This document shows, one piece after another, positions 1-64,000 of a stretch of DNA of 64,000 nt. This stretch comes from Streptomyces agglomeratus (lineage in GTDB: Bacteria; Actinomycetota; Actinomycetes; Streptomycetales; Streptomycetaceae). The stretch's first letter is position 1, and the number at the start of each line of letters is the position of its first letter. A program made the position numbers and the translations under genes. The stretch is from the NCBI RefSeq assembly GCF_001746415.1, contig NZ_MEHJ01000001.1:2248501-2312500 (forward strand). The letters run 5' to 3'. Below the pieces are notes generated by a model, which saw only the letters and a list, made by a program, of their open reading frames with translations, did no database searches and was not told where the DNA came from.

Positions 1-430
1 TCATCGGTACGCCGTCCAGTACGCCGAGACAGGGTGCGCTGCGGCCGTCACCGTCGAGCTGGGGGCGCAGGTGGGCGGCGGTCACGTCCTGCGGCCCTTC
101 GAGTTCCCAGAAGGCGGCGACGGCCGGGTCGTTCATCCACTTGCTGATGAGCGGCAGGTCCCGCTCGATGCGTACGGGAACGAGCTGGAAGACGCCGGCG
201 GAGGTGGTGAGCGGTCCCCAGTCGGCGGGGGTGTCGAGGAGGCCACCGGCCGGCCCGGGGGCGGTCACCGACGCGTCGTCGACAGGCCCAGAGGCCGTCA
301 CCGGCCCGTCCCCACCGAACAGCGCGAGGAGTTCGTCGGTCAGGCGCAGGTCGAGGGTGTCCTCGGTGCTGGATCCGGCGCGGGGCGCGGAGTTGGTTCC
401 TGCGTCGGTGCTCGCATCGGTGGGAGGCAC
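1..430 (-). CDS. Siderophore GNAT-family N-acyltransferase, IucB-like (partial, 3' end outside window)
   Basis: About 143 codons are visible from a GTG at 430, preceded by GAGAGGAG. The first ~70 residues are Ala/Pro/Gly/Asp-rich and look disordered. A GNAT-like start follows, with the segment DLPLISKWMNDPAVAAFWEL typical of IucB/AlcB-type acyltransferases that acylate N-hydroxylated amines. The catalytic acetyl-CoA loop lies beyond the left edge, so function rests on the N-terminal match and context. The gene is 40 bp downstream of the IucA/IucC synthetase and reads the same way, so it is probably the third gene of a siderophore operon. An N-hydroxylase and a decarboxylase, expected for a schizokinen or rhizobactin-like product, are not in the window. 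Confidence 0.8.
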   Translation of the reverse strand, partial: MPPTDASTDAGTNSAPRAGSSTEDTLDLRLTDELLALFGGDGPVTASGPVDDASVTAPGPAGGLLDTPADWGPLTTSAGVFQLVPVRIERDLPLISKWMNDPAVAAFWELEGPQDVTAAHLRPQLDGDGRSAPCLGVLDGVPM

Positions 431-470
431 GGTGACGCTCCTCTCAGCAGGTCGGGTGGGACATGGTCCT

Positions 471-2381
471 TCAGGTGCGAAGGGGGTTGGCGATGGTGAC
501 GTAGACGGACTGGGTGTCGACCGGGCCTTCGAGTTCGTCGAGGCCGTGCAGCCGGGTGAGCAGGTTGGCCTTGCAGCGGAGGCTGGGGGTTTCCAGGAGC
601 TGGGCGGGCAGCGGAGAGCCCAGTGTGGTGCTCTTGCCCAGGAACTGGCGGAAGGCGGCGATCAGGACGCGTTCGTCGGCGAGCCGCTGGGCGCCGAACG
701 CTCCGATCAGGCCGAGGACGTTGTTGATGCCGAGGTAGTAGGCGAAGCGTTCGTCGGTGACATCGTCGGGGACGAAGGTGTCGCTGGTGGCGCCGATCCC
801 GGGCAGGCGGCGTTCGAGTGACGCGCGGTGGGATTCACGGAAGTAGTACCCCTGGTTGTCGCGGTAGCGGCCTCCGACGGGCCAGCCGTCGGGGTCGAGG
901 AGGACCAGGGTGTTCTGCTGATGGGCTTCCAGTGCGACGCCTGCCGTGCCGTCCAGCCAGAACACCGGGCGTACGACGTGGTCGAGGTAGCGCAGGAACC
1001 ACTCGGCCGCGACGGCTCCGGTGGGCCGGCCGGTCCGGGCGGCGAGCCGGGCGACGACCTCGGCGAGGCGGGAGCGCATGCCGGTGCGGCCGGGCCAGGG
1101 GCGTGGGGCGGTGAGGCCGGCGATGCAGACGGCGTCGTCGCCGGGGCCGAACGGGTTGTGGCGCAGAAGGGCGTCGAGGCCGGGGACGGGTGCGCCGTCG
1201 GTCGTGTCCACGGCGAGCCATGCCGGGTCGCGGATGATGTCGAAGCCCGGGTGGGCGGCCTGCCATTCCTCGGCGAGTCCGGCACGCAGCAGCCGGTGGA
1301 CCTCGACGCCGCGGTGGAGTTCCTTGCGGAGGTTCTCGCGTCGGGAGTTGGTGATGCGTACCCCGAGCGAGAGCTTGAGCATGGCGGGCGAACCGGGGCG
1401 GTACACGGTGCGGACGGAGGAGGTGGGGTGCCAGGGGGCGCCGTGAGGACCGAGGTCGTGAAGGAGGCCCTGCTCCAGGAGCGCCGCCACGTCGGGCCGG
1501 TGCCGGAGTTCGCGCGCCTGCCAGGGGTGGAGCGGCAGCGGGACCGTGTGGTCGGGAAGGCGCAGGCCGTCGGCGAACCGGACGGCGAGCTGCTCGACGG
1601 GGACGGTGCGGCCGCGTTCCGTCCAGGCCGAGTCCGCGGCCAGTACGGACCGGTCGACGGCCATCCAGTGAAGCGGAAAGGAGCCGTACAACTCGGGTGA
1701 GTACAGCAGCGCTTCGGCGTCGGAGAGTCCCTCGCGGCTTTTCGGCGTGGGGTGCAGCGGGTGCCCGAGGAGAAGCGACTGTTCCGCGCCGAGGAACAGA
1801 TCTGCCTCTTCGGCCGGGCCGGGGTGTGCGCGCCGCTCGGTGATGAACCGGGCGGTTCGCCGGACCGAGTCCGCGACCCGCCCGACCAGGTCCGCTCCTT
1901 CGCGCTGCCCTGCCTCGCGGCCGAGAAGAGCGGCGACCGTGACGGCGTCGGCGGGCGGGGCCCCCTGGGGGCCGCCTTCCAGAGCCGGCATGCCGAAGCG
2001 GTGCCATCCGGTGGCCGACCAGTAGCGGACGGGGGCGAGCAGGGCGGTGCCGCTGGCGTCGAGCGGGATGCGGAGCACCGGTCCCAGGGGCCGGCCGAGG
2101 TCGTTCTCACGGACCCAGCAGCGCAGCAGGTTCTCGACGGCGGCGGCCTCTGCCGCCGCGTGCGGGTCCGGGTGGTCGAGAAGGTCTGTGGCGGTGCCCG
2201 CCGGCTGCGGGCGTGCGGCCGCGGCGGGAGTGCGCTGCTCCCCGTGGGCGCCGCTGCCCTTCTGCCGGGGCACCCTGGCCTCGTCGATCACGAGGCGGCT
2301 GTGCGGGGTGCCCTGTCCTCGGTCCTGGGTGGTGGGACGGTCTTCGGCCTCGGACGCATCGGGCGCGGGAGTGGTGTTCAC
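471..2381 (-). CDS. IucA/IucC-family NRPS-independent siderophore synthetase
   Basis: A 636-residue cytosolic enzyme of the NIS family, which uses ATP to condense a carboxylic acid (usually citrate or a citryl intermediate) with an amine or N-acyl-hydroxylamine. Family motifs are present: HPLHPTPKSR near residue 207, the nucleotide-binding KLSLGVRITNSRREN near 336-350, EAHQQN near 485 and RDNQGYY near 507. A FhuF-like C-terminal region follows (about 540-600). The start is GTG at 2381 with AAGGAAG upstream. The N-terminal ~60 residues are a charged Ala/Pro extension, so a later start is possible. It lies 29 bp after the aminotransferase and 40 bp before the acyltransferase, so the three probably form one operon. 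The exact substrate cannot be read from sequence. Confidence 0.92.
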   Translation of the reverse strand: MNTTPAPDASEAEDRPTTQDRGQGTPHSRLVIDEARVPRQKGSGAHGEQRTPAAAARPQPAGTATDLLDHPDPHAAAEAAAVENLLRCWVRENDLGRPLGPVLRIPLDASGTALLAPVRYWSATGWHRFGMPALEGGPQGAPPADAVTVAALLGREAGQREGADLVGRVADSVRRTARFITERRAHPGPAEEADLFLGAEQSLLLGHPLHPTPKSREGLSDAEALLYSPELYGSFPLHWMAVDRSVLAADSAWTERGRTVPVEQLAVRFADGLRLPDHTVPLPLHPWQARELRHRPDVAALLEQGLLHDLGPHGAPWHPTSSVRTVYRPGSPAMLKLSLGVRITNSRRENLRKELHRGVEVHRLLRAGLAEEWQAAHPGFDIIRDPAWLAVDTTDGAPVPGLDALLRHNPFGPGDDAVCIAGLTAPRPWPGRTGMRSRLAEVVARLAARTGRPTGAVAAEWFLRYLDHVVRPVFWLDGTAGVALEAHQQNTLVLLDPDGWPVGGRYRDNQGYYFRESHRASLERRLPGIGATSDTFVPDDVTDERFAYYLGINNVLGLIGAFGAQRLADERVLIAAFRQFLGKSTTLGSPLPAQLLETPSLRCKANLLTRLHGLDELEGPVDTQSVYVTIANPLRT

Positions 2382-2410
2382 GGGAGGCTTCCTTGGGACG
2401 AGGTCCGGGG

Positions 2411-3829
2411 TCAGTTCGACAGCCCGGTCGGCTGCCGGTGGTACGAAGAGCGCTCGGCGGCGGACAGCGCGTCGGCCAGACGGTCGAGAACCGCCGTGGC
2501 CTGTTCATCGGTGAGAGTGAGAGGAGGCAGTAGCCGTACGACGCCCGAATGGCGGCCGCCCAGTTCGACGATGAGCCCGCGCTCCAGGCACTCCTGCTGG
2601 ACGGCGGCGGCCAGTGCGGGCGCCGCCGGGGGGACGCCCGTGGACGTACCGCTTCCGGAGCCGGAGCGGCCGGAGCCGCCTGTGGCGCGGTCCGCGTCGG
2701 GGTCGACGAGTTCGACGCCGATCATCAGCCCCCGGCCGCGTACGTTCCCGATGCACGGGTGATCGGCGGCCAGGCCCTGCAACTGGCCCATCATGCGTGC
2801 GCCGAGCACACCGGCGCGCTCGGCGAGCCGGTTCTCGCGTACGTACGCCAAGGTGGCGGCGCCGGCGGCCATGGCGAGCTGGTTACCGCGGAACGTTCCG
2901 GCGTGCGCGCCGGGCTCCCAGGCGTCGAGGTCGGCCCGGTAGACCACCACGGCCAGCGGGAGGCTGCCGCCGATGGCCTTCGACAGCACCATCACGTCGG
3001 GCACGATGCCGCTGTGTTCGACCGCCCAGAACGTGCCGGTCCTGCCGACTCCGGTCTGCACCTCGTCGGCGATCAGCGGAATCGAACGGTCCGCCGTGAT
3101 CCGGCGCATCCGCCGCATCCATTCGTCGGGTGCGGGGATCACCCCGCCCTCCCCCTGCACCGGTTCGAGGATCATGCCGGCCGGGGTGGCCACCCCGCTC
3201 TTGGGGTCGTCGAGGAGGTTCTCGGTCCAGCGGGCGGAGAGCTCGGCGCCGCGTTCGCCGCCGACCCCGAACGGGCAGCGGTAGTCGTACGGATAGGGCA
3301 GGCGGGTCACCCCCCGTACGTCCCGGGCGCCGCCCGAGGCGTCGAGAGCGCCTGCCGTCATGCCGTGGTACGCCCCGGTGAAGGCCAGCAGCCCGCTGCG
3401 CCCGGTGGCGGTGCGTACGAGCTTGAGCGCGGCCTCGACCGCGTCCGTACCCGCGGGGCCGCAGAACTGCACCCGCGCGTTGTCGGCGAGCCCGCGCGGC
3501 AGCGTCGCGAACAGCTCAGTGGTGAACGCGTCCTTGACGGGGGTGGCCAGGTCCAGCACATGGAGCGGCGCACCCGAGTCGAGGACCCTCTTGATGGCTT
3601 CCAGGACCACGGGGTGGTTGTGACCCAGTGCCAGGGTCCCGGCGCCCGAGAGGCAGTCGAGATAGCGCCGCCCGTCCGCGCCCTCGATCGTCAGCCCCCG
3701 GGCCCGTACGGGAACGATGGGCAGCGACCGCGCGTAGGTGCGGGCGGAGGATTCGCGCAGCGACTGGCGGCGCAGGATCCCCTCGTGCGCGGCGGTCAGT
3801 ACCGCAGCGGCAGGTTCGGTCACGGCCAC
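2411..3829 (-). CDS. Diaminobutyrate--2-oxoglutarate aminotransferase (class III, PLP-dependent)
   Basis: A 472-residue class III aminotransferase. It shows GPAGTD (about 124) for phosphate binding, the IADEVQTGVGRTG signature (about 253), and the PLP lysine in SKAIGG (Lys ~284). It resembles Dat/EctB enzymes that turn aspartate semialdehyde into 2,4-diaminobutyrate. In rhizobactin or schizokinen-like pathways this feeds 1,3-diaminopropane, which fits the adjacent NIS synthetase. No ectoine genes are adjacent, so a siderophore role is preferred. A Gly/Ser-rich insert near residue 385-400 is unusual for the family and looks like a surface loop. The start is GTG at 3829 with GGGAGGACC upstream. 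It is the first gene of the leftward operon. I found no convincing palindromic iron box upstream. Confidence 0.88.
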   Translation of the reverse strand: MAVTEPAAAVLTAAHEGILRRQSLRESSARTYARSLPIVPVRARGLTIEGADGRRYLDCLSGAGTLALGHNHPVVLEAIKRVLDSGAPLHVLDLATPVKDAFTTELFATLPRGLADNARVQFCGPAGTDAVEAALKLVRTATGRSGLLAFTGAYHGMTAGALDASGGARDVRGVTRLPYPYDYRCPFGVGGERGAELSARWTENLLDDPKSGVATPAGMILEPVQGEGGVIPAPDEWMRRMRRITADRSIPLIADEVQTGVGRTGTFWAVEHSGIVPDVMVLSKAIGGSLPLAVVVYRADLDAWEPGAHAGTFRGNQLAMAAGAATLAYVRENRLAERAGVLGARMMGQLQGLAADHPCIGNVRGRGLMIGVELVDPDADRATGGSGRSGSGSGTSTGVPPAAPALAAAVQQECLERGLIVELGGRHSGVVRLLPPLTLTDEQATAVLDRLADALSAAERSSYHRQPTGLSN

Positions 3830-4089
3830 GTCTGTTGGTCCTCCCGCGGTGAAGCTTCCGTCGCTCGCAGATTGTCTGTACGTCCGTGCCCGCCAGAGCC
3901 GAACGCCGACCCTGCGTCCCCCGTACGTACCAACGACGGTGGCGGCGGAGGATCACGGGCAATAAGAAGATCCTTACGTCTGGGGAACCGCGCCCCTGCC
4001 GCGTGCCGTCCCCATCGGCACCGGCATAGTGGGGACCGCGTTCCGGCCCGGAACTCCGTGGCCGGGGTGCGCGATGTACGTAACGCGCA

Positions 4090-4116
4090 CAGAGTTCGCA
4101 GAGTTCGCAGAGTTCG
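4090..4116. repeat. Three tandem copies of a 9-mer upstream of the serine protease
   Basis: CAGAGTTCG occurs three times in a row starting at 4090, 4099 and 4108, ending about 35 bp before the protease start codon at 4153. It lies in the probable 5' leader. It could be a binding site or simple slippage; nothing in the sequence decides. Confidence 0.7.
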
Positions 4117-4152
4117 GTGAAGAAGATTTCGAAGTCCCAGGGGGATCAACAC

Positions 4153-5376
4153 ATGCGACCCATTCGCCCGACCATCGCAGCACGTGGCGGGAGGAGCGCG
4201 CGTCGCCGAACCTCCCCCGCACTCGCCGCTGTCGGCCTCGCCGCGGCCCTCGCGCTGACCGCCACCGCCTGCGGTCCAGGCGAGGACAACGCGGGCGGCG
4301 AGCCGAGCGCCTCCGCCGGCCAGGCCACCGACGGAAAGATCGTCATCCCCGACGACCTGAAGGACCGGCTCAAGGAACACGGCGTCGACCTGGACAAGTG
4401 GAAGGGCGGCGCCTGGAAGGACTGGAGCCGGGACGACTGGCTCCGCGAGGCCGAGGACTACATCAACCCGATCATCGAGGACCTGTGGAACCCGGACCGC
4501 ATGCGGGACGCCGAACAGCCCGACAGGCCGGTGGACAACGACATCTCCGGCGACGAGGGTGTCACCGACCCGACGCCCGCGCCCGTTCAGGCGCTGCCGG
4601 TGAAGACCCCGTACACGGCGAGCACCCCCGAGTCGGGGAAGCTCTTCTTCGACGGGCCCGAGGGCTCGATGGTCTGCTCGGCGACCGTCATCAAGGATGC
4701 GGCGCACCCCGGCAAGTCCAACATGATCTGGACAGCCGGCCACTGTGTGCACGCCGGCAAGAAGGGCGGCTGGTACCGCAACATCGCCTTCGTCCCGTCG
4801 TACAACGACACCGGCAAGTCCGCCGCTGAGCTCGACGCCGCGCCGAAGAACGAGAAGGAAATCGCTCCGCACGGCGTGTGGTGGGGCGACTGGGCGCAGA
4901 CGTCCACGCAGTGGATCGCCCAGGGCGGCCCGACCGGTGGTGAAGGCGCTCCGTACGACTTCGCGGTGCTGCACGTCACGCCCGAGAAGGGAAGCGGCAA
5001 GTCCCTCGAGGAGACGGTCGGTTCGGCCCTTCCGGTGGAGTTCGACGCACCGGCCACACCCGAGATCGCGAGCATGACGGCGACCGGCTATCCCGCCGCT
5101 CCGCCGTTCGACGGCCAGAAGCAGTTGCAGTGCGCCGACAAGCCCGGGCGCCTTTCCATCCAGGCCGGCGACCCGACGATGTACCGCATCGGCTGCACGA
5201 TGACCGGTGGCTCCTCCGGCGGCGGCTGGACGGCGACCGGCCGGGACGGCAAGCCCGCGCTGGTCTCCAACACCTCGATCGGACCGGTGACGGCCGGCTG
5301 GCTCGCCGGTCCGCGCCTGGGCAAGGAAGCCAAGTCGATCTACGACACCGTGAGCGGGAAGTTCGCCGGCCAGTAG
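4153..5376 (+). CDS. Secreted trypsin-like serine protease, predicted lipoprotein
   Basis: A 407-residue predicted exported peptidase. An Arg-rich N-terminus and hydrophobic stretch end in a lipobox-like LTATAC (Cys ~40), suggesting lipid anchoring outside the membrane. The chymotrypsin-fold triad is visible: His in TAGHC (~197), Asp in YDFAVLHV (~269) and Ser in TGGSSGG (~354). The segment before the protease domain (residues ~45-140) is acidic and Trp-rich and may be a propeptide. I chose ATG 4153 because GGGGGA lies 7 bases upstream; an in-frame ATG at 4117 would add 12 residues with a poorer ribosome site. A strong hairpin terminator follows. The natural substrate is unknown. Confidence 0.88.
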   Translation: MRPIRPTIAARGGRSARRRTSPALAAVGLAAALALTATACGPGEDNAGGEPSASAGQATDGKIVIPDDLKDRLKEHGVDLDKWKGGAWKDWSRDDWLREAEDYINPIIEDLWNPDRMRDAEQPDRPVDNDISGDEGVTDPTPAPVQALPVKTPYTASTPESGKLFFDGPEGSMVCSATVIKDAAHPGKSNMIWTAGHCVHAGKKGGWYRNIAFVPSYNDTGKSAAELDAAPKNEKEIAPHGVWWGDWAQTSTQWIAQGGPTGGEGAPYDFAVLHVTPEKGSGKSLEETVGSALPVEFDAPATPEIASMTATGYPAAPPFDGQKQLQCADKPGRLSIQAGDPTMYRIGCTMTGGSSGGGWTATGRDGKPALVSNTSIGPVTAGWLAGPRLGKEAKSIYDTVSGKFAGQ

Positions 5377-5409
5377 CGCCGCGGAGCGTCACGCCGGAAC
5401 ATCGAACAG

Positions 5410-5455
5410 CCCGAAGGCCCGCCCCCTCGTCGTGAGAGGGCGGGCCTTCGGGTTT
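5410..5455. terminator. Bidirectional hairpin terminator between protease and hflX
   Basis: CCCGAAGGCCCGCCC and its complement GGGCGGGCCTTCGGG flank a short imperfect inner stem and loop. It lies between two convergent genes and can serve both strands. Confidence 0.85.
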
Positions 5456-5489
5456 CGCTCTGTGGGGTGCGCCCGGGGGTGTGGCCCGG

Positions 5490-6992
5490 TCAGCGAGTCG
5501 CCGCCGGCACGTACGGCGCGAGGTCCGCCGCCAGCTCCTCGTGCACCCGCACCTTGATCAGCGTGCCGTCACCGGTGTGCTCCTCGGAGATCACTTCCCC
5601 CTCGGCGTGTGCCCGCGAGATCAGCCCGCCGTGCGTGTACGGCACGAGAGCCTCGATCTCGACCTCGGGCCGGGGCAGCTCCGAGTCGATCAGCGCCAGC
5701 AGCTCCGCCATGCCCGCGCCCGTACGGGCCGACACGGCGATGGCGTGACGCTCGATCCGCAGCAGTCGCTGGAGGACGACCGGGTCCGCGGCGTCCGCCT
5801 TGTTGATCACCACGATCTCGGGCACGTTCAGCGCGCCGACGTCACGGATCACTTCGCGTACGGCCGCCAGCTGCTCCTCCGGCGCCGGGTGCGAACCGTC
5901 CACCACGTGCAGGATCAGGTCGGAGTCGCCGACCTCTTCCATCGTGGAGCGGAACGCCTCGACGAGGTGGTGCGGCAGATGCCGTACGAAGCCGACCGTG
6001 TCGGCGAGGGTGTAGACCCGGCCGGTCGGCGTCTCGGCCCGGCGCACAGTCGGGTCGAGGGTGGCGAACAGCGCGTTCTCCACCAGCACGCCCGCGCCGG
6101 TGAGGCGGTTGAGCAGCGAGGACTTGCCGGCGTTGGTGTACCCGGCGATCGCGACGGAGGGCACCTTGTTGCGCTTGCGTTCCTGGCGCTTGATGTCGCG
6201 GCCGGTCTTCATCTCCGCGATCTCCCGGCGCATCTTCGCCATCTTCTCGCGGATCCTGCGCCGGTCGGTCTCGATCTTGGTCTCACCGGGGCCGCGGGTG
6301 GCCATACCGCCGCCACCGCCGGAACCGGCGCCGCCCATCTGCCGGGACAGCGACTGACCCCAGCCGCGCAGCCGGGGCAGCATGTACTGCATCTGCGCGA
6401 GCGCGACCTGGGCCTTGCCCTCGCGGGACTTGGCGTGCTGGGCGAAGATGTCGAGGATCAGGGCGGTCCGGTCGACCACCTTGACCTTGACGACGTCTTC
6501 GAGATGGATGAGCTGGCCGGGGCTGAGCTCACCGTCGCAGACGACGGTGTCGGCACCGGTCTCGATCACGATGTCGCGCAGCTCGATCGCCTTGCCCGAG
6601 CCGATGTACGTGGCCGGGTCCGGCTTGTCACGACGCTGTACGACACCGTCGAGCACCAGGGCGCCGGCGGTCTCCGCCAGAGCCGCCAGCTCCGCCAGCG
6701 AGTTCTCGGCGTCGAGCACGGTTCCGGAGGTCCAGACACCGACCAGCACGACACGCTCCAGGCGCAGCTGCCGGTACTCGACCTCGGTTACGTCTTCGAG
6801 CTCGGTGGAGAGGCCGGCCACCCGTCGCAGCGCGGCGCGGTCGGAGCGATCGAACTGGTCGCCGTCCCGCTCCCCGTCGACTTCGTAGCTCCAGGCGACG
6901 TCCTCTTCCATCAGGGCATCGGCCCGAAGGCTCTCGGTCACGTTCTCCGTGAAGCTCTGTGCGTCATTGGAAGCGGAAGAAGAGGAGGTCAT
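5490..6992 (-). CDS. hflX: GTPase HflX
   Basis: A 500-residue ribosome-associated GTPase of the HflX family, whose members bind the 50S subunit and rescue stalled or stressed ribosomes. An N-terminal HflX domain (about 75-235) is followed by a Gly-rich linker and the family-typical ATRGPGETKIETDRR segment (about 232-246), then a G domain. The G domain has P-loop GYTNAGKSS (~284), DTVGF (~331) and NKAD (~397). The acidic, Ser-rich first ~45 residues are a normal actinobacterial extension. The gene is read leftwards away from the M1 aminopeptidase, with 258 bp between them, and converges on the protease across a terminator. Confidence 0.96.
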   Translation of the reverse strand: MTSSSSASNDAQSFTENVTESLRADALMEEDVAWSYEVDGERDGDQFDRSDRAALRRVAGLSTELEDVTEVEYRQLRLERVVLVGVWTSGTVLDAENSLAELAALAETAGALVLDGVVQRRDKPDPATYIGSGKAIELRDIVIETGADTVVCDGELSPGQLIHLEDVVKVKVVDRTALILDIFAQHAKSREGKAQVALAQMQYMLPRLRGWGQSLSRQMGGAGSGGGGGMATRGPGETKIETDRRRIREKMAKMRREIAEMKTGRDIKRQERKRNKVPSVAIAGYTNAGKSSLLNRLTGAGVLVENALFATLDPTVRRAETPTGRVYTLADTVGFVRHLPHHLVEAFRSTMEEVGDSDLILHVVDGSHPAPEEQLAAVREVIRDVGALNVPEIVVINKADAADPVVLQRLLRIERHAIAVSARTGAGMAELLALIDSELPRPEVEIEALVPYTHGGLISRAHAEGEVISEEHTGDGTLIKVRVHEELAADLAPYVPAATR

Positions 6993-7250
6993 TGGATCCT
7001 TACGTCGAAAGAAAGTCGGTTACATCGGTCACAACGCGTGACATGGCCGGAAGATTCCCGCAGTGTCCGGAGTCCCCCGTCCCGGCAGCGCCGCCGACCC
7101 GTTGATAGTGGCACGCCGCTCCCCGGGCCGTCACTCCGGTTTATGCCCGCTTCCGGTGCCGCCGCACCTTCCGTCCCCCGGGGCCCCTGCGGCCGGCCCC
7201 ACGGCCCGCCACGTGGCTCTCCTTCTTCCCCGGCGGCCTCGCCCTCCGCC
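6993..7250. other. Intergenic region upstream of hflX
   Basis: A stretch of 258 bp between the aminopeptidase stop and the hflX start. It should hold the hflX promoter. I see no convincing small gene or structured RNA in it. Confidence 0.5.
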
Positions 7251-8753
7251 TCACTTACCGGCCGGCTTGCCCGCCGACTTGCCGGCCGACTTGCCGGCGC
7301 CCTCGGTGCGCCAGTCCGGGTGCCCGGGCATCGCCGGTGTCTTCTTCCCGTACAGCCACTCCTTGAAGAAGGCGGACAGGTCCCGCCCGGCGATCTCCGA
7401 GGCGAGGTGGGTGAAGTCTCCGGTCGTCGCACTCGTGTCCCGGTGCTCGCTGACCCACCGCCGCTCCAGCTGACCGAAGGCGTCCTTCCCGATCTCCTGG
7501 CGCAGGGCGTAGAGCACCAGCGCACTGCCGTCGTAGACAACCGGCCTGAAGAGGCTGATCTTCTTCCCCGGTGCGGGACTCCGGGGGGCCGCGGGCGGAC
7601 CGCCCTGCGCCCGCCACGCGTCCGACTGGGTGTACGCCTGGCGCATCCTCGCCTCCAGCGGGCGCTTCGCGTGGTCCTCGGCGTACTTGGCCTCGTACCA
7701 GGTGGCGTGCCCCTCGTTGAGCCACAGGTCCGACCAGGAGCGCGGCGAGACGCTGTCGCCGAACCACTGGTGCGCCAGTTCGTGCACCATGATCGATTCG
7801 ACGTACCAGGCGGGCAGCTCGGAGCGCGTGAAGAGCGCGCGCTCGAACAGCGACAGCGTCTGCGTCTCCAGCTCGAATCCCGTCTCCGCGTCGGCGACGA
7901 GCAGCCCGTACGTCTCGAGCGGATAGCGGCCGACCTGCCGCTCCATCCACTCGATCTGCCCGGGCGTCTTCTTGAGCCACGGTTCGAGCCGCGCGCGGTC
8001 GGCGGTGGGCACGACGTCACGCAGGGGAAGGCCGTTCGGCCCCTGCCGACGCACCACGGTCGACCGGCCGACGGAGACCTGGGCGAGCTCGGTCGCCATG
8101 GGGTGCGTGGTGCGGAACGCCCGGGTCGCGCCGCCGCCGGCCGCCTTCTCCGCCTCTCCCACGGACAGTCCGTTGGCGACGGCCGTCATGCCCTTCGGCA
8201 CGGTGACACGGAAGGTGAAGAATGCCTTGTCGGCGGGGTGGTCGTTGCACGGGAACACCCGGTGCGCCGCGTCGGCCTGGTTGGCCATGGCGAGGCCGTC
8301 GCGCGTACGCACCCAGCCGCCGTCCGGCCCCTCCTTCGGGCTCGGGTCGCTGGTGTGCCGGACCGTGATCCGCAGCGGCCAGCCCTCGTGCACCGGTTCC
8401 TCGGGCGTGACGACCAGGTCCTCCCCCGCCGTCGCGAACGCCGCACGCCCGCCGTTCACCTCGACCGACTCGACGGTCCCCCGCGAGAAGTCGAGGTTGA
8501 CGCGGTCGAGCCGTTCGGTGGCCACCGCGTCGATCTTCGTGACCGCGTCCAAGGGCTTGCTGTTGCTTCCGCTGTACGTGAAGGAGATGTCGTACTTGCG
8601 GACGTCGTATCCGGGGTTTCCCAGATGTGGGAAGAGCGGATCGCCGATGCCGAGGGCGACGGGGGGCGCGGGAGCGGGCACGGTCGCGGCGACGAGGGTG
8701 GCCGATGCGGCGGCCAGCAGGGCGGCACGCAGGCGCCGGGAGGTGAGCAGCAT
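7251..8753 (-). CDS. Secreted M1-family zinc metallopeptidase (aminopeptidase N-like)
   Basis: A 500-residue predicted secreted protein. Residues ~1-28 form a signal peptide (two Arg, an Ala/Leu core, then an Ala/Pro-rich cleavage region). The gluzincin site HELAH (324-328) and the downstream Glu in WLNEGHATWYE (~347) give the HExxH-x18-E zinc motif. The fold starts with an M1-like beta domain. The family's exopeptidase motif GAMEN appears only as GFELE (~292-296) in this divergent branch, so true aminopeptidase activity is likely but not shown. The tail is a repetitive Ala-Gly-Lys sequence (AGKSAGKSAGKPAGK). It is shorter than classic ~850-residue PepN because the C-terminal helical domain is absent, as in small secreted actinobacterial members. 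Confidence 0.9.
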   Translation of the reverse strand: MLLTSRRLRAALLAAASATLVAATVPAPAPPVALGIGDPLFPHLGNPGYDVRKYDISFTYSGSNSKPLDAVTKIDAVATERLDRVNLDFSRGTVESVEVNGGRAAFATAGEDLVVTPEEPVHEGWPLRITVRHTSDPSPKEGPDGGWVRTRDGLAMANQADAAHRVFPCNDHPADKAFFTFRVTVPKGMTAVANGLSVGEAEKAAGGGATRAFRTTHPMATELAQVSVGRSTVVRRQGPNGLPLRDVVPTADRARLEPWLKKTPGQIEWMERQVGRYPLETYGLLVADAETGFELETQTLSLFERALFTRSELPAWYVESIMVHELAHQWFGDSVSPRSWSDLWLNEGHATWYEAKYAEDHAKRPLEARMRQAYTQSDAWRAQGGPPAAPRSPAPGKKISLFRPVVYDGSALVLYALRQEIGKDAFGQLERRWVSEHRDTSATTGDFTHLASEIAGRDLSAFFKEWLYGKKTPAMPGHPDWRTEGAGKSAGKSAGKPAGK

Positions 8754-8830
8754 GATCTACCGCTACCAGCGCGTGCCGTGGCCGCCGGGACGGCACGCGA
8801 AGCCCCCACTCGAAAGAGCGCCGTGTTCGA

Positions 8831-10950
8831 TCAGGCGGGCGCGGGATGCTGGGCGCGGCTCACGTCGTACACGCCGGGCACCTCGCGCATCGCGCGCATG
8901 AGCGCCGGGAGCCCGGCGGCGTCGGGGAGCTGGAGCGTGTACGTATGCCGTACGCGCTGCTCGCTCGGCGGTTCCACGGTGGCCGAGACGACCGCCGCGC
9001 CCGCGGTGGCGATGGCTTCGGTGAGGTCCGCGAGGAGCCGGGGCCGGCCGAACGACTCGGCGACGAGGGTGACGCGGCAGTCGCCCGTGGCCAGCCACCG
9101 CACCCCCACCGGCTCCCGCCCGCGCGCCCGCATCCGTCCCACGGCGGGGCACTCCTCGCGGTGCACGGTGACGGCGCCGCCCCGCACGGCGAAGCCGGTG
9201 ACGGTGTCCGGCGGTACAGGCGTACAGCAGCCGGCCAGCCGTACGGTCGCGTCCGGCAGGTCCACGACTGCGTTCTCGGCGACGCGGCGCACCAGGGAGT
9301 CGATGCCGGGCGCCGCCGAGGCGGCCCCACCCCGGCTCTGGGCTCCGGCGGGCGGCCACCGGCCCCCGCGACGGCCGCCTCGTCCTGCGGGTGGGCGGAG
9401 AGCCAGCGCGTGATGGCGATGCGCGCGGCGGCCGTACGAGCGTGGTCGAGCCACCCGGGCAGTGGTCCCGAGCCGATGTCGTGGGCGAGGAGCAACTGCA
9501 CCGTGTCGCCGTCGCCGAGCACCGTACTGAGCGTCGCCAGGCGGCCGTTGACGCGCGCGCCGATACAGCGGTGCGCCGCCTCGCCGTACTGCGCGTACGC
9601 GGCGTCCACGCAGCTCGCACCGGCCGGCAGCCCCAGCGTGCCGCCGTCCGAGCGGAACACGGTGATCTCCCGGTCCTCGGCGAGATCCGCGCGCAGCGAC
9701 GTCCAGAAGGTGTCGGGGTCGGGTGTGGACTCCTGCCACTCCAGCAGCCGGGAGAGCCAGCCGGGCCTGGTCGGGTCGGCGCGCTCGCCCTCGACGGCCG
9801 CCTCGGCGCCGTCGGTCGGTGTGTACGGGTTGCCCAGGGCGACGACACCCGCCTCCGCCACCTTGTGCATCTGGTGCGTACGGATGAGGATTTCGGCCAC
9901 TTCACCGTCCGGACTCGCGACGGCCGTGTGCAGCGACTGGTAGAGGTTGAACTTGGGCGCCGCGATGAAGTCCTTGAACTCGGAGATCACCGGGGTGAAG
10001 CAGGTGTGCAGTTCGCCCAGTACGCCGTAGCAGTCCGCGTCCTCCGCCACGAGCACCAGCAGCCGCCCGAAGTCGGTGCCGCGCAGTTCGCCGCGTTTGA
10101 GCCTGACCCGGTGGACGGAGACGAAGTGCCGTGGTCTGACGAGGACTTCGGCGGCGATACCGGCCTCCCGCAGCACCTTCCTGACCTCGTCCGCGATGAC
10201 GTGCAGGGGGTCGCCCGCGCTCGCGTCGGCGGCGATCAGGGCGCGCGTGCGCTCGTACTCCTCGGGGTGGAGGATCGCGAAGACGAGGTCCTCCAGCTCG
10301 GTCTTGAGCGCCTGTACGCCGAGCCGTTCGGCGAGCGGGATCAGGACGTCGCGGGTGACCCTGGCGATGCGGGCCTGCTTCTCGGGACGCATCACGGTGA
10401 GGGTGCGCATGTTGTGCAGCCGGTCCGCGAGTTTGATCGACATGACGCGGACGTCGTTTCCGGTGGCGACGAGCATCTTGCGGAAGGTCTCGGGTTCGGC
10501 AGCGGCTCCGTAGTCGACCTTCTCCAGTTTCGTCACCCCGTCGACGAGGAAGCAGACCTCCTCGCCGAACTCCGCACGCACCTGTTCGAGCGTCACATCG
10601 GTGTCCTCGACGGTGTCGTGCAGGAGCGCCGCGGTCAATGTCGTGGTCTCGGCCCCCAGTTCGGCGAGGATCAGCGTCACGGCCAGCGGATGCGTGATGT
10701 ACGGCTCGCCGCTCTTGCGCATCTGGCCGCGGTGGGACGACTCGGCCAGTACGTACGCCCTGTGCAGGATGGAGAGGTCCGCGTCGGGGTGGTGGGCGCG
10801 GTGGGCGTCCGCGACGTGGCCGATCGCGTCGGGCAGCCGGTCGCGCGACGTCGGACCGAGCAGGGCGACCCGGCCGATCCTGCGGAGATCGAGCCTGGTG
10901 CGGCCACGCCTGCGACTGGTGGCGCCTGGGTTGGCGGCCTCTGCACTCAT
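8831..10950 (-). CDS. rshA: RelA/SpoT homologue, (p)ppGpp synthetase/hydrolase RshA-like; reading frame broken near 9.35 kb
   Basis: A long RSH protein involved in (p)ppGpp metabolism. Domains in order are the HD hydrolase (LLHDTVEDTD, KLADRLHNMRTL), the synthetase-like domain (EFKDFIAAPKFNLYQSLHT, EILIRTHQMH), TGS (about 440-500) and, after a linker, a Cys-rich region (LAGCCTPVPPD) and an ACT domain. The first part runs in one frame from ATG 10950 (GGAGGTG just upstream). The Cys/ACT part is in the frame ending at 8831. Joining them needs one extra base between about 9330 and 9370, a G/C-rich linker, giving about 706 residues. Enzymatic domains are intact. This is probably a sequencing indel, but a true truncation would remove the regulatory C-terminus. 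Position between hflX and dapF matches the Streptomyces rshA locus as I recall it. Confidence 0.85.
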
Positions 10951-11188
10951 GGGCACCTCCGGCAACGTCGACCGGCGGTGGACGGGTGGACCCACGTCCC
11001 GGCCGGTGCTTGATGCTACCGAGCCCACCACGCCTCGCAGTCCCGCTCTCGCTCAGCGTGAACCGGATCACCCATTCGAGCGAAGTCCCGTACGGCACCC
11101 GTTTCCTGTTGCTCGCAGGGGCCGTACGGGTCCAGCGGTACGGGTCTCCGCGCTTCCCGTGGCTGTGCGCGCCGGGGGCGACGAGGTG

Positions 11189-12094
11189 CTACTGGCCCGG
11201 AGCCGTCCATTCGGCGTCGATGGTGCCCTCCGCGACGATCACTGCGGGCCCAGTCATCTCGACGGAGCCGTCGGGCCGCTCGGTGATTACCAGGCGCCCG
11301 CCGGGAAGGTCCACGGTGTACGCCACGGGCTCACCGGTGACTGCGGGGTCGGCGCCGTCCCTGCGGGCGGCGGCGACGGCCACGGCGCAGGCACCCGTAC
11401 CGCAGGAACGGGTCTCCCCGGAGCCGCGCTCGTGCACGCGCATCGCGACGTGGCGCGGTCCGCGGTCGACGACGAACTCGACGTTGACGCCGTCCGGGTA
11501 CGCGGAGGCGGGGCTGAAGGGCGGGGCGGTGAGAAGATCACCGGCATGCTCCAGGTCGTCGACGAAGGCGACGGCGTGCGGATTGCCCATGTTCACGTTG
11601 CGGGCGGGCCACTCCCGGGACCCCACGGAGACCTTGACGTCGCCCCCGGGGAGGACGGCCCGGCCCATGGAGACGGTGATGTCGCCGGTGTCGCCGCCGG
11701 ACTCCGCCTTGGCGATGTGCACCCGCTTGACGCCGCCACGGGTGGCGACGGCCAGGTCGCCCTCGCCGACGAGGCCCGCGCGCTGAAGGTAGCGGGCGAA
11801 GACGCGGACGCCGTTGCCGCACATCTCGGCGATCGAACCGTCCGCGTTGCGGTAATCCATGAACCACTCGGCCACGTCGGCCATCGGCCGCGCCTCGGGG
11901 TGCGCAGCGGACCGTACGACGTGGAGCACGCCGTCGCCGCCGATGCCGGCCCTGCGGTCGCAGAGCCGCGCGACGAGGGACGCGGGCAGGTCGACGGTGT
12001 TGTCCGGGTCGGGAACGATCACGAAGTCGTTCTCGGTCCCGTGGCCCTTGAGGAAGGCGATCGGCGAGGTGTTCACGGCGTCAGAAGTGCTCAC
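11189..12094 (-). CDS. dapF: Diaminopimelate epimerase
   Basis: A 301-residue PLP-independent racemase converting LL- to meso-diaminopimelate for lysine synthesis (Streptomyces walls also use the LL form). Both catalytic cysteines are present: AEMCGNGVR (Cys ~92) and ETRSCGTGAC (Cys ~231), with the family's NVNMGNPH segment between them. The GTG at 12094 has a weak ribosome site. A second in-frame GTG seven codons later would give a protein nearer the usual ~290 residues. It lies in a leftward run with the membrane protein and miaA upstream. Confidence 0.95.
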   Translation of the reverse strand: MSTSDAVNTSPIAFLKGHGTENDFVIVPDPDNTVDLPASLVARLCDRRAGIGGDGVLHVVRSAAHPEARPMADVAEWFMDYRNADGSIAEMCGNGVRVFARYLQRAGLVGEGDLAVATRGGVKRVHIAKAESGGDTGDITVSMGRAVLPGGDVKVSVGSREWPARNVNMGNPHAVAFVDDLEHAGDLLTAPPFSPASAYPDGVNVEFVVDRGPRHVAMRVHERGSGETRSCGTGACAVAVAAARRDGADPAVTGEPVAYTVDLPGGRLVITERPDGSVEMTGPAVIVAEGTIDAEWTAPGQ

Positions 12095-12128
12095 GGCGTC
12101 AATCGTACGGGCCGGGTACGACAGGCGG

Positions 12129-12566
12129 TCAGCGGAGGCGGGCCACGCGCCAGACGGCCAGCGCCACGACGCCCGTGCCCAGCAGGACGTACAGCGCGAT
12201 CAGTCGCCAGTCTGGACGCCTGCCGGACTCCCTGGACGGCAGGCCCGGCCAGGTGTGGCCGACCCGGCGGGCGGCCATCATGCCCCAGCCGGCGGCGCAG
12301 CAGCTGATCAGCAGGCCGAGCATGGCGACGACCGCTCCGCCGTCACCGAACTCGAAGGCCAGGGGGAAGGCGAACATCAGGGAACCCAGGGCGGCGAGTC
12401 CCACGATCGGCGCGAGCTGCCAGATGCGCAGGCGCCGCTGCGGGCGCAGCTCGACCTCGACCTCGGGGCCCGTCGCGGTCCCGGGCGACCCGTCCTGGTC
12501 GTCGGGCCCGTCGGGGCTCAAACGGTCCGGTTCGTCCTGCGCTGTGTCACGAGGGCCGGCTTCCAT
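12129..12566 (-). CDS. Small conserved membrane protein, function unknown
   Basis: About 145 residues from ATG 12566, which has GGGAGG nine bases upstream; a GTG two codons earlier is also possible. An acidic, Pro/Asp-rich N-terminus (~50 residues) precedes three predicted transmembrane helices (IWQLAPIVGLAALGSLMFAF, GAVVAMLGLLISCCAAGWGM, LIALYVLLGTGVVALAVWRV), with a basic loop between the second and third. I recognise no functional motif. It sits between miaA and dapF in the same orientation, a position typical of Streptomyces, so it may be co-transcribed with them. Confidence 0.75.
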   Translation of the reverse strand: MEAGPRDTAQDEPDRLSPDGPDDQDGSPGTATGPEVEVELRPQRRLRIWQLAPIVGLAALGSLMFAFPLAFEFGDGGAVVAMLGLLISCCAAGWGMMAARRVGHTWPGLPSRESGRRPDWRLIALYVLLGTGVVALAVWRVARLR

Positions 12567-12672
12567 CGCCACGCGCCCTCCCAACTTGGACTCACTGGTC
12601 GATCGAAGCTTGATGATGGCACGGGCCCGGCCACCCGAATGACGGGCGGAGCGTCCCGATGCCATCACGTGA

Positions 12673-13617
12673 TCAGGCTGTAACCGCTCGTTCGACCAAC
12701 GCCAGAGCCCGATGCGGGAGTTCCGCGCGGTCCTGGGCCGCGCCGCTCAGCCAGTGGACCCGCGGGTCACGGCGGAACCACGAGTCCTGGCGGCGCGCGA
12801 AGCGCTTGGTGGCGCGTACGGTCTCGGCGCGCGCCTCCTCCTCGGTGCATTCGCCCGCCAGGGCGGCCAGCACCTGCTGGTATCCCAGGGCGCGGGCCGC
12901 TGTGCGCCCTTCCCGCAGGCCCCGCGCCTCCAGGGTGCGCACCTCGTCGACGAGGCCCGCTTCCCACATGCGGTCGACCCGTGCCGCGATGCGCTCGTCG
13001 AGCTCCGGGCGGGCGACGTCGACCCCGATCTGGACGGTGTCGTACACCGAGTCGGGGCCGGGCAGATTGGCCGTGAACGGCTTCCCGGTGATTTCGATCA
13101 CTTCGAGTGCCCGGACGATGCGCCGGCCGTTGCTCGGCAGGATCGCGCGCCCCGCGTCGGGGTCGGCGGCGGCGAGCCGCGCGTGCAGCGCACCCGGGCC
13201 ACGCAGCTCCAGCTCCTCTTCCAGACGGGCCCGTACGGCGGGGTCCGTGCCGGGGAATTCGAGGGCGTCGATGGCGCCCCGTACGTAGAGCCCGGAGCCG
13301 CCGACGAGGACCGGCGTGCGGCCCTCGGCGAGCAGCCGGTCGATCTCCGCTCGGGCGAGCCGCTGGTACTCGGCGACGCTCGCCGCCTCGGTCACGTCCC
13401 AGATGTCGAGGAGGTGGTGCGGGACGCCGCCGCGCTCGGCGGGCGTCAGCTTGGCGGTGCCGATGTCCATCCCACGGTAGAGCTGCATGGAGTCGGCGTT
13501 GACGACTTCCCCGCCGTAATGCCGGGCGAGGGCGACGCCCAGATCGGACTTTCCGGCTGCCGTGGGGCCGACAACGGCGATGACCCGCGGTGCGGGAGCT
13601 GCAGTTCTCACTCGCAC
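12673..13617 (-). CDS. miaA: tRNA dimethylallyltransferase
   Basis: A 314-residue enzyme that adds a dimethylallyl group to N6 of A37 in tRNAs reading U-starting codons. It has P-loop GPTAAGKSD near residue 17 and the family signature DSMQLYRGMDIGTAK near 43-57. Its product is the substrate for methylthiolation by MiaB, encoded about 2 kb further on. It starts at 13617 and is followed leftward by the membrane protein and dapF. Confidence 0.96.
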   Translation of the reverse strand: MRVRTAAPAPRVIAVVGPTAAGKSDLGVALARHYGGEVVNADSMQLYRGMDIGTAKLTPAERGGVPHHLLDIWDVTEAASVAEYQRLARAEIDRLLAEGRTPVLVGGSGLYVRGAIDALEFPGTDPAVRARLEEELELRGPGALHARLAAADPDAGRAILPSNGRRIVRALEVIEITGKPFTANLPGPDSVYDTVQIGVDVARPELDERIAARVDRMWEAGLVDEVRTLEARGLREGRTAARALGYQQVLAALAGECTEEEARAETVRATKRFARRQDSWFRRDPRVHWLSGAAQDRAELPHRALALVERAVTA

Positions 13618-13794
13618 AGTCTCGCAAACCCCGGGCCCTCTCCCCGAACGAGTTACGTGACGGCACGCGGCCGGGTTCGTTGCCTGTTGCGAGGTTCCGA
13701 CCGCCGGTTTACGGACCGGTGCCCCCGGCGGACGCGACGAGACGCTCCGGCCGGGCGCGGGATTTCGCCCACACGAGTAAGGTATGGAGCAGAT

Positions 13795-14040
13795 ATGGGC
13801 GTTTTTGCATGGTTTAGCCGCAAGTCCAAGAGTGCCGTTGAGGCGTCAACCGAGGAGGCGAAGGCTGCCACTCCGACGGCCGAGACTCCGGGGGAAGCCG
13901 CGCAGGAAGAGCCGGAAGGCGGTGCCGAAAAGGGCGCCGACGCTTTCGACGCGGCCGCTGCGGAGAACGTGGAGATTCCCAAGCAGCAGTCCTCGGACGA
14001 GGCGGCGGACAATGGCGCCGGAGAGAGCGCCCGTAAGTAG
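13795..14040 (+). CDS. Small acidic conserved protein, function unknown
   Basis: An 81-residue ORF from ATG 13795 with GGAGC upstream. The first ten residues (MGVFAWFSRK) could form a short amphipathic or membrane-touching segment. The rest is Ala/Glu/Lys-rich, low complexity and probably disordered. Third codon positions are G/C-rich as in real genes here. It is 25 bp before the antitoxin-like gene and probably shares its transcript. I cannot assign a function. Confidence 0.7.
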   Translation: MGVFAWFSRKSKSAVEASTEEAKAATPTAETPGEAAQEEPEGGAEKGADAFDAAAAENVEIPKQQSSDEAADNGAGESARK

Positions 14041-14065
14041 TCCCCCCGAAGAGCGAAGGTGGCCC

Positions 14066-14344
14066 ATGGGTTTCCTGGATTCGTTGAAGGCCAAGCTTGC
14101 TCCTGCGAAGGACAAGGTCTCGCACTTCGCGCAGCAGCACGAGGGCCAGATCGAGCACGGTCTGAACAAGGCCGCCAAGGCGGTCGACAGCAAGACCAAG
14201 GGCAAGTACAGCAGCCGGATCGAGTCGGGTACGGGCAAGGCGAAGCACGCCCTGGACCGCATCGCGCACATGGACGGCGGGCACGGCGGAACCGGAGGCC
14301 CCGGCACCGGCACCACGCCGCCGCCTCCCCCTCCGGCCGTCTGA
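14066..14344 (+). CDS. MT0933/Rv0909-like antitoxin family small protein
   Basis: A 92-residue basic protein, ATG at 14066 with GAAGGTGG before it. The pattern MGFLDSLKAKLAPAKDKV, then a helical stretch with repeated Lys/Ala and 'TKGKYSSRIESGTGKAKHALD', matches the small actinobacterial family annotated as Rv0909-type antitoxins. It ends in a Gly-rich and poly-Pro tail. No cognate SRPBCC-like toxin (Rv0910 type) is next to it, so a toxin-antitoxin role is doubtful and the family label is by resemblance only. It is followed by a strong bidirectional hairpin. Confidence 0.7.
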   Translation: MGFLDSLKAKLAPAKDKVSHFAQQHEGQIEHGLNKAAKAVDSKTKGKYSSRIESGTGKAKHALDRIAHMDGGHGGTGGPGTGTTPPPPPPAV

Positions 14345-14404
14345 CACGTGACCGTCTGACACGTGGCTCTTAAATGTCGTGGCCTATTGGCCGGCAGCAA
14401 CGGT

Positions 14405-14442
14405 GGACGGCCGCGGAGGGAAACTCGCTCCGCGGCCGTCCC
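14405..14442. terminator. Perfect hairpin between two convergent genes
   Basis: GGACGGCCGCGGAG pairs with CTCCGCGGCCGTCC across a 10-base loop. It lies between the antitoxin-like gene and the LigB-like gene and can terminate both. Confidence 0.85.
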
Positions 14443-14512
14443 CGTGCTCGCGGTCCCGGTGGCCTGCCGTCAGCTCGGTGGTGGCCGCCCGTGCTCTCCG
14501 GCGGTCCGGCGG

Positions 14513-14574
14513 TCTCAGGACCAGACGGCCACGAAGTAGCCGCTCTCAGGACCAGACGGCCACGAAGTACCCGA
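14513..14574. repeat. 31-bp tandem duplication at the 3' end of the LigB-like gene
   Basis: Two copies with a 31-bp period share an identical 26-base core starting at 14513 and 14544. The rightmost copy encodes the last residues and stop of the LigB-like gene. The left copy is a duplicate of that C-terminal coding end lying just after the stop, so the protein is unaffected. Confidence 0.85.
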
Positions 14575-15280
14575 CGCCGTAGGGGGCGTCCTCGTACAGC
14601 AGCTGTCCGCCCAGACCGGCGCCCTGCGCCGCGCCCGCGAGGACCTGCCAGGGCGCCCGTCCCGCCGCCTGGAGTTCGCACGCCAGGGTCTCGTCCAGAG
14701 CCGTGAGGGCGGCTGTGTCGGCCGCGCCCAGAGCGCGTGCCGCCGCTTCGTCGAAGCCCTCGGCCCGTTCGTCCAGGTAGCCCGGCGCTTTGAGCGTCCG
14801 GCACGCGCTGCCTTCGCCCATCACGAGAAGGGCCACGCGCTCCGCCCGTACGGCGAGTTTCCGGCCTTCCTGTACGCACGCATCGCCGGTCAGCCGTTCC
14901 CCGACACGGAGGCCCTCCACAGGGGCGTCGGCCCACTGCGTACGGGAGAGCAGCCAGGCACCGACGGCGAGCGACTGGGGAAGCTCGCCGGCGGGGTCGC
15001 TTCCCGGGAAGCCCGTCGGCGTCCTGACGGCCGTTCCGAGGAACGCTCCGAGATCGACGCCGAAGCCCCTGAAGCTGCCCCTGGCGCCCTGCGGGTACGT
15101 TCCGGTGCCCTCCTGGTCCGCTGCGCCGACCACGACGAGCAGGTCGGGGCGGGACGCCGCGAGGACCCCCACGGCGTCCGCGCACGCGTCCCGTGCGGCG
15201 TCGAGTTCCGGTGCGGCACCCGAGGCGACCTCGGGGACCAGGAGCGGCGGACAGGGGCACACGGCGGCGGCGACAAGCAT
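14546..15280 (-). CDS. Class III extradiol dioxygenase LigB-like domain protein
   Basis: A 244-residue protein with a compact fold like the LigB catalytic subunit/MEMO group (LLVVVGAADQEGTGTYPQ, ALLVMGEGSACRTLKAPGYL). Many LigB iron ligands are not conserved: the usual N-terminal His pair is replaced by CPCPPLL, and the 'GxHG'-type glutamate/His region is reduced. Dioxygenase activity is therefore uncertain; a MEMO-like or non-metal role is possible. It lies 32 bp downstream of miaB on the same strand, a linkage common in Streptomyces, and is probably co-transcribed with it. Confidence 0.8.
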   Translation of the reverse strand: MLVAAAVCPCPPLLVPEVASGAAPELDAARDACADAVGVLAASRPDLLVVVGAADQEGTGTYPQGARGSFRGFGVDLGAFLGTAVRTPTGFPGSDPAGELPQSLAVGAWLLSRTQWADAPVEGLRVGERLTGDACVQEGRKLAVRAERVALLVMGEGSACRTLKAPGYLDERAEGFDEAAARALGAADTAALTALDETLACELQAAGRAPWQVLAGAAQGAGLGGQLLYEDAPYGVGYFVAVWS

Positions 15281-15312
15281 GCCCGGCAGCCTAGTGCCCC
15301 TGGGGCGGACCG

Positions 15313-16797
15313 TTACTGGACGGAGCAGCCACCCGTGGCCGCCGGCAGCGGTTGCGGTACGCCGACCTTGGGAAGGCCCAGCAGAACGCCCGCGCCCTGC
15401 TTCGGCTCCGCCGTGCGCTTCTGCCAGGCGTCGCCCGCGCGGGTGCGGCGTACCGCCTTCGCGGGGCCTTCGGCCAGCAGGTGGTGGGGAGCGGCGTAGG
15501 TGATCTCGACCGTCACGACGTCACCGGGACGCACGTCCTCCTCCGGCTTCGTGAAGTGGACGAGACGGTTGTCGGGGGCGCGTCCGGACAGTCGGTGCGT
15601 GGCGCCGTCCTTGCGGCCCTCGCCCTCGGCGACCATGACATCGACGGTCCGCCCGACCTGCTTCTTGTTCTCCTCCCAGGAGATCTCCTCCTGGAGGGCG
15701 ACCAGCCGCATGTAGCGCTCCTGGACGACGTCCTTGGGGATCTGGTTCTCCATGGTGGCGGCCGGCGTTCCCGGGCGCTTGGAGTACTGGAAGGTGAACG
15801 CCTGCGCGAAGCGCGCCTCGCGGACCGTGTGCATGGTCTGCTCGAAGTCCTCCTCGGTCTCGCCGGGGAAGCCCACGATGATGTCGGTGGAGATGGCGGC
15901 GTGCGGCATCGCGGCGCGCACCTTCTCGATGATGCCGAGGAAGCGCTCCTGGCGGTACGAGCGGCGCATGGCCTTGAGGACGGTGTCCGAGCCGGACTGG
16001 AGCGGCATGTGCAGCTGCGGCATGACGTTCGGCGTCTCGGCCATCGCGGCGATCACGTCGTCCGTGAAGTCGCGCGGGTGCGGCGAGGTGAAGCGCACGC
16101 GCTCCAGGCCCTCGATCTTCCCGCAGGCGCGCAGGAGCTTGGAGAACGCCTCGCGGTCACCGATGTCGGAGCCGTACGCGTTGACGTTCTGGCCGAGCAG
16201 GGTGATCTCGGAGACGCCCTCGGCGACCAGTGCCTCGATCTCGGCGAGGATGTCGCCCGTCCTGCGGTCCTTCTCCTTGCCGCGCAGCGCCGGGACGATG
16301 CAGAAGGTGCAGGTGTTGTTGCACCCGACGGAGATGGACACCCAGGCGGCGTACGCGCTCTCGCGGCGCGTCGGAAGGGTCGAGGGGAACGCCTCCAGCG
16401 ACTCGGCGATCTCGACCTGCGCCTCTTCCTGGATTCGGGCGCGCTCCAGCAGCACGGGCAGCTTGCCGATGTTGTGCGTGCCGAAGACCACGTCGACCCA
16501 GGGGGCCCTCTTGACGATGGTGTCGCGGTCCTTCTGCGCGAGACAGCCGCCCACGGCGATCTGCATGCCCGGCCGCTTGGTCTTCATCGGGGCGAGCCTG
16601 CCGAGGTTGCCGTACAGCTTGTTGTCGGCGTTCTCCCGCACCGCGCAGGTGTTGAAGACGACGACGTCGGCGTCACCGTCGGCGCCTTCCGGCGCACGCA
16701 CATATCCCGCGCCCTCCAGGAGGCCCGAAAGCCGCTCGGAGTCGTGGACGTTCATCTGGCACCCGTAAGTGCGCACCTCGTATGTCTTCTCGCTCAT
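15313..16797 (-). CDS. miaB: tRNA-2-methylthio-N6-dimethylallyladenosine synthase
   Basis: A 494-residue radical-SAM methylthiotransferase acting on i6A37 made by MiaA. The UPF0004 domain has three Cys (YGCQMN, NTCAVRE, VGGCLAQ) for the auxiliary cluster. The radical SAM site CNNTCTFC lies near residue 160, and a TRAM domain is near 375-440. I chose ATG 16797 ([13 protein letters not shown]); an upstream in-frame ATG at 16827 would add ten unlikely residues. It is divergent from the TAXI protein gene, with 71 bp between starts. Confidence 0.95.
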
Positions 16798-16868
16798 CTC
16801 GTACACCAGGGTACGGGGGCCGGGCACCCCCTGGTCCCCGAGGGGAGTGAACTGGCAGGATCGCCCGC

Positions 16869-17864
16869 ATGCTCCCGGCCCTTTCCCGCATCAGTCGCCG
16901 CCGCGCCCTCCAGGGGGCCGTGGCGGCCCTCGTGGTGGCCGGGCTCCTGGTGTGGTGGCTCCTGCCGATCGGGGAGCACGCGCCGAGCGGGAAGATCACG
17001 TTCAGTACGGGTGTGAAGACCGGGGTCTACCAGCGCTACGGCGAGCTCCTCGACAAGGAGGTCGCCCGCGACCTCCCGCAGGTCGGCATGGAGCTTCGCT
17101 CCAGCGAGGGCTCGCGGCAGAACCTCGCGCGTCTGGTGAACGGCGAGGCCGATTTCGCGATCGCCACCGCGGACGCCGTCGCGCAGTACAAGCGGTACGA
17201 GCTCCCTGGTGCCGACCGGCTCCGCGGGTGCGCGCGGCTGTACGACGACTACGTGCAGCTCGTCGTTCCCAAGCGTTCCAAGGTGCGTTCCGCGGCCGGT
17301 CTCCGGAACAAGCGGGTCGCCGTGGGGCAGGACGGCTCGGGCGTACGACTGGTGTCGAACCGGCTGCTCCAGGCCGCGGGGCTGGATCCCGACCGGGACA
17401 TCACCCCGGTGTCCATCGGCATCGACACCATGCCCGAGCGTCTGCGCGAGGGCACGATCGACGCCTTCTTCTGGTCCGGCGGCCTGCCGACCACCGCCGT
17501 AAGGGACCTCTCGAAGCACTTCGAGATCCGGCTCGTGCCCCTGGGCGACCTGGTGGACGAGCTGCACGCGGATGCCGGCCCCGCCCGCCACTACCGCTCC
17601 GCCGTGATGCCCGCCGACGCGTATCCCCTGGCTCAGGAGGGGGAGGCGGTTTCGACGGTGGCGGTCGCCAATCTGCTGGTGACCACGGACGCCGCCGACG
17701 CGCGGCTGACGGAGGGGCTCACCCGTACGGTCATAAGGAGCCGCGACCGTATCGGCATGGATGTGCACGCGGCGCAGCTGGTGGACCTGCGGACCGCCAT
17801 CTACACGGATCCGCTGGAGCTGCACGAAGGAGCCCAGCGCTACTACCGGTCGGTCAAGCCGTAG
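16869..17864 (+). CDS. Orphan TAXI-family substrate-binding protein, membrane-anchored
   Basis: A 331-residue protein. RRR followed by a hydrophobic helix ([20 protein letters not shown]) suggests an uncleaved anchor or signal. The rest is a TAXI-type periplasmic-binding fold ([47 protein letters not shown]). TAXI proteins normally deliver ligands such as glutamate or other carboxylates to TRAP permeases. No DctQ/DctM-like permease gene is within the window. It converges on a sensor kinase-regulator pair with only 51 bp between stops, so a role as ligand receptor for that system is a reasonable guess. Ligand unknown. Confidence 0.85.
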
Positions 17865-17915
17865 ACGGCGTTGCGGACGGCGCCCGCGTCCTGGGCCCTC
17901 GTGCCGGGGGCGTCC

Positions 17916-19313
17916 TCATGCCCGGGGCGCTGTGCGCGGGACCCTCACGGTCACCCGCAGCCCCTGGGGCTCGTTGCGGGCGTACGACATGCTCCCGCCG
18001 CCCCCGAGCAGCAGGGCCCGCGAGATGGACAGGCCGAGGCCCGAACCGCTGACGTTCTGATGGCGGGCGCTGCGCCAGAAGCGGTCTCCGACGCGTTCCA
18101 GCTCGTCGTCGGTCAGGCCCGGTCCGCCGTCGGCGACGGTGACCGTACACGCCTCCCCGTTCGGCACCACCGTGACCGTCACGTCCTCACCGCCGGGCGT
18201 GAACTTCAGCGCGTTGTCGATCACCGCGTCCAGGGCGCTGGAGAGCGCCACGGGGTCGCCCCACGCGGTGACGGCCTCCGGGCCCTCCCGTGTGAGGTGT
18301 ACGCCCTTGTCGTCCGCCAGGGGACGCCAGGCGGCGACCCGCTCGGTGACCAGCTCGCCGATGTCGATGAGCTGGAGGTGTGCGGGGGCCTGCTCGGCGA
18401 GCGCCAGCCCGAGGAGGCTGTCGAGGACCTGGGCGAGGCGCTTGCCCTCGGTGCGGACGGAGGCGATCTCCTCGTTACCCTCGGGCAGTTCGAGGGAGAG
18501 CAGCTCGATGCGCAGGAGCAGGGCGGCGAGAGGATTGCGCAGCTGGTGGGAGGCGTCGGCAACGAAGGCGCGCTGCTGCTCCAGCACTTCCTCGACGTTG
18601 TCCGCCATCTCGTTGAACGAGCGGGCCAGGCGCCGGAGTTCCGGCGGCCCGCCGGCCACCGCGACCCGCGAGTTCATCACGCCGGTCGCTATGTCGTGGG
18701 TGGCCGCGTCGAGGATGCGTACGGGCCTGAGCACCCAGCCGGTCAGCCGGAACGCGGCGCTGACCGCGACGAGCATCGCCGCCGCCTCGCCCGCCGCGAT
18801 CAGCAGCCAGCCGTGCAGGATCCGCGAACGCATCTGCCCGGTCGGCGAATCGGTGACGACGACCGCGACCACGTCACCGTCCCGTACGACCGGAGAGGCG
18901 ACGACAAGGCGGCCTTCCTGCCAGGGCCACACCTGCGCCGGGTCGTGGCTGCGACGCTTGTAGAGCGCTTCCTGGAAGGCGACCCGTCCCTCGCCGCTCT
19001 CGGGAACGGTCCAGTTGTCGGGTGCGCTCGCCATCGCGACGCGGTCGCGGTAGAAGACGCCCGCCTTGATGCCGTACACCGCGTGGTAGCTGGCGAGTTC
19101 GCTCTCCAGCGTCTTGCGGCGCTCGTCCTGGCCGCTCTCCGTGCGCTCGGTGACGAACTGCGCGAGCGCCGCGAAGCGCGCCGTGTCGTCGATCCGGTCG
19201 ACGACCACGCGCTGCTGCTGCGCGGCCGCCACGCTGACGGCGAGCGGAAAGCCGAGCGCGAGCAGGATGCCCGCGAGCAGGACGATGAGCAGCGGAAGGA
19301 GGCGGGTGCGCAC
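17916..19313 (-). CDS. Two-component sensor histidine kinase (HAMP, HisKA, HATPase)
   Basis: A 465-residue membrane kinase. There is a transmembrane helix at ~7-28, an external domain of ~125 residues and a second helix at ~162-182. Then come HAMP (~183-237), HisKA with H-box SHQLRNPLAALLLR (His ~248) and a HATPase domain with N-box DNALKF, DGGPGL and SGSGLGLSI. The response regulator gene lies 6 bp upstream on the same strand, so the two form an operon with the regulator first. The external domain is not one I recognise. It faces the orphan TAXI gene tail to tail. Confidence 0.93.
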   Translation of the reverse strand: MRTRLLPLLIVLLAGILLALGFPLAVSVAAAQQQRVVVDRIDDTARFAALAQFVTERTESGQDERRKTLESELASYHAVYGIKAGVFYRDRVAMASAPDNWTVPESGEGRVAFQEALYKRRSHDPAQVWPWQEGRLVVASPVVRDGDVVAVVVTDSPTGQMRSRILHGWLLIAAGEAAAMLVAVSAAFRLTGWVLRPVRILDAATHDIATGVMNSRVAVAGGPPELRRLARSFNEMADNVEEVLEQQRAFVADASHQLRNPLAALLLRIELLSLELPEGNEEIASVRTEGKRLAQVLDSLLGLALAEQAPAHLQLIDIGELVTERVAAWRPLADDKGVHLTREGPEAVTAWGDPVALSSALDAVIDNALKFTPGGEDVTVTVVPNGEACTVTVADGGPGLTDDELERVGDRFWRSARHQNVSGSGLGLSISRALLLGGGGSMSYARNEPQGLRVTVRVPRTAPRA

Positions 19314-19319
19314 GTGGGG

Positions 19320-20030
19320 TTACGGGCCCTGTACGGACGCGGCCGGGGCGACGAGCCGGTAGCCCACACCGCGCACGGTCTCGATGAGCGCGGGCATCCT
19401 CAGCTTGGAGCGCAGGGAGGCCACATGCACCTCCAGGGTGCGGCCGGTGCCCTCCCAGCTCGTACGCCAGACCTCGCTGATGATCTGTTCCCGTCGGAAG
19501 ACGACACCCGGGCGCTGCGCGAGGAGAGCGAGCAGGTCGAACTCCTTGCGGGTGAGCTGCACTTCGCTGCCGCCCACGCTGACGCGGCGGGTGGGCAGTT
19601 CGATGCGTACGCCGCCGAGCCGCAGGGCGCTGTCGTCACCCGGAGGCGGCGGGGTCTCGCCCGTGCTCTTGCGACGGCTGACAGCGTGGATACGGGCGAG
19701 CAGTTCGCCGGTGTCGTACGGCTTCACGACGTAGTCGTCGGCGCCCAGGTTCAGGCCGTGGATGCGTGAGCGGACGTCCGCCCGCGCGGTCACCATGATC
19801 ACCGGGGTGTTCCCGCGCTTGCGGATCTTGCCGCAGACCTCGTAGCCGTCCTGATCGGGCAGCCCCAGGTCGAGCAGTACGACGCCGAAGGGCTCCCTCT
19901 GGGCCGGCAGCAGTGCCTGGATGGCCTCCTCGCCGCTGCGGGCGTGGACGACCTGGAAGCCGTGGCGGACGAGGATGGCGGAGAGGGCCGCGGCGACGTG
20001 GTCGTCGTCCTCGACGAGCAGCAGTCTCAT
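19320..20030 (-). CDS. OmpR/PhoB-family response regulator
   Basis: A 236-residue regulator. The receiver domain (1-120) has the acidic pocket in VEDDDH, the phospho-acceptor Asp in VVLLDLGLPDQDG (~52), TARADV and Lys in YVVKPYDT (~103). A winged-helix DNA-binding domain (about 135-228) ends in the GVGYRL motif. ATG 20030 has a GGGGGGTG ribosome site; a longer in-frame start at 20075 lacks one. It is divergent from gluA with ~270 bp between starts, so it could act on that shared region, but this is only an inference. Confidence 0.94.
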   Translation of the reverse strand: MRLLLVEDDDHVAAALSAILVRHGFQVVHARSGEEAIQALLPAQREPFGVVLLDLGLPDQDGYEVCGKIRKRGNTPVIMVTARADVRSRIHGLNLGADDYVVKPYDTGELLARIHAVSRRKSTGETPPPPGDDSALRLGGVRIELPTRRVSVGGSEVQLTRKEFDLLALLAQRPGVVFRREQIISEVWRTSWEGTGRTLEVHVASLRSKLRMPALIETVRGVGYRLVAPAASVQGP

Positions 20031-20298
20031 GGCACCCCCCAACCGGTGAAATGTTCTTGAACAGGTCTCGCGCAATATGCCTCATGGCATAAACGCCGAT
20101 GCATCACGTTCCAGTCAAGACCCTTCCCGTTACGGGCATGTTCCGTTATGGAGCCGGTATCCCCGGCCGGAGTCCTGTTCACGCGGTGTGTCCGGTTGCA
20201 GCCGGATCGTTATGCTCAATTTCCGCTCAGATGTGATGACGCTGGTCGTAGCGGCTGACTAGGGTCCTCCCAACCGAGGAGGACGGAGCAAGAAGCCG

Positions 20299-21084
20299 AT
20301 GAGCGGAGTTCCAGTGACCAAGGCCGCCGATGACGCTGCCCCCGCAGCCGACGACCTGGTCGTGCTGAGCAACGTCAACAAGCACTTCGGCGCGCTGCAT
20401 GTGCTCCAGGACATCGATCTGACCATCGCCCGTGGCGAGGTCGTGGTCGTCATCGGGCCCTCCGGGTCCGGAAAGTCCACGCTGTGCCGCACCATCAACC
20501 GCCTGGAGACGATCGACTCCGGCGCGATAACGATCGACGGCAAGCCGCTGCCCCAGGAGGGCAAGGAGCTCGCACGGCTGCGTGCCGACGTCGGCATGGT
20601 CTTCCAGTCGTTCAACCTCTTCGCGCACAAGACGGTGCTGGAGAACGTCACGCTGGGCCAGATCAAGGTCCGCAGGACGGACAAGGCCGCGGCCGAGAAG
20701 AAGGCGCGGGAGCTGCTCGACCGGGTGGGCGTCGCCTCCCAGGCGGACAAGTACCCGGCGCAGCTCTCCGGCGGCCAGCAGCAGCGCGTCGCGATCGCGC
20801 GGGCGCTGGCCATGGACCCCAAGGTCATGCTCTTCGACGAGCCCACTTCGGCGCTCGACCCCGAGATGATCAACGAGGTGCTGGAGGCGATGCAGCAGCT
20901 GGCGCGCGACGGCATGACGATGGTGGTCGTCACCCACGAGATGGGCTTCGCCCGCTCGGCCGCCAACCGCGTCGTCTTCATGGCCGACGGCAAGATCGTC
21001 GAAGAGGCCACGCCCGACCAGTTCTTCAGCAACCCGCGCAGCGACCGGGCCAAGGACTTCCTGTCGAAGATCCTGCACCACTGA
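20299..21084 (+). CDS. gluA: Glutamate ABC transporter ATP-binding protein
   Basis: A 261-residue ATPase of the polar amino acid importer family. It has Walker [10 protein letters not shown] near residue 54, Q-loop FQSFN, signature LSGGQQQR, Walker [13 protein letters not shown] and the H-loop His in VVTHEMGF. It is the first gene of an ATPase, binding protein, permease, permease set that matches actinobacterial gluABCD. Start ATG 20299. A small GTCCTCC/GGAGGAC hairpin lies just upstream, close to the ribosome-binding region (20261-20283). Confidence 0.94.
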
Positions 21085-21139
21085 CGCGAGGTACTTCCAC
21101 GCGTCTTTCTCTCTTCTGCTGACACAAAGGATGTTCACC

Positions 21140-21976
21140 ATGCAGGTTCGTAAGGTCACTGCGGCGGCCGCCGTCGTACTCGCCCTCTCCCTCACCGCGA
21201 CCGCTTGTGGCTCCGGCGACAAGGACGACAAGGGTGCCGGCGGCAAGAAGATCACCGTCGGTATCAAGTTCGACCAGCCGGGCATCGGCCAGAAGACGCC
21301 GGACGGCAAGTACGTGGGCTTCGACGTCGACGTCGCCACGTACATCGCCAAGGAGCTCGGCTACAAGGCGAGCGACATCGAGTGGAAGGAAGCGAAGAGC
21401 GCCGACCGCGAGCTCATGCTCTCCCGCGGCGACGTGAAGTTCATCGCGGCCTCCTACTCGATCAACGACGAGCGTGCCAAGAAGGTCGACTTCGCCGGCC
21501 CGTACCTGCTCGCCCACCAGGACATTCTGGTCCGGTCCGACGACAGCTCCATCAAGTCCGCCGATGACCTGAACAAGAAGAAGCTGTGCTCGGTGACCGG
21601 CTCCACGTCGGCGCAGAACGTCAAGGACAAGCTCGCCCCCAAGGCCCAGCTTCAGCAGTACACGACGTACTCGCAGTGCCTCAACGGCCTTCAGAGCAAG
21701 GCGATCGACGCGCTGACGACCGACGACTCGATTCTCGCCGGTTACGCCGCGCAGAAGAACTTCCAGGGCAAGTTCAAGCTCGCCGGTCTGAAGATGACCA
21801 ACGAGAACTACGGCATCGGTCTCAAGAAGGGCGATGCCGACCTCAAGAAGAAGATCAATGACGCCCTGACCAAGATGGTCGAGGACGGCTCCTGGGACAA
21901 GGCCGTCGAGGCCAACTTCGGCCCGGCCGGCTACAAGCACGAGAAGGCCCCGAAGATCGGCAACATCGTCAAGTGA
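21140..21976 (+). CDS. gluB: Glutamate-binding lipoprotein of the ABC transporter
   Basis: A 278-residue extracellular binding protein. The signal peptide ends in lipobox LTATAC (Cys ~23), so it is lipid-anchored on the outer face of the membrane. The SBP family 3 fold is evident (KKITVGIKFDQPGIG, VGFDVDVATYIAKELGY, NDERAKKVDFAGPYLLAHQ). I chose ATG 21140 with AAAGGA eight bases upstream; ATG 21131 overlaps that site. A 12-bp hairpin follows before gluC. Confidence 0.94.
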   Translation: MQVRKVTAAAAVVLALSLTATACGSGDKDDKGAGGKKITVGIKFDQPGIGQKTPDGKYVGFDVDVATYIAKELGYKASDIEWKEAKSADRELMLSRGDVKFIAASYSINDERAKKVDFAGPYLLAHQDILVRSDDSSIKSADDLNKKKLCSVTGSTSAQNVKDKLAPKAQLQQYTTYSQCLNGLQSKAIDALTTDDSILAGYAAQKNFQGKFKLAGLKMTNENYGIGLKKGDADLKKKINDALTKMVEDGSWDKAVEANFGPAGYKHEKAPKIGNIVK

Positions 21977-21990
21977 AGCAGGGACTGATC

Positions 21991-22018
21991 GGCGCGCCGC
22001 CCTCCGGGGCGGCGCGCC
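21991..22018 (+). terminator. Intra-operon hairpin between gluB and gluC
   Basis: GGCGCGCCGCCC pairs perfectly with GGGCGGCGCGCC across a TCCG loop, starting 14 bases after the gluB stop. No T tract follows, so partial termination or 3'-end protection of the gluAB transcript is more likely than full termination. Confidence 0.8.
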
Positions 22019-22051
22019 GCGCCCTCCACACACGCGGAAGCGCGGGAGATC

Positions 22052-22717
22052 GTGTTCGACTTTCTTGAAGGTTATGACCTCTTGGGGGCCTTCTGGGTGA
22101 CGGTGCAACTCACCGTCCTCTCAGCCCTCGGCTCCCTCATATGGGGAACCGTGCTCGCAGGCATGCGAGTCGGCCCGATCCCCCTGATGCGTGGTTTCGG
22201 CTCCGCGTACGTGAACTTCGTACGGAACATTCCCCTGACCATCATCATCGTCTTCACCTCGCTGGGCCTCAACCAGACGATGGGCGTCACCCTCGGCGCC
22301 GAGGAGTTCGACAGCATCAACTTCCGCCTCGCCGTTCTGGGGCTGGTCGCCTACACGTCCGCCTTCGTCTGCGAGGCGCTGCGGTCCGGCATCAACACGG
22401 TGCCCGTCGGTCAGGCGGAGGCAGCGCGCGCGCTCGGCCTGCGCTTCACGCAGGTACTGACGCTGATCATCCTGCCGCAGGCGTTCCGGGCGGTCGTGGC
22501 GCCGCTCGCCAACGTATTGATCGCGTTGACGAAGAACACGACCGTGGCCGCGGCCATCGGTGTCGCTGAGGCAGCCTTCCTGATGAAGGGAATGATCGAG
22601 AACGAGGCAAACACCCTTCTGATCGGCGCCGTCTTCGCGTTCGGATTCGTCTGCCTCACCCTCCCGACCGGCCTGCTCCTCGGCTGGGTGAGCAAGAAGG
22701 TGGCGGTGAAGCGATGA
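22052..22717 (+). CDS. gluC: Glutamate ABC transporter permease
   Basis: A 221-residue membrane permease of the HisM/GlnP type, with about five helices and the EAA loop (EALRSGINTVPVGQAEAARALG) that contacts the ATPase. It starts at GTG 22052 with GGGAGATC before it. Its stop overlaps the gluD start (ATGA at 22714-22717), indicating translational coupling. Confidence 0.93.
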   Translation: MFDFLEGYDLLGAFWVTVQLTVLSALGSLIWGTVLAGMRVGPIPLMRGFGSAYVNFVRNIPLTIIIVFTSLGLNQTMGVTLGAEEFDSINFRLAVLGLVAYTSAFVCEALRSGINTVPVGQAEAARALGLRFTQVLTLIILPQAFRAVVAPLANVLIALTKNTTVAAAIGVAEAAFLMKGMIENEANTLLIGAVFAFGFVCLTLPTGLLLGWVSKKVAVKR

Positions 22718-23616
22718 GCTCCCTTCTGTACGACGCCCAGGGACCGCGCGCCAAGCGGCGGAACCTGCTGTACTCGGCCCTGTTCCTCGCCGTCGCCGCC
22801 TTGGTGCTGTGGTGGGTGATCGGCAGCCTGGCCGAGAAGGACCAGCTCGACTGGGAGAAGTGGCAGCCCTTCACCGACGGGCGTACGTGGACGACGTACA
22901 TCTGGCCGGGTCTCGAGAACACGCTCCTCGCCGCGGCGCTCGCCATGGTCATCGCGCTGCCCCTCGGCGCGATCCTGGGTATCGCACGCCTCTCCGACCA
23001 CAAGCTGGTCCGGGGCGTGGCAGGCACGATCGTGGAGTTCTTCCGCGCCATTCCCGTGCTGATCCTGATGCTGTTCGCCAATGCGGTGTACGCCGGATTC
23101 AGTGGTATCAGCTCCGACAACCGGCCCCTCTACGCCGTGGTCACGGGCCTGGTCCTCTACAACGCCTCGGTGCTCGCCGAGATCGTCCGCGCCGGCATCC
23201 TGTCGCTCCCCAAGGGACAGTCCGAGGCCGCCATGGCCATCGGTCTGCGCAAGGGCCAGACCATGCGGTCCGTGCTGCTGCCGCAGTCGGTCACCGCGAT
23301 GCTGCCGGCGATCGTCAGCCAGCTCGTCGTGATCGTGAAGGACACCGCACTGGGCGGCGCGCTGCTGACCTTCCCCGAACTGATGTCGACCATCAGCACG
23401 ATGAGTGGCTTCAACGGGAACATCTTCGCGTCCTTCATCGTCGTCGCGCTGATCTTCATCGCCATCAACTACGCGCTGACCACGTTCGCCGGCCGGCTGG
23501 AAGCACGCCTGCGGCGTGGCAAGAAGTCCACCGGCGCCGTGGTCGGAGCGGACGCGGCCGCCGCACTCTCCACTCCGGGGGAGTCCGCAGGGCCGGACGG
23601 CTCGGGCGGCGGGTAG
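22714..23616 (+). CDS. gluD: Glutamate ABC transporter permease
   Basis: A 300-residue permease, second membrane subunit of the importer. It has an N-terminal helix (FLAVAALVLWWVIGSL), the permease core and an EAA-type loop (EIVRAGILSLPKGQSEAA). A charged Ala/Gly-rich tail follows the last helix. It overlaps gluC by 4 bp and is followed by a hairpin at 23631-23658 that closes the operon. Confidence 0.93.
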   Translation: MSSLLYDAQGPRAKRRNLLYSALFLAVAALVLWWVIGSLAEKDQLDWEKWQPFTDGRTWTTYIWPGLENTLLAAALAMVIALPLGAILGIARLSDHKLVRGVAGTIVEFFRAIPVLILMLFANAVYAGFSGISSDNRPLYAVVTGLVLYNASVLAEIVRAGILSLPKGQSEAAMAIGLRKGQTMRSVLLPQSVTAMLPAIVSQLVVIVKDTALGGALLTFPELMSTISTMSGFNGNIFASFIVVALIFIAINYALTTFAGRLEARLRRGKKSTGAVVGADAAAALSTPGESAGPDGSGGG

Positions 23617-23630
23617 AACTGACGAATTGT

Positions 23631-23658
23631 GAGGCAGCGGCCACCGCGCCGCTGCCTC
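23631..23658 (+). terminator. Hairpin terminator after gluABCD
   Basis: GAGGCAGCGG and CCGCTGCCTC form a perfect 10-bp stem with an 8-base loop, 14 bases after the gluD stop. Confidence 0.8.
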
Positions 23659-23765
23659 TGTCACTTGACGCAAGCACCCGCAGTGGGTTGCATACGTTCT
23701 GTGATCGTGCACCGGGTTCCAGCTGCCACTTCCCACATGTCCGTACGGACTGGAGGGGACGCGCC

Positions 23766-25490
23766 GTGGACCCGGTGATCGTCGTTGGGGCGGGTCCTGT
23801 CGGGCTGGCTCTTTCGCTGGCTCTCGCGGGCCACGGAGTTCCCTCCGTCCTGCTCGACGAGGGAGCGGGCAAGGACGAGCCCCGTACGGCCCGCACGGCT
23901 CTTCTGCGCGCCGACACGGCGGAACTGGCCGAGCGGCTCGGCTGCACGACTGTCCGTGACGAAGGGACGCGCTGGACCGGCTGGCGGTCGATGCGGCGCA
24001 ACCAGGACGTCCGGGAGATTCGTTTTGGCGAGGACGGGGACCTGCCCTCCCCCGTACATCTGCCGCAGCACGACCTGACACGGGGGCTGCGGGACGCCGT
24101 CATGGCGCACGAACTCGTTCAGATCGTGCCGCACGGGCGCCTCGACACCATCGAGCAGGACGCCGACGGCGTCACCGCACACACCCGCGAGCCCGGGGCC
24201 ACCTGGTGGCGCGGCAGCTTCCTGGTCGGCTGCGACGGGGCGAGGTCGACGGTGCGCAAGCTCCTCGACGTCCGCTTTCCGGGCCGTACGGCGGTCGAGC
24301 GGCACGCCGTCGCGGCGCTGCGTACGGAGCTTCCGTGGGACGGCGAAGCGTTGCTGCACCGGATGCCGCCGTGGCGGTCCGGCGGACAGGAAGTGACCGC
24401 GCGCCCGCTGCGGGACGGTGTGTGGCGGCTCGACTGGCTGCTGCCGCCGCGCGGTGAACTCGTCACGCCCGAGGGCCTGGTGGCGCGGGTGCGGGACACG
24501 CTGGCCGGATGGTGCGGGGAGACACCTCCGTACGAGCTTCTCGACACGGGCGTGTACACGCTGCACCACCGGCTGGCCCGCAAATGGCGGGTGGGCCGGG
24601 CGTTCCTCGCCGGGGACGCCGCCCACCTGCTCGGGGCGCTCGGGACGCAGGGCCTCGACGAGGGGCTGCGGGATGTCGACAACCTCGCCTGGAAGCTGGC
24701 GCAGGCGTGGCAACTGGGCGCCTCGGAGAAGCTGCTCGACAGTTACCAGGCGGAGCGGCGTGCGGCGGTCGCCGCGCGGCTGCGCGCCGCCGACCAGGCG
24801 CTGCCGGTGCTTCGGGGCAGCGGTCTGCGGACGTACCTTCCCGGCACCGGGCGCGGGCACGACACGCTGCTGACGGACGGGCATCTGGGACGGGGCGCGC
24901 TGGGGGCGCCCCCGGAGTACACGCGCTCTCCGCTCGCACCCCCGCACGCCGAGGCGCAGACGCTGGTGGGTACGCCCCTGGGCGGGCCGGTCGCGGACGT
25001 ACGGGTGACGGCGCCCGACGGAGCCACGGTACGGCTGCGGGACCGGCTGGGCCGGGGGCGGCAGCTGGTGGTACTGGTCGCGCCGGGGACCGGCGTGTGG
25101 GACCGGCGGCACTGGATGACCGCCGGGGTGATGCCCCGGCTGGCCGCCGCGGTGACGGCGCTGCCGGTGCGTGCCGAACTGCTGGTCACGGAGGGCTACC
25201 CGGGGGCGTCGGCGCACACCGTGCTGCTGGTACGGCCCGACGGGCATCTGGTCGCGGCGTTCCACGGGGTGCGGCCGGCCGAGCTGTACGCGGCCGCGGA
25301 CGCGGCTCGCGGAGGGGCGCCAGCGGCGGCGCGCACGGGGCCCGGCCGGCAGCGTTCCGGTGAGGCGGAGGGCTCGGCGACGTCTGCGGGCGCCGAGCGG
25401 TCCGACCGACCGGAACCTGATGAGCGTACTGAGCGTGCCGACCGTACCGGCCAGGCCGACCCGACCGACCGGACAGCGGACATCAATTGA
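23766..25490 (+). CDS. FAD-dependent aromatic monooxygenase (PHBH-like, FAD_binding_3)
   Basis: A 574-residue flavoprotein hydroxylase. It has the Rossmann motif VVGAGPVGLALSLALAGHG (~5-23), the DG motif FLVGCDGARSTVRKLL (~155), and the GD motif AFLAGDAAHLLGALGTQGLD (~280). A C-terminal thioredoxin-like domain resembles those of phenol/3-HPP hydroxylases and rifampicin-type monooxygenases. GTG 23766 has GGAGGGG upstream. The last ~60 residues are charged, low complexity and rich in Arg, Asp and Thr; they are probably disordered and unusual for the family. The substrate is unknown, and no catabolic or antibiotic cluster surrounds it. Confidence 0.85.
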   Translation: MDPVIVVGAGPVGLALSLALAGHGVPSVLLDEGAGKDEPRTARTALLRADTAELAERLGCTTVRDEGTRWTGWRSMRRNQDVREIRFGEDGDLPSPVHLPQHDLTRGLRDAVMAHELVQIVPHGRLDTIEQDADGVTAHTREPGATWWRGSFLVGCDGARSTVRKLLDVRFPGRTAVERHAVAALRTELPWDGEALLHRMPPWRSGGQEVTARPLRDGVWRLDWLLPPRGELVTPEGLVARVRDTLAGWCGETPPYELLDTGVYTLHHRLARKWRVGRAFLAGDAAHLLGALGTQGLDEGLRDVDNLAWKLAQAWQLGASEKLLDSYQAERRAAVAARLRAADQALPVLRGSGLRTYLPGTGRGHDTLLTDGHLGRGALGAPPEYTRSPLAPPHAEAQTLVGTPLGGPVADVRVTAPDGATVRLRDRLGRGRQLVVLVAPGTGVWDRRHWMTAGVMPRLAAAVTALPVRAELLVTEGYPGASAHTVLLVRPDGHLVAAFHGVRPAELYAAADAARGGAPAAARTGPGRQRSGEAEGSATSAGAERSDRPEPDERTERADRTGQADPTDRTADIN

Positions 25491-25522
25491 CCGTCACAGG
25501 TGTGCGTGGTGTACTCCGGAGC

Positions 25523-25609
25523 GTGACCGACACCGATGTGCGCCTGTGGCGGAGGGTCCATATGGACCTCGTCCGCTATGCGGGCTGCGTGTGTCGTCCG
25601 TCCTGCTGA
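25523..25609 (+). CDS. Cys-rich leader peptide upstream of cysteine dioxygenase
   Basis: A 28-codon ORF, GTG at 25523 with CCGGAG before it, stop at 25607-25609. The peptide contains VRLWRRVHMDLVRY and ends GCVCRPSC, so three cysteines lie in its last seven residues. This matches the short actinomycete 'putative leader peptide' pattern found before sulfur-metabolism genes. It sits 85 bp before the cysteine dioxygenase start. By analogy with Cys-responsive leader ORFs described in mycobacteria, ribosome stalling at the Cys codons could sense Cys-tRNA supply. That regulatory role is inferred. Confidence 0.75.
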   Translation: MTDTDVRLWRRVHMDLVRYAGCVCRPSC

Positions 25610-25694
25610 TTCGCCCTTTCTTCTCGCGCGCTGTGCCGTGCCCTGCTGTGCGTCCGGCCGCGCGTTCTCGCGCAATCTTTCAGGACGGTCCTCT

Positions 25695-26300
25695 GTGTCT
25701 CTTCCCGTACGTTCCACTGGCGCGCCCGCAAGCGCTCCCCGGAACGCTCCGACTCCTCCCTCCCGCTCGTCCGCTCCTTCGTCCGCTCCCTCATCCGCTC
25801 CCCGGCCTGCTCCCTCGCCTGCGGAGCTGCTCGCGTTCGTGCGCCGTACCGCGGCTGATGCTTCCCTGGTGGCTTCCCTTCCGCTCGACCCGGAAGGCCG
25901 TACGTGGGTACGGCTCGAAGGGCCCGGCGGGAGCGAGGCGTGGCTGATCGGCTGGCCGCCCGGCACCGGTACCGGCTGGCACGACCACGGTGGCTCGCAC
26001 GGTGCCTTCGCCGCAGCGGCGGGCACACTGCGGGAGGAGTCGCTGGCGGCGCGCATCCCCACGGAGGGCTGGAAGACCCTCGAAGTGGCCGACGGGCTCG
26101 ACCGGGAGCAGCGGCTGACGGCCGGCCGGGGACGGGCCTTCGGCGCGCACCACGTGCACCAGGTGCTGAACGAGTCGGCGGACGATCACGCCGTCTCGGT
26201 GCACGCCTACTACCCGCCACTGCCGATGATGCGGCGCTACAGCCGCACGGGTGCGGTGCTACGTCTGGAGCAGGTCGAGCGTCCGGAGGAGTGGCAGTGA
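25695..26300 (+). CDS. Cysteine dioxygenase, type I (cupin)
   Basis: A 201-residue non-heme iron enzyme oxidising cysteine to cysteine sulfinate. The three iron ligands are visible: WHDHGGSHG (His ~95 and ~97) and HHVHQ (~152-155). A Ser/Ala/Pro-rich N-terminus (~40 residues) precedes the cupin. GTG 25695 is chosen, preceded by AGGAC; earlier in-frame codons run into the leader-peptide region. The stop overlaps the rhodanese start (GTGA), so the two are translationally coupled. Likely role: removal of excess cysteine, fitting the Cys-rich leader upstream. Confidence 0.9.
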   Translation: MSLPVRSTGAPASAPRNAPTPPSRSSAPSSAPSSAPRPAPSPAELLAFVRRTAADASLVASLPLDPEGRTWVRLEGPGGSEAWLIGWPPGTGTGWHDHGGSHGAFAAAAGTLREESLAARIPTEGWKTLEVADGLDREQRLTAGRGRAFGAHHVHQVLNESADDHAVSVHAYYPPLPMMRRYSRTGAVLRLEQVERPEEWQ

Positions 26301-26692
26301 GCGGCGAACGTATCGGCATCGACGAACTGTTGGAGCGGGTGCGCGAAGGGCTCGACCGGATCGGGCCGCAGGAGGCGTACGACGCCGCCGGGGCCGGTGC
26401 GCTGCTGGTGGACATCCGGTACGCCGCGCTGCGCGAGCGGGACGGGCTGATTCCGGGGGCACTGGTCGTCGAGCGCAACGAGTTGGAGTGGCGGCTCGAT
26501 CCCCAGGGCAGTCACCGGGCTCCGGAGGCCACGGATCACGATCTGCGCGTCGTGGTGATCTGCAATGAGGGATACGCGTCGAGCCTCGCCGCGGTGTCCC
26601 TGCGGCAGTTGGGGCTGCACCGGGCGACGGACCTCGACGGTGGGTTCCAGGCATGGCGGGCGGCGGGCCTGCCGGTGGTTCCTGCTCCGTAA
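26297..26692 (+). CDS. Rhodanese-like sulfurtransferase
   Basis: A 131-residue single rhodanese domain. The active-site loop CNEGYASS (Cys ~89) and the CDC25/rhodanese ends LLVDIR and LDGGFQAWRAAGLPV are clear. It starts at GTG 26297, overlapping the cysteine dioxygenase stop by 4 bp. It probably handles sulfane sulfur in the same cysteine-sulfur pathway. It is followed by a perfect hairpin. Confidence 0.92.
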   Translation: MSGERIGIDELLERVREGLDRIGPQEAYDAAGAGALLVDIRYAALRERDGLIPGALVVERNELEWRLDPQGSHRAPEATDHDLRVVVICNEGYASSLAAVSLRQLGLHRATDLDGGFQAWRAAGLPVVPAP

Positions 26693-26771
26693 GGGCGCAC
26701 CCGGTGACGCGTGCGGCGCTCTCGCTGCTGTCCGCGCCGCCGCCTGGTTCCTTTCTGTGCCGTGAGGGGCT

Positions 26772-26803
26772 CTCCTGTGCACACGTGTCGCTGTGCACAG
26801 GAG
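26772..26803. terminator. Perfect 12-bp hairpin between rhodanese and recX
   Basis: CTCCTGTGCACA pairs with TGTGCACAGGAG across an 8-base loop. It separates two convergent transcripts. No T tract is present, as is common for actinobacterial terminators. Confidence 0.8.
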
Positions 26804-26928
26804 GGCGGACGGGGGGCGGACGGCCGGGGCGTCCGGCGGGCCGTGCGGTGGGGCGCCTGGTGGGGTGCCCGGCAGGGGCGCCCGGCGGGCCTTCCGGTCG
26901 GCTCGGCACCCACCTCTGATACCGCGGC

Positions 26929-27537
26929 TCAGAGCGGGTCGTAGCCCAGATCGTCGTCGTCCGCGGCTTCGCCCTCCTCTTCGAGGGCGCGTCTGACCAC
27001 CCGCAGGGCCATGCCCTCCGGATAGCCCTTGCGGGCCAGCATGCCGGCGAGGCGGCGCAGCCGGCGGTCGCGCTCCAGGCCACGGGTGGACCGGAGTTTG
27101 CGGGCCACGAGCTCCCGGGCCCTTTCCTCCTCCTGGTCGGAGTCGAGCTGCTCCATCGCGTCGTCGATGAGCGGGGGCGCGACTCCCTTGTTGCGCAGCT
27201 CCCGCGCGAGCGCCCGACGGGCGAGGCCCCGGCCGTGGTGGCGGGACTCCACCCAGGCGTCCGCGAAGGCCGCGTCGTTGATGAGCCCGACCTCCTCGAA
27301 GCGGGACAGCACCTCGTCCGACACATCGTCCGGGATGCCGCGCTTCTGGAGGGCGTCCGCGAGCTGTTTGCGGGTGCGGGCGGTCCCGGTGAGCAGCCGC
27401 AGGCAGATCGCCCGCGCCTGCTCACCCGGATCCTGAGGCGGCAGCCCTTTCCCGGCCCTCGACGGGGCGGGGCTGCCGCTGTCCTCGGCATCCATGCCTT
27501 CGCTTGCGCTTCCCGGCCAGTCCGTCCTCCGGGTCAC
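26929..27537 (-). CDS. recX: Regulatory protein RecX
   Basis: A 202-residue modulator of RecA. The RecX three-helix repeats are visible (ARAICLRLLTGTARTRKQLA, VSDEVLSRFEEVGLINDAAFA, RGLARRALARELRNKGV). It begins at GTG 27537, three bases after the recA stop, so it is co-transcribed with recA. An in-frame ATG 14 codons later is an alternative start. The C-terminus is acidic. Confidence 0.93.
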   Translation of the reverse strand: MTRRTDWPGSASEGMDAEDSGSPAPSRAGKGLPPQDPGEQARAICLRLLTGTARTRKQLADALQKRGIPDDVSDEVLSRFEEVGLINDAAFADAWVESRHHGRGLARRALARELRNKGVAPPLIDDAMEQLDSDQEEERARELVARKLRSTRGLERDRRLRRLAGMLARKGYPEGMALRVVRRALEEEGEAADDDDLGYDPL

Positions 27538-27540
27538 GGT

Positions 27541-28671
27541 CTAGCTCTTGGCTGCCGCGGGCTTGGCCGCCTTGGCCTTGGTCGCCGGAGCGGGTACCGA
27601 CTTCGCGTCGCCGGCGGCGGCCGGTCCGCCGACCGCGGCGTCCGCTCCGGGCTCCGCGCCCGGCGCCACCGGCTTGACGCCGACGCCCAGCTTCTCCTTG
27701 ATCTTCTTCTCGATCTCGTCGGCGAGATCGGGGTTGTCCTTCAGGAAGTTACGGGCGTTCTCCTTGCCCTGGCCGAGCTGGTCGCCCTCGTACGTGTACC
27801 AGGCGCCCGCCTTGCGGACGAAGCCGTGCTCCACGCCCATGTCGATCAGACCGCCCTCGCGGCTGATGCCCTGGCCGTAGAGGATGTCGAACTCGGCCTG
27901 CTTGAACGGCGGCGCGACCTTGTTCTTGACGACCTTGACACGGGTGCGGTTGCCGACCGCGTCCGTACCGTCCTTGAGGGTCTCGATGCGCCGGATGTCG
28001 AGCCGCACCGAGGCGTAGAACTTCAGCGCCCGGCCACCGGTCGTGGTCTCCGGCGAGCCGAACATCACGCCGATCTTCTCGCGGAGCTGGTTGATGAAGA
28101 TCGCCGTGGTCCCGGACTGGTGCAGCGCACCAGTGATCTTGCGCAGCGCCTGGCTCATCAGCCGGGCCTGGAGACCGACGTGCGAGTCGCCCATCTCACC
28201 CTCGATCTCGGCCCGCGGTACGAGGGCCGCGACGGAGTCGATGACGATCAGGTCGATGGCGCCCGAGCGGACCAGCATGTCCACGATCTCGAGTGCCTGC
28301 TCGCCGGTGTCCGGCTGGGAGAGGATCAGGTTGTCCGTGTCGACGCCGAGCGCCTTGGCGTATTCGGGGTCGAGCGCGTGCTCCGCGTCCACGAACGCGA
28401 CGGTGCCGCCGGCCTTCTGCGCGTTGGCCACGGCGTGCAGCGTCAGTGTCGTCTTACCGGAGGATTCCGGTCCGTACACCTCCACCACACGGCCACGCGG
28501 CAGCCCGCCGACGCCGAGGGCGATGTCCAGGGCGGTCGACCCGGTGGAGATGACCTCGATGGGGTCGTTCGGCCGGTCGCCGAGGCGCATCACCGCACCC
28601 TTGCCGAATTGTCGTTCAATCTGTGCGAGCGCGGCGTCGAGCGCCTTCTCGCGGTCGGTGCCTGCTGCCAT
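27541..28671 (-). CDS. recA: Recombinase RecA
   Basis: A 376-residue recombinase for homologous recombination and SOS induction. It has Walker [10 protein letters not shown], Walker [11 protein letters not shown] and loop L2 [14 protein letters not shown]. The C-terminal ~45 residues are Ala/Lys/Pro-rich, as in other Streptomyces RecA proteins, instead of the acidic tail of E. coli. ATG 28671 matches the conserved start [15 protein letters not shown]. An SOS-type box lies ~130 bp upstream, and recX follows immediately. Confidence 0.98.
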
Positions 28672-28801
28672 GGGTTCCACCCGATTTGCTTGAGTCGATC
28701 GCTTCACGTCAAAGACGCTATCTCCTGCCACTGACAACGCGCCCCGGCGTCGTCCTGACCTGTGGATAACTCTCGCGGCCACACGGCCAGAACTCCCATG
28801 A

Positions 28802-28813
28802 GAATGGATGTTC
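28802..28813 (-). promoter_or_regulatory. SOS (LexA) box upstream of recA
   Basis: On the minus strand the sequence reads GAACATCCATTC, a close match to the Gram-positive GAAC-N4-GTTC LexA site with one change, about 130 bp before the recA start codon. It is the expected control for the recA-recX operon. Confidence 0.75.
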
Positions 28814-29016
28814 GATTTTGGTGTCAAGCGCACCACGCCAGCCGCACCGGGCCTCCCGCACCGGCCGTCGGCGGCCCTGCCGCTGCACGGCCGGGCGCTC
28901 GTCGCCGTCGGCCGCTCGGTCCTCCGGCAGCGCCGTCGGTGGCCGGTGCCCGTCGCGGTGGTGACCCCGCTGCGCTGCGGCCGACAGCCGGCGCCTCCCG
29001 CCCGTACGCCGGACGG
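28814..29016. other. Intergenic region between the recA box and the AI-2E gene
   Basis: Together with the recA leader, this makes ~345 bp without a gene between recA and the AI-2E family gene. Apart from the SOS box I see no clear gene or strong hairpin here. Confidence 0.4.
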
Positions 29017-30291
29017 TCAGATGTCGTCGTCCGAGGGCGGCGGCGTCCGGTCGGTGCGTGACACCTGCCGCGGCTCGTGGCGCAGGGTGCGCCACATGCG
29101 TACGAGGGCGGAGGTGCCCTTGCGCCGCGGCTGCCTGCCGTGCACGCGCGGATCGTCCGTCACGGCGTAACGCTTCACATACGCCCCGAGGAACGCCTGG
29201 AGGGTCGCGATCGCAGGAATCGCGATCAGCGCGCCGACGGCCCCCATCAGCGCCGTGCCCGCGACGACCGACCCGAAGGCGACCGCGGGATGGATGTCGA
29301 CGGTCTTCGCGGTCAGCTTGGGCTGGAGTACGTAGTTCTCGAACTGCTGGTAGACGACGACGAATCCGAGCACCCACAGCGCGTACCAGGGATTCACGGT
29401 GAAGGCGATCAGCATCGGCAGTGCGCCGGCCAGATACGTACCGATGGTCGGGATGAACTGCGAGATCAGTCCCACCCACACGGCGAGGGCGGGGGCGTAC
29501 GGCACGTCCAGTATCAGCAGCAGGACGTAGTGCGCGACGCCCGAGATGAGCGCCATCAGACCGCGCGAGTAGATGTAGCCACCGGTCTTGTCGACCGCGA
29601 TCTCCCAGGCGCGCAGCACCTCGGCCTGACGGGCGGGCGGCAGTACGGAGCACAGGGCGCGGCGCAGCCGGGGTCCGTCGGCGGCGAAGTAGAACGAGAA
29701 AAGGAAGATCGTCAGCAGCTTGAACAGCCCGCCGAGCACGGTGGCCGAGACGTCCAGTACGCCGGTCGCGCTGTTCTGTACGTACTTCCGCAGCCAGTCG
29801 GAGTTCAGGACGCTGTCCTGGACCTCGACCCGGGAGAGCTCCGTGTGGAAGGTCTGGTTGATCCAGTTGATCACCTGGTCGAGGTACTTGGGGAAGTCCT
29901 CGACCATCTCGACGATCTGACCGGCCAGCATCGAGCCGAGCAGTACGACGAATCCGACGCCCGTGGCCAGCACCCCGATGAAGACCAGAAAGGTGGCGAG
30001 GCCGCGGCGCATGCCGTGCGCCGCCATCCTGCCGACGGCGGGTTCGATGGCGAGGGCCAGGAAGAAGGCGATCAGGATGTTGAGAAGCAGGCCGACGAGC
30101 TGGTGGAACGCCCAGTTGCCGAGCTGGAAGCAGGCGTAGAGCGCGAGCGCGAGCACCATGGCGCGCGGCAGCCACCGGGGCATGCGAGCCCGACCGCTGT
30201 CCGCCGCGGGGGGCGCGGGCGGCGGTGCGGTCGGCGGGTCTTCTCGCCCGGCGGGCTCGTCGTTGGGTGCCACGGAGCCAGTCTGACCCAT
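29017..30291 (-). CDS. AI-2E family transporter (UPF0118/PerM-like membrane protein)
   Basis: A 424-residue polytopic membrane protein with about seven helices in the AI-2E/PerM pattern. There is an early helix pair (LVGLLLNILIAFFLALAIEP), a large soluble segment (~140-210) and the conserved late block FIPTIGTYLAGALPMLIAF followed by GALIAIPAIATLQAFLG. The N-terminal ~45 residues are Pro-rich and the C-terminal tail is basic. Family members export varied small molecules or act in Na+/Li+-H+ antiport; the substrate is not predictable. It is downstream of the DUF3046 gene on the same strand. ATG 30291 is preferred, though a GTG six bases upstream is possible. Confidence 0.88.
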   Translation of the reverse strand: MGQTGSVAPNDEPAGREDPPTAPPPAPPAADSGRARMPRWLPRAMVLALALYACFQLGNWAFHQLVGLLLNILIAFFLALAIEPAVGRMAAHGMRRGLATFLVFIGVLATGVGFVVLLGSMLAGQIVEMVEDFPKYLDQVINWINQTFHTELSRVEVQDSVLNSDWLRKYVQNSATGVLDVSATVLGGLFKLLTIFLFSFYFAADGPRLRRALCSVLPPARQAEVLRAWEIAVDKTGGYIYSRGLMALISGVAHYVLLLILDVPYAPALAVWVGLISQFIPTIGTYLAGALPMLIAFTVNPWYALWVLGFVVVYQQFENYVLQPKLTAKTVDIHPAVAFGSVVAGTALMGAVGALIAIPAIATLQAFLGAYVKRYAVTDDPRVHGRQPRRKGTSALVRMWRTLRHEPRQVSRTDRTPPPSDDDI

Positions 30292-30331
30292 GCCTGTGAC
30301 ATCCCGCCGCTCCCCCCTCGCGGCCGGCACC

Positions 30332-30526
30332 TCAGCGCTTGTCCGCAGGAACGTCCATCGCGGCGCAGACGGCGCGCCAGACGGTCTTCGCCTCCCAGCC
30401 GGCGTCCAGCGCCTGGTGGACCGTACGACCTCCGAGCTCGGCCATCACGTGGTCGCGGGCGAAGGAGTCGGCGTACGCCTCGCCGAAGTGCTCCGCCATC
30501 CGCTCCCAGAAAATCGTCAACCGCAT
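30332..30526 (-). CDS. DUF3046 family small protein
   Basis: A 64-residue protein beginning MRLTIFWERMAEHFG and containing ARDHVMAELGGRTV, the hallmark of the actinobacterial DUF3046 family, which is usually encoded near recA-recX. Function is unknown. GGAG lies just before ATG 30526. It is 40 bp upstream of the AI-2E family gene. Confidence 0.9.
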   Translation of the reverse strand: MRLTIFWERMAEHFGEAYADSFARDHVMAELGGRTVHQALDAGWEAKTVWRAVCAAMDVPADKR

Positions 30527-30605
30527 GACTCCAGTATCGCGCCCCTGAGAGTGCAGCCGTGTGAGTGGAGCTTCCCGAGAGCGCTTTCCGCTCTACGGTC
30601 GTTCC

Positions 30606-31520
30606 ATGGCTGGATCCGGAGCATCCCCCCTCGCCCGCGCCGAGCACTTCGTGTGGCTGACGGCCCGCGTTCTCGAACAGCGGCGGTTCGCCCACCACTT
30701 CCTTGACGGCGGCGCCGACGCGGTGGAAACAGCGCTCGCCTCGTACCTGGGAGAAGACGGCGGTTACGGCTACGCCCTGGAACCAGATCTGCGCGGTCCC
30801 GTGAGCCAGCCGCTGCACGTCGCCCACGCGCTTCGTGTCCTCGATTCCATCGGGCGATGTGAGGGGCCCCGGGTGGAACGGCTGTGCCGCTACCTGTCCG
30901 ACGTGTCCACCAAGGACGGGGCCCTGCCGGCGGTGCACCCTTCGTTGCGCGGCTATCCGGCCGCGCCGTTCGTCCCGGTCGTCGACGACCCTCCGAGTGA
31001 TCTCCTGGCGACAGGCCCTGTGGTGGGGCTGCTGCACCGCAACGAGGTGTGGCACGCGTGGCTCTTCAGAGCCACCGACTTCTGCTGGGCCGCTGTGGAG
31101 GCGCTGGAGGAGTCGCATCCGTACGAGATCCAGGCGGCCGTCGCCTTCCTGGACGGCGTGCCCGACCGCACGCGGGCGCGCGCCGCGGCCGCCCGGCTGG
31201 GCCGGCTGGTGCGCGATCAGGGGCTCGTGGTGCTGGATCCGGAGCGCGCCGGGGAACAGCCGGTCGCCCCTGGATACGCCCCGGGTGAGCACCACTTCGC
31301 GTACGACTACGCCCGTACCCCGGGTTCGCTCGCGCGGGGCTGGTTCACCGACGAGGAGATGAACCGTGCGCTCGACTTCCTCGCGGCCGGACAGCGGGAT
31401 GACGGGGGCTGGCCGATCCGCTGGCGCGAATGGGCGCCGGGGACTGCCCTGGAGGCGCGTCCCGGCGTCACGATCGACGCGCTGCTGATGCTACGGGCGT
31501 ACGGACGCGTCATCGGCTGA
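30606..31520 (+). CDS. Conserved protein with alpha/alpha-toroid-like repeats, function unknown
   Basis: About 304 residues. The spacing of repeats such as YLGEDGGYGYALEPDL, AGQRDDGGWPIRW and the paired helices between them resembles prenyltransferase/squalene-cyclase-type (alpha6/alpha6) barrels. The DDGGW and EDGGYGY motifs echo QW-like repeats, but no catalytic DxDD or zinc motif is visible. It starts at ATG 30606; a GTG at 30561 would add 15 residues. It is divergent from DUF3046 and convergent with the azlCD operon. I cannot name a reaction. Confidence 0.75.
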   Translation: MAGSGASPLARAEHFVWLTARVLEQRRFAHHFLDGGADAVETALASYLGEDGGYGYALEPDLRGPVSQPLHVAHALRVLDSIGRCEGPRVERLCRYLSDVSTKDGALPAVHPSLRGYPAAPFVPVVDDPPSDLLATGPVVGLLHRNEVWHAWLFRATDFCWAAVEALEESHPYEIQAAVAFLDGVPDRTRARAAAARLGRLVRDQGLVVLDPERAGEQPVAPGYAPGEHHFAYDYARTPGSLARGWFTDEEMNRALDFLAAGQRDDGGWPIRWREWAPGTALEARPGVTIDALLMLRAYGRVIG

Positions 31521-31618
31521 CCCGGCCGGGGCGGCGTCCCGCAGCAGCAGGGCGGCAAGGAGCGGCTGCCGAGCCGCCGCGCGTGGACGCGACGGCCGCC
31601 GCACACCGGTGCCGTACG

Positions 31619-31927
31619 TCAGCCGCTGATCGCCCGTACGCCCGCAGTGACGACCACGGCGGCCCCGACCACGACGAGGAAAGGGGCGCGCAGGACAAGA
31701 GCGAGCGCCGCCGCGGCGAGTCCCGCGCCCCGGGCGTCGAGGACCAGCTGCTGACCGGTGCTGAACGTCTGCTGGGCGGTGAGCGCGGCCAGCAGGGCCA
31801 CGGGCAGCAGGGCGGCCAGGCGCCTGACCAGCGGGCGCTCCAGGGCCCCGGCGGGCACCAGCAGGCCGATGAGCTTGACGAGGTAGCAGCCGACGGCTGT
31901 GGCTCCGATAGCGATCCAGACGCTCAT
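31619..31927 (-). CDS. azlD: AzlD-family branched-chain amino acid export subunit
   Basis: A 102-residue protein with three to four transmembrane helices (VWIAIGATAVGCYLVKLIG, LAALLPVALLAALTAQ, LVLRAPFLVVVGAAVVVTAG), typical of AzlD, the small partner of AzlC in branched-chain amino acid efflux. ATG 31927 overlaps the azlC stop by 4 bp. Confidence 0.92.
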   Translation of the reverse strand: MSVWIAIGATAVGCYLVKLIGLLVPAGALERPLVRRLAALLPVALLAALTAQQTFSTGQQLVLDARGAGLAAAALALVLRAPFLVVVGAAVVVTAGVRAISG

Positions 31928-32664
31928 CGCCGGTCCTCCTTGGCGGTGTGACGTGCCCTGCGGCCCTGTACGCAGAGCACGGCGGGAGCGGCGAGTGCGG
32001 CCACGAGCACGGGCACGCCGGCCGGCAGTACCGGCAGGACCCCGAGGGCAAGGAGCACCGCGAGGCCCGCGACAGTCCGCTCCGTACCGGTGCGGAGCAT
32101 AGGCGCCAGCAGTGCGAGGAAGACGGCGGGACTCGCGGCGTCCAGGCCCCACGCGTCGGTGTCGCCGATGGCCTCGGCACCGAGTGCGCCGACCAGGGTG
32201 GTGAGGTTCCACAGCACGTACAGGGTCAGCCCTGTGACGGTGAAGCCGAGCCGCGCGCTGCGGCGCGAGGGCTGGGCGAGCGTCACGGCCGTCGTCTCGT
32301 CGATCACCCAGTGCGCGGCGAAGGGACGTACGAAACGGGGCAGGGCCAGCAGCTGGGACAGCCGCAGGCCGTAGAAGGCGTTGCGTACGCCGAGGAAGAA
32401 GGCACCCGCCGCGGCGGTGAAGGGATTGCCGCCCGCCGCGAGCGCGCTGACGAGCGCGAACTGCGAGGCGCCTGTGAACACGAGAAGGCTGAGCGCGCAG
32501 GTCTGGAGCAGGGTGAGGCCCGAACCGGCGGAGGTCACGCCGAAGGCGAAGCCGGAGAGTCCGACGGCGACGCCGACGCCGAGCGCGTCGCGTACGACGG
32601 CCCTGTCCGGTCTCGCCGCGGGTGGATCTGTGCGTATCGCTGGGGGTGCTGTCTGTTCTGCCAC
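31924..32664 (-). CDS. azlC: AzlC-family branched-chain amino acid exporter
   Basis: A 246-residue membrane protein of the LIV-E (AzlC/YgaZ) family. It has about six helices, with family features GVTSAGSGLTLLQTCALSLLVFTGASQFA and the central FFLGVRNAFYGLRL. It forms a complex with AzlD, whose gene overlaps by 4 bp. The AraC-type regulator gene ends 10 bp upstream on the same strand, suggesting local control of export. Confidence 0.93.
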   Translation of the reverse strand: MAEQTAPPAIRTDPPAARPDRAVVRDALGVGVAVGLSGFAFGVTSAGSGLTLLQTCALSLLVFTGASQFALVSALAAGGNPFTAAAGAFFLGVRNAFYGLRLSQLLALPRFVRPFAAHWVIDETTAVTLAQPSRRSARLGFTVTGLTLYVLWNLTTLVGALGAEAIGDTDAWGLDAASPAVFLALLAPMLRTGTERTVAGLAVLLALGVLPVLPAGVPVLVAALAAPAVLCVQGRRARHTAKEDRR

Positions 32665-32674
32665 GCCCCGGACA

Positions 32675-33613
32675 CTACGGCCGGCGGCCGCGACCGGTCT
32701 TGTACGTTCTTGCGCGTTCCCGCTGGTAGGCGCCGGGCGGCACGCCGACGATCCGGGTGAAGTGCCGGTTCAGGTGCGGCTGGTCCGTGAACCCCACCGC
32801 GGTGGCGGCCTCGGCGGGCGCCGTGCCGGCCTCCAGGAGCCGCCGGGCACTGCGCACGCGCGCGTTGGTGAGCCAGGTGTGCGGCGGCATGCCGTACGCC
32901 GTCCGGAACGCGCGCAGGAGCGCGAACGGACCGGTCCCGAGTTCGTTCGCGAGCTGTTCCAGGGAAGGGGGCTCCGCCATGCGCTCCTCCAGGAGGCCCT
33001 TCGCGAGAGCCGCCGTGCGGGCGCCCGCCGCCGTCGGCGGGCGTACGGGCAGCGTCTGGCCGTGGCGGCGCAGCAGCCCGGCCACGGCGATGCGCAGCAG
33101 GCTGTCGGCGGCGAGGGCGTTGCCCTCCTCGGCGGCCTTGTGCACCGCCCGGATGAGCCGGGCGGTGTCCGGATCCTCGACGATGGTCTCGGCGAAGCCC
33201 GCCGTTCCGCGCAGGTTCGTCGTCTCGTCGGCGATGGCCGCGACCACCTGCGCCGAGGGATACAGGGTGGCGTACGACCATCCCTCCGGCACGCCCGCGT
33301 GGGCGGAGTGCGGAACCTCCGGGTTGATCATGACGACGGTGCCGGGGCAGGCTCTGATCGTGCCCTGGGGCATGACCACGTCCTCGATGCCGCGGAAGAC
33401 CGCGCCGAAGACGAACCCCTCGTGACTGTGCCGCGAGAAGGAATGGCGGACGTAGCGGGCCCGCAGCAGGTCGAGGCCGGGAACTCCCGGATACTGCCAG
33501 TGCCGGGCCCACTCGTCCTTCCCACACGCCGTCACCGGCGCGTCCGCCGCCTCGCGGGGCTCCGGAGCTCCAGCGGCCCCATCCACCCCGCCCATCCCAC
33601 CGGGCGTACTCAC
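32675..33613 (-). CDS. AraC-family transcriptional regulator
   Basis: A 312-residue regulator. A cupin-like sensing domain (HSFSRHSHEGFVFGAVFRG, ~60-80) is followed by a double helix-turn-helix AraC domain (~205-305: SLEQLANELGTGPFALLRAF; AATAVGFTDQPHLNRHFTRI; VGVPPGAY). It is the first gene before azlC-azlD, 10 bp away, so it probably controls amino acid export. The effector is unknown. Confidence 0.92.
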   Translation of the reverse strand: MSTPGGMGGVDGAAGAPEPREAADAPVTACGKDEWARHWQYPGVPGLDLLRARYVRHSFSRHSHEGFVFGAVFRGIEDVVMPQGTIRACPGTVVMINPEVPHSAHAGVPEGWSYATLYPSAQVVAAIADETTNLRGTAGFAETIVEDPDTARLIRAVHKAAEEGNALAADSLLRIAVAGLLRRHGQTLPVRPPTAAGARTAALAKGLLEERMAEPPSLEQLANELGTGPFALLRAFRTAYGMPPHTWLTNARVRSARRLLEAGTAPAEAATAVGFTDQPHLNRHFTRIVGVPPGAYQRERARTYKTGRGRRP

Positions 33614-33775
33614 CCCACCACCCCATCAGTCGTCCCGCCGACCCCACCCGGCCCGCCGGCCAGTCGGCCCTCTCGCGCTTCCACCACCGCCATACAGCCA
33701 TTCTGCGCCCGTCCCGCACGCCGCTGACCTGCGCGTCCATGTCCCGGACGCCCGTTGTCAGTGGTCGGGTGCACG

Positions 33776-36700
33776 ATGGGGGACATGTCCAGGACTGCGC
33801 TCGACTCCTTCTCCCCCGCGACCCGCGGCTGGTTCACCGGAGCCTTCAGCGCGCCCACCGCGGCGCAGGAAGGCGCCTGGCAGGCCATCTCGGAGGGGTC
33901 GGACGTCCTGGTCGTGGCCCCGACCGGTTCGGGCAAGACCCTGGCCGCCTTTCTCGCCGCCCTCGACGACCTGGCGTCCAAGCCCCCGCCCGCGGACCCC
34001 AAGAAGCGCTGCCGGGTGCTGTACGTATCGCCGCTCAAGGCCCTCGCGGTCGACGTCGAGCGCAATCTGCGCAGCCCGCTCACCGGCATCCGTCAGGAGG
34101 CCGTGCGCCTGGGAATGACGGAGCCCGATGTACGCGTGGGCATCCGCTCCGGCGACACCCCGGCCAACGAGCGGCGGTCGCTGGCGACCAAACCGCCGGA
34201 CATCCTCATCACCACACCCGAGTCGCTGTTCCTGATGCTCACCTCCGCCACCCGCGACGCCCTGGCGGGCATCGAGACGGTCATCCTGGACGAGGTGCAC
34301 GCGGTCGCGGGGACCAAGCGCGGCGCGCATCTCGCCGTGTCCCTGGAGCGGCTGGACGAGTTGCTGCCGCGGCCCGCCCGCAGGATCGGCCTGTCGGCGA
34401 CCGTGCGGCCGGTGGACGAGGTCGCCAGGTTCCTCTCCCCCCAGCGGCAGGCGGCCATCGTCCAGCCGCCTTCGGGCAAGGAGTTCGACCTGTCGGTCGT
34501 CGTCCCCGTGGAGGATCTCGGCGAGCTGGGCGGCGCCCCCGCCAAGGGGGACGACGCCGGCGACAAGCCGTCGATCTGGCCCCACGTCGAGGAGCGCATC
34601 GCCGACCTCGTCCAGGCCCACCGCTCGACGATCGTCTTCGTGAACTCACGCCGCCTCGCCGAGCGCCTGTGCAACCGGCTCAACGAGATCGCCTACGAAC
34701 GTGCCACCGGCGAGCCCCTCCCCGGCGACCAGTCACCCGCCGAGATCATGGCTCAGGCGGGCGCCGCCAAGGGCGCCCCGGCCCTGCTCGCCCGAGCCCA
34801 CCACGGTTCGGTCTCCAAGGAGCAGCGCGCCCAGGTCGAGGAGGACCTCAAGGCCGGCCGGCTGCCCGCCGTCGTCGCTACGTCGAGCCTGGAGCTGGGC
34901 ATCGACATGGGCGCGGTGGACCTCGTCGTCCAAGTCGAGTCACCGCCGTCCGTCGCCTCCGGACTCCAGCGCGTCGGCCGCGCGGGTCACCAGGTCGGCG
35001 CGGTCTCCACCGGTGTCGTCTTCCCCAAGTACCGGGGCGACCTGGTCCAGTCGGCCGTCGTCACCGAGCGCATGCGCAGCGGCTCCATCGAGGCCCTGCG
35101 CGTGCCGGCGAACCCCCTCGACGTCCTGGCGCAGCAGCTCGTGGCGATGGTCGCGCTCGACACCTGGCAGGCCGACGACCTGCTCTCCGTAGTTCGCCGT
35201 GCGGCCCCCTTCGCCTCGCTCCCCGAGTCCGCGTTCACAGCGGTCCTCGACATGCTCGCGGGCCGCTATCCGTCCGATGCCTTCGCCGAGCTGCGTCCCC
35301 GCGTCGTCTGGGACCGCATCGCCGGTACGGTCACGGGCCGCCCCGGGGCGCAGCGCCTGGCGGTCACCTCCGGGGGCACCATCCCCGACCGCGGACTCTT
35401 CGGCGTCTTCCTGGCCGGAGCCGACCCCAAGAAGGGCGGCGGCCGCGTCGGCGAGCTCGACGAGGAGATGGTCTACGAATCCAGGGTGGGTGACGTCTTC
35501 ACCCTGGGCACCACCTCGTGGCGCATCGAGGACATCACGCGCGACCGGGTGCTGGTCTCCCCCGCCCCCGGCGTGCCGGGCCGGCTGCCGTTCTGGAAGG
35601 GCGACCAGCTGGGCCGCCCGCTCGAACTGGGCCGCGCGCTGGGCGCCTTCGTCCGTGAGGTCGGCTCGCTCTCCGCCGAGGACGCAAGGTTGCGCCTGAC
35701 CGCCGCCGGCCTGGACGCCTGGGCCGCCGAGAACGTCCTCGCGTACCTGGACGAGCAGCGCCGCGCCGCCGGTCACGTACCCGACGACCGCACGATCGTC
35801 GTCGAGCGGTTCCGCGACGAGCTGGGTGACTGGCGTGTCGTCATCCACTCCCCCTTCGGGGCGCAGGTGCATGCCCCCTGGGCCCTCGCGCTCGGCAGCC
35901 GCCTGACCGAGCGGTACGGCATGGACGCCCAGGTCATGCACGCCGACGACGGCATCGTGCTGCGCCTGCCCGACGCGGACCTGATGGGCTTCGACCTCCT
36001 CGACGACGAACCGGTCCGCCAGGGCACGGAGTTCGACAGCGACCAGGCCCCGCTCGGCGCCGCCGACGTCGCGTTCGACAAGGGTGAGGTCAACCAGATC
36101 GTCACCGACCAGGTCGGCGGCTCGGCGCTGTTCGCCGCCCGCTTCCGCGAGTGCGCCGCCCGCGCGCTGCTGCTGCCGCGCCGCAGTCCGGGCAAGCGCA
36201 CCCCGCTGTGGCAGCAGCGCCAGCGCGCGTCCCAGCTGCTCCAGGTCGCCTCGGAGTTCGGCTCGTTCCCGATCGTCCTCGAAGCCGTACGGGAGTGCCT
36301 CCAGGACGTCTTCGACGTACCCGGCCTCACCGAGCTCATGGGTGACATCGAATCCCGCCGCGTCCGGCTCGTCGAGGTCACCACCCCCGAGCCGTCCCCG
36401 TTCGCCCGCTCCCTCCTCTTCGGTTACGTCGCCCAGTTCCTGTACGAGGGTGACTCGCCCCTCGCCGAACGGCGCGCCGCCGCGCTCTCCCTGGACTCCC
36501 GGCTGCTGGCCGAGCTGCTCGGCCAGGCGGAGCTGCGCGAGCTGCTCGACGCCGAGGTCCTGACCGAGCTGGAGCAGGAGCTCCAGTGGCTCACCGAAGA
36601 CCGCCGTATCAAGGACATGGAGGGCGTGGCCGACCTCCTGCGGGTGCTGGGGCCGCTCACCGACGCCGAGCTGGCGGCGCGCGGAGCCGAACCGGGTTGG

Positions 36701-38419
36701 GCCGAGGCGCTGTCGACCTCCCGCCGTGCCATCCGGGTCCGTGTCGCGGGCGCGGACCACTGGGCGGCCGTCGAGGACGCGGGCCGGCTGCGCGACGCGC
36801 TGGGTACGGCGCTGCCTGTCGGCGTACCGGAAGCGTTCACGGAGCCCGTCAAGGACCCGCTCGGCGATCTCCTGGCCCGTTTCGCCCGTACGCACGGCCC
36901 CTTCACGTCCGCAGCGGCCGCCGCCCGGTTCGGGCTGGGCGCGGCGGTGACGGACGGCGCCCTGCAACGTCTCGCCGCGAACGGCCGGGTCGTGCAGGGC
37001 GAGTTCCACCCCGCCGGGATCGGCCAGGAATGGTGCGACGCGACGGTGCTGCGCCGGCTGCGCCGCCGGTCCCTCGCCGCCCTGCGCCAGGAGCTGGAGC
37101 CGGTTCCGCCCGCCGCGCTCGCCACGTTCCTCCCCCAGTGGCAGCATCTGGGCAGCAGCAGCCTGCGCGGCATCGACGGACTGGTGCGTGCCGTCGAGCA
37201 GTTGCAAGGCGCTTCTGTTCCCGCGTCCGCGCTGGAGAAGCTGGTCCTGCCGTCGCGCGTCGCGGGCTACTCCCCCGCCATGCTCGACGAGCTCACGACC
37301 ACCGGCGAGATCCTGTGGGCGGGATCGGGCGCCCTGCCCGGCAAGGACGGCTGGGTGTCCCTGTACCTCGCCGACGCGGCGCCGCTACTCGTCCCGCAGC
37401 CGCACCCCCTCGAACTCACCGCGCTCCACGAGTCCGTCCTCACCACCCTCTCGGGCGGGTACGGCCTCTTCTTCCGCCAGATCGCCGACCAGGTCCGCGC
37501 CACCACCCACCCGGACTGCACGGATCCCCAACTGGCGGACGCCCTGTGGGACCTGGCCTGGTCCGGACGCCTCACCAACGACACCCTCGCGCCCCTGCGC
37601 TCACTGCTGGGCTCGGGACGTACGGCGGGCTCCACCGCGCACCGCGCGAAACGCACAATTCCGCGCGGGCGTTACGGCACCCTCAGCGCGGCCGCCCGAC
37701 CCGCGTCCCGCACCGGCCCGCCCACGGTCTCCGGCCGCTGGTCCCTGCTCCCCGCCCAGGAACCGGATCCGACCCACCGCGCCCACGCGCTCGCCCGCAC
37801 CCTGCTCGACCGGCACGGCGTGGTCACGCGCGGCGCCGTCGCGGCCGAAGGCGTCGAGGGCGGCTTCTCGGCGACGTACCGCATCCTCGCCGCGTTCGAG
37901 GACAGCGGTCAGGCCCGCCGGGGGTACGTCGTCGAGGGCCTCGGCGCGGCCCAGTTCGCGATGGACGGCGCGGTCGACCGCCTGCGAGCGGCGGCCACCG
38001 CACGCGAGCGCGCGGAATCCGACACGCCGAGCCGCGCGGTGGTCCTGGCCGCCGCCGACCCGGCCAACGCCTACGGCGCGGCCCTGCCCTGGCCCGAACC
38101 GCCCGCAGACGCCGGCCACAAGCCCGGCCGCAAGGCGGGAGCCCTCGTCGTCCTCGTCGACGGCGAACTGGCGCTCTACATGGAGCGCGGCGGCAAGACC
38201 CTGCTGGGCTGGCCCACCAACCCGAACGACCCGTCGGCCTCCGATCCCCGCCTCACCGCGGCCGCCGAAGCACTGGCGACAGCGGCCAGGCAGGGCACCC
38301 TGGGCACAGTCACCGTGGAACGCACCAACGGCACCCCCGCCCTCACCTCCACCCTCGGCAAAACCCTGGAGGCGGCCGGCTTCCACCCCACCCCCCGAGG
38401 GCTGCGCCTGCGCCCCTGA
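33776..38419 (+). CDS. lhr: Lhr-type ATP-dependent 3'-5' helicase
   Basis: A 1547-residue superfamily 2 helicase, full length for actinobacterial Lhr. RecA1 carries Walker A APTGSGKT (~51-58) and DEVH (~173). RecA2 carries SLELGIDMG and QRVGRAGH (~399). A winged-helix/beta-barrel module and the long C-terminal region (~860-1547) typical of the full-length group follow. Related enzymes unwind RNA:DNA hybrids and are induced by DNA damage in mycobacteria. ATG 33776 is used; ATG 33785 gives almost the same protein. The Nei-type glycosylase gene lies 221 bp downstream, consistent with a DNA-repair neighbourhood. Confidence 0.92.
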   Translation: MGDMSRTALDSFSPATRGWFTGAFSAPTAAQEGAWQAISEGSDVLVVAPTGSGKTLAAFLAALDDLASKPPPADPKKRCRVLYVSPLKALAVDVERNLRSPLTGIRQEAVRLGMTEPDVRVGIRSGDTPANERRSLATKPPDILITTPESLFLMLTSATRDALAGIETVILDEVHAVAGTKRGAHLAVSLERLDELLPRPARRIGLSATVRPVDEVARFLSPQRQAAIVQPPSGKEFDLSVVVPVEDLGELGGAPAKGDDAGDKPSIWPHVEERIADLVQAHRSTIVFVNSRRLAERLCNRLNEIAYERATGEPLPGDQSPAEIMAQAGAAKGAPALLARAHHGSVSKEQRAQVEEDLKAGRLPAVVATSSLELGIDMGAVDLVVQVESPPSVASGLQRVGRAGHQVGAVSTGVVFPKYRGDLVQSAVVTERMRSGSIEALRVPANPLDVLAQQLVAMVALDTWQADDLLSVVRRAAPFASLPESAFTAVLDMLAGRYPSDAFAELRPRVVWDRIAGTVTGRPGAQRLAVTSGGTIPDRGLFGVFLAGADPKKGGGRVGELDEEMVYESRVGDVFTLGTTSWRIEDITRDRVLVSPAPGVPGRLPFWKGDQLGRPLELGRALGAFVREVGSLSAEDARLRLTAAGLDAWAAENVLAYLDEQRRAAGHVPDDRTIVVERFRDELGDWRVVIHSPFGAQVHAPWALALGSRLTERYGMDAQVMHADDGIVLRLPDADLMGFDLLDDEPVRQGTEFDSDQAPLGAADVAFDKGEVNQIVTDQVGGSALFAARFRECAARALLLPRRSPGKRTPLWQQRQRASQLLQVASEFGSFPIVLEAVRECLQDVFDVPGLTELMGDIESRRVRLVEVTTPEPSPFARSLLFGYVAQFLYEGDSPLAERRAAALSLDSRLLAELLGQAELRELLDAEVLTELEQELQWLTEDRRIKDMEGVADLLRVLGPLTDAELAARGAEPGWAEALSTSRRAIRVRVAGADHWAAVEDAGRLRDALGTALPVGVPEAFTEPVKDPLGDLLARFARTHGPFTSAAAAARFGLGAAVTDGALQRLAANGRVVQGEFHPAGIGQEWCDATVLRRLRRRSLAALRQELEPVPPAALATFLPQWQHLGSSSLRGIDGLVRAVEQLQGASVPASALEKLVLPSRVAGYSPAMLDELTTTGEILWAGSGALPGKDGWVSLYLADAAPLLVPQPHPLELTALHESVLTTLSGGYGLFFRQIADQVRATTHPDCTDPQLADALWDLAWSGRLTNDTLAPLRSLLGSGRTAGSTAHRAKRTIPRGRYGTLSAAARPASRTGPPTVSGRWSLLPAQEPDPTHRAHALARTLLDRHGVVTRGAVAAEGVEGGFSATYRILAAFEDSGQARRGYVVEGLGAAQFAMDGAVDRLRAAATARERAESDTPSRAVVLAAADPANAYGAALPWPEPPADAGHKPGRKAGALVVLVDGELALYMERGGKTLLGWPTNPNDPSASDPRLTAAAEALATAARQGTLGTVTVERTNGTPALTSTLGKTLEAAGFHPTPRGLRLRP

Positions 38420-38640
38420 GTCCCACCGCGTCCCCGGCGACCCCGTGCCCGGCCCCAACCGCTCTTCGATGCCTCCGGGTGAGCCTTGGCGATCCGGTCG
38501 AGCCAAGAACCGACCGTCCCCACCCGTCCCACCTCGCTCAGGCCAGGGCGGGTGAGGCAGGACCAGGCCCGGGCCCGCAATGGCAGCGCCCCGAAGGGAG
38601 GGTTCCGCGCCAGCGCTCCGGTCCGCCGCATCATGGATCC

Positions 38641-39438
38641 ATGCCCGAAGGAGACACCGTCTGGCAGGCCGCCCAGCGCCTGCACACCGCCCTGGCCGGA
38701 CGCCCACTCGTCCGCGCCGACCTCCGCGTGCCCCGGTTCGCCACCGCCGACCTGACCGGACGCACCGTCCTGGACGTCACCCCTCGCGGCAAGCACCTCC
38801 TCACCCGCCTCGAGGGCGGCCTCACGCTCCACTCCCACCTCGGCATGGACGGTGCCTGGAGGATCTACGCAGCCGCCGAGCGATGGCGCGGCGGTCCCGC
38901 CCACCAGATCCGCGCCATCCTCGGCAACGCCGAACGCACCGCCGTGGGCTACCGCCTCCCCCTGCTCGAACTCGTTCGGACGCAGGACGAAGCGCAAACC
39001 ATCGGCCATCTGGGCCCGGACCTCCTGGGCCCGGACTGGGACCCTGACGAAGCACTCCGCCGCCTCCTGGCAGCCCCCGAGCGCCCCTTGGGCGAAGCCC
39101 TCCTCGACCAGCGGAACCTCGCCGGAATCGGAAACGTTTACAAGTCCGAGCTGTGCTTCTACGCCCGCGCCACGCCGTGGCTGCCCGTCGGTGAACTCCC
39201 CTCCCTCGAACGCCTGGTCGCCGCCGCCAAACGCCTCCTGGAGGCGAACCGCGACCGCCCCAGCCGCCGCACCACCCTGCGCGAGCGCGCCCCGACCCCG
39301 CTCTTCTACGTATACGGTCGCGCCGGCCGCCCCTGCTTGCGCTGCGGCGCCACGATCCGCCACGCCGACCAGGGCGACAGCACCCGCCTGCGCCCGACCT
39401 ACTGGTGCCCCCACTGCCAGAAGGGTCCCTCTCCCTGA
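38641..39438 (+). CDS. Fpg/Nei-family DNA glycosylase/AP lyase
   Basis: A 265-residue base-excision enzyme. Catalytic Pro2 and Glu3 (MPEGDTVWQAAQRLH) are intact, LDQRNLAGIGNVYKSE forms the H2TH motif, and a C-terminal zinc finger CLRCG...CPHC is complete. The DTV start and this layout are typical of Nei2-like endonuclease VIII enzymes of actinobacteria that remove oxidised pyrimidines. It lies just after lhr on the same strand. Confidence 0.93.
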   Translation: MPEGDTVWQAAQRLHTALAGRPLVRADLRVPRFATADLTGRTVLDVTPRGKHLLTRLEGGLTLHSHLGMDGAWRIYAAAERWRGGPAHQIRAILGNAERTAVGYRLPLLELVRTQDEAQTIGHLGPDLLGPDWDPDEALRRLLAAPERPLGEALLDQRNLAGIGNVYKSELCFYARATPWLPVGELPSLERLVAAAKRLLEANRDRPSRRTTLRERAPTPLFYVYGRAGRPCLRCGATIRHADQGDSTRLRPTYWCPHCQKGPSP

Positions 39439-39522
39439 CCGGCGGGAGACCGCCCAACCACCCCCATCCCCTGCACGACAGGACAGTTGACGCACCGTCA
39501 GCTCCGGTCGTACCGTCCCCGC

Positions 39523-40287
39523 ATGCCCCTCAAGGCGTACGACCTCACCGGCCGCACCGCACTCGTCACCGGCGCCGCGAGCGGCATCGGCCGGGCGAGC
39601 GCACTCCTCCTCGCCGCGGCGGGCGCCACCGTCCACTGCGCGGACCGGGACGAGAGCGGCCTCCGCGAGACCACCTCACTGATCGCCAAGGCGGGCGGCG
39701 CCGCTCACCAGCACCCCCTCGACGTCACCGACCGCGCCCGCCTCGCCGACGCGGTGGCCGCGGCCGGCCCTCCGGACATCCTCGCGGCCATCGCCGGAAT
39801 CATGCACAGCAGCACCGTCCTGGAGACCCGCGACGAGGACCTGGAGCGGGTTCTGGCGGTCAATTTCAAGGGTGTTCTGTATGCCTGCCAGGAGGCGGCC
39901 CGCGCCATGATCTCCGCCGGGACCCCGGGCAGCATCATCACCATGGCGTCGGGCGCCGTCGACGCGGCGCACGCCGGGCTGCTCTGCTACAGCGCCGCCA
40001 AGACAGCAGTCGTACAGCTCACCAGGACACTCGCCACGGAGCTGGGCCCCCATTCCATCCGCGTCAACGCCGTTGCCCCGGGCTGGATCCGCACCCCCAT
40101 GACCGACCGCCACGACGCGGCCCTCCAGAGCCGGGCCGAGTCCGCCATGGTCCGAGCGTCCCCACTGGGCCGGGTGGGCGAGCCGGAGGACATCGCGCAC
40201 GCCGTCCTGTACCTGGCGTCGGACGCCTCCGCCTTCACGACGGGCCAGATCCTCCGCCCGAACGGCGGCGTCGCGATGCCCTGGTAG
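39523..40287 (+). CDS. Short-chain dehydrogenase/reductase (SDR)
   Basis: A 254-residue classical SDR. It has the cofactor motif TGAASGIG near residue 14, the catalytic Ser in TMASGAV and YxxxK in YSAAK, and the C-terminal PGWIRTPMT. An Asp/Arg pair after the second strand (CADRDE) suggests NAD(H) preference. Start ATG 39523; an upstream ATG at 39487 is less likely. Substrate unknown. It may follow the Nei-type gene in a transcript (84-bp gap). Confidence 0.9.
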   Translation: MPLKAYDLTGRTALVTGAASGIGRASALLLAAAGATVHCADRDESGLRETTSLIAKAGGAAHQHPLDVTDRARLADAVAAAGPPDILAAIAGIMHSSTVLETRDEDLERVLAVNFKGVLYACQEAARAMISAGTPGSIITMASGAVDAAHAGLLCYSAAKTAVVQLTRTLATELGPHSIRVNAVAPGWIRTPMTDRHDAALQSRAESAMVRASPLGRVGEPEDIAHAVLYLASDASAFTTGQILRPNGGVAMPW

Positions 40288-40777
40288 CCCCACGCCACCC
40301 CCGGGCACCGCCGGGCCACACCTTCGCAACCCCGGACCCCCCGGCACCGCCCGGCCCCCTCCCCTCACCCCGGCCCTGGCAGCCCCGGCACCCCCACGCA
40401 GCCTCCCGGCACCCCGAGCCGCGCCCGGGCGACCGCGAGCCGCACCCCCGTGATCCCGCGCCGCACACCCCGGCCGAGCCCGAGCCCCAGCGCCAGGACG
40501 GCCCGGGAGGCGGCTCCCCCGCCGCCCCGGGCGTACGCCGGGAGCCCACCACCCCCGGCGTACGCCCGATCCCGCGCCGGCGCGCCGGCCCGGCCCCGCC
40601 CGTGGCCGCCGGTACGGCGTGGACGGGCAGCAGACTCAGCCCCCAGCCACCCGCCACCACCACCCCCTCGACGACCCCCGTCCGCCCGGGCAGCAGCACA
40701 AGCCGAAGCGCCGCGTACCACCACACCACCGCGAGCACCAGCACCGCCCCCGGTCCCCAGAAGTCACGCCATGCCAT
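40235..40777 (-). CDS. Hypothetical small membrane protein; frame uncertain in its C-terminal half
   Basis: The N-terminus (MAWRDFWGPGAVLVLAVVWW and following) looks like genuine coding sequence with one or two membrane helices. After residue ~85 the open frame becomes Gly/Arg/Ser/Cys-rich and overlaps the 3' end of the convergent SDR by 53 bp, which is suspicious. In the neighbouring frame, ending at 40365, a more protein-like sequence appears (AVLALGLGLGRGV, GITGVRLAVARARLG). A one-base indel near 40.5 kb would join the two halves. Function unknown. Confidence 0.5.
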   Translation of the reverse strand: MAWRDFWGPGAVLVLAVVWWYAALRLVLLPGRTGVVEGVVVAGGWGLSLLPVHAVPAATGGAGPARRRGIGRTPGVVGSRRTPGAAGEPPPGPSWRWGSGSAGVCGAGSRGCGSRSPGRGSGCREAAWGCRGCQGRGEGRGPGGAGGSGVAKVWPGGARGWRGATRASRRRRSGGGSGPS

Positions 40778-40895
40778 GGCTGCCTCCTCCGGCCGACGCT
40801 AGACGGGCCCGCGCACACGGCGGGAGGGCGCACCGGGAGCACACCCCGGCGCACCCGACCGCACCAGACACCGCACACGCCCGCGCTCTACGCCC

Positions 40896-41366
40896 CTACT
40901 CGCTCTCCGCCTGGAACATCCAGGCGTGCTTCTCAAGATCCGCAGTCAGCCCGATGATGATGTCCTGGGTGACCGGGTCCGGGTCGGCGGTCGCCTCGAT
41001 ACGCTCCCGCATGCGACCGACCACCACGCCGAGCGCGTCCACCAGGATCCGTACGGCGTCCACATCCTTGATCCACCCCGACGGAACCTCCCGGATCGCC
41101 GTCGAGCGCGCCACGCTCGCGGACCGCCCGTCCGGGTTGACACCCAGCGCCGACGCCCGTTCCGCCACCGAGTCGGAGTGCAGCCGCGCCGTGGTGACCA
41201 CCTCGTCGAGCTGAAGGTGTACGGACCGGAACCGTGGCCCCACCACGTTCCAGTGGACCTGCTTGGCGACCAGCGACAGATCGACCAGGTCCACGAGCGC
41301 GCCCTGGAGGGCCTCGCCCACCACCTTGAGATCCGCCTCGGGCAGGGTGCTCTTCACGACAGACAT
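40896..41366 (-). CDS. dps: Dps-family ferritin-like DNA-protection protein
   Basis: A 156-residue ferritin-like four-helix protein. The Dps di-iron site appears as KQVHWNVVGPRF, then the helix with LDEVVTTARLHSDSVAERA, giving the inter-subunit His/Asp/Glu ligands. It stores iron and protects DNA from peroxide. GAGGAGG precedes ATG 41366. It is shorter than Streptomyces DpsA proteins with tails. Its own promoter probably lies in the 206-bp gap before it. Confidence 0.92.
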   Translation of the reverse strand: MSVVKSTLPEADLKVVGEALQGALVDLVDLSLVAKQVHWNVVGPRFRSVHLQLDEVVTTARLHSDSVAERASALGVNPDGRSASVARSTAIREVPSGWIKDVDAVRILVDALGVVVGRMRERIEATADPDPVTQDIIIGLTADLEKHAWMFQAESE

Positions 41367-41495
41367 CCGTTTTCCTCCTCGGAGAACCGCAGCGAACAAC
41401 GTCGGCACAAACGAAAACCCACCCCCCGCAGCTCCCGCCCCACAGCCTCCACCACCATGACACAAACCCGACAAAAGGGTCACACGAGGGCATGA

Positions 41496-41534
41496 AAGAG
41501 CCCCGGCGGTCCCTCAGGACACACCGGAGCTCTT
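41496..41534 (-). terminator. Hairpin downstream of clgR
   Basis: An imperfect inverted repeat, AAGAGCcCCGG and CCGGaGCTCTT, with a 17-base loop, lies just after the clgR stop on the minus strand. Confidence 0.5.
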
Positions 41535-41572
41535 CCGCAAGCCTCAGACCACAGTCACCGCGCTCACCGCAG

Positions 41573-41953
41573 TCAGGCGGCGACCACGTCCACCGCTTCC
41601 GCGGGTGCCTTGATCGTCACCCGCTCCGGTGGCACACCTGCCACCGACGTCACCGAAACGGAATTGAGCATCGGGCGTACCGGTGGACGCACCGGCTCGC
41701 TCGCAGCCGACTCCGCCAGCTCAGCCAGCGACAGCTCATCACTCACTTCGCGCATGAGCTCGGACATCCGTACGTCAAGCGCGTCGCAGATAGCGGAGAG
41801 CAGCTCGGAGGAAGCCTCCTTCTGCCCCCGCTCCACCTCGGATAGATAGCCGAGTGAGACTCGGGCGGACGAGGAGACTTCGCGCAGAGTACGGCCCTGG
41901 CGCTGGCGCTGCCGACGCAGCACGTCACCAAGCAGGCGACGGAGCAAAATCAT
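41573..41953 (-). CDS. clgR: ClgR-type helix-turn-helix regulator of proteolysis genes
   Basis: A 126-residue XRE-family protein. The HTH spans residues ~5-65 ([20 protein letters not shown] and [20 protein letters not shown]). It is followed by [22 protein letters not shown] and a C-terminus ending in Ala-Ala (VDVVAA), consistent with the Clp-degraded C-terminal degron known for ClgR. ClgR activates clp and lon genes. GGAG precedes ATG 41953. Position next to cinA and pgsA matches other actinobacteria. Confidence 0.92.
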
Positions 41954-42062
41954 CGGTGGCTCCCTCCTCGGACCGCGTAGCCGCATCCTTCACGCCCCAC
42001 CGTACCGCCTCGCGCTGCGGCCGTGCGGGGAGCGATGTCGTGTTCACTCAGGGCTGCAAACA

Positions 42063-42620
42063 TCAATTCCCCCCGTTCTGTTCCGTATCCTGTGCCCGCG
42101 CATCTTCGTCCAGTTCGCCGGAGAGCAGGGTCAGTACCCTCCGCACACTCTCCATACGGATTTCCGCCCGGTCCCCGTTCAACCTCAACCGGGCCACTTT
42201 CCCGGCACCGCCCGGTCCCGCGACCGCCACGAAAACGGTCCCGACGGGCTGCCCGTCCTGGGCTTCGGGCCCCGCGACACCGGTGGTCGCTATGCCCCAG
42301 CCGGCGCCGAGTACGCGCCGCACCCCTGCCGCCATCTGCCGCGCGACCTCCGCGTCCACGGCTCCGCGCTGTTCCAGGAGCGACGCGTCGACGCCCAGAA
42401 TGTCCCGCTTGAGCTCCGTGGCGTACGCCGTGACGGCCCCGCGGAACACTCTTGAGGCACCTGGCGCAGAAGTCAGCTCCGCGGCCACCAGGCCGCCCGT
42501 GAGCGATTCGGCGACAGCGAGCGTCTCGCCCCGCCCCGCCAGCAGCTCCAGCACCTCCGCGGCGCCACTCCCACCTGCCACAGTGCCACCCGGCGCACCC
42601 GCACCCGCACCGCCGGTCAC
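42063..42620 (-). CDS. CinA C-terminal domain protein (nicotinamide-nucleotide amidase type)
   Basis: A 185-residue protein with only the CinA C-terminal domain, which in other bacteria deamidates NMN. The key VAESLTGGLVAAELT block and GIATTGVAGPEAQDGQPVGTVF are clear. GTG 42620 overlaps the pgsA stop by 4 bp (GTGA), so it is coupled to pgsA. A Gly-rich leader of ~22 residues precedes the domain. Confidence 0.93.
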   Translation of the reverse strand: MTGGAGAGAPGGTVAGGSGAAEVLELLAGRGETLAVAESLTGGLVAAELTSAPGASRVFRGAVTAYATELKRDILGVDASLLEQRGAVDAEVARQMAAGVRRVLGAGWGIATTGVAGPEAQDGQPVGTVFVAVAGPGGAGKVARLRLNGDRAEIRMESVRRVLTLLSGELDEDARAQDTEQNGGN

Positions 42621-43270
42621 CGTGACGACTCCGCCGCGATACCGGCCCGCCGGAGCACCACGGCCTGGCGCACATAGTCCAGCCCGGTCGCCACCGTCAG
42701 CACGACCGCCGCCGCCATCACCCAGAACCGCAGCGTCGCGAGCGGCCCCGTCAGCGCCAGAACGTACATCCCGACCGCCACGCCCTGCATGAGCGTCTTC
42801 AGCTTGCCGCCGCGACTGGCCGGAATGACGCCGTGCCTGATCACCCAGAAACGCAGCACCGTGATGCCCAGCTCCCGGAAGAGAATGACGCCCGTCACCC
42901 ACCACGGCAGGTCCCCGAGCGCCGACAGACAGATCAGCGCGGCGCCCATGATCGCCTTGTCGGCGATCGGGTCGGCGATCTTCCCGAAGTCGGTGACCAG
43001 GTTGTACGTACGGGCCAGGTGCCCGTCGAAGATGTCGGTGATCATCGCGACGGCGAAGGCCGCCCACGCCCAGGCGCGCCAGGCCGGGTCGTACCCGCCG
43101 TCCTGGAGCATCAGCATGACGAAGCCGGGGACGAGCACCAGCCGCATCATGGTCAGGATGTTCGCGATGTTCCAGAGGCTGGCCTGATTGACGGCCGCAG
43201 CGCCCAGCTTACCGCCCGGCGCCGGCTTGGCGCCGGTTCCGCCCGCAGCGGATGCCGGGACTCCGGTCAT
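42617..43270 (-). CDS. pgsA: CDP-diacylglycerol--glycerol-3-phosphate 3-phosphatidyltransferase
   Basis: A 217-residue membrane enzyme making phosphatidylglycerol phosphate, or a close relative in the same CDP-alcohol family. The motif [20 protein letters not shown] then IADK fits D-G-x2-A-R-x8-G-x3-D-x3-D, and five to six helices surround it. Phosphatidylinositol phosphate synthase is related but usually sits in another context. It overlaps rimO by 4 bp at its start and cinA by 4 bp at its end. Confidence 0.93.
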
Positions 43271-44760
43271 CTGCCTGCCTCCTCGTCGGGGGTCTGGGGG
43301 TCGCCTCCCAGAAGGTCGCTGTGTTCCGCCACCAGGTCCACGCCCTCGGTTCCGACCACCTTCGCGACGACCATACGGCCGACGGCCAGCCCCTGACCCG
43401 AAGTGAACAGCACTTGGCCGTCCGTCTCGGGCGCCTGGTGCGCCGCGCGGCCGACCGCGCCGTCCTCGCCGTCCACCGACTCGACCAGCACCTCGACCGT
43501 CTCGCCGAGCCGCTCCTCGGCCCGCTGGGCGGTCAGCTCGTCCGCGAGCCGCGAGATGTGCTCGAGCCGCTCGGCGATGACGTCCGCGTCCAGCTTGTTG
43601 TCGTAGGTGACGGCCTCGGTGCCCTCCTCGTCGGAGTAACCGAAGACGCCGATCGCATCCAGTCTCGCACCCGTGAGGAAACGCTCCAGCTCGCCGAGGT
43701 CCGCCTCGCTCTCACCGGGGAACCCGACGATGAAGTTGGACCGCACACCGGCCTGCGGCGCCTTGCCGCGGATCGTCTCCAGCAGTTCCAGGAAGCGGTC
43801 GGTGTCACCGAAGCGCCGCATCGAGCGCAGCACGCCGGCGGCCGAGTGCTGGAAGGACAGGTCGAAGTACGGCGCGATCTTCGGCGTGGACGCCAGTACG
43901 TCGATCAGCCCCGGCCGCATCTCGGCGGGCTGGAGGTAGCTGACCCGCACCCGCTCGATGCCGTCGACCTCCGCGAGCTCCGGCAGCAGCGTCTCCAGCA
44001 GCCGGATGTCACCGAGGTCCTTGCCGTACGACGTGTTGTTCTCGGAGACCAACATGATCTCCTTCACGCCCTGCTCGGCCAGCCAGCGCGTCTCGCCCAG
44101 TACGTCGGAGGGGCGCCGCGAAATGAACGATCCGCGGAACGACGGAATGGCGCAGAAGGAGCACCTGCGGTCGCACCCGGACGCGAGCTTCACGGAGGCG
44201 ACCGGGCTGTTCCCGAGACGCTGCCGCAGCGGCGCCCGCGGTCCGGAGGCGGGCGCGATCCCCTCGGGCAGGTCCGCAGGAGGCGTGTCCTGGGCGTGCC
44301 CGGGAAGCGCGACGTCGGGGGCGTCCTGGCGCTCGGCCGGGCTGATGGGCAGCAGCTTGCGCCGGTCGCGCGGGGTGTGGGAGGCGTGGATGCCGCCGTT
44401 GAGGATCGTCTGGAGGCGGTCCGAGATGTCGGCGTAGTCGTCGAATCCGAGTACGCCGTCGGCCTCGGGCAGCGCTTCCTGGAGTTCCTTGCCGTACCGC
44501 TCGGCCATGCAGCCCACGGCGACGACGGCCTGCGTCTTGCCGTGATCCTTCAGATCATTGGCTTCCAGCAGGGCATCGACGGAGTCCTTCTTGGCGGCTT
44601 CGACGAATCCGCAGGTGTTGACGACGGCGACGTCCGCGTCCGAGGCGTCCTCGACGAGCTGCCAGCCGTCCGCTGCCAAGCGGCCTGCCAGCTCCTCCGA
44701 GTCCACCTCATTACGGGCGCAGCCAAGAGTGACAAGGGCGACGGTGCGGCGTTCGGGCAT
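43267..44760 (-). CDS. rimO: Ribosomal protein S12 methylthiotransferase
   Basis: A 497-residue radical-SAM enzyme modifying an Asp of ribosomal protein S12. It has UPF0004 cysteines ([31 protein letters not shown]), the radical SAM site CDRRCSFC and a C-terminal TRAM domain. The LGCARNxVDSE signature distinguishes RimO from MiaB. An insert of about 35 residues before the radical SAM site ([19 protein letters not shown] onward) is longer than in E. coli. ATG 44760. Confidence 0.95.
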
Positions 44761-44870
44761 GGGCTCAAGACTACTTTGTCCCGGCGAGCGCCCCCGCCGC
44801 GAGGGTTCCACGGCGCCCGGGCCCCGGATCAGGCCGCCCAACGCGGCCCTTCCGGGCCTCCGCGCCGCCG

Positions 44871-44899
44871 CCTTCCGGGCCGGAGCCCGGCCCGGAAGG
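44871..44899 (-). terminator. Hairpin after the RodZ-like gene
   Basis: CCTTCCGGGCCG and CGGCCCGGAAGG form a near-perfect stem with a five-base loop, just after the RodZ-like stop and before rimO, so it may reduce read-through into rimO. Confidence 0.7.
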
Positions 44900-44906
44900 T
44901 CCCGGG

Positions 44907-45749
44907 TCAGCCGACCTCCGGGTCGCCCTTCGTGTACGTCAGCCGCTCGACCTGTCCCGCCTGGAACTCGTCGCCGACCTCCTTGCCGTTCACGAAGAGC
45001 TGCATCGCCCCGGCGTCACCCAGTACGAGCTCGATCTTTTCCTTGTCGGTGAAGGTCTTGGACTCGCCCTTCAGCAGCAGGCCGTCGAAGAGGAGCCTGC
45101 CGTTGTGGTCCTTCGCCGAGATCCAGCTCTTGCGGTCCCTGGCGGTGAGGGCGACCGTCACCTGGTCCTGCGGGACCGCCGCGATGGCGCTGTCCGAGGG
45201 GTCGGGCTTGGGATCGGCGGGCTTGGTCGGGGTGGGCTTGGCCGGCTTAGAGGTGGTGGGCTCGGAGCCCGCGACCTCCCTGGCGCCGCCGCTGCCGTCG
45301 GTTCCGTTGAAGAGCGTGAAACCGACGAAGCCGACGACGGCGACGATGGCCGCGACCATGGCCGCGGTCCAGTTGGGGCGCCGGGCCTCGGGACGGATCC
45401 GTTCCGCCTCGAAGAGCGGCGCGGCGGGGGTGGGTGCGGGACGTCCGCCGTGTTCGTCGTCGTACTGGGCGACGAGGGCGTCCGCGTCGAGGCCGATGGC
45501 GCGTGCGAGCGTACGGATGTGCCCGCGGGCGTACACATCGCCGCCGCAGCGGCTGAAGTCGTCCTGCTCGATCGCGTGCACGATGGGGATGCGCACCCGG
45601 GTCGAGCCGCTGACCTCGTCGACCGTCAGGCCGGCGTCCACGCGGGCCTGCTGGAGAACGCGTCCGATGGAGGGGCGGTCGTCTTCGATCGAGGACCGGT
45701 CGTCTTCGATCGAAGGCCGGTCGTCTTCGGGAGAGTTGCCGATGGACAC
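44907..45749 (-). CDS. RodZ-like helix-turn-helix membrane protein
   Basis: A 280-residue protein. An N-terminal three-fold repeat of an EDDRPSI-type heptapeptide (residues ~8-28) is followed by a RodZ-type HTH_25 domain (~29-95; [38 protein letters not shown]). Then come one transmembrane helix ([19 protein letters not shown]), a Pro/Lys-rich periplasmic linker and a C-terminal beta domain (DUF4115-like). RodZ links MreB to the wall machinery in rods; in Streptomyces its role is less clear. It lies between ftsK and rimO on the same strand. Confidence 0.88.
45676..45732. repeat. 21-bp in-frame repeat in the RodZ-like gene
   Basis: CGGTCGTCTTCG recurs at 45676, 45697 and 45718, a 21-bp period encoding near-identical heptapeptides at the protein N-terminus. 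Being in frame, copy-number change would not break the gene. Confidence 0.85.
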
Positions 45750-45937
45750 GGGGGCGCCTTTCGAGCGTGAGCCACCTGCTGGGTGTTCAGTCTAGGGGTG
45801 GTACGAAAGCGTGAGGCAACCGGGAGGGCGGACTTTGTACGCCATCAGAACCGCCTGACAGCCCGATGGTGACACCATCTGTCTCCCCCTCCCTCAACTG
45901 GACGTACGAACAAGGGAAACGGTTGCTCACCCCTCAC

Positions 45938-48768
45938 CTACGGGTGAGAATCTCCCCGGATCATAGCGAGCATTTCATCCAATTCATCCGGTTTGACCAT
46001 TACATCGCGTGCCTTCGATCCCTCACTCGGCCCCACGATGTTCCGGGACTCCATCAGATCCATCAGCCTGCCCGCCTTCGCGAAGCCGACACGCAGCTTG
46101 CGCTGGAGCATCGACGTCGAGCCGAACTGCGTGGACACCACGAGCTCGGCCGCCTGGCACAGCAGATCCAGGTCGTCACCGATATCCTCGTCGATTTCCT
46201 TCTTCTTCGCCGTCCCGGCCACGACGTCTTCCCTGAAGACGGGCGCCATCTGGTCCTTGCAGTGCTGGACGATCGCGGCGACCTCGTCCTCCGTGACGAA
46301 CGCGCCCTGCATACGGGTGGGCTTGTTCGCGCCCATCGGCAGGAAGAGGCCGTCGCCCTTGCCGATCAGCTTCTCGGCGCCCGGCTGGTCGAGGATGACG
46401 CGGCTGTCCGCCAGCGAGGAGGTCGCGAAGGCGAGCCGCGAGGGCACATTCGCCTTGATCAGACCGGTGACGACGTCCACCGACGGCCGCTGTGTGGCAA
46501 GCACCAGATGAATGCCGGCGGCGCGGGCCAACTGGGTGATGCGGACGATGGAGTCCTCGACATCGCGCGGCGCGACCATCATCAGGTCCGCGAGCTCGTC
46601 GACGATGACCAGCAGGTACGGGTACGGCGACAGCTCGCGCCCGCTTCCCTCGGGCGGCTTCACCTTGCCGGTCCGTACCGCGTGGTTGAAGTCGTCGATG
46701 TGCCGGTAGCCGTACGCCGCGAGGTCGTCGTAGCGCAGGTCCATCTCCCGCACGACCCACTGGAGCGCCTCGGCAGCCCGCTTGGGGTTGGTGATGATCG
46801 GCGTGATCAGGTGCGGGATGCCCTCGTACGCCGTGAGTTCGACCCGCTTCGGGTCGACCAGCACCATCCGTACGTCCTCGGGGTCGCCCGCACCATCACC
46901 GAGGTGATCAGACAGTTGATGCACGACGACTTTCCCGAGCCGGTGGCGCCCGCGACGAGCACGTGCGGCATCTTGGCGAGGTTGGCCATCTCGTAGCCGC
47001 CCTCGACGTTCTTGCCCAGCGCGACGAGCATCGGATGGTCGTCCTCGGCGGCGTCCGCGAGCCGCAGCACATCGCCCAGCTTGACCATCTCGCGGTCACT
47101 GTTCGGGATCTCGATGCCGACGGCGGACTTGCCCGGGATGGGGCTGATGATGCGTACGTCGGGACTGGCGACGGCGTACGCGATGTTCTTGGCGAGCGCC
47201 GTGATCCGCTCGACCTTGACCGCCGGGCCCAGCTCCACCTCGTACCGGGTGACCGTCGGCCCCCGGGTGAAGCCGGTGACGGCCGCGTCGACCTTGAACT
47301 CGGTGAAGACGGTCGTCAGTGAGGCGACGACGGCGTCGTTGGCGGCGCTGCGCGTCTTGCCGGGACCGCCACGCTCCAGCAGATCCAGCGACGGCAGCGC
47401 GTAGGTGATGTCGCCGGCGAGCTGGAGCTGTTCGGCGCGGGGCGGCAGCGGCTGGGACACCTCCGGCTGCGCCTTGGTCAGATCCGCCACCTTCGCCCCG
47501 GACGAGGGATCGGACGAGGGGTCAGCGCCGGAGCCCGCCCCCGCGTCCGCCCCGCGCACCGGCCCGGGAACAGGTGTACGTTCCGGTTTCCCGGCGCCCT
47601 CGCGGGCCGGCGGGACACCGGCCGGGCGCTCGGTGGAGACCCCCTGCGTCAGGTCCGCGACGAGCGGTGAGGGCGGCAGGCCGTTCAGTACGGCGCCGTC
47701 CAGCGCGGCGGCGGCGGCCGCGGCCACATCCACCGCGTCCATGGCGCGTTGCGCGGGCGCGGACTGTGCGACGGCCCGGCGGGGCCGCCGGCGCCGGGTG
47801 AGCGCCTCCTCCTCCGCGAGCTCCGCCTCGGACTCCGCGGGGACCGGGCCCCGGCGCGCGGGCGAGCGGCGCGCGCCGGCGGGCAGCGCCTCGCGCCACT
47901 GCTCCTCGTACCGCTCGTCGTCCTCGTACACGTACTCCTCCGGCGGCGCCGCCAGGATCCCCAGCATGATCCCAAGCTGCCGCAGCCGCTCCGGGACGGC
48001 GTTGACCGGCGTCGCGGTGACGACGAGCAGCCCGAAGACAGTGAGGAGCAGCAGAAGCGGTACGGCGAGAACGCTGCTCATGGTGAAGACCAGGGGCGTG
48101 GAGGCGGCCCAGCCGATCAGGCCGCCGGCGTCCTGGAGCCCTTCGATGCCGTCGCCGCGCGCGGGCGAACCGCAGGCGATGTGGACCTGTCCGAGGATGC
48201 CGACGACGAGGGCGGAGAGCCCGATGACGATCCGGCCGTTGGCCTCGGGCTTCTCCGGATGCAGGATCAGCCGTACGGCGATGACGCCCAGCAGTATCGG
48301 CACCAGCAGGTCGAGCCGCCCGAAGGCACCGGTCACCAGCATCCCGACGAGGTCGCCGACCGGCCCGCGCAGCTGTGCCCACGTACCGGCGGCGACGATC
48401 AGCGCGAGTCCGAGCAGCAGGAGCGCTACGCCGTCCTTGCGGTGCGCGGGGTCGAGCCCCTTCGCGCCGCGCCCTATTCCGCGGAACAGCGCGCCCACAC
48501 CGTGCGCGAGCCCCAGCCAGAGGGCGCACACGAGCCGGACGACGCCCCCGGTGGGCGACGGTGCCGCCTTGGCGGCGGGTCTGGCCGCGGCCTTCTTTGC
48601 CGGCGCCTTCTTGACCGGCACCTTCTTCACGGGCGCGGTCTTCTTCGCCGCGACGGCGGACTTCTTGGCGGGCGCCGCTTTCTTCGGGGCGCCGGTGGTA
48701 CGGCCGGCGCGCGGCTTCGCGGTGCCCGCCGTGCCCTGGGAACCCTTGCCGGACGTACGTGAGGCCAT
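45938..48768 (-). CDS. ftsK: FtsK/SpoIIIE DNA translocase, interrupted by a one-base frameshift
   Basis: A chromosome-segregation DNA pump at the septum. The N-terminus is Ala/Lys/Pro-rich ([19 protein letters not shown]), followed by about four membrane helices, a long linker, the alpha/beta motor with Walker [10 protein letters not shown] and, after the break, Walker [10 protein letters not shown]. The gamma domain is at the end ([20 protein letters not shown]). The first frame runs from ATG 48768 and the second ends at 45938. They join if one C is added to the CCCC run at 46880-46883 (plus-strand GGGG), restoring [16 protein letters not shown]. Restored length is about 943 residues, normal for Streptomyces. 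The break falls in the motor core, so it is either an assembly error or a real loss of function. Confidence 0.88.
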
Positions 48769-49033
48769 GGTGGTGAGGTTACCGGTGTGAGCGGCGCCGG
48801 ACACGTGTGCCCACCGCTTCACCCGTTCGTGTCGTGCGGTGGAGGGCGGGAAACTGACGCCACCTCACGCGCTCGCGGCACCCGGCGATTACACCCAGGA
48901 GTCCGTCCGGCGAGCGCAACAGACCCGCACAGACCCGCACACGGGCGCCGTGTCCGACCCGCACGTGCGGCCGGAGCGCCTTTGGCCGGTAGGGCCGGCG
49001 CGTCCGGTCGGCATGTACGGCCAGGACGTCCGC
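48769..49033. other. Intergenic region between ftsK and osaB
   Basis: 265 bp that should hold the ftsK promoter and the osaB 3' end. I see no gene with convincing coding character. Confidence 0.4.
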
Positions 49034-49720
49034 TCAGTGCTGCGAAGGGAACGGCGGCGCGGCGCCGTTGGTGCCCGGCTCCAGCGCGTCGAGCGCCCGG
49101 CGCAGACCGGTCAGCTTGCGCTCCAGGTGGGCGGCCGTCGCGACGGCCGCCGCGTCCGCCGACTCGTCGTCGAGCTGCTTGGACAGCGCCTCGGCCTGCT
49201 CCTCAACGGCGGCGAGCCGCGCGGAGAGTTCGGCGAGCAGCCCGGCGGGCTCCTTCGTGTCGCCCACACCGCCGGCCTGGCCGCCGCCTTCGAGCTGGAG
49301 GCGCAGCAGCGCGGCCTGCTCGCGCAGTTGGCAGTTCTTCATGTACAGCTCGACGAAGACCGAGACCTTCGCACGCAGCACCCACGGGTCGAACGGCTTG
49401 GAGATGTAGTCCACCGCACCGGCCGCGTAACCCCGGAAGGTGTGGTGCGGACCGTGGTTGATCGCGGTGAGAAAGATGATCGGGATGTCCCGGGTCCGCT
49501 CGCGCCGCTTGATGTGCGCGGCGGTCTCGAAACCGTCCATGCCCGGCATCTGGACGTCCAGCAGGATCACCGCGAAGTCGTCCGTCAGCAGCGCTTTGAG
49601 CGCTTCCTCCCCTGACGATGCCCGTACCAGTGTCTGATCCAGCGCAGAGAGGATGGCCTCCAGCGCCAACAGATTCTCCGGCCGGTCATCGACCAGGAGG
49701 ATCTTGGCCTTCTGCACCAT
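49034..49720 (-). CDS. osaB: Response regulator with coiled-coil output, OsaB-like
   Basis: A 228-residue protein. The receiver domain (1-~125) has the acidic pair in LLVDDRPENLLALE, phospho-acceptor Asp in VILLDVQMPGMDG (~54), and Lys in YISKPFDPWVL (~107). It has no DNA-binding domain. The rest (~130-228) is a coiled-coil with heptad-like Leu/Ala (LLAELSARLAAVEEQAEALS). This matches OsaB, the regulator needed for osmoadaptation in Streptomyces coelicolor. It lies 243 bp downstream of the osaA kinase on the same strand. GAGGAGGG precedes ATG 49720. Confidence 0.88.
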   Translation of the reverse strand: MVQKAKILLVDDRPENLLALEAILSALDQTLVRASSGEEALKALLTDDFAVILLDVQMPGMDGFETAAHIKRRERTRDIPIIFLTAINHGPHHTFRGYAAGAVDYISKPFDPWVLRAKVSVFVELYMKNCQLREQAALLRLQLEGGGQAGGVGDTKEPAGLLAELSARLAAVEEQAEALSKQLDDESADAAAVATAAHLERKLTGLRRALDALEPGTNGAAPPFPSQH

Positions 49721-49963
49721 GGCCCGCCCTCCTCGCCCCGGCAGTGCACCGGGCGCCGCCCCAGGGGACGACTCTCTTGCGCCGCCCGTCCTTGTGCCGG
49801 TCATGGTAGCCGCACCCCGCCTGTCGCCACACCCTGTCACCGCGATGTCACTGTGCACGTAGCAAAAACGCGGTGGGAGACCAGAAGGTTCCCCGAATAC
49901 CGCAGACTCACACACCTTCGGCCACAGTCCGTCAGCAACCCGTCGGATTCACACAGCTTACGA

Positions 49964-55543
<5,580 letters not shown>

Positions 55544-55775
55544 CGGGCTTCGCCCGAAGCCTTCCCAGTGTTTCACCATGGCCGAACCAGGCCATAACAG
55601 TTCGGCAGCTTCGCACACCCCTCCCCGGACTCCCGGGGCGGAAACACTGGTGACCGGCATCCGCTCGGACAGGGAAGGTAAGTAACCTGGCTTCCGGCTG
55701 TCCAGCCGCCCCGGTCCGCCCGGCGGGGGCGGTTGAACGAGATCCACAACCGGGCACCGGAGGGGCGGGCCGATC

Positions 55776-58439
55776 ATGGCAGAGCCGGGCGTCGAGACGC
55801 GTACGAGGAGTTCTGTGATCACCGCGCGGGCGGCTGCCAGCTTCGACCCCGTGGGACGGTCCGTCGCGACCGCCCGCGCCTTTGTCAGGGACACACTCCA
55901 GGGCTGGGGGTACGCCGACATCGTGGACGACGCGGTCGTCCTCACCAGCGAGCTGGTCACGAACGCCGTGGTGCACGCCGGCACCACCGCCGACGTCCTG
56001 TGCCTGCGTACGGAAGAAGGCGTCCGCGTCGAGGTCGGCGACCGCTACCCCGAGCGCGAGGTCCCCCTCCAGGGCATGGCGCAGTCCTTCGGCAACCCCG
56101 AGCGCGAAGGCGGCCGCGGCCTGCTGCTGTGCGCCGCCCTCGCCTCCCGCTGGGGCGTCGACTACGCGCCCGCCCACAAGCACGTCTGGTTCCAGCTCGA
56201 CCTTCCGGAACGCCCGGTCGGCATCCGCTCCGCCGGCCCGGTCCTCCCCGTCGAGCTTCTCCCGGTCGCCGACGGCCGCATCCGCGTCGCCGTCGTCCAG
56301 ATCGACCGCTCCGGCGCCATCAACGCCTGGAACGAGGACGCCGAAGACCTCTTCGGATACGCCGCCGACCAGGTCATCGGCAAGCAGCTCACCGACTTCG
56401 CCGCCTGGCCCCACACACCCGGCATCGCCACCGGCATCGCGGACGCCCTCCAGCTCTCCCGCTGGGAGGGCAGCTACGGCGTCCGCGCCGCCGACGGCCG
56501 CACCGTCGCCGTCTACGCCTCCCACCTGCGCGTACGGGACACCACCGGCGAGCCCTCCACCATCTGTCTCCTCGTACGCGACTTCGAACGCGCCGTGCTC
56601 CAGTCCCCCCAGCGCACCCCCAGCGACACCGCCAAGGGCTCGCTCTCCGAGGGCCGCGCCACGGACCCCTTCGAGGTCTTCATCGGCTCCCCCGCCCCCG
56701 ACGACCTCGACGGACTCCTCCAGCGCACCGTCGAACGCTCCCGCGACATGCTGGACGCAGACTCCGCGTTCCTGCTCCTCGCCACCGACGACGAGACCGA
56801 GCTGGAGGTACGGGCCACCACCGGCCTCCCCTCCGCCCGTCAGCGCTTCGCCCGCGTCCCCGTGGAGGCCGGAGCCGGGCGCTACGGCTCCGCCCGCATG
56901 CCAGCCGTCCACGACGACCTGGCAGCCGTCCCGGGCGCCGTACCGCTCCTGGACGGCACCGGCATGCGCTCCGTCGTCACCGTCCCCCTCAAGGTCGAGG
57001 GCCGCCTCACCGGCTCCCTCGGCGTCGCCGCCGAAGCCCCCGGCCGCTACTCGAACGAGGAGGCCCTGCGCCTCCAGTTCGCCGCCGACCGCATCGCCCT
57101 CGCCGTCGAATCCGCCCGCCTCGGCGAACTCGAACGCCTCCGCCGCGGCTCGCTGTCCTTCCTCGTCGAGGCGTCCGACCTCCTCGCGGGTACGCTCGAC
57201 CGCGACCAGACCCTCGCCCTCATGGCACAGATGACGGTGCCCACCCTGGCCACCTGGTGCGCCGTCTACACCATCGCCGACCAGTCCTCGGAGCCGTACC
57301 TCTCGTTCGTGCTCCACGAGGACGAGGAGCGCATCGACGGCCTCAAGGCCCTGCTGTCCAAGATCGACCCGCCGGAGCCCGTCCCGACCCCCGGTGCTCG
57401 CGTGTGGGCCGCCCCCGGCGAGGCCGCCCACCAGGCAGCACTGCGTACGTCGATGCGCAGCCTCGGCCTCGGCTCCACCCCGCACGTCGGCTCGGGCATC
57501 GGCACCACCCTCGCCACGGCCGCGGCGGTGGGCGGCGAGACGGTCGTACTGCCCCTCGTCGCCCGCAACCGCGTCATCGGCATGCTGACCCTCGGCAAGC
57601 CGACCGACGACCACTTCCGGCAGGAGATCCTCGAACTCGCCGAGGACCTCTCCCGCCGGGCCGCGCTCGCCCTCGACAACTCACGCCTGTACTCCGAGCG
57701 CATGGCCATCAGCCAGTCCCTCCAGCGCAGCCTGCTCCCCCCGGAGCTCCCGCACGTCCCGAACGTCGAGGTGGAGGTCATCTACCGCGCCGCGGGCGAG
57801 GGCAACGAGGTCGGCGGCGACTTCTACGACCTCTTCCCGATCCGCGACGGCGCGTACGGCTTCGCCATCGGCGACGTCTGCGGTACGGGCCCCGAGGCCG
57901 CCGCCGTCACCGGCCTCGCCCGCCACGCCCTGCGCCTCCTCGCCCGCGAGGGCTTCGGCGGCCCCGCCGTCCTGGAACGCCTCAACGCGGCCATCCTCGA
58001 CGAGGGCGCCCGCAGCCGCTTCCTCACGCTCCTGTACGGCGAGCTGTGGCCCCAGGAGGACGGCAGCGCCGTACTGAAAGTCGTCTGCGCCGGCCACCCG
58101 CTCCCGCTGCGCCTGCGCCCGGACGGCTCGGTCGAACCGGCCGCCGAACCGCAGCCGCTCCTGGGCGTCATGGAGGACCTGGAGCTGTACGAGCAGATGG
58201 TCACGCTCGAACCCGGCGACGTACTCCTGTGCGTCACCGACGGCGTCACCGAGCGCCGCGAGGGCACGCGCATGCTCGGCGACGACGGCCTGGCCGACGT
58301 CCTGGCCACCTGCACGGGCCTGACGGCCGGCGCGGTCGCCGGCCGCATCCTGCGCGCCGTGGAACGCTTCGCTGCCGAACCGGCCTCCGACGACATGGCC
58401 ATCCTCGCCATGCGCGTCCCGATGCCGCACACGATGTAG
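55776..58439 (+). CDS. osaC: Multidomain RsbW-PAS-GAF-PP2C phosphatase, OsaC-like
   Basis: An 887-residue protein. An N-terminal RsbW-like HATPase anti-sigma/anti-anti-sigma kinase domain (~25-140; VVLTSELVTNAVVHAG, GGRGLLLCAALASRWGV) comes first. It is followed by a PAS domain (~155-270; INAWNEDAEDLFGYAADQVIG), two GAF domains (~310-450 and ~470-640) and a SpoIIE/PP2C phosphatase (~665-885; EVGGDFYDLFP, VTDGVTERREG, SDDMAILAMRV). This order matches OsaC of S. coelicolor, which helps end the SigB osmotic response. It is divergent from osaA with 232 bp between starts, so the pair may share control. Confidence 0.9.
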   Translation: MAEPGVETRTRSSVITARAAASFDPVGRSVATARAFVRDTLQGWGYADIVDDAVVLTSELVTNAVVHAGTTADVLCLRTEEGVRVEVGDRYPEREVPLQGMAQSFGNPEREGGRGLLLCAALASRWGVDYAPAHKHVWFQLDLPERPVGIRSAGPVLPVELLPVADGRIRVAVVQIDRSGAINAWNEDAEDLFGYAADQVIGKQLTDFAAWPHTPGIATGIADALQLSRWEGSYGVRAADGRTVAVYASHLRVRDTTGEPSTICLLVRDFERAVLQSPQRTPSDTAKGSLSEGRATDPFEVFIGSPAPDDLDGLLQRTVERSRDMLDADSAFLLLATDDETELEVRATTGLPSARQRFARVPVEAGAGRYGSARMPAVHDDLAAVPGAVPLLDGTGMRSVVTVPLKVEGRLTGSLGVAAEAPGRYSNEEALRLQFAADRIALAVESARLGELERLRRGSLSFLVEASDLLAGTLDRDQTLALMAQMTVPTLATWCAVYTIADQSSEPYLSFVLHEDEERIDGLKALLSKIDPPEPVPTPGARVWAAPGEAAHQAALRTSMRSLGLGSTPHVGSGIGTTLATAAAVGGETVVLPLVARNRVIGMLTLGKPTDDHFRQEILELAEDLSRRAALALDNSRLYSERMAISQSLQRSLLPPELPHVPNVEVEVIYRAAGEGNEVGGDFYDLFPIRDGAYGFAIGDVCGTGPEAAAVTGLARHALRLLAREGFGGPAVLERLNAAILDEGARSRFLTLLYGELWPQEDGSAVLKVVCAGHPLPLRLRPDGSVEPAAEPQPLLGVMEDLELYEQMVTLEPGDVLLCVTDGVTERREGTRMLGDDGLADVLATCTGLTAGAVAGRILRAVERFAAEPASDDMAILAMRVPMPHTM

Positions 58440-58459
58440 CGAGCGGGCTCCCGGATACG

Positions 58460-58493
58460 CGAAAGGCCCCCGCCAACCGGCGGGGGCCTTTCG
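58460..58493. terminator. Bidirectional hairpin between osaC and tRNA-Thr
   Basis: CGAAAGGCCCCCGCC pairs with GGCGGGGGCCTTTCG across AACC. It serves osaC on the plus strand and the tRNA on the minus strand. Confidence 0.9.
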
Positions 58494-58500
58494 TGTGTTG

Positions 58501-58573
58501 AGCCCCAATACGGAATCGAACCGTAGACCTTCTCCTTACCATGGAGACGCTCTACCGACTGAGCTATTGGGGC
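58501..58573 (-). tRNA. tRNA-Thr, anticodon GGT
   Basis: On the minus strand the 5' end is GCCCCAATAGCTCAGTCGGT. The acceptor stem GCCCCAA/TTGGGGC, D-arm GCTC...GAGC, anticodon stem TCTCC/GGAGA with loop ATGGTAA (anticodon GGT) and T-stem TACGG/CCGTA all pair. No CCA is encoded. It reads ACC/ACT threonine codons. Confidence 0.96.
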
Positions 58574-58676
58574 CTGCTGCGCTGCGGCAACGGGATAGAT
58601 CATACCCCGGATCCAGCCGTGCTCCGAACCCGCCGTTCCTCTGGACCGTCCGCCCCCGCGCTGCGACCATGCCCGG

Positions 58677-59594
58677 ATGCGGATCCGTCCCGGCACGCCC
58701 ACGCACCTGACGCTCTGGTCGGCCGTAGTGGCCACACTGCTCTCGCTCGGCGCCTGCCGCCCGACCGACGCCGAGCATCCCAGGAAGCAGCTGAAACCGA
58801 CTGAAACAGTCCGCGAGACCCCGCGTCCGGGCGACCAGAAGATCGCGATGACCTGGGACGGCAAGAAGCGTGTCTACCGCGTGCACGCACCACCCGGGTA
58901 CACCCCGGCCAAGAAGCTGCCCCTGATCGTCGCCATGCATCCGTACCCGAGTACGGGCGAGTTCGTGTCCAGGCTCAGCGGACTCGACGAGAGAGCCGAC
59001 CGCGAGAACTTCCTGGTCGCCTACCCCGACGGCCTGGACCTCGCCTACAACGCCCTGAGCTGCTGCGGAGACGAGGACGACGTCGGCTTCATCCGGGCCA
59101 TGACGAAGCGTCTCGTCGACAGATGGAAGGCCGACCCGGATCGCGTCTACGCCACCGGCATCTCCAACGGCGCCGACATGTCCTTCAAGGTGGCCGTCGA
59201 ACTCCACGAGACCTTCGCCGCGATCGCCCCGGTGAGCGGCGCGTACAGCGGGCCCGACACTCAGGACGCCTCCTACTTGCCCAGGACACCCGTCTCGGTC
59301 ATCACCTTCATCGGCGGCCGGGACAAGCTCTACAACACAGCGGACACCGCGATCGAGGCGTGGCACGAACGCCTCTCCTGCAAGCCGGCACCGGCTCGGA
59401 AACTCAAGGACCAGATCACCCGTACGTCCGCGAAGTGCCGGGACCAGTCCGAGGTGGTCACCTACCGGATCCCGCAGATGAGCCACAGCTGGCCGGGCGC
59501 CGAACCGGGCGACATGGCCGCCCCGGAAGCAGGGGTCAACGCGACCGACCTGATGCTGGAGTTCTTCGCTTCCCACCCCAAACAAAGGTCCTAG
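58677..59594 (+). CDS. Lipoprotein alpha/beta-hydrolase, PHB depolymerase-like esterase
   Basis: A 305-residue predicted exported lipoprotein (LLSLGAC, Cys ~27). The alpha/beta-hydrolase core has nucleophile GISNGAD (Ser ~163), likely acid in GGRDKLY (~216) and His in MSHSWPG (~270). The layout (LPLIVAMHPYPSTGE early, then YPDGLDLAYN) resembles the LpqC/PHB depolymerase esterase family that cleaves short polyester or feruloyl-type bonds. Two extra Cys pairs (SCCGDED and SCKP...AKC) may form disulfides. The substrate is not predictable. It converges with the aminotransferase-like gene, overlapping by 4 bp. Confidence 0.88.
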   Translation: MRIRPGTPTHLTLWSAVVATLLSLGACRPTDAEHPRKQLKPTETVRETPRPGDQKIAMTWDGKKRVYRVHAPPGYTPAKKLPLIVAMHPYPSTGEFVSRLSGLDERADRENFLVAYPDGLDLAYNALSCCGDEDDVGFIRAMTKRLVDRWKADPDRVYATGISNGADMSFKVAVELHETFAAIAPVSGAYSGPDTQDASYLPRTPVSVITFIGGRDKLYNTADTAIEAWHERLSCKPAPARKLKDQITRTSAKCRDQSEVVTYRIPQMSHSWPGAEPGDMAAPEAGVNATDLMLEFFASHPKQRS

Positions 59595-60271
59595 AAAGCG
59601 GGTTGCAGGAGCCCGCCGAGCGCATTGCAGGCCGCCACGACGCGCTGAAGATCCCGCCGGGACAGCGAACCGCCGACGGGCAGCGTGAGCGTCTCATCGG
59701 CAGCCCGAACGGTCTCAGGCAGAGAGACCTCCTGCCGGAAGGCGGGCAACCGGTGTACGGGCGTCTGCACGGGCACCTCACACTCAACGCCCCGGCGCCG
59801 GACAGCACGAGCGAACGCGTCCCTGTCCGGCCGCCCATTGCCCGGCACCCGGACGACGTACCGCTGGTACGTATGTCCCGGGCACGGCTCCGGAGTCCGC
59901 ACCCCGGTGAGCCGCCTGTCCAAATAAGCTGCCTGGACCTGCCGTTGAGCAAGCGCACTGGGATCGAGGTCCTCTGCGTCCCGGTGCTCCACCACCAGGA
60001 GCCCCCGTCGCTGCCCGAGCTGCCGCACCGCCCGCACGCCGGCCAGATACCCGAATCGCGGTACGGCGACCACGGCAACCGTACGAGAGGTGACGGCGGC
60101 TTCCACAGCGGCCGCGTCAAGGCAGTACGTGGCCCCGTCGATGTCGGCGAACACCGGCACGGCGCCAAGGGCCAGCACACCCTCGGCCACTTCTGCGTTC
60201 CCGAAGGCCGGCACGACGACCTCGTCGCCGACACCGACACCCGCGGACTTCAGCATTCCGATCGTCCCCAT
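59591..60271 (-). CDS. Shortened DegT/DnrJ/EryC1-like protein lacking the PLP-lysine region
   Basis: A 226-residue protein. The N-terminal half matches DegT-type sugar aminotransferases (GVGDEVVVPAFGNAEVAEGV, LGAVPVFADIDGATYCLDAA). The C-terminal half matches their small domain (YVVRVPGNGRPDRDAFARAV, PVQTPVHRLPAF). The middle ~100 residues that carry the catalytic Lys and much of the PLP pocket are missing, and the usual VIEDAA motif is replaced by VVEHRDAED. No in-frame break is seen, so this looks like an evolved deletion and an enzyme that cannot bind PLP normally. Role unknown; it sits just beyond the rRNA operon. Confidence 0.75.
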   Translation of the reverse strand: MGTIGMLKSAGVGVGDEVVVPAFGNAEVAEGVLALGAVPVFADIDGATYCLDAAAVEAAVTSRTVAVVAVPRFGYLAGVRAVRQLGQRRGLLVVEHRDAEDLDPSALAQRQVQAAYLDRRLTGVRTPEPCPGHTYQRYVVRVPGNGRPDRDAFARAVRRRGVECEVPVQTPVHRLPAFRQEVSLPETVRAADETLTLPVGGSLSRRDLQRVVAACNALGGLLQPAF

Positions 60272-60317
60272 ACCTGGGGATGCTGGTCGTACAACGTGAA
60301 CACCAAGTGACCGGGCA

Positions 60318-60361
60318 TAAAAAAACGCTGGTCCCCGAACCGAAGTTCAGGGACCAGCGTT
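60318..60361 (-). terminator. rRNA operon terminator
   Basis: AACGCTGGTCCC pairs with GGGACCAGCGTT, followed on the minus strand by a run of T. It lies just after 5S rRNA and is a classic intrinsic terminator. Confidence 0.95.
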
Positions 60362-60369
60362 GAATGATT

Positions 60370-60487
60370 GTTCGGCGGCGTCCTACTCTCCCACAGGGTC
60401 CCCCTGCAGTACCATCGGCGCTGAAAGGCTTAGCTTCCGGGTTCGGAATGTAACCGGGCGTTTCCCTAACGCTATGACCACCGAAAC
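60370..60487 (-). rRNA. rrf: 5S ribosomal RNA
   Basis: The 118-nt minus-strand sequence begins GTTTCGGTGGTCATAGCG and ends GACGCCGCCGAAC, with paired ends and the conserved internal CCGAACCCGGAAGCTAAG. It is the last gene of the operon. Confidence 0.96.
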
Positions 60488-60540
60488 TCTATGAAGTTGA
60501 ACAAACCGGAAACGGCACAGTTCGTTACTTCAGAACTAAC

Positions 60541-60555
60541 ACAGTGGACGCGAGC
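60541..60555. repeat. Left arm of the 23S rRNA processing stem
   Basis: ACAGTGGACGCGAGC is the exact reverse complement of 63689-63703 on the other side of the 23S gene. In the transcript the two arms would form the long helix cut by RNase III during maturation. Confidence 0.85.
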
Positions 60556-60561
60556 AACTGA

Positions 60562-63682
<3,121 letters not shown>

Positions 63683-63975
63683 ACAGATGCTCGCGTCCAC
63701 TGTGCAGTTCTCAAGCAACGACCAGCCACCCATCACCCCGCCCTTACGGACGAGTGCACTGGGGCCGGCATCGCGAAGATATAGACCAAATGGTCCGTAC
63801 CCTCAGATACCCAACAGCGTGCCCGACCCGATTTACTGTGCTCACTTTCCACGCCGAAGCAGTACTCGTGAACCCACCAAACCGTGCCGAGTAGTCAACG
63901 TTCCACCCATGAGCAACCAGCACCGGACGTTCGCCGATGAACTGGCCTCTGACCGGGTGGTAAGAAGTGCTCCTT
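63683..63975 (-). other. 16S-23S internal transcribed spacer without tRNA
   Basis: 293 bp between the 16S tip and 23S. No tRNA fold (Ile or Ala) is present, as is typical of Streptomyces operons. It contains the right arm of the 23S processing stem. Confidence 0.85.
63689..63703. repeat. Right arm of the 23S rRNA processing stem
   Basis: GCTCGCGTCCACTGT, the exact reverse complement of 60541-60555 beyond the 23S 3' end. Confidence 0.85.
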
Positions 63976-64000
63976 AGAAAGGAGGTGATCCAGCCGCACC
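63976..64000 (-). rRNA. rrs: 16S ribosomal RNA, 3' end only
   Basis: The minus strand reads the universal 16S tail GGCTGGATCACCTCCTTTCT, including the anti-Shine-Dalgarno CCTCC. The rest of the gene lies beyond the right edge, which sets the operon direction as leftward. Confidence 0.97.

Follow-up and report, generated by a model that had tools for sequence, protein, structure and literature searches.

A Streptomyces leader ORF whose last codons can pair with the SD sequence of a thiol dioxygenase gene: a candidate cysteine-responsive attenuator

Our analysis of a 64,000-nucleotide window of Streptomyces agglomeratus DNA indicates that the last codons of a short leader ORF (CCGUCCUG) are complementary to the SD sequence (CAGGACGG) of the dioxygenase gene that follows it. 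This complementarity, a candidate lock on the dioxygenase, is new. Leaders of this kind are already known: ours is probably one of the actinobacterial cysteine attenuators, leaderless and acting in cis, and the individual case is open to study. On balance, though without great confidence, we lean towards reading the whole arrangement as a leaderless Cys-codon attenuator in which this pairing, P2, forms the lock and cysteine limitation is the ON signal.

The leader (VTDTDVRLWRRVHMDLVRYAGCVCRPSC; 25523..25609, all features being on the forward, or +, strand) has a GTG start and 28 codons, and the window sequence leaves 85 nt between its end and the GTG of the dioxygenase at 25695; the initial annotation had proposed this 28-codon ORF with its Cys codons, and both coordinates and gap hold. 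With NCBIfam NF042934, a cis_reg_atten family named "putative leader peptide", it scores 37.1 bits against a curated cut-off of 27. The similarity to the Ms5788A leader family (NF042933) is partial, the profile score of 18.3 bits lying below the cut-off of 45, so that the leader is not a member. Of 304 relatives we took the best 80, and in these the leader stands before the dioxygenase at 79 of the 80 named loci, the sole leader-less locus (L022) beginning at a contig end, and 163 of the 197 genomes sampled in the order match the leader profile; together with the NF042934 score these counts go far beyond chance. In the class, the profile is matched by 36 of 394 genomes, 33 of them of the same genus and 3 weakly. 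There were no Rfam matches at E ≤ 1 within 25300-25900, and a literature search found nothing on a leader before cysteine dioxygenase, which is not proof that no such report exists.

The leader and the dioxygenase also occur together. A close dioxygenase (at least 145.5 bits) is present in 20 of 20 leader-positive Streptomyces tested, and 19 of 20 leader-negative Streptomyces (20 of 34 negatives tested) carry distant paralogues only (at most 76.4 bits). In the exception, G183 (locus L213), the leader is gone along with the N-terminal half of the dioxygenase, the missing part falling between the upstream gene and the remainder of the dioxygenase. A different remnant is seen in G122 (locus L165), where an altered leader is retained with no dioxygenase behind it and the downstream sequence reads as the end of a rhodanese; here the leader core HMDLV has become HSDLI and the palindrome in the leader, discussed below, is broken. 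Our search motif, in which the peptide core and the initial nucleotides are fixed, picked up 171 of the 172 loci scanned, L022 alone failing to match. Two of these are without a dioxygenase, L115 at a contig end and L165 with the gene deleted, and the remaining 169 reduce to 161 unique loci.

Cysteine-responsive attenuators carry Cys codons close to the end of their ORF, and alignment across Streptomyces finds both the ORF and these codons conserved before orthologous dioxygenases. The first of them, the TGC of Cys12 (25586..25588), is conserved in 160 of 161 loci (TGC 147, TGT 13, CGC 1), and Cys14 (25592..25594) is TGT in 161 of 161. The terminal Cys that gave the initial annotation its title is indeed present, yet at 144 of 161 it is less well conserved than the other two, and the invariant codon is the UGU at 25592-25594. 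In the Cys codons of 201 high-GC3 ORFs, UGU is the less used synonym (73 UGU to 254 UGC, or 22%). The homologous codon is nevertheless UGU in 23 of 23 parsed loci of the wider family (22 of 45 were unparsed), in 22 of 22 parsed loci of a second family set whose loci are partly shared with the first (4 of 26 unparsed), and in 30 of 30 parsed loci of other genera. Since the less used synonym is kept over so many genera, the sequences point to decoding of this UGU codon as the sensor.

Where would the leader transcript start? A predicted -35 element, TTGACC (25487..25492), shares bases with the stop codon of the preceding frame, and a predicted -10 element, TGTACT (25510..25515), preceded by a TGG extension, ends 7 nt upstream of the leader start codon; both are consensus readings. 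Across the 161 unique loci TTGACC occupies positions -36 to -31 and TGTACT positions -13 to -8, with a conserved 17-nt spacing, and the column frequencies are T99 T82 G80 A83 C94 C85% for the -35 and T92 G56 T78 A89 C87 T89% for the -10 element. A generic sigma-70 scan, which demands A at position 2, returned no promoters in 25400-25900. The leader had been credited with its own ribosome site, and this is not supported: the GGAG in question, only 1 nt away from the GTG, is unconserved (its fourth base is G in 29% of the 161 loci), and what is conserved instead is the promoter 7 nt upstream. The natural reading of a conserved promoter ending so close to the GTG, combined with an unconserved GGAG, is that the leader mRNA is probably leaderless. 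A leaderless start is reported for several leader peptides in S. lividans (PMC8079986).

RNAalifold, run on 152 sequences after 9 of the 161 rows had been set aside, yields two main helices, P1 and P2, and both are contained in the fold computed for the locus in this genome (-79 kcal/mol, z -2.98, with 1 of 200 shuffles doing as well). The first, P1, forms a 13-bp hairpin in codons W to Y (25547..25578; TGGCGGAGGGTCC ATAT GGACCT cg TCCGCTA). In 155 rows, third positions at its paired sites (six degenerate codons) are off consensus in 19 of 930 cells, and at unpaired sites of the region (three codons) in 152 of 465. The paired columns are nearly invariant, with a two-sided exchange in one row (L025), so that covariation is not shown for P1 in these 155 rows; the motif used for selecting loci fixes part of the P1 core, but this cost only L022 of the 172. 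We also considered P1 as a DNA operator, GGTCCATATGGACC being perfectly palindromic. Yet most of the variation is concentrated in the loop and the bulge of the RNA and leaves the paired sites alone, a pattern that fits RNA pairing better than a DNA site. The fold of this locus further pairs CGACAC (25528-25533, codons 2-4) with GUGUCG (25591-25596), across the UGU codon.

P2 joins the anti-SD sequence CCGTCCTG, its 5' arm in the leader codons for P, S and C (25598..25605), to its 3' arm, the dioxygenase SD sequence (25681..25688). Of the 161 unique loci, 138 have a Watson-Crick run of at least 6 pairs and 109 have one of at least 8. By comparison, the longest such run among 20 sibling leaders of other genes is 5, none of the 20 reaching 6. 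When the two arms are slid against each other over 155 rows (L220, L225, L161 and L090 having been set aside along with 2 duplicates), 95.6% of cells are paired in register versus 26-51% out of it; all eight positions are paired in 111 of these rows and one to three are mismatched in the other 44. Covariation within Streptomyces is weak, with column shuffles giving a mean of 95.0% and a maximum of 95.3% against the 95.6% observed, because both arms hardly vary. Where they do vary, GGAACGG occurs in 3 of 7 leaders with CCTTCC (L232, L146 and L158) and in no other row, and L162 and L164 have gained CAGGACC(T) directly upstream of the SD sequence.

Outside Streptomyces the picture is mixed. Our survey of 30 loci in nine other genera found compensating changes, GGCCGUCCCG/UGGGACGGUU in 3 loci and GCCGUCCUG/CAGGACGGC and CCCGUCCG/CGGACGGG in 1 each. 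P2 is retained in genus g156 (2 of 2 loci), g153 (3 of 3, with C-G for U-A), g148 (1 of 1), g146 (1 of 1) and g6 (1 of 2, the CCCGUCCG/CGGACGGG pair). Genus g2 has a 7-nt match after the leader stop in 3 of 7 loci, and the 6 loci of g151 and g154 have a weak P2 or none. For the 8 loci of g147, our SD rule found none in 7, and the other has a 4-pair run. Because P2 is weak or absent in related genera, and because the modelled effect of the leader is inconsistent in g2, g151 and g154, P2 is not how this leader works in general.

The modelled effect concerns how a ribosome on the leader changes the exposure of the SD sequence. Over 156 rows (5 of the 161 having been set aside), the SD sequence is open with a mean probability of 0.045 when no ribosome is present; a ribosome at Cys12 raises this to 0.146, one at UGU14 to 0.271 and one at the stop codon to 0.279. 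In the window's own genome the corresponding values are 0.002, 0.026, 0.357 and 0.372. The sequence of the leader matters, since shuffled leaders leave the SD sequence open at 0.231 versus 0.050 for the real ones, which were lower in 38 of 40 cases. The outcome depends on the assumed footprint: UGU exceeds Cys12 in 33, 41 and 20 of 50 rows for footprints of +12, +15 and +18 nt, and falls below it in 8 of 50 at +18, and a Cys12 stall leaves the SD sequence mostly shut unless the footprint extends to +18 nt. In this model, then, a ribosome at the leader end would open the lock, a stall at UGU would hold it open and a stall at Cys12 would mostly leave it shut. In the computed folds, such breaking of an SD-hiding structure by a stalled ribosome is seen for Streptomyces and for some closely related genera, not for all: the folds of g2, g151 and g154 give no consistent leader effect on the SD sequence, and L293 has P2 yet shows no such effect in the model. 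The geometry alone leaves the regulatory sign unsettled. The wider distance from UGU to the anti-SD sequence in g2 was considered as support for induction by cysteine and dropped, the leader having no clear effect on the SD sequence in the g2 folds.

What do related leaders precede? We examined six others in this genome, five above the family cut-off and one below it (a further 12 matches score lower), standing before a ThiS-like protein with a cysteine-synthase-like frame, a sulfite reductase, an FMN reductase, a two-domain rhodanese, an SDF symporter (the leader below the cut-off) and a sulfatase, all of them genes of sulfur acquisition or cysteine synthesis, or plausibly so. Further siblings (L177, L178, L180, L179, L182, L183, L192 and L175) precede what appear, with names given by eye, to be a carbonic anhydrase, flavin reductases, LLM-type monooxygenases and an ABC substrate-binding protein.

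Published expression data offer a second view. From its annotation and its synteny beside recX-recA we take SCO5772 of S. coelicolor to be the orthologue of our dioxygenase. It is annotated as a putative cysteine dioxygenase in PMC3087709. PMC4991794 reports RNA-seq of S. coelicolor under H2O2, with 28 genes up at M of at least 1.5, of which by our own count 16 are ssu, cys and met genes and their neighbours. SCO5772, tabulated there as hypothetical, is up 8.00-fold alongside ssu, cysNDCHI, cysA and cysM genes, and metI and metN rise together with the cys genes. The authors of PMC4991794 attribute the H2O2 response to SenR, and their qRT-PCR covered two genes other than SCO5772. The S. lividans leader metL, before metNIQ, is called methionine-dependent in PMC8079986; it ends in GARCMCRRMCAF, with three Cys. 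According to PMC3087709, Sven_5427, the homologue of SCO5772, rises more than 5-fold on nitrogen starvation in a GlnR-dependent manner, so the dioxygenase may have a second input besides cysteine.

How could such a leader regulate the genes behind it? As long as the leader is untranslated, CCGUCCUG would pair with CAGGACGG and the dioxygenase and rhodanese would be poorly translated, an effect that we infer from the computed complementarity and accessibility. When charged Cys-tRNA is short, a ribosome would pause on the invariant UGU, which lies 6 nt upstream of the anti-SD sequence, its footprint would cover the latter, and the SD sequence would open for translation of the operon. The operon would thus join a cysteine-limitation group to which the leader-linked genes for sulfite reductase, CysO-CysM and SseA, among others, would also belong, as the co-induction of SCO5772 suggests but does not prove. 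With the SD sequence shut, C-rich untranslated RNA may also invite Rho.

The initial annotation had anticipated regulation in cis through the mRNA fold or Rho access before the dioxygenase start. For the fold, P2 is now a candidate; Rho is plausible as a second layer, given the C-rich spacer and early gene. Could Rho instead be the main layer, with leader ribosomes altering its access to this stretch whether or not P2 forms? The possible loading zone (25610..25790) is C-rich and G-poor in base composition, with mean C of 0.46 in the spacer and 0.50 in the early coding part and mean G of 0.25 and 0.24; C exceeds G in 158 of 158 spacers and in 161 of 161 first-90-nt coding stretches, versus 81 of 156 in the dioxygenase core. 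Moreover, our scan found no intrinsic-terminator-like site in 25400-25900, and the leader is kept even in genera without a clear P2. However, N-termini rich in alanine, proline and serine make the RNA C-rich by themselves, and the conserved anti-SD and SD sequences better fit translation control in this clade. Termination by Rho as the main layer is a possibility, but a somewhat doubtful one.

The sign of the regulation is a separate matter. The initial annotation read the leader as a device for cysteine-induced breakdown, opposite in sign to leaders before cysteine-making genes: with ample Cys-tRNA, ribosomes would pass Cys12, reach the leader end and open P2, and starvation would stall them at Cys12 with P2 shut. 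The modelled openings are in keeping with this, the SD sequence being less open from Cys12 than from UGU or the stop codon, as is the near-invariance of Cys12, and the annotated activity of the dioxygenase does destroy cysteine. But the gap between the two stalls narrows with the +18 footprint, and the codon that is invariant is UGU rather than Cys12. Furthermore, the targets of the six siblings examined, the position of UGU in the model and the 8-fold rise of SCO5772 with the cysteine-synthesis genes (PMC4991794) point the other way, so that we think the earlier sign unlikely. Induction by cysteine shortage is favoured because of the sibling targets, the SCO5772 co-induction, the UGU geometry and the mycobacterial precedent described below; against it, the RNA-seq condition was H2O2 and not cysteine starvation.

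Two further readings seem quite improbable. One is an arrest of the TnaC type, in which the conserved nascent chain WRRVHMDLVRYAGCVC would halt the ribosome in response to a thiol rather than to Cys-tRNA supply; the motif H-[VILM]-D-L-x-R is indeed common to many family members despite differing surrounding RNA, but P1 can also explain much of the leader's conservation, and an invariant, less used synonymous codon argues for decoding. The other, equally hard to credit, is that the leader merely couples translation, with a constitutively open SD sequence and nothing sensed, which agrees with the opening of P2 by a ribosome at the leader end in the model, but not with an invariant UGU or with a family that often precedes sulfur genes.

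If limitation of cysteine is the ON signal, it would be odd for a cysteine-destroying enzyme to be made just when cysteine is short. The gene (25695..26300, GTG start) belongs to the cysteine dioxygenase type I family of thiol dioxygenases, with a PF05995 match (E 1.4e-44) whose score of 152.1 bits passes the gathering score of 23, and it is followed by a single-domain rhodanese (26297..26692; PF00581, E 3.4e-14) whose start overlaps the dioxygenase stop in GTGA, which confirms the coupled operon of the initial annotation. Searched against solved chains, a profile of the leader-linked enzyme scores 58.9 bits with the 8qfl set, which we take to be an ergothioneine dioxygenase, 33.5 with 9t7v ("Cysteine dioxygenase type 1") and 23.5 with 4qm8 ("Cysteine dioxygenase"), type 1 cysteine dioxygenases thus reaching at most 33.5 bits. 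Another Streptomyces dioxygenase is about equally close to the 8qfl chains and the type 1 cysteine dioxygenases (42.1 and 37.4 bits). As the leader-linked enzyme is closer to the 8qfl chains than to type 1 cysteine dioxygenases, these scores make a salvage role on a thiol other than cysteine possible. We propose, tentatively and knowing that it may well prove wrong, that the leader-linked "cysteine dioxygenase" of Streptomyces is a sulfur-salvage thiol dioxygenase rather than a cysteine-disposal enzyme, turned on together with the cysteine-making operons through a shared UGU codon sensor and locked by an anti-SD sequence within the leader's own last codons.

Several known systems are comparable. 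Within NF042934, the leader shares its motif and Cys codon position with siblings before sulfite reductase, CysO-CysM, SseA and others, but it precedes a thiol dioxygenase and has an anti-SD sequence absent in the 20 siblings measured; the P1 hairpin may be a further difference. The gene tnaC encodes a leader peptide before the catabolic tryptophanase operon, with C-rich RNA after it; our leader likewise stands before an enzyme annotated as catabolic with C-rich RNA behind, although its sign appears to be opposite. The polycysteine leaderless short ORFs of mycobacteria, treated by Canestrari et al. in 2020, are reportedly cysteine-responsive attenuators. Our leader resembles them in its predicted leaderless start, in having Cys codons towards its end, in a fold able to hide the downstream SD sequence and in an association with sulfur genes. 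The mycobacterial leaders, however, have a run of Cys codons, whereas here the Cys codons are separated and UGU is invariant, the anti-SD sequence is the leader's own last codons and the target is a thiol dioxygenase.

More generally, our analysis would extend cysteine attenuation by short ORFs, as reported in mycobacteria, to a set of sulfur genes in Streptomyces that has one invariant synonymous codon. An enzyme annotated as destroying cysteine appears to be co-regulated with cysteine synthesis, which calls its annotation into question and poses a contradiction that can be tested, for a gene that most of the sampled Streptomyces carry.
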